NCBI GenBank assembly: GCA_021846285.1
Contig: JAJZCB010000028.1
Location: forward strand, 1 to 39,001
Origin: Bacillota bacterium
GTDB taxonomy: Bacteria; Bacillota; Bacilli; Alicyclobacillales; SLC66
Length of the DNA stretch: 39,001 nucleotides
Direction: 5' to 3'
Shown here: in pieces, positions 1 through 39,001 of the stretch
Layout of the letters: every line of letters begins with the position of its first letter
Numbering within the stretch: position 1 is the first letter of the stretch
Position numbers and translations under genes: made by a program
Notes under the pieces: generated by a model
What the model was told of the DNA's origin: nothing
The model's input: only the letters and a program-made list of their open reading frames with translations
Database searches by the model: none

Positions 1-2
1 CT

Positions 3-38
3 TACGACGTGAGCACAGATGTTGAGTGCGCGGAGTGA
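3..38 (+). CDS. C-terminal tail of an upstream gene (partial)
   Basis: The frame starting at base 3 is open from the window edge and reads YDVSTDVECAE before TGA at 36-38. The stop lies 6 bases before the ATG of the HAD gene and overlaps its presumed ribosome binding site, which is typical of tightly packed co-transcribed genes. Nothing can be said about its function. It may also be a chance open frame, because only 11 codons are visible. Confidence 0.3.
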   Translation, partial: YDVSTDVECAE

Positions 39-44
39 CACGTC

Positions 45-1058
45 ATGGCTAAGCTGGTGTTGTTTGATCTGGATGGTGTTCTGTTGTCGGAAGACGCCTA
101 CTTATACGCTGCGGCTGCAACAGTCGGAGAATTTGTTTCTCTCCTGCATCCGCATGTTCATTTCAACCGCCCGTGGGAGTCTTCCACTCTGGATGATTTC
201 CGATTGCTGCGCGAATGGTTTTTGCCGCCCATGCTCCTGCGCGCGTTGCGGGAACGGGCGCTCAACAGCAACTGGGACAAAGCATACGCGCTTGTGGTTT
301 TGGCAGGTTGCGAGATTGCTGCACGAAAGCATGATTTTGCCGTTCAACACTTTGGCGCGGCCGCCATGGAACAATTGCGGACCATTGCGGGAAGTGGTCA
401 GGCTCTGATCGCGGAACTCAGGGATCGGGAGCGAAGCATGGCGCGCCCATGCGTAGACCTGATTCGGTTGGGCGCCGAAGGCATGTGTGGTGGAAATGAA
501 CGGGAACTCGCCTCTTCAGGCGATTTGTTTTCTGCTGTCCAGACAGTGTTTCAGCGCTACTATCTGGGAAACGGTCACGCATCCACCGCCTGCCTGCGCA
601 GAGGAACGTGCGCATTGGAGACACTGTTGGCAGACAAGGGATTACTCCATGGATTGCTGAACAGTCTGCGCGATCGCGGCGCTACACTAGGCATCGGTAC
701 TGGGCGTCCGCGCGCGGAAGCGCAGAAGACCCTGCTCCGGTTCGGGCTCTGGAACGCATTTGCGCCAGACCGCATCTGTACGATCGATGAGGTGCGCAGG
801 GAGGAGGAGAGTATGGGCGCCGCGCCATTTGCTTTGGCTAAACCCCATCCATACACGTACCAACGCAGCGCGAATGGATTTTCGCCGGGCGATGTTTACG
901 TCATTGGCGATTCCGTGTCTGACGCCATCGCCGCGAGCCGCGCCGGGTTTCACTTTCTGGGAGTGGGCGACGCGCTGACTTTTGCAGGGGTGTCAGAGGA
1001 TCCCCCTGCCACCTTCCGTGTTGTGACAGACTTGCCGATCGATCGCTTCTTCCCGTAA
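45..1058 (+). CDS. HAD-family hydrolase
   Basis: This 337-residue protein carries the ordered motifs of a haloacid-dehalogenase-type phosphatase. Motif I is FDLDGVLL with the nucleophile Asp8 and the acid/base Asp10. Motif II is GIGTGRP near residue 216, motif III is the lysine in AKPHP near 265, and motif IV is GDSVSDA near 288. The long insert between motifs I and II (about residues 20-200) would form a helical cap, larger than in small phosphoglycolate phosphatases. The expected reaction is Mg-dependent phosphomonoester hydrolysis in the cytoplasm; the substrate cannot be told from the sequence. The ATG is preceded by GGAG nine bases upstream. A diiron protein gene follows 85 bases later in the same direction. 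Confidence 0.85.
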   Translation: MAKLVLFDLDGVLLSEDAYLYAAAATVGEFVSLLHPHVHFNRPWESSTLDDFRLLREWFLPPMLLRALRERALNSNWDKAYALVVLAGCEIAARKHDFAVQHFGAAAMEQLRTIAGSGQALIAELRDRERSMARPCVDLIRLGAEGMCGGNERELASSGDLFSAVQTVFQRYYLGNGHASTACLRRGTCALETLLADKGLLHGLLNSLRDRGATLGIGTGRPRAEAQKTLLRFGLWNAFAPDRICTIDEVRREEESMGAAPFALAKPHPYTYQRSANGFSPGDVYVIGDSVSDAIAASRAGFHFLGVGDALTFAGVSEDPPATFRVVTDLPIDRFFP

Positions 1059-1143
1059 ATCATGGTCCGATAAAGGTCTAACAGTCTGACGCAGGGCGTA
1101 GAATGTTGCTAATGACTATGGCCGGGGAGCGTGAATCGTCTAC

Positions 1144-2172
1144 ATGGATCATTCCAATGCCGCCCAGTTTCAACGACCGTTACACGTTCAACTGCTGGAG
1201 TCGCCGGAACTCGACGCGGCGTCCGCGCAGGCAATCACGCAGATCTACGCGCGAACGCACAGCCTGTGCGAGTCCGCCTTTCTGGAGGGCTGTAGTGATC
1301 AACGGAGCGAGTTTCACACGACACTGCATGCGTTACTGTCTACACACAGTGCCCATCCGCATAGTTGGGGCGCGCATAATCACCTGTCCCGAGTGGCATT
1401 TGAGATTCGCAAAGCGTTGTGGGAACGGTATCTGGGCTATGAATTGGGGCGGCTGGCGACACTGGACGTGGATCCTGTGCCAGAAGATCCCGAAAGTTTG
1501 ACCGAGTACCTGACAGAGATCAACGCCTATCATGAAGCGTCTCATCATCCGGTGTTCGCGTATCTGTGCGACGCGGCTCCGCTTGCTGACGTCAAAGCGT
1601 TCTTTTTTCAAGAGAGCCGCCTGGACGCGCATTTTGACGATCTCATCGCGCTGGCCCAGATTGGTCTTGACGGACCAGTCAAGGACGAATATGCGGACAA
1701 CTTTGCAGACGAGATGGGCCATGGCGATCCCGACCGCGTACACGCCAATCTGTTTCGTAACACCAGCGCCTACGTGCTGGACCACGGTCACATGGAACAC
1801 GCGGTTCAGACCGAGCCTTTTACGGAAGCGCTCGCCTGCAGCAACATGCAGCTAGGCATGGCGCTTGACCGCCGTCACGTGTGGCGGTTGGCGGGCTACC
1901 TCGCGGCTTTGGAACTAAACGCGCCGTTTCGCTGCCAACAGCTTGTGAGCGCATGCGAACGTCACGGCATGAAACGAAATCGCCTGGGGTATCTGACCGA
2001 GCACATCGATGCGGATGTAGGACACGCCGCGGGTTTCTTTGAAGAAATCATCAAACCGCTGGCCGCCTCGGACCGGCGGGCGTCGCTGGAAATCTCGCAG
2101 GGGTTTCTGCTCCGCCTGCAAACGTCAAAAGACTATTGCGACGCGATCCTGGACTCATTTTTGAAGCAGTGA
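1144..2172 (+). CDS. Haem-oxygenase-like diiron (iron-containing redox enzyme) family protein
   Basis: This 342-residue all-helical protein has the ligand pattern of the haem-oxygenase-like diiron oxidase/oxygenase superfamily: Glu157 in FFQES, Glu190 and His193 in DEMGH, and Glu286, Asp289, Asp291 and His294 in EHIDADVGH. Members of this fold bind two irons and activate oxygen on varied substrates; the substrate here is unknown. The frame is closed by TGA at 1132-1134, so ATG 1144 is the first standard start. GGGGAG lies at 1124-1129, somewhat far upstream. There is no signal peptide, so it should be cytoplasmic. A strong hairpin just after the stop suggests that the transcript ends here. 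Confidence 0.75.
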   Translation: MDHSNAAQFQRPLHVQLLESPELDAASAQAITQIYARTHSLCESAFLEGCSDQRSEFHTTLHALLSTHSAHPHSWGAHNHLSRVAFEIRKALWERYLGYELGRLATLDVDPVPEDPESLTEYLTEINAYHEASHHPVFAYLCDAAPLADVKAFFFQESRLDAHFDDLIALAQIGLDGPVKDEYADNFADEMGHGDPDRVHANLFRNTSAYVLDHGHMEHAVQTEPFTEALACSNMQLGMALDRRHVWRLAGYLAALELNAPFRCQQLVSACERHGMKRNRLGYLTEHIDADVGHAAGFFEEIIKPLAASDRRASLEISQGFLLRLQTSKDYCDAILDSFLKQ

Positions 2173-2193
2173 CCAGTCTGCGCGAATTTTCTT

Positions 2194-2215
2194 CCCGCCT
2201 GTCGCTACAGGCGGG
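2194..2215 (+). terminator. Intrinsic terminator-like hairpin after the diiron protein gene
   Basis: CCCGCCTG (2194-2201) and CAGGCGGG (2208-2215) form a perfect 8-bp GC-rich stem with a 6-base loop, followed by CTCTTT. It begins 21 bases after the stop codon. The T-run is short, so termination may be partial. Confidence 0.6.
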
Positions 2216-2338
2216 CTCTTTGCGGTAAAATGAGGCAAATGGATTGCGTATACGGCGGCGAATCGCCATATGGTGAGGTCGGCTGTCGGCTGAAAGAGAC
2301 GTTGGAGCAGGTCAGCGGGAAGAGGGCGGTAGAACGGG

Positions 2339-3733
2339 ATGAACGGTCGCTCGCAGTATGTGATGGGTCTATTGCAAAGGAACAATACACTGTCAGCGGC
2401 GATTGTCGACCGACATGGACAGGTGACGGGCATGGCGGAACGCGTGTTTGACGACGGGGAAACTGCGCAGGGGGAACTGGATGCGGACGCGTTACTGAGC
2501 GGCGCCATTACTCTAATTGAAACGGCGCTCCGACGGGCCGACATTTCAGCCTGGGAACTCTCTGCCATCGGGATTGCGGCGGCCGATGACATGATGGCAA
2601 TCTGGGATAGTGTGTCAGGAGCGCCTCTGGCGCCCATTCGGCCCCTTCCTGATAGAGATTTGACTGACGAGGATATGACTGAATGGTTGGAACTATGCCT
2701 GCAAAAAGCGAAGGAGCGGCGCGACACATCGTCAAGACGCGGCGCGTGCCGCGTTGGCGGTGTTGACAGTTGGCTGGTGTGGAATTTGACCCAGGGCACT
2801 ACTCATGTGCTGGCCTCTGGACACCGGTTTGCGGCGCACATGAAAACGTTGTTCCAGTCTCCCGAGATGGCGCCGGCTCTGCCGCGGATTGTGGATGAAC
2901 AGGGATCTCTCGGAACGATCAGCGCCACCTACTTGCATGGGGCGACTGTACCGATCACCGCTGTCACGACCATAGCGGGCAGTACGCTGTTTGGCGCCGC
3001 AATCTCAGGGCCCAACGAAGCGTTTGTCTCGTATCAGCACCAGGGATTTGCAGTGTTTCTCACTGCAGAGGAGAAGGATATCCGCATGGATGCGCTGGGT
3101 CGTATTACCAATCACCCTGTTCCCATGCGAAATTATACTCTTTACCCGCGCATGTTCGTTGGCCGCTTTGGAGCGCCGCAACTCGTTTTGGATTGGCTGG
3201 AGGGAAAGGGCGGTCTACGGTCGGCGGATCTCAAGGAACACCGGGAACTCGACAGACAGATCGCTCTGCCCCTGTTTACCGATCGGAGCGTGCTCGTGGG
3301 TTCCATGCCACAGGCCTTGGGCCGGTCGGCCATCGTTGGAATCGACTCTACGACCTCGCTGGATTCGATTTATGCCGCAGCCTTACGCGCCATGGCTTAT
3401 CACGTTGCCGAATTGGTGGAAAATGTGCAACGAGCCACGGGTCAACGCATTGTGCGTCTCCATACGGATGTGGGCGGTTATGCGCTGCCATCCCTGTTTT
3501 CGTTTCAAGCGGCGATCGTCGACAGACCGTTGACCGTGAGACAGGGTGACTCGGCCACGCTTGGAACCGCATTGTTGGCCGGTCTTGCCGCCGCAGTCTG
3601 GACTCCCGGCCAAGTCCTGGACTGGCTTGACAATGCGGGAACCACGGAGGTTTACGAACCCCACGGTCTGGATCCCTCACTGAGCGATGAACGACGCGCC
3701 TGGCGCCAGTTGTCCTGCGGAGTGTCGGGCTGA
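2339..3733 (+). CDS. Degenerate FGGY-family (glycerol kinase-like) protein, probable pseudokinase
   Basis: The 464-residue product aligns by eye with glycerol kinase: IWDSVSGAPLAPIR near residue 90, VDSWLVWNLTQGTTHV near 142-157 (GlpK has a VDTWLIWNLT motif), and a C-terminal ATPase-like half with a GGYALPS loop. The catalytic signatures are altered. The N-terminal phosphate-binding DQGTTS reads LQRNNTLS. The segment that in GlpK is AGDQQAALFGQ and carries the catalytic Asp reads AGSTLFGAAIS. The TYGTG motif is SYQHQG. The fold is therefore kept, but phosphotransfer is unlikely. TAG at 2330-2332 limits the start to ATG 2339 or the in-frame ATG 2363. It could serve as a binding or regulatory protein, or use a different chemistry. 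The family call is fairly sure and the activity is not. Confidence 0.7.
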   Translation: MNGRSQYVMGLLQRNNTLSAAIVDRHGQVTGMAERVFDDGETAQGELDADALLSGAITLIETALRRADISAWELSAIGIAAADDMMAIWDSVSGAPLAPIRPLPDRDLTDEDMTEWLELCLQKAKERRDTSSRRGACRVGGVDSWLVWNLTQGTTHVLASGHRFAAHMKTLFQSPEMAPALPRIVDEQGSLGTISATYLHGATVPITAVTTIAGSTLFGAAISGPNEAFVSYQHQGFAVFLTAEEKDIRMDALGRITNHPVPMRNYTLYPRMFVGRFGAPQLVLDWLEGKGGLRSADLKEHRELDRQIALPLFTDRSVLVGSMPQALGRSAIVGIDSTTSLDSIYAAALRAMAYHVAELVENVQRATGQRIVRLHTDVGGYALPSLFSFQAAIVDRPLTVRQGDSATLGTALLAGLAAAVWTPGQVLDWLDNAGTTEVYEPHGLDPSLSDERRAWRQLSCGVSG

Positions 3734-3773
3734 TAACAGCCTCACAAGCAGCCGATGCACCCCCTTCCGTCTT

Positions 3774-3801
3774 TTGAGTTTTGTTTTTAAACGCTTATAA
3801 T
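3774..3801 (+). promoter_or_regulatory. Sigma-A-type promoter of the peroxiredoxin gene
   Basis: TTGAGT (3774-3779) and a perfect TATAAT (3796-3801) are separated by 16 bases. The peroxiredoxin ATG lies 38 bases after the -10 box, with GAGGAGGG at 3826-3833 in between. A gene with signals this good is unlikely to be a decayed pseudogene. Confidence 0.65.
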
Positions 3802-3838
3802 AAGAGACGAGGGAAAAATCATATTGAGGAGGGATACG

Positions 3839-4321
3839 ATGCCAAAAGGTGCTACAGAGACCAAGACCCTGAAAGTTGGGGATCAGGCTCCGGATTTCAC
3901 GCTCCAGGCGCACGGCGGTCGCACCGTCACACTGTCTGAATTTCGCGGCAAAAACGTGCTGATCGCGTTTTATCCCTTAGACTGGACGCCCGTTTGAGGC
4001 GCGCAAATGCCATCCTACGAAGACGACCTCGCTCGCTTCGAGGAGCACAACGCCCAGGTTCTGGGCATCAGCGTAGACAGCTTGGCCAGTCATGAAGCTT
4101 GGCAGAAATCCATCGGGGGCATCACGTACCCGCTTTGCTCTGACTTCTATCCGCACGGATCAGTCGCTGAAAACTTCGGCGTGCTGCGGGCTGAAGGATA
4201 TAATGAGCGAGCGCTGTTCGTGATTGACGCGCAGGGTGTCGTGCGCTTCATTGACGTGCATCCGATCGACAAGCAGCCTGACAACGAAGAGATTTTCGAC
4301 GTACTCCGTCAGTTGCGGTAG
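3839..4321 (+). CDS. Peroxiredoxin (AhpC/TSA, Bcp/AhpE-like) with in-frame TGA at the catalytic position; candidate selenoprotein
   Basis: Read through the TGA at 3995-3997, the frame encodes a full-length 160-residue peroxiredoxin. It starts [20 protein letters not shown], continues with [16 protein letters not shown], has the active-site motif PLDWTPV-(TGA)-GAQMPSYE, and ends in a normal thioredoxin-fold C-terminus. Residue 53, encoded by TGA, is exactly the peroxidatic cysteine of the family, so selenocysteine is the most economical reading. Cys100 is the only other Cys/Sec-type residue and could act as resolving thiol. The gene has a good promoter, an excellent SD five bases before ATG 3839, and its own terminator. 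Calling the gene from the in-frame ATG 4007 would delete the catalytic residue and the first strands. Alternatives are a point nonsense mutation (TGC or TGT to TGA) or a sequencing error. No selenocysteine machinery gene is in the window. Confidence 0.8.
3996..4043 (+). promoter_or_regulatory. Candidate bacterial SECIS region downstream of the TGA codon
   Basis: Two pairings are visible by eye. GAGGCG (3996-4001) can pair with CG plus CCTC (4024-4025 and 4027-4030, A4026 bulged), enclosing about 22 bases right after the TGA. Alternatively CCTCG (4027-4031) pairs with CGAGG (4039-4043), with a 7-base loop starting 35 bases after the TGA. Bacterial SECIS elements are short hairpins in the coding region just after UGA. 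The guanine usually expected at the start of the apical loop is not obvious in the second hairpin. No folding was run, so this is only a candidate. Confidence 0.3.
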
Positions 4322-4345
4322 GTTTGCAACTGAGCGGACGACAAG

Positions 4346-4382
4346 AGCCCGGCCACCTTTACGCAAGTGCGGTGGCCGGGCT
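4346..4382. terminator. Bidirectional terminator between convergent genes
   Basis: AGCCCGGCCACC (4346-4357) and GGTGGCCGGGCT (4371-4382) form a perfect 12-bp stem with a 13-base loop. An outer ACGACA/TGTCGT pairing may extend it. It sits between the peroxiredoxin gene and the convergent GH18 gene and probably ends both transcripts. Confidence 0.7.
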
Positions 4383-4402
4383 TCTGTCGTATTTGGTGGC
4401 GA

Positions 4403-5746
4403 CTAGGCGATGACGGAACGGACGGCGTTCACAAGAGATGACCAGACGGACGTGGGCTCCAGGCCTAGATACCAGGCTGCGGCGCCTGCCAGATGATCCT
4501 GCGCTACAATGTCCGCAAACAGCAGCAGGGAGCGCCTGTCTTCCATCCAGATTTCGTGAGCAAACCCGCCTTGCACAAACGTTGCAAAGTGTAGACCCAG
4601 GCTGCGATTCCAGCGGATTTTGGCCTTCTGCTGAGCTACAATGTCACGCATTTGCACAAGCGACAGCGCTGTACTTGAAACCACTGACCCGTTTGGATTC
4701 AGTGTCCATTCCTGGGTGTAAAACGGCAGGCCAAGGATCAACTTGCGTGCAGGAACACCCGTTTGGATCATGTCCTTCACAGATCCTTTCACCCAAGGCA
4801 AAGAGGCCGTCGGCCCTGCCGTCTGTTCGCCCCCCCAATACTCATCATATCCCATTAGCACTATGTAGTTGGCGGCTTTCGCGAGAGCGGCGTGATTATA
4901 GGGACCGCTGTTGTTGCCAAACGCGATATCGGGAGGCAAGTCTACCGATAGCGCAAGGCCGTGTTTGTGAAGCGCGTTGGCCAGGACCGTCACGAATCGG
5001 GTGTAATTCCAGCGATCCTCCGGGAAGAGACCCTCAAAATCCAGATTGATGCCATTGATTCCCGACTGTACGGCTATCTGGACGATGTGCGCGATCAACT
5101 TGTCCTGTTGGTCGCGGTATTGCAAAATCTGGTGACTGAGCGCTCCATTGAAACCATTGTCGACAACCGCCCAAGTTTGCACGCCCATCTGCTTGGCCTT
5201 TCTCACGACGCCCGGTTCAATTTGGCCGGCGATAGCGCCGTTCAACCCATCGACGTGGAGCCACTTGGGCGCAAGAACCGTGAGGCCAGGCGTCTGTGCA
5301 AGAGTGGCCTCCAGATTCGTTGCTCCTGTGTCAAGCGCCCAGCCAACTGTCAATCGGTGTGAATCGGAGACCCTGCGTGCCAGTGTGTTGACGACGCTTG
5401 ACCATGGAACAACATGAGGGGGCTGTGAAGGTGGTGCGACAGCGACCGCTTGCGAGGTGTGATACGCTGACAGACCGCTCATGGACAGTAGGGCGAACGA
5501 TAGAGACGCACTGAGCGGCGATGGCCATTTGGCAGGTTCAATCTGCATGACCGCAGTCGTCTCGAGGGCGTGGAAGAACGTTTGGCCTGATGCCAGAGCG
5601 AGTCTTGCAGTCTTGCCGCCGCCGTATAGCGACAGGGCAAGCAGCAGTCCTGCAAGGGTTGTAGCCATAAACAGCATCGCTGTCAGGAGGTGGAAACCGA
5701 GTTGGTTCTGTCTCCGGTTCCGGCGGATCTTTTGTTGGCCGATCAT
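4403..5746 (-). CDS. Membrane-anchored GH18-family glycosidase-like protein
   Basis: The 447-residue product begins with a basic stretch and a membrane segment at about residues 18-42. A second hydrophobic patch lies near 77-93, then a GH18 TIM barrel from about 115. The barrel motif reads NGINLDFEGL (231-240), keeping the last Asp (236) and the catalytic acid Glu238 of the DxxDxDxE pattern while the earlier acids are Asn. The later MGYDEYWGG (298-306) and KLILGLPFYTQEW blocks are typical of spore-cortex or cell-wall GH18 proteins of the YaaH/YdhD/SleL kind. No LysM repeats are seen. It probably acts outside the membrane on peptidoglycan or a related N-acetylglucosamine polymer, or only binds it. 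AAAGGAG lies just upstream of ATG 5746. It is divergent from the MBL gene. Confidence 0.75.
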   Translation of the reverse strand: MIGQQKIRRNRRQNQLGFHLLTAMLFMATTLAGLLLALSLYGGGKTARLALASGQTFFHALETTAVMQIEPAKWPSPLSASLSFALLSMSGLSAYHTSQAVAVAPPSQPPHVVPWSSVVNTLARRVSDSHRLTVGWALDTGATNLEATLAQTPGLTVLAPKWLHVDGLNGAIAGQIEPGVVRKAKQMGVQTWAVVDNGFNGALSHQILQYRDQQDKLIAHIVQIAVQSGINGINLDFEGLFPEDRWNYTRFVTVLANALHKHGLALSVDLPPDIAFGNNSGPYNHAALAKAANYIVLMGYDEYWGGEQTAGPTASLPWVKGSVKDMIQTGVPARKLILGLPFYTQEWTLNPNGSVVSSTALSLVQMRDIVAQQKAKIRWNRSLGLHFATFVQGGFAHEIWMEDRRSLLLFADIVAQDHLAGAAAWYLGLEPTSVWSSLVNAVRSVIA

Positions 5747-5919
5747 GGGTACTCCTTTCGATCACTGCGCTGACTCTCTCAAAATTGTCGTCATGCGGCA
5801 AAGTAGGTTCACTGTACCCTATGCGCGACTCTATGACTCTAGTACAGGAGATCCACGGGTGGCGGCGACGTCGACTGACGAGTACAATTCAGTGGAGGAC
5901 CATAAGGAGGCTTCATGAT

Positions 5920-6903
5920 TTGACAACAAGTGCAAACGTGGCACAAATCGCGCCCGGGGTTTATCGTTGTGCCTTGCCAACCGGGTTTTCAGTGGGAGAT
6001 GTGCATGCGTATCTGGTTCCTGACGAACAGGGTGTTATGGTGGTTGACGCAGGACTGGGTACGGAAGAGTCAATGGCTGCCTTGGAACAGGGGCTCAGTG
6101 ACATTGGTTGTGCACCAGATCAGGTTCATACCATCGTGTTGACTCATGGGCACGCAGATCATGCAGGCGGAGCTGCCGCACTTAAGGAACGTACGGGCGC
6201 CCGCCTGATCGGCCATCCTCTGTTAATGAGGTGGTTGCAGCCTACACGGGAGTCGATGCGTGCGGAAGACGAATTTTTCGAGCAGTTATACCGCGCATGT
6301 GGATTGTCCCGCTTATTGTGGGAGGCTGCCCGCGTGGAGCGGAATTCGTACCGCCAAATGGTGCGGCCCGTGAGTCCGGATGGGAACGCGACGGAGGGTG
6401 ACATCGTCCGCGGCTGGCGCATCGTATACACACCGGGGCACTCTGAGAGCCACATCTCGCTATGGCGGGAACACGATCGCGTGATGATTGGAGGAGACGT
6501 GTGCATCCAACATATTTCCGCGAACGCCCTGATCGAACCGGATGAGGAGTGCTTCGGCAGGATACAGAGTGTCGCACGGTTTCGGGAGACGTTTTTGAAG
6601 CTGCTTGCGCTGAAAACTTCGGCGATCTTGCCGGGTCACGGCGAGTCCATCGCTGATCCGCAGACACTGATTGCCCGTCGCCTGCGAGATCAGGATACGC
6701 GGATTGCGCAGCTTATGACGGCGATTGGCGCGGACGAGTGTACAGTGTGGGAACTGGCCTCCGCGCTGTTTCCGCGTCATCTCAAGGAGATTACGCTCAT
6801 TGTGTCCGAAGTGTTAGGACACCTTGATTTCGCGCAGACCGTCGGTCAAGTCACAAGCAGTTGCGATACAAACGGAGCTGTCCGTTACCGACTGGCGCCA
6901 TGA
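5920..6903 (+). CDS. Metallo-beta-lactamase-fold hydrolase
   Basis: The protein has the zinc ligands of the MBL superfamily: THGHADH at residues 75-81, then GHSESH, GGDV and a GHGES block, followed by a C-terminal helical or winged-helix extension. I choose TTG 5920 as start because AAGGAGG (5904-5910) lies nine bases before it and the mature N-terminus then begins just ahead of the conserved AQIAPGVYR. The frame is open further upstream, and the more obvious ATG at 5915 is out of frame and stops after two codons. The length of 327 residues fits hydrolases of the glyoxalase II/LACTB2 type. The substrate is unknown. It is predicted cytoplasmic with no signal peptide. Confidence 0.8.
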   Translation: MTTSANVAQIAPGVYRCALPTGFSVGDVHAYLVPDEQGVMVVDAGLGTEESMAALEQGLSDIGCAPDQVHTIVLTHGHADHAGGAAALKERTGARLIGHPLLMRWLQPTRESMRAEDEFFEQLYRACGLSRLLWEAARVERNSYRQMVRPVSPDGNATEGDIVRGWRIVYTPGHSESHISLWREHDRVMIGGDVCIQHISANALIEPDEECFGRIQSVARFRETFLKLLALKTSAILPGHGESIADPQTLIARRLRDQDTRIAQLMTAIGADECTVWELASALFPRHLKEITLIVSEVLGHLDFAQTVGQVTSSCDTNGAVRYRLAP

Positions 6904-7041
6904 GGCCATAAGGCGATGTCTGTTACAGGCGTCTTATCCCGAACCTTTTTGGAACAGGCATTGTAATTTCTTTTGACAGGAGACTGAATCCGTCTGTTCC
7001 GTTCCATACTTGAGAGTGTGGGGAAAGGGGCGGAGAGTCCA

Positions 7042-8388
7042 ATGACGTACGCATTGTTGGCTGGAGGAGTCCTGCTGGCGCTCGGGCTGTGGTGGAAAGC
7101 CGTCGGCGCCGCAGTCATCGGAGCGGGAATTTTTGCAGTGTGCTGGATCGAACTGATGGACGAAACATCCGCTTCTCGCTGGGGCGTTCGACTGCGTCTA
7201 CTGGTGCGACTGCCTCACGTCTATATGCGCATTCGCCGGGAACTTTACATTATGGAAACGATTTTGCCACTGTGTCGACAATATGCGGAACGTTACCCGG
7301 TGTATATACGTCTGCCGTTTGTCCTGGGAGAGCGCAATGAGATTTCCATCGCTCCGTCTGATGCTGAAAAGAACACTCCCTTCTCTCACCCAACGGTACC
7401 TGCCCCCGTGCATGACCTGGCCACCATAGTCAGTCGGCGTACGCACGTTGTTGTTGATCCCTTGACCCTGTTGCTCGTCATTAACAGAGAAGTGCGACGA
7501 CTGCATTCCGAAACGCTGATGAAAGCCGTTTGGCAGGTAACCGGGCGGAATTTGCAGGCAGACTTCTTTGCAGCATGTCTGCGCTATGCGATTTGGGAGC
7601 GGGAACGCAGCAGACAGGAGGGCGGGTTCACACTCCTCTACCGGGACATATTTGCGCAGAGTGTACTTGAGCGTTTCGGCATTGAGGAACTGCGCACCTT
7701 CTGCCAGACGCCGCGCAGAGCAGGGGTGTCGCGCATCGTTGATAAAGCAGTCGCGGAAGCCTGGAACAGGTCGGTGCAGACTAAGCGGGCGCTACGGCTT
7801 GAAGCTATACTCCAAAAGCGGTCGATCGACGATTCGCAGTCCCTGGCGCAAGAAACTTCCTGTTCAGAGCCGATTGCGATGCATGACGCGGCAACCTTGG
7901 CGCATCTCGCCGAGATTGATCTGGGCGCGGCCGTCAGGCGACTGCAGGCCGTTTTTACGGGTAATGAGAGCGCCGTGGAGCAACATCCGGTTGGCCTTGA
8001 CAAAGGCTATTTTGTAGCTGCTTCGGGAGGAAAACGAGTGCTGTTTCAGATCGGGCTCCTCGACGATGGTTCAGTGGCCAAATCCGTCGTCGCGCAGGCT
8101 TATACTCATGCTGGCCTTGAACGGACCGATCAGGCGATCATTCTTGCTTTGGGGCCAATTCATGACGATGTCCTGAGAGATGCGGACGAACTCGGATTGC
8201 TGGTGCTCCTGTGGGAACCTCTTGACCGCTTGCTCGCCGCTCACGCCGACCGGATGTGGCAGGCGGTGGAGTGGTCGCTGCGCGCTTCGAGACGGGCAGA
8301 CGCCACAACTCCCGAGTTGCCTCAAAATGGCACTGCTGCGAATGATGAAAATCTGACAGGGGTACTGGAACTTGGCCTATCGACGTAG
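7042..8388 (+). CDS. Unrecognised protein with N-terminal membrane hairpin
   Basis: I do not recognise this 448-residue protein. Residues about 3-40 form two closely spaced hydrophobic segments, which would anchor it with the rest in the cytoplasm. The middle is rich in Arg, Glu and helices. A last globular part, starting near GGKRVLFQIGLLDDGS, alternates short hydrophobic strands with charged loops and ends in DADELGLLVLLWEPLDRLL. That layout is reminiscent of restriction-endonuclease-fold (Mrr/RecB-like) domains, but I cannot identify catalytic residues, so this is only a suggestion. ATG 7042 has GGAG six bases upstream and is preferred over the in-frame GTG 7018. A small gene follows in the same direction. 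Confidence 0.6.
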   Translation: MTYALLAGGVLLALGLWWKAVGAAVIGAGIFAVCWIELMDETSASRWGVRLRLLVRLPHVYMRIRRELYIMETILPLCRQYAERYPVYIRLPFVLGERNEISIAPSDAEKNTPFSHPTVPAPVHDLATIVSRRTHVVVDPLTLLLVINREVRRLHSETLMKAVWQVTGRNLQADFFAACLRYAIWERERSRQEGGFTLLYRDIFAQSVLERFGIEELRTFCQTPRRAGVSRIVDKAVAEAWNRSVQTKRALRLEAILQKRSIDDSQSLAQETSCSEPIAMHDAATLAHLAEIDLGAAVRRLQAVFTGNESAVEQHPVGLDKGYFVAASGGKRVLFQIGLLDDGSVAKSVVAQAYTHAGLERTDQAIILALGPIHDDVLRDADELGLLVLLWEPLDRLLAAHADRMWQAVEWSLRASRRADATTPELPQNGTAANDENLTGVLELGLST

Positions 8389-8448
8389 TACAATCGTATG
8401 AAAGGTTAACAAGGCAATCATCAGACCATCTTATGAGGGGTGTACCGA

Positions 8449-8628
8449 GTGTCCGATGGGCAAAAGCCTTCCCGCCAGGCGGCTAGTGCTCGGGAAGCGG
8501 AAGAGTTGTTGCGCAAAGCAGCCCATTCCAGCGGCGATCCGTTTCTCGCACTTTCCCAGTCGTATCGGCGCAAACAGGGGAACCAGAAACTGTCCCCCCA
8601 GTTGCTCGAAGACGACGATGAACGCTAG
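8449..8628 (+). CDS. Small hydrophilic protein of unknown function
   Basis: A 59-codon frame begins at GTG 8449, eight bases after GAGGGG (8435-8440). The protein is charged, rich in Ala, Glu, Gln and Lys, with a predicted helix (ASAREAEELLRKAAH) and an acidic tail (LLEDDDER). There is no Cys, membrane segment or recognised motif. An in-frame GTG at 8440 overlaps the SD and is less likely. It lies 60 bases after the membrane-anchored unknown and could be co-transcribed with it. A hairpin follows directly. Confidence 0.5.
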   Translation: MSDGQKPSRQAASAREAEELLRKAAHSSGDPFLALSQSYRRKQGNQKLSPQLLEDDDER

Positions 8629-8634
8629 CCCGTT

Positions 8635-8652
8635 TGCAGGCTTTTGCCTGCA
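8635..8652. terminator. Hairpin between convergent genes
   Basis: TGCAGGC and GCCTGCA form a perfect 7-bp stem around a TTTT loop, between the small protein gene and the convergent moaD-moaE gene. No T-run follows on either strand, so terminator function is only likely by position. Confidence 0.4.
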
Positions 8653-8687
8653 CCCATCGTGTAACCGCTTACTTTTGCACGCCGATC

Positions 8688-9437
8688 TCAGGCATGTTCT
8701 GTAGGGTTCCACGGTCCATCCGGCTCCTGCCATTCGATCTCGCCATCTGCGTAAAACTCCTTCTTCCATATGGGAACCGTTTGTTTGAGCGTGTCAATCG
8801 CATACTGAGTGGCAGCAAAGGCGTCTTTGCGGTGGGGTGTCGACACGCCAATGAGAACGCTGATGTCTGTGATATCCAGATGACCTACGCGATGCCACAA
8901 CGCCACGGTGGCGCCTGGCCAGCGTTTCTGGCACTCGGCCGCGATTTCCTCCATTTTTTTTACGGCCATGTTCGCGTATGCTTCGTACCGCAGGCATAGG
9001 GTTTGCCTGCCCTTCGTAAATTCTCTCACCGTTCCCGCAAAGACGATGACAGCACCTGCAGTCCGCCGCAAAACGAACGCATACATAGCTTCCGGTTGCA
9101 ACTCGCGAGTGACAACCGCGGCCAGTTCCGTGATCTCGCCATCCTGGGAGACCCATGGGCAAGGCTTCGACGCGAATTCACTGTCCTGTCCCCCGCTTAC
9201 ACGCGGAATTACAGCGATGTCGTCACCGTCCTCGACGCGTGTCTCCAAGGTCGCGTACTCTTGGCCGCGCGCAAACCAGGTACGGGTTAGCAAATCGTCA
9301 AGAGCTGGAAACAAATCGGCGAGGTGGGCTCGCACATCGGCGAGTGTTACCTCTTGCCCCTCCGGCCAGTCCATGTCCAGACTGCGTTGGCCTGCTGTCT
9401 CTGCCGCCGCGGCAAACAGGCGTACTGTCACGCGCAT
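8688..9437 (-). CDS. moaX: MoaD-MoaE fusion (molybdopterin synthase, both subunits in one chain)
   Basis: Residues 1-83 are a MoaD-type ubiquitin-fold sulfur carrier ending VIPRVSGG. Residues from about 95 are MoaE, with FAGTVRE (133-139), HRKDAF (202-207) and VPIWKKE (221-227), the Lys-containing active-site segments. Molybdopterin synthase converts cyclic pyranopterin monophosphate to molybdopterin using a thiocarboxylate on the terminal MoaD glycine. Here Gly82-Gly83 are internal and followed by QDSEF, so the chain presumably must be cut after Gly83 to become active, as reported for mycobacterial MoaX. GGGAGTG precedes ATG 9437. The gene is divergent from moaC. The domain calls are sure; the need for cleavage is inferred. 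Confidence 0.9.
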   Translation of the reverse strand: MRVTVRLFAAAAETAGQRSLDMDWPEGQEVTLADVRAHLADLFPALDDLLTRTWFARGQEYATLETRVEDGDDIAVIPRVSGGQDSEFASKPCPWVSQDGEITELAAVVTRELQPEAMYAFVLRRTAGAVIVFAGTVREFTKGRQTLCLRYEAYANMAVKKMEEIAAECQKRWPGATVALWHRVGHLDITDISVLIGVSTPHRKDAFAATQYAIDTLKQTVPIWKKEFYADGEIEWQEPDGPWNPTEHA

Positions 9438-9505
9438 ACGCGTTCACTCCCAACAGGTGTCAATAGTAAGGTCTCCACGAAATGGCCGTTGCGAAAACAC
9501 GGTTA

Positions 9506-9557
9506 ATTATACCGCGTCCGCCGGGTGTTTGCGAGAATGGTACAACATCGGTACACT
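9506..9557. promoter_or_regulatory. Divergent promoter region of the molybdenum cofactor genes
   Basis: On the minus strand a perfect TATAAT lies at 9511-9506, pointing toward the moaD-moaE gene, though its -35 is weak. On the plus strand TTGCGA (9529-9534) and TACACT (9552-9557) are 17 bases apart and point toward moaC, each matching four of six consensus positions. No Moco riboswitch was recognised. Confidence 0.4.
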
Positions 9558-9574
9558 GGGGGATGAGGTGACTT

Positions 9575-10075
9575 ATGACCGGAGAACACATAGATTCTGG
9601 GCAACGTTTGACGCATCTGGATCACGAAGGACGCGCCCGGATGGTAGATATAGGCGCTAAAGAAGCGACCGAACGAGTGGCTCGAGCGCGCGCCCAGATA
9701 CGGATGCACCCTGATACTCTTGCGCGAATCCGGAACGGCGCCATTGCGAAGGGCGACGTTCTGGCTGTGGCTCAGGTGGCGGCTGTTATGGGAGCGAAAC
9801 GGACCGCGGACGTGATTCCACTGTGTCATCCGATCGCGCTCACAGGCATTGATGTGGAGTTTGCGTACATCGACGATGAAGTGTTGAGGATTGAAGTTCG
9901 CGCGCGCACTGTTGGGCAGACGGGCGTTGAAATGGAAGCGCTCGCGGGTTGCACGATCGGCGCCCTGACTGTCTACGACATGTGCAAGGCGATCGACCGG
10001 GCCATGACGATTGAGTTCGTGGCTCTGATGGAGAAATCCGGAGGGAAAAGCGGGGTATATCGTCGGCAGGACTGA
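9575..10075 (+). CDS. moaC: Cyclic pyranopterin monophosphate synthase MoaC
   Basis: The 166-residue protein has the MoaC signatures GAKRTADVIPLCHP (73-86), EMEALAGCTIGALTVYDMCK and the C-terminal KSGGKSG. MoaC converts 3',8-cyclo-7,8-dihydro-GTP, made by MoaA, into cyclic pyranopterin monophosphate, the first stable intermediate of Moco synthesis. Length is standard for the family. GAGGTGA lies about six bases before ATG 9575. It is followed 34 bases later by mogA/moaB and is divergent from moaD-moaE, so the region supplies several Moco steps. MoaA is not in the window. Confidence 0.95.
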   Translation: MTGEHIDSGQRLTHLDHEGRARMVDIGAKEATERVARARAQIRMHPDTLARIRNGAIAKGDVLAVAQVAAVMGAKRTADVIPLCHPIALTGIDVEFAYIDDEVLRIEVRARTVGQTGVEMEALAGCTIGALTVYDMCKAIDRAMTIEFVALMEKSGGKSGVYRRQD

Positions 10076-10109
10076 TGGCCGCAGCGAATCCTGGAATGGA
10101 GATGGGCAG

Positions 10110-10616
10110 ATGGTCCAACAAGATACCGGGCGTTTTTTGCAGACGGCGATCGTGACGATCAGCGACCGCGCTTACGCGGGAGAGCGCGAAGACAGGGCGG
10201 GATCGATGCTGATCGAGTTCATGGCAGGGGCGGGTTTTAGAGTGATTGCAGCAACCGTGATCCCCGATGAGATTGACGTCATCAGAGCGACGCTGATTGA
10301 TCTTGCCTCCCGTAAGACGCCGCTTGTTCTGACCACCGGAGGTACGGGCGCAGGGCCCCGCGACGTAACCCCGGAGGCGACAAGGAGTATCATTGATCGT
10401 GAGATGCCCGGGTTGGCTGAAGAGATTCGACGCCAAGGTCTGGCGCAAACGCGTTACTCGTTACTGTCGAGAGGGGTTGCCGGCATGAGGGAACGCACGC
10501 TCATTGTCAATTTGCCGGGCAGGCCCGAAGGAGCGGTTGCCGCCGTGCGCTCGATCCTTGATGTGCTTCCGCATGCGCTTGCAGTCATGTGTTCACCGCA
10601 TTTTGACCACGGCTAG
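10110..10616 (+). CDS. moaB: Molybdopterin adenylyltransferase-type protein (MogA/MoaB family)
   Basis: The 168-residue protein begins with AIVTISDRAYAGEREDRAG and carries TTGGTGAGPRDVTPEAT at residues 75-91, the molybdopterin-binding motif of the MogA/MoaB/MoeA-like fold. The C-terminal VNLPGRPEGA is also conserved. The family adenylates molybdopterin before metal insertion; some MoaB members are non-catalytic, and the two are not easily separated by eye. It follows moaC closely on the same strand and is probably co-transcribed. Confidence 0.9.
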   Translation: MVQQDTGRFLQTAIVTISDRAYAGEREDRAGSMLIEFMAGAGFRVIAATVIPDEIDVIRATLIDLASRKTPLVLTTGGTGAGPRDVTPEATRSIIDREMPGLAEEIRRQGLAQTRYSLLSRGVAGMRERTLIVNLPGRPEGAVAAVRSILDVLPHALAVMCSPHFDHG

Positions 10617-10780
10617 GCGCGGACCAGAGGCGTCATCCCCCCCAGACAGGCGGCGTCAGGCATGGTGAACAGGAATCCCATTCCACACATGAGCGCCTGG
10701 GGATTTCCCCGTGTTGGTCAAGCTTTGCGCCGCGCAAGCGGGAACGATGAAGAGAGCGCGCAACGGATTTGAGGTGGCCA

Positions 10781-12490
10781 ATGACCGGTGAACTGATTGC
10801 ACTGCTTGACGCTGCCCACGATGGCATGATCGCTATTGACGATTCCGGACGCATTACGCTGTTCAATTCTGCTGCGGAGCGATTGACTGGCATTCCGGCG
10901 GATGCGGCCCTTGGAACTTTGGCCAGCGAAACAATCCCCAACAGTCGGCTGCACATCGTGTTGCAGACAGGGGTTCCAGAACTCAACCAGGTTCAATCGC
11001 TTGGCGCCAGCGAAATCATCACCAATCGCGTGCCAGTGCTGGCGAAAGATGGTCGGCTGGCGGCCGCCATCGCCGTGTTTCGCGATGTGACCGAGGTGCG
11101 CGATTTGGCCGCGCAGGTGACGAATCTAAAGGAAGTTCAGACTCTGCTTGAAGCTGTCATCAGCGCCACGCAGGATGCGATATCCGTCGTCGATGCCGAT
11201 GGCACAGGCATCTTGATCAACCCTGCCTACACGCGACTGACAGGACTCTCTGAAGCGGAGGTCATCGGCAAACCCGCCGATGTGGATATCGCCGAAGGAG
11301 AGAGTATGCATTTGAGAGTTCTGCAAACCAGACAGGCTGTGCGAAACGTCAAGATGAAAGTCGGACCAAAGCGCCGGGATGTGATTGTCAATGTGGCGCC
11401 GATCATGGTAAGCGCAACACTTCGGGGGAGCGTTGCGGTCATACACGACGTATCAGAGATGCGATCGCTGTCCGATGAACTGGACCGAGCGCGCCAGCGT
11501 ATCCGAAAGCTGGAAGCGAAATATACATTCGCGGACATCATTGGAAACAGTCTGCCCATGACAACGGCCGTCGAGACAGCCAGGCGAGCGGCTCAAACGA
11601 AAGCCACGGTGCTCCTGCGGGGTGAATCCGGGTGTGGCAAGGAACTGTTTGCGCATGCGATTCACAACGCGAGCGAACGGCGCTCCAACCAGTTTGTACG
11701 CGTCAACTGCGCGGCGATCAGTGAGAGCCTTCTTGAAAGCGAATTGTTTGGCTACGTGGAAGGTGCCTTCAGCGGGGCTCGCAAAGGCGGCAAGAAGGGT
11801 TTGTTCGAAGAGGCGATGTATGGAACGATTTTCCTCGATGAAATCGCGGAACTGTCGCCCGGCACACAGGCTAAGCTGTTGCGTGCGCTGCAGGAGCGCG
11901 AGATTGTTCCAGTCGGAGGCACGTCTGCTCTCACGGTGGACGTTCGGGTCATAGCGGCAACCCATGTCAATCTGGAACGGGCGATTACGGATGGGCGGTT
12001 TCGGGAAGATCTGTATTATCGGCTCAATGTATTGCCGATCGTCATCCCGCCGCTGCGTTATCGTACGGAGGACTTTGAACCGCTGGTGGCGATGATGATC
12101 GAGCGGTTTAACCACGACTACGGTCGCAGTGTCCAATCCGTGACCAAGGATGCGCTCGCCCTGCTGCAGAGCTATCAGTGGCCTGGAAATGTGCGCGAAT
12201 TGGAAAATGTCATCGGTCGAGGCATGATGAAGATGGCGTTTCAGGAAGCCGTGATGGAGTCGAGACATATTGACTTGCCGGATCTGCGGGGCTTTGAAAC
12301 AGTCGGGCGACCAGCGGAGCAGAGCGGCTCGTTCGATCTGGCCACAGCCGTTCGCCAAGCGGAGAGCAACGTCATCAGGAACGCTCTGCAGTCAGCGGCA
12401 GACAACAAGACAGAGGCCGCCCGTCTGCTGGGGATTTCGATCCGCACTCTCTACTATAAGTTGGACAAGCTCGGATTGCCATTCCATTGA
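10781..12490 (+). CDS. bkdR: Sigma-54-dependent PAS-domain activator, BkdR type
   Basis: The 569-residue protein has two PAS domains (about 5-100 and 125-230), a short coiled linker, an AAA+ sigma-54 interaction domain and a C-terminal Fis-type helix-turn-helix (TEAARLLGISIRTLYYKLDKLGL region). Walker A is GESGCGKE (281-288). The sigma-54 contact loop reads GAFSGA (328-333), a conservative variant of GAFTGA. Walker B is GTIFLDEIAE near 350. It should open a sigma-54 promoter by ATP hydrolysis, with the PAS domains sensing a ligand. The gene lies directly before a -24/-12 promoter and the leucine dehydrogenase/bkd genes, matching the role of Bacillus BkdR. GAGGTGG precedes ATG 10781; the frame-extending TTG 10769 overlaps that SD and is not preferred. 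Confidence 0.9.
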   Translation: MTGELIALLDAAHDGMIAIDDSGRITLFNSAAERLTGIPADAALGTLASETIPNSRLHIVLQTGVPELNQVQSLGASEIITNRVPVLAKDGRLAAAIAVFRDVTEVRDLAAQVTNLKEVQTLLEAVISATQDAISVVDADGTGILINPAYTRLTGLSEAEVIGKPADVDIAEGESMHLRVLQTRQAVRNVKMKVGPKRRDVIVNVAPIMVSATLRGSVAVIHDVSEMRSLSDELDRARQRIRKLEAKYTFADIIGNSLPMTTAVETARRAAQTKATVLLRGESGCGKELFAHAIHNASERRSNQFVRVNCAAISESLLESELFGYVEGAFSGARKGGKKGLFEEAMYGTIFLDEIAELSPGTQAKLLRALQEREIVPVGGTSALTVDVRVIAATHVNLERAITDGRFREDLYYRLNVLPIVIPPLRYRTEDFEPLVAMMIERFNHDYGRSVQSVTKDALALLQSYQWPGNVRELENVIGRGMMKMAFQEAVMESRHIDLPDLRGFETVGRPAEQSGSFDLATAVRQAESNVIRNALQSAADNKTEAARLLGISIRTLYYKLDKLGLPFH

Positions 12491-12545
12491 CAGAGTGTGA
12501 ACGACAGAATGTCAAGGAAACGTTCCAAACGCCCACTCCTGTCTG

Positions 12546-12595
12546 CGCAAGTAATTGCATGCCATAGGTTGCGTACTAACGCAATATGTTGCATG
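12546..12595 (+). promoter_or_regulatory. Tandem upstream activator sites of the bkd operon
   Basis: Two copies of CGCAA-N4-TTGCATG occur at 12546-12561 (spacer GTAA) and 12580-12595 (spacer TATG), 34 bases apart. Each contains the dyad GCAA-N4-TTGC. They lie 55-105 bases upstream of the -24 GG, the usual place for enhancer sites of sigma-54 activators. Assignment to the adjacent BkdR-type protein is inferred. Confidence 0.65.
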
Positions 12596-12647
12596 ATGTA
12601 TGATGGCGCTTCGACCAGACAAGTCGCCCTGACAGGAACGTGTCAGT

Positions 12648-12664
12648 TTGGCAAGAAACTTGCT
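12648..12664 (+). promoter_or_regulatory. Sigma-54 (-24/-12) promoter
   Basis: TTGGCAAGAAACTTGCT matches the consensus YTGGCACGRNNNTTGCW at every defined position except one (A for C at 12654). GG (12650-12651) and GC (12662-12663) have the required 10-base separation. Transcription should start near 12675, about 45 bases before the leucine dehydrogenase start. Confidence 0.85.
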
Positions 12665-12721
12665 TTGGTTTGAAAGTAAATGGAGTTATAGCTGGGCAGA
12701 TCAGTCTAGGGGGCGTCAGAT

Positions 12722-13816
12722 TTGCAAATCTTTGAAACGCTGGCCAAGTACGACTATGAACAGGTCGTGCTGTGCCAGGATCACACGTCGGGCCTCAAAG
12801 CGATTATTGCGATCCACGACACGACGCTGGGGCCCGCACTCGGCGGATGCCGCATGTGGACGTACGCGTCAGAGGAGGCGGCGATTACTGACGCATTGCG
12901 TTTATCGCGAGGGATGACGTACAAGGCGGCGGCGGCTGGACTTAATCTGGGCGGCGGCAAGACAGTTGTGATCGGCAACCCAAAAACAGACAAGAGCGAA
13001 GCGTTATTTCGCGCCTTAGGGCGCTATATCGAGGGCCTTCACGGTCGTTACATTACGGCTGAGGACGTCGGCACCACCGTGTCCGACATGGATTTGATCC
13101 ATCAGGAAACACGGTATGTGACGGGCGTATCCCAGGCGTACGGCAGTTCCGGAGATCCAAGCCCGGTGACCGCGCTTGGCGTCTTTCGCGGCCTCCAGGC
13201 ATCTGTCAGAGAAGTGTATGGAACCGACGATCTCGAAGGCAAGACGGTGGCTGTGCAGGGGTTGGGACATGTAGGCTATGATTTGTGTCGCCAACTCCAT
13301 GAAGTGGGCGCCAAACTGATTGTTACAGACATTTCGGAAGCTGTAGTCAAACGCGCGGCGGAAGAGTTTGGCGCCGCAGCGGTCGCTCCACAGGACATTG
13401 TTGCGCAAGAGTGCGACGTGTTTGCTCCCTGCGCGCTTGGGGCCGTCATATCGGATGACACGATTCCACTCTTGCGCTGCAGGATCGTCGCTGGATCCGC
13501 CAACAATCAGTTGGCGGAGGAACGTCACGGAGACACGTTGCATGAGATGGGTATTCTTTACGCGCCGGATTACGTCATCAATGCAGGCGGTCTGATCAAT
13601 GTGGCCGACGAACTCGAGGGTTACAATGCGGACCGCGCCCAGAAGAAAGTAGAAGGCATTTACGACATCATGCGCAAGATCTTCGCCATGTCGCGGGAGT
13701 TTCGCATTCCCACGTATCAGGCGGCGGACCGCATGGCCGAGGCGAGAATTGCGGCGATCAAGCAGGTGCGCAGCACGTTTTTACCAGTGTCACGGTCGCT
13801 GCTTCATCGCCAATAG
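12722..13816 (+). CDS. bcd: Leucine dehydrogenase
   Basis: The 364-residue protein is a typical Glu/Leu/Phe/Val dehydrogenase of the leucine type: [11 protein letters not shown] (36-46), catalytic Lys68 in MTYKAA and Lys80 in LGGGKTVV, then the NAD-binding [11 protein letters not shown] near 180-190. It reversibly deaminates leucine, isoleucine and valine to the 2-oxo acids with NAD. Those acids are the substrates of the dehydrogenase complex encoded next. The start is TTG 12722, eight bases after AGGGGG. No nearer ATG exists, and the N-terminus [16 protein letters not shown] fits the family. It is the first gene after the sigma-54 promoter. Confidence 0.95.
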
Positions 13817-13930
13817 TCGTTGCGCCTGCACAGGCTTGGGGTGATTGCCCGGGATTTTGGCGGCCGGGTTGTGAGTTTGTAGTCCAGCGTTCACGGTTAT
13901 GATACAGACTACGAAGAGAGGATGAGGAGC

Positions 13931-15352
13931 TTGGCCGAAGCGTTTGACGTCGTGATCCTGGGCGGCGGAACAGGCGGATACGTGGCTGCGATTCGCGGAG
14001 CGCAGCTTGGTTTGAGGGTGGCCGTGGTGGAACGGGGGAAACTTGGCGGCACCTGTCTGCACCAGGGATGCATCCCATCCAAGGCGCTCTTGCGGTCGGC
14101 GGAAGTGTATGCGACCACAAAAGAGGGATCTGCGTTTGGCGTGATGGCGGAGGGGCTTTCGTTTGACCTTGGTCGAGCCATGGAGCGCAAGGGCAAGATC
14201 GTAGACCAACTGCACAAGGGTGTCCAGTATCTGATGGGCAAGCACAAGATCACGGTCATGGACGGCCATGGGCGCGTCATGGGCCCCTCGATCTTTTCGC
14301 CGACCGCGGGCGCCGTCAGGGTAGAACGCAAGGATGGGGAGTCGGAGATTATCTCGCCCCGTTACACGGTGATCGCCACAGGTTCTCGCCCGCGCCCTCT
14401 GCCGGGGCTCCCCTTTGACGGCGAGCGCGTGATTTCGTCGGATGAGGCGCTTGAACTTAAGACCCTGCCACAATCGGTGCTGATCATCGGCGGCGGCGCG
14501 ATCGGCGTCGAATGGGCCTCCATGTTGGCCGATTTTGGGGTGGAGGTTACGGTGGTGGAAGCGCTGCCGCGGATTCTGTTTCAGGAGGATGAGGACGTCG
14601 CGGCGGAAATGGCGCGGGCGCTTAAGAAGCGGCGAATCAAAGTCATGGTGGACGCCGCGGTCGCCGCAGAGACATACCGAATTGCAGATGGGCAGGCTGT
14701 GATTGAGGTGTCGTTGCATGGCGCCGTACAGACACTGACCGCCGATATGATTCTTGTCGCCATCGGCCGACAGCCAAACATCGACGATATCGGGTTGGAG
14801 GCGACGCGCATTGAAGTGGAACGCGGCGCCATTGTCGTTGACCCGCATATGCGCACCAAAGAGAAGGCGATTTACGCCATCGGCGACGTTATCGGAGGTA
14901 TGCAACTCGCGCATGTGGCTGCTCACGAAGGCATATTGGCTATGGAGACAATCGCAGGTCTCAGTTCGGATCCGCTGCGTTATGAGCAGATTGCGCGCTG
15001 CACATACGGTCGACCGGAAGTGGCAAGCGTGGGGATTACGGAGGCACAGGCGAGAGAGCGCGGTCATGCGGTCAAAGCAGCGAAGTTTCAATTTCGGGCG
15101 ATTGGCAAGGCGCTTGTGTACGGCGAATCGGATGGATTTGTCAAGATTGTTGCTGACAGTGAGACCAATGATTTACTCGGCGTGCATATGATTGGCCCTC
15201 ATGTCACGGATCTCATCGCGGAGGCGGCGTTGGCGCATGTCCTCGATGCCGCGCCGTTTGAAATCGGTAACACCATCCATCCACATCCTACACTTGCGGA
15301 AGCGCTGGGTGAAGCGGCTCTTGCGGTCGATGGACTGGCGATACACGGGTAA
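13931..15352 (+). CDS. lpdV: Dihydrolipoyl dehydrogenase (E3) of the branched-chain complex
   Basis: The protein has the FAD motif VVILGGGTGGY at the N-terminus, the redox-active disulfide GGTCLHQGCIPSK (Cys42, Cys47), the NAD-binding IIGGGAIGVEWAS, and the C-terminal HPHPTLAEAL with the catalytic His. It reoxidises the dihydrolipoyl group of the E2 subunit, passing electrons to NAD. The frame can start at ATG 13922, which overlaps GAGAGG, or at TTG 13931, for which that SD is nine bases away. I prefer TTG 13931 (MAEAFDVVILGGG, 473 residues). It follows leucine dehydrogenase after a gap of about 110 bases with no convincing terminator, so it is probably in the same transcript. Confidence 0.92.
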   Translation: MAEAFDVVILGGGTGGYVAAIRGAQLGLRVAVVERGKLGGTCLHQGCIPSKALLRSAEVYATTKEGSAFGVMAEGLSFDLGRAMERKGKIVDQLHKGVQYLMGKHKITVMDGHGRVMGPSIFSPTAGAVRVERKDGESEIISPRYTVIATGSRPRPLPGLPFDGERVISSDEALELKTLPQSVLIIGGGAIGVEWASMLADFGVEVTVVEALPRILFQEDEDVAAEMARALKKRRIKVMVDAAVAAETYRIADGQAVIEVSLHGAVQTLTADMILVAIGRQPNIDDIGLEATRIEVERGAIVVDPHMRTKEKAIYAIGDVIGGMQLAHVAAHEGILAMETIAGLSSDPLRYEQIARCTYGRPEVASVGITEAQARERGHAVKAAKFQFRAIGKALVYGESDGFVKIVADSETNDLLGVHMIGPHVTDLIAEAALAHVLDAAPFEIGNTIHPHPTLAEALGEAALAVDGLAIHG

Positions 15353-15365
15353 GGGGGAAACAGTC

Positions 15366-16352
15366 ATGAGTCGACATGGTGAACTCGGACTTTCTGACGA
15401 CGATGTCCGCAATATGTATCGGTATATGCTGATGACCCGCGCTCTGGACGACCGTTTGTGGTTGCTCAATCGCGCAGGGAAGATTCCCTTTGTGGTCTCC
15501 TGCAAAGGTCAGGAAGGCGCTCAGGTGGGCGCCGCGTTTGCGCTTGAAGCTGGCCGGGATTACGTGTTGCCCTATTATCGGGACCTGGGGGTCGCGCTTG
15601 TGTTTGGACAGACGGCGACCGATGTGATGCTGAGCGGTTTTGCCAAGTGGGAAGATCCCAACAGCGGCGGGCGGCAAATGCCTGGTCACTTCGGATCCCG
15701 GAGACATCGCATTGTCACCGGTTCAAGTCCTGTTTCTACGCAAATTCCGCACGCGGTGGGCGTTGCGTTGGCAGCACGCCTGCGCGGTGAGCGGTTGGTT
15801 GCCTACACTTCGTTTGGAGAAGGGTCGAGCAACCAGGGAGATTTCCATGAAGCGTGCAATTTCGCCGGCGTGCACCGCCTGCCTGTAGTGTTTTTCTGCG
15901 AAAATAACGGATACGCGATCTCTGTGCCAGTTAAAAAGCAGCTTGGCTGTGAGCGGGTTGCGGATCGTGCGACTGGGTACGGATTCCCCGGGGTGACGGT
16001 GGACGGCAATGACGTTCTCGGCGTGTACTCGGCCATGAAAGAGGCTGTGGAGCGAGCTCTGCGGGGAGAGGGGCCGACGCTTGTCGAAGCGCTTACATAT
16101 CGACTGAATCCACACTCCAGTGATGATGATGATCGTGTGTACAGGACGCGTGAAGAGGTCGAAGACGCGAAAAATCGAGACGCGGTCATCGCGTTCGGTC
16201 AGTATTTGCAGGCGCAAGGGGTGCTCAGCGACGAAACGGTCGGCGACCTTCGCAAAGAGATTGCCCAACTGGTCGACGCGGCTACCGAGTATGCGGAGAA
16301 AGCTTCGTACGCACCGCCTGAGGAAGCGCTCAAATACGTCTACGCAGAGTAA
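15366..16352 (+). CDS. bkdAA: Branched-chain 2-oxoacid dehydrogenase E1 alpha
   Basis: The 328-residue product has the thiamine diphosphate-binding segment GEGSSNQGDFHEACNFAG followed by FFCENNGYAIS, and the substrate/phosphorylation-loop region YRLNPHSSDDDD. E1 decarboxylates branched 2-oxo acids and passes the acyl group to the lipoyl arm of E2. The frame is open upstream into lpdV, but ATG 15366 has AAGGGGGAA just before it and gives the usual family length. It starts 13 bases after lpdV and ends 12 bases before E1 beta, showing one operon. Confidence 0.93.
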   Translation: MSRHGELGLSDDDVRNMYRYMLMTRALDDRLWLLNRAGKIPFVVSCKGQEGAQVGAAFALEAGRDYVLPYYRDLGVALVFGQTATDVMLSGFAKWEDPNSGGRQMPGHFGSRRHRIVTGSSPVSTQIPHAVGVALAARLRGERLVAYTSFGEGSSNQGDFHEACNFAGVHRLPVVFFCENNGYAISVPVKKQLGCERVADRATGYGFPGVTVDGNDVLGVYSAMKEAVERALRGEGPTLVEALTYRLNPHSSDDDDRVYRTREEVEDAKNRDAVIAFGQYLQAQGVLSDETVGDLRKEIAQLVDAATEYAEKASYAPPEEALKYVYAE

Positions 16353-16364
16353 GGGGGAGTCGCC

Positions 16365-17348
16365 ATGACTGTCAAACTCTATATTGATGCGATCCGCGAT
16401 GCGATACAGGAAGAAATGCGCCGCGACGCCAGCGTCTTTGTGCTGGGAGAAGATGTCGGAGTGCGGGGCGGAGTGTTTCGCGTGACCCAGGGTCTCATTG
16501 AAGAGTTCGGTGAAGCGCGCATCATGGACACACCACTCGCTGAATCAGCCATCGCAGGCGTTGCGATTGGCGCCGCTGCTTACGGCATGAAGCCGATTGC
16601 AGAGATTCAGTTTGCGGATTTCATCATGCCCGCAATGAATCAGATCATCAGTGAAGCTGCAAAGATGCGGTATCGTTCCAACAATGACTGGCACTGTCCG
16701 CTCGTCATCAGGGCGCCTTACGGCGGAGGGGTGCATGGGGCACTGTACCACTCGCAAAGTCTGGAAGCGCTGTTCTATCATGTTCCTGGTTTGAAGATCG
16801 TTATGCCGGCGACTGCGGCGGACGCCAAGGGTCTCCTGACCAGTGCGATTCGCGATCCAGATCCTGTGCTTTACTTTGAACATAAGGGCATGTACCGACT
16901 GATCAAGGACGATGTGCCAGACGGAGAGCATACGGTGCCGATCGGCAAGGCAGCCGTGCGGCGGCAGGGCGCGGATATTACCGTCATCACGTACGGACTC
17001 ATGGTTCACCATGCCCTGGAAGCGGCGCAAGAGCTGGAGAGTGAAGGGGTGTCGACGGAACTCCTCGACTTGCGCACCGTGGCGCCGCTTGACCGCGATG
17101 CGATTGTGGCGGCGGCTCGCAAAACTGGGAAGGTGCTGATCGTGCACGAAGATAACAAAACGGGAGGCGTAGGCGCCGAAGTGTCGGCCATCATCGCAGA
17201 AGAGGCGTTGTTTGATCTGGACGCGCCGATCGCCCGGCTGTGCGGACCGGACATCCCCGCCATGCCATTCAGTCCGCCGATGGAACGCTTTTATATGCTG
17301 GATCCTGATAAAATCGCGGCAGCCATGCGACGGTTAGCGGCGTTTTAG
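16365..17348 (+). CDS. bkdAB: Branched-chain 2-oxoacid dehydrogenase E1 beta
   Basis: The 327-residue product shows the E1 beta landmarks: VFVLGEDVGVRGGVFRVTQG near the N-terminus, the MDTPLAESAIAGVAIGAAAYG block, PYGGGVHGALYHSQSLEA, and DLRTVAPLDRDAI in the C-terminal domain. It forms the alpha2-beta2 heterotetramer with the preceding gene product and completes the thiamine diphosphate site. AAGGGGGAG lies six bases before ATG 16365. It is the same length as Bacillus BkdAB. Confidence 0.95.
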   Translation: MTVKLYIDAIRDAIQEEMRRDASVFVLGEDVGVRGGVFRVTQGLIEEFGEARIMDTPLAESAIAGVAIGAAAYGMKPIAEIQFADFIMPAMNQIISEAAKMRYRSNNDWHCPLVIRAPYGGGVHGALYHSQSLEALFYHVPGLKIVMPATAADAKGLLTSAIRDPDPVLYFEHKGMYRLIKDDVPDGEHTVPIGKAAVRRQGADITVITYGLMVHHALEAAQELESEGVSTELLDLRTVAPLDRDAIVAAARKTGKVLIVHEDNKTGGVGAEVSAIIAEEALFDLDAPIARLCGPDIPAMPFSPPMERFYMLDPDKIAAAMRRLAAF

Positions 17349-17393
17349 ACCTTTTGAGATGGTGACCCGCATGTGGGGAAGGAGTTTTGCTGC

Positions 17394-18818
17394 ATGGCAG
17401 AAGTAAGGATGCCAAAGCTCGGCGAGAGTGTGACAGAAGGTACGATTGGCAAGTGGCTCAAGCAGGTGGGCGACGCAGTCTACAAATATGAACCGATCGC
17501 GGAAGTGACGACTGATAAAGTCAATGCGGAGATCCCATCGGAGTTTGACGGGGTGATTACGGAGATTTTGGTCGGTGAAAATGAGACCGTCAAGGTGGGA
17601 ACACCGCTCGCCGTCATCGCGCAAGAGGGCGCAGACGCTGCCGTGGAGGCAGCGCTGAAGGTGAACTCGGACGGAACGCCATTGGACGGACCGACGGATA
17701 TGCCCGCAGGTTCTGGAACGGACATTGCGCGTGACGGTCGGCAGGCCGGAGCAGCCGCAGCGGACCTTGGCGCGACGAATGCCACACCGGACACGGCGCA
17801 AGCCGTCGCGCCCCAGCACAGCGCACAGCGCGGCCGATACTCGCCTGTTGTGTTGCGGATGACCCAGGAACGCGGCATCGACATCAGCAAAATCAAAGGA
17901 TCGGGCATCGGTGGACGCGTGACGCGAAAGGATGTATTGGCGTACTTTCCCGTTTTAGTCGATCGCGCCTCAGTCGATGCGCTGTCATCAGGACATGACT
18001 CAGGTGCGCATGCGGCGGCGTCAGGTGCGCATGCGACGGCTTCAGCTGGCGCAGTCGCGACATCGTCCGAAACGAGTGGTTCCTTGTCCGCGCCGGCGGC
18101 GTCCGGGGAGTCGCCTGCACGCGAAGAGTGGGTGCCCGTGACGGCGATTCGCCGCACGATCGCACAACGCATGGTGCAAAGCAAACAGCAGGCCCCTCAC
18201 GCCTGGATGATGGTGGAGGTGGACGTGACCCCCTTGGCGCGATTGCGCAAGAGGGAAAAAAACGCCTTCAAGCAACGTGAAGGGATCGATCTGACCTATC
18301 TGCCATTCTTTATAAAATCGGCCGTTGAGGCGCTCAAAGAGTTCCCTATGGTAAACTCAACCTGGGCTGACGACAAGATCATTGTGAAGCGTGATCTTCA
18401 TATCTCCATCGCCGTCGCAACGGAAAACGCTCTGGTGGTCCCTGTCATCAAACATGCAGATCGCCTAAGTGTCTCAGGATTGGCGTCTGCCATCTCTGAC
18501 TTGGCGCGCAAGGCCAGAGGCGGCAAGCTGACTTTGGATGATGTGCAGGGTGGAACGTTTACGGTCAACAATACGGGCGCTTTTGGGTCCATTCTGTCGC
18601 AGCCCATTATCAACGCGCCGCAAGCGGCGATCCTGTCTGTAGAATCGATCGTACGGAGGCCAGTGGTGCGCGGGGATGATAGTATTGCCATTCGATCAAT
18701 GGTAAACTTGTGTATGAGCCTGGATCATCGCGTGCTGGACGGCTGGGTTGCCGGACAGTTTTTGCGGGCCGTCAAACTCCGGCTGGAGCAAATGGACGAA
18801 CAGACCAGTTTGTACTGA
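17394..18818 (+). CDS. bkdB: Dihydrolipoyl acyltransferase (E2) of the branched-chain complex
   Basis: The 474-residue protein has one lipoyl domain with Lys42 in TTDKVNAE as the lipoylation site. A peripheral-subunit-binding domain follows ([20 protein letters not shown], then [15 protein letters not shown]). A long Ala/Ser/Gly/His linker contains repeated SGAHA units. The catalytic core ends with DHRVLDGW, where His445 and Asp449 are the acyl-transfer residues. It moves the branched acyl group from E1 to CoA and forms the complex core. GGAG (17381-17384) is nine bases before ATG 17394; the GTG at 17373 overlaps the SD region and is rejected. An intrinsic terminator follows four bases after the stop. 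Confidence 0.95.
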
Positions 18819-18822
18819 GTTC

Positions 18823-18882
18823 AGGTGTCCTCTCCAGTTGTGGTGATGTGTTCGTCGCGGCGACGCGATGGACACCTTTTTT
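18823..18882 (+). terminator. Intrinsic terminator after the E2 gene
   Basis: AGGTGTCC (18823-18830) and GGACACCT (18870-18877) close an arm that holds an inner CGTCG-CGG-CGACG hairpin. The outer arm runs into six T (18877-18882). It lies between bkdB and lipA, so the bkd transcript probably ends here and lipA is read through or separately initiated. Confidence 0.75.
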
Positions 18883-18919
18883 CATTTGGCCTATAGAGAT
18901 GCAGAGAGAGGGCATACAT

Positions 18920-19831
18920 ATGAAGAGTGCTGAAAGCGATAGTTTGCATTCTGCCGACGCGGCCAAACGGCCTCTTCGCAGGCCCGACTGGCTGAAGGTG
19001 CAGCTGCGCACCGACGGTGATTTTACAGAGTTAAAGGCCATCATGCGCCAGGGCCACCTGCACACCGTCTGCGAAGAGGCCCGGTGTCCCAACATTTACG
19101 ATTGTTGGTTTCATCGTACGGCAACTTTCATGATCCTTGGCAACGTGTGCACGCGCGCCTGTCGCTTCTGCGCGGTGACAGCAGGAAAGCCTACGGAACT
19201 CGACTGGGAGGAACCGCGGCGGGTCGCAAACGCCGTGGTGCAAATGGCTCTGCGCCATGTGGTGATCACATCGGTCGCTCGCGACGATCTTGACGATGGC
19301 GGCGCCTCCGTATTTGCCGCCTGCATTCATGAGGTGCGCAAAGCCAGTGAGCAATGCGCGGTGGAGGTGCTGATTCCCGATTTCATGGGTCAACGCGAAG
19401 CACTGCAAACCGTGATGGATGCGCGCCCCGACATCCTCAATCACAATATCGAGACAGTCCGCCGTCTGTCTGACCGTGTCCGCTCAAAGGCAAAATATGA
19501 ACGAACGTTGGAACTTTTGCGCCGAGCGCGCGAAATGCAACCGACGATTCCCACCAAGTCGAGTATTATGTTGGGCGTTGGTGAAACATGGGAAGAGATT
19601 CTTTCCACCATGGACGATTTGCGGGAGGCTAACGTCTCCATCATGACCATTGGTCAGTATTTGCAACCGTCACGGCGTCACCTGTCGGTGGAGCGGTACT
19701 ATACGCCGGAACAGTTTGCCGAGTTAAAGCAGGAAGGGTTGCGGCGAGGATTTGATCACGTGGAATCAGGGCCGCTGGTACGCAGTTCGTATCATGCGCA
19801 CGAACAGGCGAGCGGCGTCATGACCAAGTGA
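18920..19831 (+). CDS. lipA: Lipoyl synthase
   Basis: The 303-residue radical-SAM protein has both cluster motifs of LipA: the auxiliary cluster C-x4-C-x5-C (Cys51, Cys56, Cys62) and the SAM cluster C-x3-C-x2-C (Cys77, Cys81, Cys84 in CTRACRFC). The conserved VLIPDFMG and LNHNIETV segments and a C-terminal SSYHA follow. It inserts two sulfurs into octanoyl groups on lipoyl domains, completing the cofactor used by the E2 protein encoded upstream. ATG 18920 has GAGAGAGGG seven bases upstream; the frame is open further back into the E2 gene but without an SD. No lipB, lipM or lplA is in the window. Confidence 0.96.
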
Positions 19832-19852
19832 TACTAAGGGAGGGATTCAGAC

Positions 19853-21133
19853 GTGAACGTTGTCTTGTATTCGAGCACGGGATGTGAGTATTGTAAAAAG
19901 ATCAAGGCCGATCTGACCGCCTGGGGATTACCGTACGAAGAGCGCAACGTCACAGAAAATGAAGCTTTTTTCAACGACCTGCATGGACAGGGGATCTATT
20001 CGGTGCCAGTGACCTTTTTGGACCACCATCCGATCATTGGCTATCGACCCAATGCCATGAAAAAGAAGCTTCAGGAACTGGGGTGGACACCTGGGAAACA
20101 GGATGGCGCGAAGACCGCGGAGACTGTGACCCAGGAGGCGCTTGCAGAGGAAGATGCGGCGGAGAACGTATTTGCGACGCTGACGGAAGAGGTGCTTGCG
20201 GAGACCTATGACCTTGTCGTCATCGGCGGCGGTCCCGCTGGTTCGTCGGCTGCTGTGTATGCGGCCCGTGGTCGTCTGAAGACTCTGGTGATCGACAAAG
20301 CGCCCACGGCCGGCGCCCTGGCCCTGACGCACAAGATCGCCAATTACCCCGGAGTGCTGGGCGAAGTGACGGGCCTGGAATTGCTCACTTTGATGCGGCG
20401 CCAGGCCAAGCAGTTCGGCGCCACGTTTGTTCGCTCCAATATCGTCTCAGTCGATGTGGATTCCGACATCAAGGTCGTCAAACTGCCCGAAGGGGAAGCG
20501 CGCGGCCGCTCGCTGTTTGTTGCGGTGGGATCTCGTGGACGGGCGGCCAAGGTGAAAGGCGAAGAGCGGTTTGAAGGGCGGGGCGTCAGTTACTGCGCGA
20601 CCTGCGATGCCGCCTTTTTTGCGGATAAAACGGTGGCGGTGGTGGGCGACAACGCCGAGGCGGCCGAAGACGCGATTCAGCTGGCGCGGTTCGCGAGTCA
20701 GGTCCATGTATACTTGCCCGGCAAGAGTTGGGGTCGCGACGTTCCCGTCGATCAGGTGGAAGGCCTCTCCAATGTGAAAGTGCTGCCGACGCATCCTTTG
20801 CGCGAAGTGATTGGCGAGGACAAATTTGCGGGGATCGTGGTTGGACCAAACGGCAAGGAACAGCGAGTCGATGTGGATGGGGTGTTTGTGTATCTGGCGG
20901 GCAATCGACCCGGAACGGATTTTCTTGGTGACACTGTCAAACGCGATGAAGAAGGCTACGTGGTCGTGGACGAGTATCTGCGAACGAGTGTCGAGGGTGT
21001 GTTCGCGGGAGGGGATGCGCGCCGCACTCCCGTGAAACAGGCGGTGGTCGCTGCCGCGGATGGGGCGATAGCCGCAATGTCTGCGGATAAGCATGTCAAC
21101 AAACGCAACAGGATCGTCGCTCAGTACAGTTGA
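19853..21133 (+). CDS. Glutaredoxin-thioredoxin reductase-like fusion protein
   Basis: The 426-residue chain begins with a glutaredoxin-like domain (1-80; CEYC, Cys11 and Cys14, and the cis-Pro segment SVPVTF). An acidic linker follows (about 81-115), then a thioredoxin-reductase-like flavoprotein with FAD motif VIGGGPAGSSAA (123-134), redox CATC (Cys248, Cys251) and C-terminal FAGGDARRTPVKQ. The usual pyridine-nucleotide signatures are altered. GGGDSA reads VGDNAEAAED (264-273), and the HRR motif that recognises the NADPH 2'-phosphate is replaced by VHVYLPG (284-290). The donor may therefore be NADH, ferredoxin or a flavin rather than NADPH. It starts 21 bases after lipA, so it may be linked to lipoyl or dihydrolipoyl thiol chemistry; that is inference. 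AGGGAGG precedes ATG 19853. Confidence 0.85.
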   Translation: MNVVLYSSTGCEYCKKIKADLTAWGLPYEERNVTENEAFFNDLHGQGIYSVPVTFLDHHPIIGYRPNAMKKKLQELGWTPGKQDGAKTAETVTQEALAEEDAAENVFATLTEEVLAETYDLVVIGGGPAGSSAAVYAARGRLKTLVIDKAPTAGALALTHKIANYPGVLGEVTGLELLTLMRRQAKQFGATFVRSNIVSVDVDSDIKVVKLPEGEARGRSLFVAVGSRGRAAKVKGEERFEGRGVSYCATCDAAFFADKTVAVVGDNAEAAEDAIQLARFASQVHVYLPGKSWGRDVPVDQVEGLSNVKVLPTHPLREVIGEDKFAGIVVGPNGKEQRVDVDGVFVYLAGNRPGTDFLGDTVKRDEEGYVVVDEYLRTSVEGVFAGGDARRTPVKQAVVAAADGAIAAMSADKHVNKRNRIVAQYS

Positions 21134-21140
21134 CATGTGG

Positions 21141-22145
21141 CTATGGGCGGTCTTCAGGAGCAGGGAAAACGGGGGGATCGACGGCCGTGATCCAGATGGG
21201 CTCACCGGCGCGGTAGGCGTCAACCGGAGACAGCGAGATTTCGATCACTTCCTGAGAGGGCAGAACCGCCCGCAGCCGCCTTCTGCCTTCGTTCCACACG
21301 TGATCCATGGCTACTGCTGCAAATACGGCGCCGCGATCAGGGAAGCGACCGAGCACAGTCCGGTCGGGATGAATGGCGGCGACCATGTCGTTTCCCGTGT
21401 TGATAAAGGCAGTGTAGCCAAGCATGGAGGCTATGCGCACGGAACGGGGTTGATCCATCAGGCGCCCCGGTGAATCTTCCTGCAACACGCGTCCCTGATC
21501 CAGAACACCTATGCGGTCGCTGAGATGCTGTGCTTCGTTCAATTGGTGCGTGACCAGCACCATGGTGAATCGCAGTTGCCTTTGTAACTCGATCAGCATG
21601 TCGTGCAGGCGCCGACGCGCATTCCAGTCAAGCGCAGACAGTGCTTCATCGAGTAAGAGAACGGATGGACGCAGGGCCAGGGCTCTCGCAAGCGCGACCC
21701 GTTGCTTAAGACCGCCCGACAGGGTATGCGGTCTGGCATCCAGATATGGGGTCAATCCTAGGATTTCCGCGAGTTCGTATGGTCCTGGTCCAGCAGGGCG
21801 TTCCGTGCCGTGGATACGTCTGTCGGCACTGGCTCCGTACGTGATGTTGCCGCGTACGGTCAGGTGCGGAAACAGTTGCGCGTCCTGTTCAACATAGCCA
21901 AAGGGTCGGGTCCAGGGAGGCGTGAACACTGGGGTCGTGGAGGTGGAATCGAGGTAGACGCGCTCTCCAAGACGGATGATTCCTGCGGCGCTCCGTTCGA
22001 ATCCGGCAAGCGCGGACAGGATGCTGGATTTACCGGCAGCCGAAGGGCCAAACAGACAATATACGGTTCCCTCCAGAACGGTCGTGTCAAGCGCTACAGT
22101 AAATCGTTTTCTTTGCACCTGCAGCGACACCCTGAGATCAGCCAC
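21141..22145 (-). CDS. ABC transporter ATP-binding protein, molybdate (ModC)-like
   Basis: The 334-residue ATPase has Walker A GPSAAGKS (33-40), a Q-loop (VEQDAQLFPHLTV), signature LSGGLKQR (142-149), Walker B LLLDEALSALD and the H-loop VTHQ. A C-terminal segment of about 100 residues looks like a TOBE/MOP-type regulatory domain. The compact N-terminus and the GYVEQDAQLFPHLTV segment resemble ModC. Sulfate, thiosulfate or iron importers of the same subfamily cannot be excluded, since no permease or binding protein lies alongside. A molybdate role would suit the nearby Moco genes. It starts at GTG 22145 and ends seven bases from the convergent fusion-protein gene. Confidence 0.75.
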   Translation of the reverse strand: MADLRVSLQVQRKRFTVALDTTVLEGTVYCLFGPSAAGKSSILSALAGFERSAAGIIRLGERVYLDSTSTTPVFTPPWTRPFGYVEQDAQLFPHLTVRGNITYGASADRRIHGTERPAGPGPYELAEILGLTPYLDARPHTLSGGLKQRVALARALALRPSVLLLDEALSALDWNARRRLHDMLIELQRQLRFTMVLVTHQLNEAQHLSDRIGVLDQGRVLQEDSPGRLMDQPRSVRIASMLGYTAFINTGNDMVAAIHPDRTVLGRFPDRGAVFAAVAMDHVWNEGRRRLRAVLPSQEVIEISLSPVDAYRAGEPIWITAVDPPVFPAPEDRP

Positions 22146-22338
22146 ACCGTCACCGTCCTGTTGTATTGTCAGCCAGCCAGTGGCGCGCTGAATCCAGCCT
22201 ACCTCCTAATCTTACTGCCGTGAACGGGGTTGCGCAAACAGGCTATACCCTTTTGCGCCGTTCGGTTTAGATCCAGTCGGTTCTATATATCAGTGCATGT
22301 TGTTACGGATATCGCAGACAACAAGGAGGCTCTATGGC

Positions 22339-23085
22339 GTGCACGATTGTAAATTGATCGCAATTGACATGGATGGAACTTTGCTGGGATCGGACTACGC
22401 GATCTCTGAGACGAATCAACGATGGCTGCTTGCTGCGCGAGAAGAGGGGATAGAGTTCACGATTGCGACCGGACGCCTGTTCAAAGGCATCGTCGAGACG
22501 TACGCGCGCAAACTGGCCATTGGCGCACCGATCATTACCATCAACGGGAGCGCGGTGTGGTCAGCAGACGGTGAGCTCATCGAGAGTCATTCCTTTACGC
22601 GAGACGACGTGCAGTACCTTTATGACCTTGCGTGTGAGACAGGAATTTCATTTTGGGCGCACATGCTGGACGAAGTGGTCGACAAGGAAACATTTCGAGA
22701 CTTGATCGCGCAACGATCGTGGAACAAATTTGTTTTCCTTGATCAGGATCTTCATGCGGTCGATCGCCTATGGGAACACCTTTCGGTGCACGGGGGATTT
22801 GAAGTGACCAGCACAAGCCGGCACAACATAGAGGTGAATCCGCCGGGAGTGAGCAAGGCAAGCGGCCTTGCAGTTGCGTGCGAGCGCCTTTGCATCGCAC
22901 CCGATCAGGTCGTCGCCATAGGGGATAGTCTCAATGATCTTCCGATGTTTCGCTTCGCGGGGCGCGCGGTCGCCATGGACAACGCTTCTGACGAGGTCAA
23001 GAGTGAAGCGGACTTTGTCACGGACAGCAATGACAGAGACGGGGTTGCCGTCGCTATACAGCGCTTGCTGGGCCGCAGTGAGTAG
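22339..23085 (+). CDS. Cof-type HAD phosphatase
   Basis: The protein starts MHDCKLIAIDMDGTLLGSD, with nucleophile Asp10 and Asp12. It has the IATGR motif II, a C2-type alpha/beta cap, NPPGVSKASGL (motif III Lys) and AIGDSLNDLPMF (motif IV), the order typical of the Cof/YidA group that hydrolyses sugar phosphates and similar compounds. I choose GTG 22339, nine bases after AAGGAGG (22323-22329), giving 248 residues. The in-frame ATG 22297 would place that SD inside the gene, and ATG 22334 is out of frame. A GNAT gene follows about 90 bases later. Confidence 0.85.
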   Translation: MHDCKLIAIDMDGTLLGSDYAISETNQRWLLAAREEGIEFTIATGRLFKGIVETYARKLAIGAPIITINGSAVWSADGELIESHSFTRDDVQYLYDLACETGISFWAHMLDEVVDKETFRDLIAQRSWNKFVFLDQDLHAVDRLWEHLSVHGGFEVTSTSRHNIEVNPPGVSKASGLAVACERLCIAPDQVVAIGDSLNDLPMFRFAGRAVAMDNASDEVKSEADFVTDSNDRDGVAVAIQRLLGRSE

Positions 23086-23174
23086 TTTTGCTCTTTTCCC
23101 TACTGGACAGGATTCCGGGCGTGGCATAGACTGCTGCTTGAACGTGCGTTCGACATGGTGAGGGGGAGTAGAAC

Positions 23175-23681
23175 GTGTCAGATGGCAGGCGTCAAGAAGT
23201 TGCAGTCCACGTTGCCTTTCCGCGTGATGAGAGTGATGTTCGCTGGCTTACCGATCTTTGGCGGGCCGAATGGAATGGCGACATCATGGTCTCGAAGGGG
23301 CAGGTTCGTCATCTGCATGAACTCGAAAGTCTGATTGCCTGGACAGGCGCTGAAAGAGTAGGTGCGGTCACATTCATTATAGACAGTTCCGGGTGTGAAC
23401 TGATGAGCATCAATGCGCTTACGGAGGCGAAGGGAGTCGGAACGAAGCTGCTTGAAACCGTGGAAGACCATGCACGTCGCGCAGGGTGTGAAAGAGTGTG
23501 GCTGATTACCAGCAACGACAATGTCGCCGCGTTGCGGTTCTACCAACGCCGTGGTTATCGGATGGTGGCCGTGCATGTGGGCGGGGTTGACGTGGCCCGT
23601 AAGACGAAACCTTTCATTCCGTTGACTGGATGTCACGGGATCGAGATTCATGACGAGGTCGAACTGGAAAAGCGTCTGTAG
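23175..23681 (+). CDS. GNAT-family N-acetyltransferase
   Basis: The 168-residue protein has the GNAT fold landmarks: the acetyl-CoA loop EAKGVGTKLLETVEDHARR near residues 87-103 and the motif B region LRFYQRRGYRMV, where the Tyr/Phe lines the CoA site. The substrate is unknown. It starts at GTG 23175, with GGGGGAG upstream. The 54-nt structured repeat and a terminator begin just after the stop. Confidence 0.8.
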   Translation: MSDGRRQEVAVHVAFPRDESDVRWLTDLWRAEWNGDIMVSKGQVRHLHELESLIAWTGAERVGAVTFIIDSSGCELMSINALTEAKGVGTKLLETVEDHARRAGCERVWLITSNDNVAALRFYQRRGYRMVAVHVGGVDVARKTKPFIPLTGCHGIEIHDEVELEKRL

Positions 23682-23690
23682 ACACCCATG

Positions 23691-23744
23691 TGAGTTTTGC
23701 GAAGCAAAATCAAAAACGCTGCACGGCGCCATCAGCAGAATGAA
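23691..23744 (+). repeat. 54-nt structured repeat, copy 1 (left flank of the sulfur cluster)
   Basis: The element begins TGAGTTTTGCGAAGCAAAA, which contains the hairpin TTTTGC-GAA-GCAAAA, and ends GCCATCAGCAGAATGAA. The second copy at 26744-26797 has the same length and orientation and matches at 45 of 54 positions, with the first 21 identical. Several differences fall in the second hairpin region. This copy is extended by a terminator. Confidence 0.8.
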
Positions 23745-23765
23745 TAGGCGCCTGCGGCGTTTTTT
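23715..23765 (+). terminator. Intrinsic terminator built on repeat copy 1
   Basis: AACGC (23715-23719) pairs with GCGTT (23757-23761), and GGCGCC (23725-23730) pairs with GGCGCC (23747-23752), with internal loops between them. Six T follow (23760-23765). It would end the transcript of the acetyltransferase gene. Confidence 0.6.
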
Positions 23766-23877
23766 CATTGATATATAGATTGATCCAGAAGCTACGGCTG
23801 TCTTCTCATCGTATTTGACTATAAGAGAGCGGGCAGACTAGGCGCATGCCATGCTCGATAAAGATGGAGGGAATATG

Positions 23878-24018
23878 ATGTCTCCAAATGATTTGGTCAC
23901 TGTCAGCCAATCACAGTCAGTCCGTTTGGATCAGGAGGGGTACGAATGGACTGCACAAGGCGAATGTGAAAATGGTCACAATATGACTGTCGCGAAGGGT
24001 CCTGGTGAGCGACAATGA
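23878..24018 (+). CDS. Small protein at the head of the sulfur cluster
   Basis: A 46-codon frame (MSPNDLVTVSQSQSV...) starts at ATG 23878, six bases after GGAGGG; the adjacent ATG 23875 is an alternative start. The protein is hydrophilic and has a CENGHN segment, where Cys and His could bind metal or sulfur, but there is only one Cys. No family was recognised. It ends 55 bases before the SQR-like gene and runs in the same direction, so it may be the first gene of that operon or a leader peptide. Confidence 0.5.
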   Translation: MSPNDLVTVSQSQSVRLDQEGYEWTAQGECENGHNMTVAKGPGERQ

Positions 24019-24073
24019 GATTGAAGTTGCAGCTTATGCGGATCGTGACGATGAGTGAGGAGTGTGACCGGGC

Positions 24074-25216
24074 ATGACACAACGTGTCGTCTTTCTCGGC
24101 GGTGGAACAGGCGGGGTGATGGCGGCCAATCGGTTGGCGCGCATGATGTCGGAGGACGTTCAAAAGGGCGACCTGGAACTGATTGTGTTGACCGATTCTG
24201 ATGAACATTTCTATCAGCCGGGACTCTTGTATATTGCGCTCGATCAGGCCTTTCCAGAGGGATTTTCACGACCGGAAAAACGTGTACTGCTGCCAGGTGT
24301 GCACATGGTCCTTGATCCCGCAGTTCTTGTGTTGCCCGAAGAACGCATGGTGCAGTGTGAGAGCGGCAAGAAGATCCAGTACGATTACCTGGTTATCGCT
24401 ACGGGATCTGTTCCGGATTTGGATGCGATTCCGGGATTTCGTGAAGGCGCGCACTCCTTTTACACGTTGCCGGAAGCCATGGAGTTGCGCAAGGCAGTAC
24501 AACAGTTTGCGGGCGGCGAGGTGTTGCTGATCATCGGTGTTCCGCACAAGTGCCCGGTTGCGCCGCTGGAATTCATGTTCATGTTCGATGAAGCGCTGCG
24601 GCGTTCAGGGATGCGTAAAGAGGCAGAACTGATTTACACGTATCCGATTGGGCGCCTGCATTCTCTCGAACCGGTGGCCGACTGGGCGGAACGGGAATTT
24701 GCGAAACGGGACATTCACTCCGAAACGTTCTTTAACGTTGAGAATATCGATCCGGCGCGCCGAGTCGTAAACACGCTGGAAGGTGAAGAACGGGGGTATG
24801 ACTTGCTGATCGGGATTCCTCCGCATACCGGCGCTCGCGTTATACGGGATTCGGGCCTGGGCGATCGTGACGGCTGGATTCCGACGGACCGGGGAACGTT
24901 GCGGATGAAAGGGCAGGATCACATTTATGTTTTGGGTGACGCGACAGACTTGCCCATTTCCAAGGCAGGTTCAACCGCTCACTACCAGTCGGAAATCGTT
25001 GCGCGCAATGTGGCCCATGAATTGCGCGGGGAACCTGCGACTGCCCTGTACGACGGCAAGGCGTTCTGTTTCATCGAAGCGGGGCTTGACGAAGCGACTC
25101 ATATCACATTTGACTATAAGACGCCGCCGCATCCTTCTGAACCAGGGGCCATGGTTCATTGGTTCAAGCTCGCGTTCAATGAGATGTATTGGTTATCGCT
25201 GCGGGGATTGATCTAA
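24074..25216 (+). CDS. Sulfide:quinone oxidoreductase-like flavoprotein
   Basis: The 380-residue protein has the FAD dinucleotide motif VFLGGGTGGVMAANRLAR, the second FAD motif YVLGDATDLPISKAG near 290, and an SQR-type P-H-K-C (Cys160). The C-terminus (WFKLAFNEMYWLSLRGLI) is amphipathic and could sit on the membrane face. SQRs oxidise sulfide to sulfane sulfur and reduce quinone. The equivalent of the second catalytic Cys (Cys128 of the Acidithiobacillus enzyme) is absent; the other cysteines are Cys95 and Cys332. The activity may therefore differ from classical SQR. It is followed by DUF1641, DsrE-like and TusA genes, which supports a role in sulfur oxidation or sulfur-carrier loading. ATG 24074 is preceded by GAGGAG. 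Confidence 0.85.
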   Translation: MTQRVVFLGGGTGGVMAANRLARMMSEDVQKGDLELIVLTDSDEHFYQPGLLYIALDQAFPEGFSRPEKRVLLPGVHMVLDPAVLVLPEERMVQCESGKKIQYDYLVIATGSVPDLDAIPGFREGAHSFYTLPEAMELRKAVQQFAGGEVLLIIGVPHKCPVAPLEFMFMFDEALRRSGMRKEAELIYTYPIGRLHSLEPVADWAEREFAKRDIHSETFFNVENIDPARRVVNTLEGEERGYDLLIGIPPHTGARVIRDSGLGDRDGWIPTDRGTLRMKGQDHIYVLGDATDLPISKAGSTAHYQSEIVARNVAHELRGEPATALYDGKAFCFIEAGLDEATHITFDYKTPPHPSEPGAMVHWFKLAFNEMYWLSLRGLI

Positions 25217-25252
25217 GTCAGGCGCTGCTGTCTGAAGGGGGAGATGACTAAA

Positions 25253-25921
25253 ATGGAACAAACGGCGGTCGTACCGGACAGTCATAGTACAGTGGACCAG
25301 GATCAGACCGTGACGCCGACGACTCTCGATCCGCAAGGGGTGGCTGATTTGCGTGAGCTGCTCGGGGTGTTCTCCGCGTTTAACGATGCGGTCACATCGG
25401 AAACGATGCAAGGGATGGTCCGTTTCACTGCGGGATTGGGAGAGATCGCAGACAGGGTGAACCGACCGGAGATGCTGACGCTCATCGATGCGGTGGCAAA
25501 CGCAGGCGATGATTTGACCCGACTGGTTGAACGAGTGGTCAGAATGGAACACAGCGGAATGCTCGATCGGGTGGAGCAGATTCTCTTATTGGTAAACGCG
25601 GCGCTGGATGTTTTGACCCCCGAAATCATCGCAGGTTTGGCTCAAACGGCGGCCCGATTCATGGAATTGGCGGACACATTCTTGCAAAGCGGTGTGACGC
25701 GGGGGTTGCCGGACGCGTTGGTGGAGTGGGATCTCGTGCTGAAGAATCTGAAGGATCCGCCCGAGCCCAAGGCTGGAACTATCCGTCAACTGATGGGGGC
25801 CTTGCGGGATCCGGATGTGCGCGTCGGGATCGCAGTCGGCCTGCAGGTGGTCAGACAATTTGGCGCGGGTGTGCGAAAGGAGGCGCAAAGTACAGTCCGA
25901 CCGAACACAGATGCTGGTTAG
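25253..25921 (+). CDS. DUF1641 family protein
   Basis: The protein is almost wholly helical, with the repeated pattern LGEIADRVNRPEMLTLIDAV and LDRVEQILLLVNAALDVLTP, and ends in the DUF1641 core (LMGALRDPDVRVGIAVGLQVV). DUF1641 proteins are commonly encoded beside SQR-like flavoproteins or formate dehydrogenases; their exact function is unknown and a partner or scaffold role is likely. I prefer ATG 25253 (222 residues), nine bases after GGGGGAG, over ATG 25244, which abuts the SD. No membrane segments or cysteines are seen. Confidence 0.8.
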   Translation: MEQTAVVPDSHSTVDQDQTVTPTTLDPQGVADLRELLGVFSAFNDAVTSETMQGMVRFTAGLGEIADRVNRPEMLTLIDAVANAGDDLTRLVERVVRMEHSGMLDRVEQILLLVNAALDVLTPEIIAGLAQTAARFMELADTFLQSGVTRGLPDALVEWDLVLKNLKDPPEPKAGTIRQLMGALRDPDVRVGIAVGLQVVRQFGAGVRKEAQSTVRPNTDAG

Positions 25922-25936
25922 GGAGTCTGGTTTGTC

Positions 25937-25957
25937 GGCAACGTTTCAATCGTTGCC
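25937..25957 (+). other. Intergenic hairpin inside the sulfur cluster
   Basis: GGCAACG (25937-25943) and CGTTGCC (25951-25957) form a perfect 7-bp stem with a 7-base loop between the DUF1641 and DsrE-like genes. No T-run follows. It may stabilise or process the transcript rather than end it. Confidence 0.4.
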
Positions 25958-26036
25958 AATGCAACGCACTGTTTGGTTGACGCCGATTGCCCCCATCATC
26001 GCCGGGTTTTCGGAACATTCATGAGGAGGGACTTTT

Positions 26037-26459
26037 ATGAGCGATAAAAATCGCATGAGCATCGTGGTATTTGACGGCACCGTCGACAAACTGTTTCCCG
26101 TTTCGATCATCGCCTCTGGCGGCGTCATGAACGATATGCGCGTAGATATCTTTCTCACTTTCTGGGGGCTGCTCGCGTTTAGAAAGGGAGAACCGTACAA
26201 GGTCAGCAAAGTGAGCAAAGACTATGAAGAATGGGCTCCCGAGATGATGCGGGTGTTGCAGGAAAAGAAGGTGTCTTCCTGGTACGACACGTTGCTGCAG
26301 GCCAAGGAGTTAGGCGATATCCACATTTACGCTTGTGCGATGACTGCAGATTTGTTCGACTTGGGCAAAGAAGATTTTGAACCGGTGGTCGATGAAATCA
26401 TCGGCGTGGGCGAATTCATTGCCATGGCGCAGGAATCGGGAACCACTCTGTACATCTAA
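26037..26459 (+). CDS. DsrE/DsrF-like family protein
   Basis: The 140-residue protein has the DsrE fold pattern: MSIVVFDGTVDKLFPVSIIASGG, a VDIFLTFWGLLAF strand-helix, and IHIYACAMTADLFDL with Cys100 at the position used for persulfide carriage in DsrE-like sulfurtransferases. Such proteins pass sulfane sulfur with TusA in sulfur oxidation. GAGGAGGG precedes ATG 26037. It lies between DUF1641 and tusA on the same strand. Confidence 0.85.
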   Translation: MSDKNRMSIVVFDGTVDKLFPVSIIASGGVMNDMRVDIFLTFWGLLAFRKGEPYKVSKVSKDYEEWAPEMMRVLQEKKVSSWYDTLLQAKELGDIHIYACAMTADLFDLGKEDFEPVVDEIIGVGEFIAMAQESGTTLYI

Positions 26460-26489
26460 TGAATTCGATTCATCTGAGGAGGAACGACA

Positions 26490-26732
26490 ATGATTGGAAA
26501 CGTTGATGTCACACGCGAAATTGACGCTCGGGGCAGCTTTTGTCCCGGACCGATGATGGAACTGATCCGGGTCATCCGTAGTGCCCAGATTGGCGACGTG
26601 ATCGCGATTCTATCCAGCGATCAAGGGTCGAAGAGAGACATCCCAAAGTGGGTGACAAAGGCAAATCAGGAGTTCATCGGCGTTGAAACGTTAGACGGGT
26701 ATGATCGCATCATCGTCAAAAAAGTGCGCTAG
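26490..26732 (+). CDS. tusA: TusA-family sulfur carrier
   Basis: The 80-residue protein carries the TusA signature DARGSFCPGPMMEL with the persulfide-forming Cys18 in CPGP. Later segments (SSDQGSKRDIPKWV) are typical of the family. TusA proteins carry persulfide sulfur for oxidation, thiolation or Moco-related uses. Its place beside DsrE-like and SQR-like genes points to sulfur oxidation. GAGGAGG lies seven bases before ATG 26490. Repeat copy 2 begins 11 bases after the stop. Confidence 0.92.
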   Translation: MIGNVDVTREIDARGSFCPGPMMELIRVIRSAQIGDVIAILSSDQGSKRDIPKWVTKANQEFIGVETLDGYDRIIVKKVR

Positions 26733-26743
26733 AGTGTCATGTC

Positions 26744-26797
26744 TGAGTTTTGCGAAGCAAAATCCAGAGCGCTTCGCGCTGCCATCAGTGGAATGAA
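26744..26797 (+). repeat. 54-nt structured repeat, copy 2 (right flank of the sulfur cluster)
   Basis: This copy has the same TTTTGC-GAA-GCAAAA hairpin as copy 1, then AGCGC-TTC-GCGCT, which forms a cleaner second hairpin, and ends GCCATCAGTGGAATGAA. It lies 3053 bases from copy 1 in the same orientation. Unlike copy 1 it is not followed by a T-run. Confidence 0.8.
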
Positions 26798-26811
26798 AAA
26801 CCCACTCGTCA

Positions 26812-26881
26812 GGATTCCTATGCTGTGCCCGTCGCGAGTTCGGCGCAGCCGTGTCTGAGCAGGGGCACAGCATAGGAATCC
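26812..26881. repeat. 19-bp perfect inverted repeat in a gene-free region
   Basis: GGATTCCTATGCTGTGCCC (26812-26830) is exactly complementary to 26863-26881, with a 32-base GC-rich loop. A second small hairpin, GCCAG-GCGCA-CTGGC, follows just downstream. Between tusA (ends 26732) and the gene at 27139 no coding frame with an SD is seen. The gap holds repeat copy 2, this hairpin, two palindromes and one more hairpin. Confidence 0.75.
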
Positions 26882-26935
26882 GGCTGGCCAGGCGCACTGG
26901 CTGACATCCAACCCATTCTCGGCAGAAGCAAAGGC

Positions 26936-26968
26936 ATTATCGATAATCAGATTGTGAAATATTTCACA
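26936..26968. promoter_or_regulatory. FNR/CRP-type operator with adjacent palindrome
   Basis: TGTGAAATATTTCACA (26953-26968) is a perfect 16-base palindrome and an exact TGTGA-N6-TCACA, the consensus of CRP/FNR-family sites, including Bacillus FNR. A second perfect palindrome, ATTATCGATAAT, lies five bases upstream (26936-26947) and contains GATAAT, usable as a -10 on either strand. The nearest downstream gene starts 170 bases later. Confidence 0.65.
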
Positions 26969-27043
26969 CATATTCAAAGAGACTCCTTGCCCAGCCCACC
27001 ACGTCTGTTTGGACAACGAGGCTCTTGGCATACGAGGAATAAA

Positions 27044-27071
27044 GTGAGATCATTCGAAGGAGTGATCTCAC
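27044..27071 (+). other. Hairpin in the leader of the CoA-transferase gene
   Basis: GTGAGATCA (27044-27052) pairs perfectly with TGATCTCAC (27063-27071) around a 10-base loop containing AAGGAG. No T-run follows. It ends 67 bases before ATG 27139 and could be an operator or a leader structure. Confidence 0.45.
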
Positions 27072-27138
27072 ATGAGCGGCCAATGAATGCGCTGCGCGAC
27101 CCAATATAGGAACGGATGCATCCAAGGGAGGATATCGT

Positions 27139-28410
27139 ATGAAGATCGTGGAGTTGGAGGAAGCAATGGAGGCCGTTGGTTCCGAAAGTCGAGTATATGC
27201 GCAAGGAATGGCCTCTACACCTCATCGATTACTGGTTGGGCTCACCGAGCGGTGTCACCAGCTTGAAGGTGTGAAACTGTATCATCTGCATCTCGAAGGT
27301 CCCACTCCCTGGATTACGCCAACACTTGACAACCGTCTGCGTGACATTTCACTTTTTGTGGGCGCCAATTTGAGAGAAGCGGTCAACGATGGCCGGGCGT
27401 CCTATGCGCCGCTGTTTCTGTCGGAAGTGCCGTGGCTCCTGCAGCAACCGCAGTTCCGACCGATCGTGGTTTTGATTAACGTGAGCCCACCGGACCGGCA
27501 TGGGTTTGTCAGCCTCGGGCCAACACTGGAAGCGACTTTGGCGGCGATCGCCCAGGCGGATATTGTGATTGCGCAAATCAATCGACATGTTCCCCGCGCT
27601 CTTGGAAACGCGCTGATCAACCAGAGTTCAATCACCTATGGCGTCCTCTGGGATGAGCCTTTGAACTGTTCCATCTCACCCCCCAGCAATCCCGTTACGG
27701 ATGCGATTGGCCGCCATGTGGCCGAGTTGATTCCCGACTATGCGACGCTGCAGTTGGGCATTGGACGGATTCCCAATGCCGTTTTGAACCAACTGACGGG
27801 CCACAAAGATCTCGGTGTGCACAGTGAGATGATTTCCGACGGCGTCATGGTTCTGGCAGAGCAGGGGGTCATCACCGGCATTCACAAGAAGACCGATCCG
27901 GGTCACATCGTAGCCACCTTTGCCATGGGCTCTCAGTCGCTGTTTGACTTCATCGATGACAACCCGGCTGTGTCGATGCGAGCCGTTGACTATACGAACA
28001 ACACTGCTGTCATCCGTTGCAACCCGCGCATGATATCGGTGAACTCTGCCATCGAGGTGGATCTGACTGGTCAGGTCGTCGCCGAGTCAATCGGGCCACG
28101 GATCGTTTCAGGCGTGGGTGGGCAAATGGATTTCGTCCGTGGAGCAAGTCTGGCGGTGGAAGGCAAGTCGATCATTGCATTGCCGTCGCGAACTGGCTCG
28201 GATCAACCGCGCATCGTGGCGTCTCTGAAGCCTGGCGCGGGGATCACGACGACGCGAAATCATGTTCAATATGTCGTCACGGAGTATGGAACAGCCGAAT
28301 TGCACGGTCGCACCCTTGAAGAGCGTGTGCGCCAGTTGATCGGCATTGCTCATCCGGAAGATCGGAGCTCTCTGGAGAGAACGGCGAAAGAGATGTGGCC
28401 ATGGTATTGA
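27139..28410 (+). CDS. Acetyl-CoA hydrolase/4-hydroxybutyrate CoA-transferase family protein
   Basis: The 423-residue protein matches the family throughout: GVHSEMISDGVMVLAEQG with Glu230, SVNSAIEVDLTGQVVAESIG, SGVGGQMDFVRGASLA and YVVTEYGTAELHGRTLEERVRQLIGIAHP. Class I CoA-transferases use an active-site Glu to form a glutamyl-CoA thioester; whether it is Glu230 needs alignment. It could move CoA between acetate and other acids, or hydrolyse acyl-CoA, possibly handling the branched acyl-CoA made by the bkd complex. GGGAGG lies upstream of ATG 27139. The next gene is an acyl-CoA synthetase-like protein in the same direction, so they are probably one unit. Confidence 0.88.
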   Translation: MKIVELEEAMEAVGSESRVYAQGMASTPHRLLVGLTERCHQLEGVKLYHLHLEGPTPWITPTLDNRLRDISLFVGANLREAVNDGRASYAPLFLSEVPWLLQQPQFRPIVVLINVSPPDRHGFVSLGPTLEATLAAIAQADIVIAQINRHVPRALGNALINQSSITYGVLWDEPLNCSISPPSNPVTDAIGRHVAELIPDYATLQLGIGRIPNAVLNQLTGHKDLGVHSEMISDGVMVLAEQGVITGIHKKTDPGHIVATFAMGSQSLFDFIDDNPAVSMRAVDYTNNTAVIRCNPRMISVNSAIEVDLTGQVVAESIGPRIVSGVGGQMDFVRGASLAVEGKSIIALPSRTGSDQPRIVASLKPGAGITTTRNHVQYVVTEYGTAELHGRTLEERVRQLIGIAHPEDRSSLERTAKEMWPWY

Positions 28411-28486
28411 ACATTCCTGGAGACACTTGCTTTGGCGGCTCGGGCGCCATCAGTGCGGGTATGGTTCATTGTGGGGAGGAGTATGA

Positions 28487-30937
28487 ATGGAACGAATCAT
28501 TCTTCGCGACGGTAGGGTGGCGGAATTTCGGGAACTCCGAAACGACCAGGAGGACAGATCGATCATCAAGGAACTGTTTGGCCACGTATCTGCTGAGAGC
28601 CTTTACTATCGATTTTTTCAGGCGGTCCGGGAAGTAAGCGACGTGTTTATTGACAATCTGTTAAAGAACAACGATGAAAGTAACCGAACTCTGTTATGTA
28701 TGGCGGGCGATCATGCGGTTGGCATGGGAACGTACAACCGAGTGGATGAAGAGCGTGCGGAAGTGGCGTTTTTGGTCGATGATCGCATGCAAGGCAAAGG
28801 CATTGGCACCCTGCTTTTAGAACATTTGGCCGAGACCGCCTGGCGTTATGGGTTTAAACATTTTGACGCTGACATCCTGACCGGCAACCACCGGATGATT
28901 GAGGTCTTCAAGTCCAGCGGGTTTGAACTGGAGAGTGTGCAACGGTCGGAGGTGATCCATATGACGCTTCCACTGGCGCAGACGGAGCGCAATCGCGCAC
29001 TCCAGGACACACGCGAAAAACTGGCAACCGCAGCGTCCCTCGTTCCCTTCTTTCGCCCTCGAACCGTCGCGGTGGTGGGCGCGTCACGCGATCCCAAGGG
29101 CGTAGGGCATGTGGTGCTGCGTCATATACTGGACGGCGGATTTTGCGGCACTGTCTACCCCGTGAATCGGTCCGCGCAGTCCGTGGCTGCGGTCCAAGCC
29201 TATAAAAGTGTGTCTGACATTCCGGAACAGGTCGATCTGGCGGTCGTTGTCGTTCCTGCTGAAGAAACGCCAAGCGTGGTGGATGATTGTGTGCAGGCTG
29301 CTGTGCGCGCCGTCGTGATTACATCGGTTGGATTCGCCGAACGCGACAGGGAGGGAGCCCGGTCAGAACAGGAGATCACTCACCGGTTGCGAGGCGGGGG
29401 TTGCCGATTGATCGGTCCAAATTGCATGGGTCTGGCCAATGCGGCTTCGGATATGCGATTGAACGCGAGCTTTGCGCGGCGCTTGCCGCCCATGGGCAAT
29501 ATCGCCATTGCCAGTCAGTCGGGCGCGCTCGGCATTACGATTCTCGAATATGCCAGTCGCATCGGATTGGGTGTCTCAAGTTTTGCCAGTATGGGCAACA
29601 AGGCGGATGTTTCAGGCAATGATTTGCTGCAATACTGGGAGGATGATCCTGACACTGGCATGATTTTGCTTTACCTCGAATCGTTCGGCAACCCTCGCAA
29701 GTTCTCGCGCATTGCGCGACGCATCACGCGCCACAAACCGATTGTCGCGGTGAAAAGCGCCCGTTCGGCGCTTGGCGCCACCGTCTCGGAAGCGCGAATG
29801 ACGGCTCTGCCCGCCAGCGACCATGTGGTAGACGAGTTATTTCGCAGGACTGGCATCATTCGTGTGGATACCCTGCATGAGCTGTTTGACGTGACGGCGC
29901 TTCTTGCGGTTGGATCGTTGCCGAAAGGGCGGCGAGTCGCGATTGTGACCAATACCGCCGGCGGCGCCGTGATGACTGTCGATGCGCTGTTGAAGGAAGG
30001 TCTGCGGCTCGCACGGCCTCCGATCGATTTGGGTTTTGCAGCATTGGCGAACGACTATCGCAAGGTTCTCGCCGACCTGTTGCGCGATCCCAGCGTCGAT
30101 GCTGTGATGGTCATTTTCATGCCGATTGAGTTGTCCACGGAAAAAGCGATTTCGCGCGCGATTGCGCAGGCTCTTCGGGAGGTTGGCGTGCTCGCGCACG
30201 AGACTGGGAAACATACGGGCCTTGAGGAACATACGGACCCGGCCCCTGCGGTAAAACCGGTGGTGGCAAACTACCTGAGCACTGGTGATGATTTTGTCAG
30301 TTTTATCGATGCGGGGGAGCGGCGCGTTCCCGTGTACCCGTTTCCGGAACAGGCGATGCGGGCCCTTGCGAAGGTGATCGGATACGCTGAATACTGCCGC
30401 AGTCCGCGCGGACATGTTCCCGACTTATTGAATGTCGATTGTGTTCAGGCAAGAGCCGCGGCGAAAGAGGCTCTGACGCCCGGATCTGGTTGGGCGCCCG
30501 CCGATGTGGCTGCCGAGATTCTGGACGCTGTTGGAATACGGGTGGATCCACTGCCATCGCGGGTGACTGCGAAAACTGCCCTGCGGATTGCAATCGCAGT
30601 TGAATGTGATCCGCTGTTTGGCATGGTTGTTGGCTTGAAGGGCTACCGAGGCGACATGCCGGACACTGAGAAGTTCTTCTCGGTTTCGGAGTCACAGGCG
30701 ATCAGCATCACGCCGCTAACGGATCGTGACTGCAATGATATGGTGAGCAGTGTTCTGGGTGCGGACTTGGACGCGTTGCCATCCTCCGTACGCGCAGATC
30801 TGGAGGAGCTGCTGCAACGATTGTCGCGCCTGGCCGAGGAAGTTTACGAGATCACGCGAGTGATTCTGTCGGACATTGAAGTCGGTGCATCGGGTTACTC
30901 GATTCACAGGTTTGCGATTGCAGCAGGCATGCGTTAG
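28487..30937 (+). CDS. GNAT acetyltransferase fused to a degenerate ADP-forming acyl-CoA synthetase (Pat-like)
   Basis: Residues 1-165 are a GNAT domain (acetyl-CoA loop RMQGKGIGTLLLEHL near 101-115). Residues from about 185 are a CoA-binding domain (VAVVGASRDPKGVGHVVL), then succinyl-CoA ligase-like domains (SQSGALGITILEYASRIG, GNKADVSGNDLLQYW). In active ADP-forming synthetases the next block has the phospho-histidine in an SHTG motif. Here it reads ATVSEARMTAL, with no His. The C-terminal ATP-grasp-like part is short and passes from DAVGIRVDPLPSRVTAK almost directly to VECDPLFGMVVG, lacking the central nucleotide-binding part. Such proteins act as acyl-CoA-regulated lysine acetyltransferases, for example on acetyl-CoA synthetase. 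GGGGAGGAG is five bases before ATG 28487. Confidence 0.85.
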   Translation: MERIILRDGRVAEFRELRNDQEDRSIIKELFGHVSAESLYYRFFQAVREVSDVFIDNLLKNNDESNRTLLCMAGDHAVGMGTYNRVDEERAEVAFLVDDRMQGKGIGTLLLEHLAETAWRYGFKHFDADILTGNHRMIEVFKSSGFELESVQRSEVIHMTLPLAQTERNRALQDTREKLATAASLVPFFRPRTVAVVGASRDPKGVGHVVLRHILDGGFCGTVYPVNRSAQSVAAVQAYKSVSDIPEQVDLAVVVVPAEETPSVVDDCVQAAVRAVVITSVGFAERDREGARSEQEITHRLRGGGCRLIGPNCMGLANAASDMRLNASFARRLPPMGNIAIASQSGALGITILEYASRIGLGVSSFASMGNKADVSGNDLLQYWEDDPDTGMILLYLESFGNPRKFSRIARRITRHKPIVAVKSARSALGATVSEARMTALPASDHVVDELFRRTGIIRVDTLHELFDVTALLAVGSLPKGRRVAIVTNTAGGAVMTVDALLKEGLRLARPPIDLGFAALANDYRKVLADLLRDPSVDAVMVIFMPIELSTEKAISRAIAQALREVGVLAHETGKHTGLEEHTDPAPAVKPVVANYLSTGDDFVSFIDAGERRVPVYPFPEQAMRALAKVIGYAEYCRSPRGHVPDLLNVDCVQARAAAKEALTPGSGWAPADVAAEILDAVGIRVDPLPSRVTAKTALRIAIAVECDPLFGMVVGLKGYRGDMPDTEKFFSVSESQAISITPLTDRDCNDMVSSVLGADLDALPSSVRADLEELLQRLSRLAEEVYEITRVILSDIEVGASGYSIHRFAIAAGMR

Positions 30938-31098
30938 GTATGGCGGAAGACGTGCTATCCACATATGCGGATTTGTCGACGGCTGCGCCAGTCTGGGGGC
31001 TTCTGCCGGTTCAATACCACCGCCTTTGAACGTACGATATCCTATCGCGCCGCCGTTCGCGAAACTGAACCCATGTAAGCCCCACAGGAGGGTACCCC

Positions 31099-31650
31099 AT
31101 GACAGAAACGACGATTCAGGGAACCATTGCACAGGATGCTTTTCAATTCAATCTCACCTTGGGTTACCAAGGCAGTACCATGTCGAGCCCATTCATACTT
31201 GATACGGGGGCATTTGAATTGACGCTGTCCGAATATACGGCGACTGCGCTCGGACTGCCGAATCTTGGAACACTGACGATCCAGGGCGTCACAGGAAGCG
31301 CCACCGCGTATCAAAGCGAAGTCGATCTGCAAATCGGTGGCCAGACGTACGCTCATGTGGCTTGCATCGTCGACCCATCACTCGGCAATGCACAACTCTT
31401 CGGGTTGCGCTTTTTCATCGACGAGCAGCTGCAGTTGGCACTGAATCCCGCAGCACAAACGCTCACCATTGCAACTACTTCAAGCGCTTCACAGCCCAAT
31501 CCCGCCCCATCGACGCCACCGACCCCACCGACTTCACCGAAACAAACGGTGTATACGGTCGAATTTACGGATAAGGCGAGTGCGGACGCCTTTGTACGGT
31601 GGGCCATGAGTCGAGGCTGGAAGACGAAGGCCATCGCAGTTACAAGCTAA
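31099..31650 (+). CDS. Retropepsin-like aspartic protease domain protein
   Basis: The 183-residue protein has a single retropepsin-like domain: PFILDTGAFELTLSE (catalytic Asp35-Thr36-Gly37-Ala38), then the flap region and LFGLRFFIDEQLQLALNP, the equivalent of the hydrophobic LLG block. Viral and bacterial members act as homodimers, each chain giving one DTG/A. A Pro/Thr-rich linker (about 132-147) joins a small C-terminal alpha/beta module of about 35 residues that ends in TKAIAVTS. No signal peptide is seen. CACAGGAGGG precedes ATG 31099. The function is unknown; it may process a partner protein. A gene-free stretch follows. Confidence 0.75.
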   Translation: MTETTIQGTIAQDAFQFNLTLGYQGSTMSSPFILDTGAFELTLSEYTATALGLPNLGTLTIQGVTGSATAYQSEVDLQIGGQTYAHVACIVDPSLGNAQLFGLRFFIDEQLQLALNPAAQTLTIATTSSASQPNPAPSTPPTPPTSPKQTVYTVEFTDKASADAFVRWAMSRGWKTKAIAVTS

Positions 31651-31956
31651 GATGACGTTTGGACCTGTCAACTGATATTCGCCGCCGCTGACAAGGTTCA
31701 GGCCATTGGCGTCAACGGGTGGGTACTCAGCACCTCGCGACATTATGATCTGCCGGGCATCCATGTGCCGGCAGATCATAATGTCAAAGATGCGGACGAG
31801 CATATCCTGGTACTGTGGGGAAGTGTGGAGATGAGAGGCCAATCGGTATTCTCGGAGAAAAGAGGCGAGGGAAGAAGGCAGTTGCTCTGTGGACGGGTTT
31901 TGGCGTACCATATAGCAAACACCTCGCCTTCGGTTGTGAAATTCGTGAAGTGAGGG
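31651..31956. other. Gene-free stretch at the edge of the AT-rich island
   Basis: No coding frame with a convincing start was found in these 306 bases. The stretch contains ACCTGTCA (31663-31670) facing TGACAAGGT (31689-31697), an 18-bp perfect hairpin (31739-31785), and a purine-rich right part. The base composition changes just after it. It may be a decayed mobile-element end, but no transposase fragment is recognised. Confidence 0.4.
31739..31785. repeat. 18-bp perfect inverted repeat
   Basis: GACATTATGATCTGCCGG (31739-31756) is exactly complementary to 31768-31785, with an 11-base loop whose ends can pair further. It stands alone between the protease and the SNF2 gene and has no T-run. 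Confidence 0.75.
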
Positions 31957-34650
31957 ATGAAAGTGGTGGTTACGGTAAATCCCGTTCGTCACGGTAAGAC
32001 AGACAAAGAACTCATTGCTCTGATTCACCGGGAAGGATTTGAAGTTGACTGGCAGGAAACAGAGGAACCAATAGACAAAGGGCTAATTCTTCTACAGGAC
32101 GAATGGTATAGAAAATTTCAGGAGAATGCATACGAATCTCTCTTTTATCTGGGCTTTTCGGATCAATCTGCGCCAATGTCCGATTCAATCCGTTTCCTTG
32201 GTGTCGCCGCGGCTTCTTTTGCGAAAGCCCTTTCAAGAACCTCCGATCTTGAATCTTTAAGAGAGAAAGCCATTGTTGAACCGGAAACGGAAGACATTAA
32301 CCACATTTTGCTCAGCGCGCCCTACATGAGCGGAGCCGAGCACCTGAATCGGAACTGGATTGAAAGAGTCTGGAGCAGACTGAACGACGTTTTTTCGACA
32401 GAAATTAGAGCTCACATCGGCAGTGTTGCAGAATTTTTTTCTGCACAAAGCTCTGGAATACACCCTGTAGGCCGTGTCTATTTTCATCTTGTCGAAAGCA
32501 AGAAGGAGGAGTACCCTTTTGCTTTTCTGGCAACCTATTCTTCCGGCATTACCGAAAAAGGCAAGGCAAAGCATCTTCCTCTGAAAAACGCACTGGAAGA
32601 ATACAAGGATGACAATAACCAACTTTTGGAACTACTGTCAACGGTAAACAAGGCGTCAGAACAGAGTGCATTCATTTCGGAACTTGTAGACTCAGGGGAA
32701 ATATTCCACCCCATCGGTCTGACAGGTGTTGAAGCCTACACTTGTCTAACGGAAATTTCGCTATACGAGGAAGCCGGGATCCTTTGCCGTATTCCTAATT
32801 GGTGGAAGCACAAATCAAATTCCTTGAAGATATCCGTGCGTGTTGGCAATGATGCTCCCTCCCATTTGGGTTTCGGCGCCCTTGTTGATTTCAACGCCCA
32901 ATTGGCGATTGGGGAGGAAACCATTACCGTTGAGGAATTGCGGAGATTGCTGTTAGAGGCAGAGGGACTTGCTTTGATTAAAGGCAAGTGGGTTGAAGTG
33001 AATCATCAAAAGCTGAAAGAAGCCTTACTGGCCTATGAACAGGCTCAGAAACTCATGGGAAAGACGGATTTGAGCATGGTGGAAGCAATGCGCTTTCAAT
33101 TACATGCTTCAAAGATGATGAATATTCCCGATGACGCTTGTGAACTTGAAATAACCAACGGTGAATGGCTTGGCGCGGTTGTTGAAAGGTTGACGCATCC
33201 TGATGAAATAGAGGCTGTTTCCACCGGGGAAGATTTTCGCGCCGATCTGCGGGAGTACCAGCAAAGGGGGCTTGCCTGGCTCTATTTTATGAAGACGCTT
33301 GGGCTGGGAGCGTGTCTTGCCGACGACATGGGGCTTGGGAAAACAATCCAGACCATTGCGCTTCTTAATTATGTTCGCGCCCAAAAGCATGAAAAAACAC
33401 TTTTGGTTATCCCTGCATCGCTCATCGGCAACTGGATGAATGAAATCGCCCGATTTGCACCTTCATTGAAATACCGGGTCTTGCATCCTTCGGAGAATAA
33501 AGCAGCAATCAAGGAGGACAAGGAACTGCTTGAGGAGTATGATCTATTTATTACAACCTATGGAATGCTCTTAAGATATGATTGGCTAAAGGAAGTCACC
33601 TGGAGTTCATTGATCCTGGATGAGGCCCAGGCCATCAAGAATCCGGGAACCAAGCAGACAAGAGCCGTGAAACAAATAAACGCAGCATATAAAATAGCCA
33701 TGACCGGAACTCCCATTGAAAACCGCCTTTCGGACCTGTGGTCATTGTTCGACTTTCTGAACAAGGGACTTTTGGGTAGTGCGAAAGAGTTTACCAATTT
33801 CACAAAACAGTTGAAGGAAAACCAGGAGGGATACTCCCGGCTAAAGAGAGTGGTAAGTCCCTTTATATTGAGAAGATTGAAGACGGACAAAGCCGTAATC
33901 GCAGATCTGCCCGAAAAGATAGAAATGAAGACATTTGCAACACTGACCAAAAGGCAGGCGGCGCTTTACCATGCACTTGTTCAAGAGCTTAGAACAAAAC
34001 TTGAATCCTCAGAATCAGGTATCGAAAGAAAAGGGCTGGTCCTTTCTTCTCTGATGAAATTCAAACAGATATGCAATCATCCGGATCAATATCTTGGTCA
34101 GGATCTATTTGCTGAAAGTGAAAGCGGGAAATATGCAAGGTTGCGTGAGATCTGTGAAACCATCTATGAAAAGCGGGAGAGAGTTCTTGTCTTTACCCAA
34201 TTCAAAGAAATCACTGAGCCTTTGAAAGAATTCCTTGAGACTGTATTCCATCACAAAGGGCTTGTATTACACGGAGAAACCCCTGTGGCCAAAAGGAAAG
34301 ACATTGTTGCACAGTTCCAGGGCCATGAATATGCGCCGTTCCTGGTGCTCTCTATTAAAGCTGGCGGTGTGGGATTGAATCTTACGTCAGCTAACCATGT
34401 TATTCATTTTGACCGGTGGTGGAATCCGGCGGTCGAGAACCAGGCAACAGACAGAGCATTCAGGATCGGGCAACAGAAAAATGTCATTGTACATAAATTC
34501 ATAACAAGGGGTACAATAGAAGAGAAAATCGACTTGATGATAGAGGAAAAAACAAGATTGTCGAAAGAGATCATTCCAGATATTCAGGAAACCTGGATCA
34601 CCGAGATGGACAACAAGCAGTTGATGGAGTTATTCAGACTTTCCATATAG
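31957..34650 (+). CDS. SNF2-family DEAD/DEAH-type helicase
   Basis: The 897-residue protein has an N-terminal SNF2-associated region (about 1-400) and then the two RecA-like lobes. Motif I is DDMGLGKT (456-463), motif II DEAQ (555-558), motif III MTGTPIENR, and motifs V/VI are SIKAGGVGLNLTSANHVIHF and ATDRAFRIGQ. It should be a DNA-dependent ATPase that translocates on duplex DNA. ATG 31957 directly abuts GAGGG; in-frame GTG 31963, six bases away, may be the real start. AT-rich composition and codon use differ from the upstream genes, suggesting transfer together with the following SWIM gene. Two bases separate the stop from the next open frame. Confidence 0.92.
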   Translation: MKVVVTVNPVRHGKTDKELIALIHREGFEVDWQETEEPIDKGLILLQDEWYRKFQENAYESLFYLGFSDQSAPMSDSIRFLGVAAASFAKALSRTSDLESLREKAIVEPETEDINHILLSAPYMSGAEHLNRNWIERVWSRLNDVFSTEIRAHIGSVAEFFSAQSSGIHPVGRVYFHLVESKKEEYPFAFLATYSSGITEKGKAKHLPLKNALEEYKDDNNQLLELLSTVNKASEQSAFISELVDSGEIFHPIGLTGVEAYTCLTEISLYEEAGILCRIPNWWKHKSNSLKISVRVGNDAPSHLGFGALVDFNAQLAIGEETITVEELRRLLLEAEGLALIKGKWVEVNHQKLKEALLAYEQAQKLMGKTDLSMVEAMRFQLHASKMMNIPDDACELEITNGEWLGAVVERLTHPDEIEAVSTGEDFRADLREYQQRGLAWLYFMKTLGLGACLADDMGLGKTIQTIALLNYVRAQKHEKTLLVIPASLIGNWMNEIARFAPSLKYRVLHPSENKAAIKEDKELLEEYDLFITTYGMLLRYDWLKEVTWSSLILDEAQAIKNPGTKQTRAVKQINAAYKIAMTGTPIENRLSDLWSLFDFLNKGLLGSAKEFTNFTKQLKENQEGYSRLKRVVSPFILRRLKTDKAVIADLPEKIEMKTFATLTKRQAALYHALVQELRTKLESSESGIERKGLVLSSLMKFKQICNHPDQYLGQDLFAESESGKYARLREICETIYEKRERVLVFTQFKEITEPLKEFLETVFHHKGLVLHGETPVAKRKDIVAQFQGHEYAPFLVLSIKAGGVGLNLTSANHVIHFDRWWNPAVENQATDRAFRIGQQKNVIVHKFITRGTIEEKIDLMIEEKTRLSKEIIPDIQETWITEMDNKQLMELFRLSI

Positions 34651-34672
34651 AATGGCGAACGGGGTGATGCAC

Positions 34673-35500
34673 ATGGCATATGATGACTATGGGTACCCGA
34701 AATATGTTACGGTGGCGGAAAAGAGAGCGAAGGTTCAAAAAAGCCTTGAAAAACTGCGAAGCAAACACCCTGATATTGCTCCCGTCATCATAGACGGAAC
34801 CAAGCTGGCGAAAACATGGTGGGGAAAAGCCTGGAATGACAACTTGGAGAGTTATTCGGATTATTCAAACCGCATAGGGAGAGGCCGCAGTTATGTCCGC
34901 CATGGAGCCGTACTGGATTTGCAGATTACACAGGGTAAAATCGCTGCTCTGGTACAAGGAAGCGAAACAAAACCATACCGGATCGAGATTGCCATACAGC
35001 CGCTGGCCAAGGATACATGGGAGACGATTACAAAAGCCTGTGAGGGTAAAATAGATTCATTGCAGGAACTTATAAACGGGAGGTTTCCGAAAGCGCTCGC
35101 TGACTTGTTTACTGCCCAGGGGAAGGGGATTTTCCCTGCTCCTAAGGAAATATCCCTAAATTGCAGTTGCCCTGATTGGGCAACCATGTGCAAGCATGTA
35201 GCAGCAGTGCTTTACGGCGCCGGCGCCAGATTGGATGAAAACCCCGCACTGTTTTTCGTTTTGCGTAATGTACATATTGATGATCTTGTATCAAAGGCAA
35301 TTGCACAGAAGTCAGAGACGCTTCTAAAAAAATCAGGCCGGAAAAGCGTCAGAGTTATTGATAACGATGATATTTCGGCTATGTTCGGGATTGAGATGGA
35401 AGCAGAGAACGAAAAAGCGTCTCAAAACACAGTGACCAAAGAAGGGGAAACTAGGACAAGAACGCCAAGGCAAAAAAACTATAGAAATCCGCAAAAGTAG
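34673..35500 (+). CDS. SWIM zinc-finger protein
   Basis: The 275-residue protein carries a SWIM motif, C-x-C-x6-C-x-H (Cys164, Cys166, Cys173, His175 in CSCPDWATMCKH), and a basic C-terminal tail (TRTRTPRQKNYRNPQK). SWIM domains bind nucleic acid or protein and are very often encoded next to SNF2 helicases in bacteria. ATG 34673 is preceded by GGGGTGAT, a good anti-16S match four bases away, so it is preferred over ATG 34652, which has no SD. It shares the AT-rich composition of the helicase gene and is surely co-transcribed with it. Confidence 0.88.
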   Translation: MAYDDYGYPKYVTVAEKRAKVQKSLEKLRSKHPDIAPVIIDGTKLAKTWWGKAWNDNLESYSDYSNRIGRGRSYVRHGAVLDLQITQGKIAALVQGSETKPYRIEIAIQPLAKDTWETITKACEGKIDSLQELINGRFPKALADLFTAQGKGIFPAPKEISLNCSCPDWATMCKHVAAVLYGAGARLDENPALFFVLRNVHIDDLVSKAIAQKSETLLKKSGRKSVRVIDNDDISAMFGIEMEAENEKASQNTVTKEGETRTRTPRQKNYRNPQK

Positions 35501-35620
35501 TGGGGCCGCCTTGCGGAGTCGGTCAGATGTCAGGGAGAAAGATCATGCGTTTTGTACTTGACGCGACAGTCCAGATGCCTTGCCTATTGCGTTGATGTCA
35601 AGCTCAACTGCGAGGTAGAG

Positions 35621-35656
35621 ATTCGGGAGCGGGTATGGTGCCGCCCACTCCCGAAT
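35621..35656 (-). terminator. Hairpin at the 3' end of the secreted repeat protein gene
   Basis: ATTCGGGAG (35621-35629) pairs with CTCCCGAAT (35648-35656), and GGG/CCC inside extends the stem. It starts six bases after the stop of the minus-strand gene. No clear T-run follows on that strand. Confidence 0.5.
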
Positions 35657-35661
35657 GCAGA

Positions 35662-36510
35662 TTACCCTTGTTGATTGGAGTTCGCCGAGTTGCCCCATTT
35701 GGGCGTGGTGCCATTGACGAAGTTGGTGATCTGTTTGTCCATTCGGGTGAGCATTTTCTGCTCCTGCGCGCTGGTGATTTTACCGTTGGTCACCATACCC
35801 GCCAGTTTGGTCTGCAAGGATGCCTCCAGATCGGAGATCAGCGTGGATGTCGCCACTCCTTGCGCCTGAGCGATCGAGGCGATGGATTTACCGGCCTTGA
35901 GGTCTGATTGCAGGGTCGAGGCGCTGATGTTGAGGGCCTTGGCGACGGTCGCCAGTTGTCCGCCCATCATGCCGCCGTGCATTCTCCCCATGCCGCCGTG
36001 CATTCTCCCTATGTCCGTGCCACCCTTAGATCCATTCCACTTCGGCATGGTGCCATTGATGAAGTTGGTGATCTGTTGGTCTATTCGGGTGAGCATTTTC
36101 TGCTCCTGCGCGCTGGTGATTTTCCCGCTGGTCACCTTGCTCGCCAGGCTCGTCTGCACCGATGCCTCCAGATCGGAGATCAGCGTGGATGTCGCCACTC
36201 CTTGCGCCTGAGCGATCGAGGCGATGGATTTACCGGCCTTGAGGTCTGATTGCAGGGTCGAGGCGCTGATGTTGAGGGCCTTGGCGACGATCGCCAGTTG
36301 TCCGCCCATCATGCCGCCATGCATCCTCCCCATGCCATCATGATGACCGCGCCAGGTCGCGGTAGGGCTTGCATTTGCACTCAGTGCATGATGTGTCGGT
36401 TCCTTGGCGGTCGTCTGGTGAGCGGAAGCGGCAAACGCGGCCGTCGAACCCATCCCGATAGTCACCGCGACTGCCATTGCGCTCATCCATCTCTTCTTGG
36501 TCAAATTCAT
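35662..36510 (-). CDS. Secreted protein with two near-identical internal repeats and Met/His/Gly-rich motifs
   Basis: The 282-residue protein starts with a clear signal peptide (MNLTKKRWMSAMAVAVTIGM, then a small-residue AAFAASA cleavage region). The mature part has two copies of a 114-residue unit. Each begins GRMHGGMMGGQLA and contains VAKALNISASTLQSDLKAGK and IAQAQGVATSTLISDLEA, two helix-turn-like modules, then a KITSAQEQKMLTR helix. The Met/His clusters could bind copper or another soft metal outside the cell; this is inference. No catalytic motif is seen. GGAGAG precedes ATG 36510. The repeat units are almost identical in DNA, so the duplication is recent. Confidence 0.75.
   Translation of the reverse strand: MNLTKKRWMSAMAVAVTIGMGSTAAFAASAHQTTAKEPTHHALSANASPTATWRGHHDGMGRMHGGMMGGQLAIVAKALNISASTLQSDLKAGKSIASIAQAQGVATSTLISDLEASVQTSLASKVTSGKITSAQEQKMLTRIDQQITNFINGTMPKWNGSKGGTDIGRMHGGMGRMHGGMMGGQLATVAKALNISASTLQSDLKAGKSIASIAQAQGVATSTLISDLEASLQTKLAGMVTNGKITSAQEQKMLTRMDKQITNFVNGTTPKWGNSANSNQQG
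35819..36318 (-). repeat. Tandem in-gene duplication, 342-bp period
   Basis: Bases 35819-35947 are identical to 36161-36289 (129 bases), and the match continues to 35976/36318 with one mismatch. Flanking parts of the 342-bp unit are diverged but alignable. Identity at synonymous sites shows recent duplication or gene conversion. Confidence 0.85.
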
Positions 36511-36751
36511 CTTGATCTCTCCGTTTCGAAATAGAGTGTCGATTAGATTGGCCTTCTCTAATCCACCTCTATCCTAGGCGCGTTGTATTGAAATCCTATT
36601 GAAAACGGAAGGGATCGATGACTAATATGTGACGAGTCCTATCGTAAAGCTTGGGAACTATCGGCTGCTATAGGCATACACGGCCAATTTGCGTTTGCGC
36701 CGATGCTTTCGGGAACAGTTCCCGTGAGGGAGCCGCACATCAGATTCGCAG

Positions 36752-37840
36752 TCAGAACAGCGTCAGTTGGATCGTGTCGACGGTTTCGTCCTGTAGATTC
36801 TGCACGGTCACTCCGAGCAACCGCACCTTTGCCCGCATGTCGACCTGCTCCAGCAGTCTGCGCAGGTACACATTCATCTCCTCCGCCGTCTGCACGGGTG
36901 TGGTCGCGGTCATCCTGCGGGTGATCTGCCGGAAATTCGCAAACTTGATCTTCAGCACGACGACACGGGCGCGCAGTGCGCGATGTTTGAGATTTTGCTC
37001 GACGCTGCGCGCAAGAGCTTCCAGGATGCGGGCCATTTGCGACACGTCGTCGATATCGACCGCAAAGGTTGTCTCTTTCCCGATGGAACGGCGAATCCGC
37101 TTGGGTTCGACAGGGCGGGGATCGATCCCGCGAACGAGATTGTAAAACACGCGCCCTCTATCGGAGAAGACGCTCGACAATTCCTCAAGAGACAGGCGGC
37201 GCAAATCCTCGCCCGTGTGAACGCCTAACTGATTGAGCCGTTGTTCCGTGACCTTGCCGACGCCAAAGAACTTTCGCACGGGCACGGCGTCCAGAAAAGC
37301 CTGCGCCTGCACGGGCGTGATCACGGTCAGCCCGTTTGGCTTATGGTAGTCAGAGGCAATCTTGGCAATAAATTTGTTGTACGAGACCCCGGCGGAAGCG
37401 GTGAGTCCAGTCGCGCGAAAGATCTCTTCCCGAATGGCGCGCGCGATCAGCGTACCGGAGGCGATCCCCTGGCGGTCGTGCGTGACATCGAGATACGCCT
37501 CGTCCAGCGCGAGCGGTTCGACCAGATCCGTGTAAGATCTGAAGATGGCCAGAATCTCTCTGGAGACCTGGCGGTACGCATCCATGCGCGGTTTCAGGAA
37601 GATTGCGTGGGGACAAAGGCGGTGAGCGGTCTGCGAGGGCATGGCAGAGTGAATGCCATATTGGCGCGCTTCATAAGAGCAGGTCGCAACGACTCCGCGC
37701 GCGTGCGGGTCGCCGCCAACGATGACAGGCTGACCCCGGTAGGCCGGATGATCGCGTTGCTCGATGGAGGCGTAAAATGCATCCATGTCAATATGAATGA
37801 TCTTGCGAAGCAGCGCTCCCGTACTCACTCTCAATGCCAC
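36752..37840 (-). CDS. dinB: DNA polymerase IV
   Basis: The 362-residue Y-family polymerase has HIDMDAFYASIE (metal ligands Asp18 and Asp20) and LALDEAYLD (Asp113, Glu114), two helix-hairpin-helix segments (KFFGVGKVTEQRLNQLGV) and a little-finger domain. It ends in QLTLF, a beta-clamp-binding motif. It performs translesion synthesis. The start at GTG 37840 is the longest choice; TTG 37834 or GTG 37828 are possible and do not affect the fold. A perfect 18-bp palindrome lies 22 bases upstream. No clear Bacillus-type LexA box was found. Confidence 0.95.
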   Translation of the reverse strand: MALRVSTGALLRKIIHIDMDAFYASIEQRDHPAYRGQPVIVGGDPHARGVVATCSYEARQYGIHSAMPSQTAHRLCPHAIFLKPRMDAYRQVSREILAIFRSYTDLVEPLALDEAYLDVTHDRQGIASGTLIARAIREEIFRATGLTASAGVSYNKFIAKIASDYHKPNGLTVITPVQAQAFLDAVPVRKFFGVGKVTEQRLNQLGVHTGEDLRRLSLEELSSVFSDRGRVFYNLVRGIDPRPVEPKRIRRSIGKETTFAVDIDDVSQMARILEALARSVEQNLKHRALRARVVVLKIKFANFRQITRRMTATTPVQTAEEMNVYLRRLLEQVDMRAKVRLLGVTVQNLQDETVDTIQLTLF

Positions 37841-37861
37841 CGCTCTTCACGCGTGCAGTCT

Positions 37862-37879
37862 GCCAATGGTACCATTGGC
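37862..37879. promoter_or_regulatory. 18-bp perfect palindrome upstream of dinB
   Basis: GCCAATGGTACCATTGGC is its own complement and lies 22 bases before the dinB start. Its place, within the likely promoter or leader, suits a repressor operator. It does not resemble the CGAAC-N4-GTTCG LexA box of Bacillus. Confidence 0.5.
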
Positions 37880-37945
37880 GTGGATCTGCAGTCATTGTAC
37901 CACGGCGCGCAGCGATGTGACTTTGGTTGACGGTGGATCCGGTGT

Positions 37946-37959
37946 ATGTTGTCCAACAT
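37946..37959. promoter_or_regulatory. Operator-like dyad upstream of the MFS gene
   Basis: ATGTTG-TC-CAACAT is a 14-base dyad, 100 bases before the MFS start and 106 bases from dinB. MarR- and TetR-type regulators often control such efflux genes through sites of this kind, but no regulator gene is present. Confidence 0.35.
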
Positions 37960-38058
37960 CTCTGCGGCTATGGACCCGAAGACCATCATTGAGTCAGACA
38001 AGGGCGAGCATGAGCAATCCGGGGCCAGTACCAATTAGTCAACCGAAGGACGTGGAGC

Positions 38059-38586
38059 ATGGAATCTTCAATTCGGTCTCAATCGACAGTGCAATCCTCG
38101 AACCGCATCTCAGGTTCGCGAAAGTGGTGGGCACTTGCCACCGTTCTCTTGACAATGTTCTTCTCGTCTATGGATCAGACGGTCGTATCAACCGCGATGC
38201 CCACCATTGTCAGTGACTTGCGCGGATTTTCTCTTTACGCCTGGTTATCGACTTCCTACATGATGGCGTCCGCCGTCACCGTTCCGATCTACGGCAAACT
38301 GTCCGACGTGTTCGGACGAAAGCCATTTTACTTGCTTGGGCTCGTTCTCTTTGGACTTGGTTCTGCTATCTCCGGCCAGGCGCACACGATGATGGAACTC
38401 GTGATCGCACGCGGCTTTCAGGGGATCGGAGCCGGCGCCATGATGAGCATGCCCCGTGCGACCATCGGGGACATTTTCGATCCGAAAGAGCGTGGGCGTT
38501 GGATGGGCGTCATGGGTGCCGTATTTGGGGTGTCCAGCATTATCGGACCTACGATTGGCGGATGGATCACAGACTCATTCTCGTGA
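38059..38586 (+). pseudogene. Truncated EmrB/QacA-type MFS transporter (N-terminal part only)
   Basis: The 175 residues cover the first five or so transmembrane helices of a 14-helix drug:H+ antiporter: MDQTVVSTAMPTIVSDL (motif D1), GKLSDVFGRKP (motif A), ARGFQGIGAGAMMSMPRA and the motif C-like GVSSIIGPTIGGWITDSFS. Full-length relatives continue with WRWVF and some 300 more residues. Here TGA follows SFS directly, and no later frame resembles a transporter. The 3' part is lost, most simply by a deletion that joined it to the next small gene. AAGGA lies eight bases before ATG 38059. A transport function is unlikely. Confidence 0.75.
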
Positions 38587-38744
38587 AGGAAGTTGTCTTT
38601 ACATGTCCCCAGTGCTCCGCGTCTATTCGAGTGCAACTCGATTATTGTTGTGGAGTTGAGGCGGTCTGTGAAACGCCTGATTGTTTCTACATGCACATGA
38701 ATCTTGGATTGGGATTTGACCAGGATAACCAACCGATACATTGA
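38583..38744 (+). CDS. Small zinc-ribbon-like protein
   Basis: A 53-codon frame starts at GTG 38583, overlapping the TGA of the truncated transporter. It encodes two Cys pairs (CPQC and CETPDC spacing) plus a CC, suggesting a zinc ribbon, then a hydrophilic tail ending DQDNQPIH. No SD is visible, because the upstream bases belong to the transporter remnant; the original 5' end may have been lost. Translation could be coupled to the transporter stop. A good terminator follows, which favours a once-real gene. Confidence 0.5.
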   Translation: MKEVVFTCPQCSASIRVQLDYCCGVEAVCETPDCFYMHMNLGLGFDQDNQPIH

Positions 38745-38751
38745 ACGAACT

Positions 38752-38776
38752 GCCCGCGCATTCATATTGTGCGGGC
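38752..38776 (+). terminator. Intrinsic terminator after the zinc-ribbon gene
   Basis: GCCCGCGCA (38752-38760) pairs with TGTGCGGGC (38768-38776), with one G-T pair and a 7-base loop, followed by TTTATT. It begins seven bases after the stop codon. Confidence 0.7.
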
Positions 38777-38882
38777 TTTATTGGTTCTGTAAAATATAAA
38801 GAGGCGAAATGGTGTTGCCGCTCAGTTTCCATGTCGGGAAACGAGAGACTTTTTCTTACCAAGAGAGTCGTTAGCAGGAGAC

Positions 38883-38924
38883 AATGAATGGCGTGTGCAG
38901 TCGGAGGCTGTAACGCCATTCATT
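38883..38924. repeat. 12-bp inverted repeat in the gene-free end of the window
   Basis: AATGAATGGCGT (38883-38894) is complementary to ACGCCATTCATT (38913-38924) around an 18-base loop. The rest of 38777-39001 is AT-rich, with TATAAT at 38955-38960 that could be the -10 box of a gene beyond the window; no good -35 box is seen. No coding frame is supported here. Confidence 0.5.
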
Positions 38925-39001
38925 CATGCTCAGATAGTTTGTCATCATTGACGGTATAATTTCTTAGATTTTTTGTCTCGATTTTTGTAGTAACAGAATG
39001 A

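Follow-up and report, generated by a model that had tools for sequence, protein, structure and literature searches.

The question raised by this locus is whether a TGA codon lying in frame at the active site of a peroxiredoxin gene is read as selenocysteine (Sec), and which RNA signal would direct its decoding. The window, i.e. the whole stretch of 39,001 nt from one contig of a Bacillota bacterium that was analysed, contains the following features at and around this gene:

3839..4321, + strand: putative full-length Sec-peroxiredoxin gene of 160 residues including U53, the predicted Sec at TGA 3995-3997; stop codon TAG
3995..3997, + strand: predicted Sec-UGA at the peroxidatic position (TPVU), from the sequence and the alignment of homologues
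3774..3801, + strand: sigma-70-like promoter TTGAGT-16-TATAAT, 10 of 12 consensus positions (consensus match only)
3827..3832, + strand: Shine-Dalgarno sequence AGGAGG, 6 nt before ATG 3839, read directly in the sequence
4007..4321, + strand: ORF of 104 aa without the active site, which a standard annotation would call instead
4346..4382, + strand: possible terminator, 12-bp inverted repeat (4346-4357/4371-4382) whose loop has 13 nt and whose T tail is weak

Translation of 3839-4321 with TGA as U gave 160 residues with U53 as the only recoded codon. The AhpC-TSA domain (Pfam PF00578) matched on both sides of the TGA (residues 13-137, E-value 1.5e-39, 135 bits against a cut-off of 26), and the frame is intact across the codon, as the initial annotation had claimed. 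The TGA occupies the site of the peroxidatic Cys within the local motif T50-P-V-U53. The ORF list (minimum length 80 aa) contained just 4007-4321 in the frame of this gene, so that the predicted misannotation as a short protein from ATG 4007 was borne out. Promoter, Shine-Dalgarno sequence and terminator had all been described as strong; the first two were found as listed above, the terminator is weaker than described, and a terminator scan in which loops of 3-8 nt were allowed returned no site. The gene is flanked by an ORF carrying the C-terminal domain of an FGGY kinase and by a GH18-type ORF on the opposite strand. The bkd background noted earlier was recovered in the window as a cluster of the branched-chain 2-oxoacid dehydrogenase type (12722-18815), comprising an ELFV dehydrogenase, a pyridine nucleotide-disulphide oxidoreductase, an E1 component, a transketolase-type protein and a 2-oxoacid acyltransferase.

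Homologues were searched in 121 genomes (the own genome and 120 relatives) with a threshold of E ≤ 1e-25. Nineteen were found, 18 of which, the own included, contain one in-frame TGA; the sole exception, in genome G079, is a Cys protein with 43% identity. For a wider scan, an alignment of 17 TGA proteins was used as query and the best 80 of 123 relatives were kept. At the Sec position, these 80 have TGA in 77 cases, TGC in two and TGT in one, a proportion valid for this clade only, since the search patterns were drawn from TGA members, though the Sec codon was excluded from them. The alignment of homologues suggested by the initial annotation thus pairs TGA with Cys codons and places the TGA exactly at the peroxidatic Cys. 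Among the best 80, the nearest relative is the MAG Bacillota JA6.bin5 (L072, 98% identical) and the nearest named isolate is Ferroacidibacillus organovorans (89%). The same TGA peroxiredoxin was present in Tumebacillus, Neobacillus, Ammoniphilus, Mesobacillus and other Bacilli of this set, many of which presumably grow aerobically; the gene is therefore not the oddity in a Bacilli background for which it had been taken. Two copies, both with TGA, are located on the chromosome of Tumebacillus avium (L077 and L079).

The closest solved structure by sequence is Rv2238c of M. tuberculosis (E-value 7e-29), presumably AhpE, a 1-Cys enzyme, which has Cys at the active site where the window protein would have Sec. 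Like a protein of this type, the window family is without a conserved resolving Cys: C100, the sole other Cys of the window protein, is not conserved in the alignment, and 31 of 77 Sec proteins are Cys-free in the matched stretch (one of these 31, L136, is truncated). The protein would accordingly be of a 1-Sec type. Two curated NCBIfam models scored far below their cut-offs, namely the PrxU equivalog NF040737 (80.1 bits, cut-off 270) and Prx-SUH NF045827 (43 bits, cut-off 298). The former we take to describe the Eubacterium acidaminophilum type, whose Sec-peroxiredoxin, reportedly from the work of Sohling in 2001, is said to be the type example. The window protein shares with it the AhpC/TSA fold and, as predicted, Sec at the peroxidatic position, and a distal hairpin in the mRNA sets the window gene apart. 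Sec-peroxiredoxin is given as a known bacterial selenoprotein family (PF00578, TxxU; PMC13188914) and listed as a known family (PMC1794560). The latter source also has a table entry for Sec use in Bacillales, with 3 selenoproteins (PMC1794560). Thus, the protein is a further member of a known family.

For the RNA, the folding energy of 42-nt segments along the gene was compared with that after synonymous codon resampling. The 49 Bacillota genes had excess structure in segments starting at UGA+0 to +45, with -12.8 versus -6.4 kcal/mol at UGA+15 (mean z -2.9) and -12.1 versus -6.8 kcal/mol at UGA+45 (mean z -2.4), while the mean z of the remaining segment starts was between +0.2 and -0.9. For 28 genes of other phyla, the mean z was -2.3 at UGA+15 and weaker at +45 (-1.4), and dips were also present upstream (-1.3 and -1.2). 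The window gene alone reached z -2.9 at UGA+12 (-15.7 versus -8.7 kcal/mol) and -2.8 at +36, with lesser values to -1.4 elsewhere. Three Cys members of the clade had a mean z of -0.9 at +0 and of -0.05 to +0.74 at +12 to +60. Under a different null, dinucleotide shuffling, the post-UGA segment of the window was unexceptional (z -1.3, 20 of 200 shuffles as good), and a shorter piece gave z +0.7. Rfam contained no SECIS family matching the window stretch at E ≤ 10, nor any matching 12 loci at E ≤ 0.1, where five matches were to microRNA models below the gathering score. Two predicted hairpins make up the structural signal past the UGA:

4013..4044, + strand: proximal hairpin I, predicted fold, in which 69.1% of the cells of 76 aligned sequences pair
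4050..4068, + strand: distal hairpin II, predicted, core GCCCAG-GUU-CUGGGC at 4052-4066 with the loop at 4058-4060, 98.0% of 608 cells paired

The hairpins were evaluated in an alignment of 76 of the 78 sequences (A3; L101 and L109 were dropped as duplicates). Hairpin II extends over UGA+55..+73 with its loop at +63, i.e. 60 nt after the UGA. Two-sided changes were found in 43 cells, where shuffling gave 13.3 (0 of 500); its score was higher than that of all slid controls. The full set of eight pairs is present in 69 of 78 genes, whereas 200 synonymous resamplings gave an expectation of 2.7 and a maximum of 8; seven of the eight are present in the window itself. A FastTree tree with 80 rows, the three Cys members among them, had two-sided pair changes on 11 branches, and pairing was still present in 11 of 11 (one parsimony reconstruction). 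L144 and L147 retain the helix although two amino acids depart from the consensus (QVLG to EVFG). The GU in the loop does not count as independent evidence, since the loop coincides with a conserved Val codon. Hairpin I lies at about UGA+13..+52 across the alignment. Its two-sided changes likewise exceeded those in shuffles (36 versus 15.1, 0 of 500). Its covariation score was not clearly above that of the control slid by +2 (0.142 versus 0.145), and RNAalifold gave no consensus covering the whole of hairpin I, neither in the Bacillota nor in the other-phyla group. The RNA structure after the UGA is under selection, and most strongly so hairpin II. A small GGC/GCC hairpin just 3' of the UGA belongs to the Bacillota consensus and is not found in other phyla. 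A basal stem of UGA+4..7 with +76..79, seen in single folds, was rejected: its register shifts between phyla and it is missing in the Neobacillus types.

The published bSECIS model requires a loop 16-37 nt past the UGA, a G among the first two loop bases, a stem of 4-16 bp and an MFE ≤ -7.5 (PMC13188914). Hairpin II conforms in its 3-nt loop, which begins with GU, and in a stem within 4-16 bp, but the loop follows the UGA at a distance of 60 nt, so that a search demanding a distance of 16-37 nt would miss it. Some bacterial genes fall outside the model, and section 5 of the same source describes them no further (PMC13188914). No description of a distal bacterial SECIS hairpin was found in the literature searched, including the accessible parts of PMC13188914, PMC1794560, PMC1088965 and PMC5029168, with most subscription papers and all supplements outside the search. 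The new element is the RNA, namely a conserved hairpin farther from the UGA than the published model allows. Hairpin II presumably participates in the insertion of Sec. With chances just short of even, it may define a distinct class of bacterial SECIS, in which the SelB-contacting hairpin would lie about 60 nt beyond the Sec-UGA, the intervening hairpin would fold the spacer into reach, and which would be common to the Sec-peroxiredoxins of Bacillota, Acidobacteriota, Zixibacteria and Deltaproteobacteria.

Alternatively, the actual SECIS could be hairpin I, in canonical form, with hairpin II as an accessory, for instance for ribosome pausing. We regard this as a serious possibility, albeit one below even odds. 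Hairpin I sits at the canonical distance, the structure at UGA+15..+57 is strongly selected, and the published bSECIS rules are obeyed in 33 of 78 genes, where 22.7 were expected (sd 4.2, 10 synonymous resamplings, minimum-energy folds only). Other Sec genes also have their hairpin within the published distance: in selD1 of the own genome a loop GGC follows 17 nt after the UGA, and in L039, a distant Sec homologue, a loop GGA follows after 20 nt. In the same scan, however, which used minimum-energy folds only, no hairpin of the window qualified, and its closest relatives (L072-L074) failed as well. Moreover, only 69.1% of the cells of hairpin I pair and its covariation score is equalled by the +2 slide, whereas hairpin II is nearly completely paired and scores above every slide.

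In a tree of 90 rows (L136, being truncated, was omitted from the trees), a Zixibacteria clade contains the three Cys members L139, L145 and L149, which come from MAGs of the FCB group and of Zixibacteria and branch from within the Sec members; they belong to the same protein clade, but TGC or TGT replaces TGA. The nine distant plasmid Cys homologues group separately, as a second block. As the tree is midpoint-rooted, a change from Sec to Cys is the presumed direction for the nested three. Hairpin II was compared in 13 Cys rows (the three nested, the nine plasmid homologues and L040); L160, fetched as a Cys control, did not match the active-site pattern and was omitted. L139, L145 and L149 keep 6, 3 and 5 of the eight pairs in weak folds, and this weakening may be a single evolutionary event. 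Two of the ten other Cys rows retain the hairpin (L153 with 8/8 and L152 with 7/8 pairs). Conversely, hairpin II is absent from L039 (3/8 pairs), the most distant Sec homologue, and is thus not required in every Sec-peroxiredoxin. The L039 gene (L039:1513-1974) is a divergent Sec-peroxiredoxin of the same class with 40% identity, whose short hairpin is at the published distance and not distal.

If translation instead ended at the UGA and restarted at ATG 4007, the product would be a 104-aa fragment. The ORF for it exists, 47 of 78 genes have a GAGG ahead of the restart codon, and this codon is ATG in 69 of 78. In the remaining nine, however, it is ATA, ATT, TTG or GTG, and GAGG is absent in all genes of other phyla as well as in L076, L112 and L116. 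Further, the first 52 codons, located 5' of the TGA, are conserved as protein in the alignment, the fragment would be devoid of the active site, and the TGA form co-occurs with selA. A restart is thus very unlikely.

Of the selenocysteine machinery, the own genome encodes SelA (590 bits) and SelB (384 bits) together with two SelD proteins (401 and 351 bits), all above the curated cut-offs. Both selD genes (L016, C33:15619-16545, and L017, C112:2510-3427) contain one in-frame TGA each, near the N-terminus; two Sec-SelD copies in one genome would be unusual. Matches to Fdh-alpha in the own genome had no internal stop and hence do not demonstrate Fdh as a selenoprotein there. Across the survey, selA was found in 18 of 18 TGA-peroxiredoxin genomes compared to 52 of 121 overall (P 3e-8, uncorrected for relatedness). 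In a comparison set of 20 other genomes, tRNA-Sec was present in 19, i.e. in G003, G005 and all 17 other TGA-peroxiredoxin genomes tested, and ARAGORN confirmed these 19 with the anticodon tca; both same-genus genomes tested (G001 and G002) have it. For G079, the genome with the Cys peroxiredoxin, no tRNA-Sec was found at E ≤ 1e-7.

The proposed check for sel genes was hence successful for selA, selB and selD, but four attempts to locate selC in the own assembly of 164 contigs were negative. Using the Rfam tRNA-Sec model, 150 of 345 candidates were scored, giving 19 matches of which only the best was above the gathering score; ARAGORN, applied to eight loci from this model, reported no tRNA-Sec, the best being a tRNA-Ser. 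Searches with a loose pattern, with a 501-base stretch from the same genus and with a 38-base conserved pattern (3 mismatches), each performed without a positive control, were negative in the own assembly, as was ARAGORN beside the selA, selB and selD genes. When the selC region of G001 (3,093 bases) was compared to contig C139 of the own assembly, the match was confined to the last 551 bases; thus, the selC neighbourhood itself is absent from the assembly. Given tRNA-Sec in 17/17 other and selA in 18/18 TGA-peroxiredoxin genomes, the missing selC is probably an assembly gap. It contrasts with the presence, in the own assembly, of selA and selB and of three genes that contain a UGA in frame.

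That a suppressor or an altered genetic code inserts Cys or Trp at the UGA is highly improbable: no point favouring it was found, selA, selB and selD are present in the own genome, tRNA-Sec occurs in the 17 other TGA-form genomes tested, and TGA still works as a stop codon, as it ends 5 of 16 neighbouring ORFs in the window. A sequencing error or a decayed gene, for which the fragmentation of the assembly could speak, is practically excluded, since 77 of the best 80 other records share the TGA at this codon, the nearest being 98% identical.

Judged from sequence comparison, UGA 3995-3997 very probably encodes the catalytic-site Sec of an AhpC/TSA peroxiredoxin, and the conservation of the TGA, the sel genes and the co-occurrence with selA support the probable selenoprotein of the initial annotation. 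For the whole account, i.e. an AhpE-like one-Sec peroxiredoxin whose UGA is decoded via SelB and tRNA-Sec with two hairpins as putative SECIS, we estimate a probability of about 0.93. Selenophosphate derived from SelD would be used by SelA to make Sec, and SelB with tRNA-Sec would decode UGA 3995-3997. The Sec selenolate at the peroxidatic position would then attack the peroxide, and, as there is no conserved resolving Cys, an external thiol would presumably regenerate the enzyme. Hairpins I and II may jointly form the SECIS signal, with hairpin II as the better-conserved candidate for the contact to SelB and hairpin I compacting the spacer. Hairpin II offers a direct test case for the reach of SelB from the UGA, and a distal element would broaden the rules for predicting bacterial selenoproteins. 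Standard annotation would truncate this catalytic-site selenoprotein in many Bacilli genomes.

In L144, a long, near-perfect inverted repeat (L144:2698-2805, about -62 kcal/mol as RNA) is located ~200 nt upstream of the Sec-peroxiredoxin; it first became visible as sub-threshold matches of the microRNA type on both strands.
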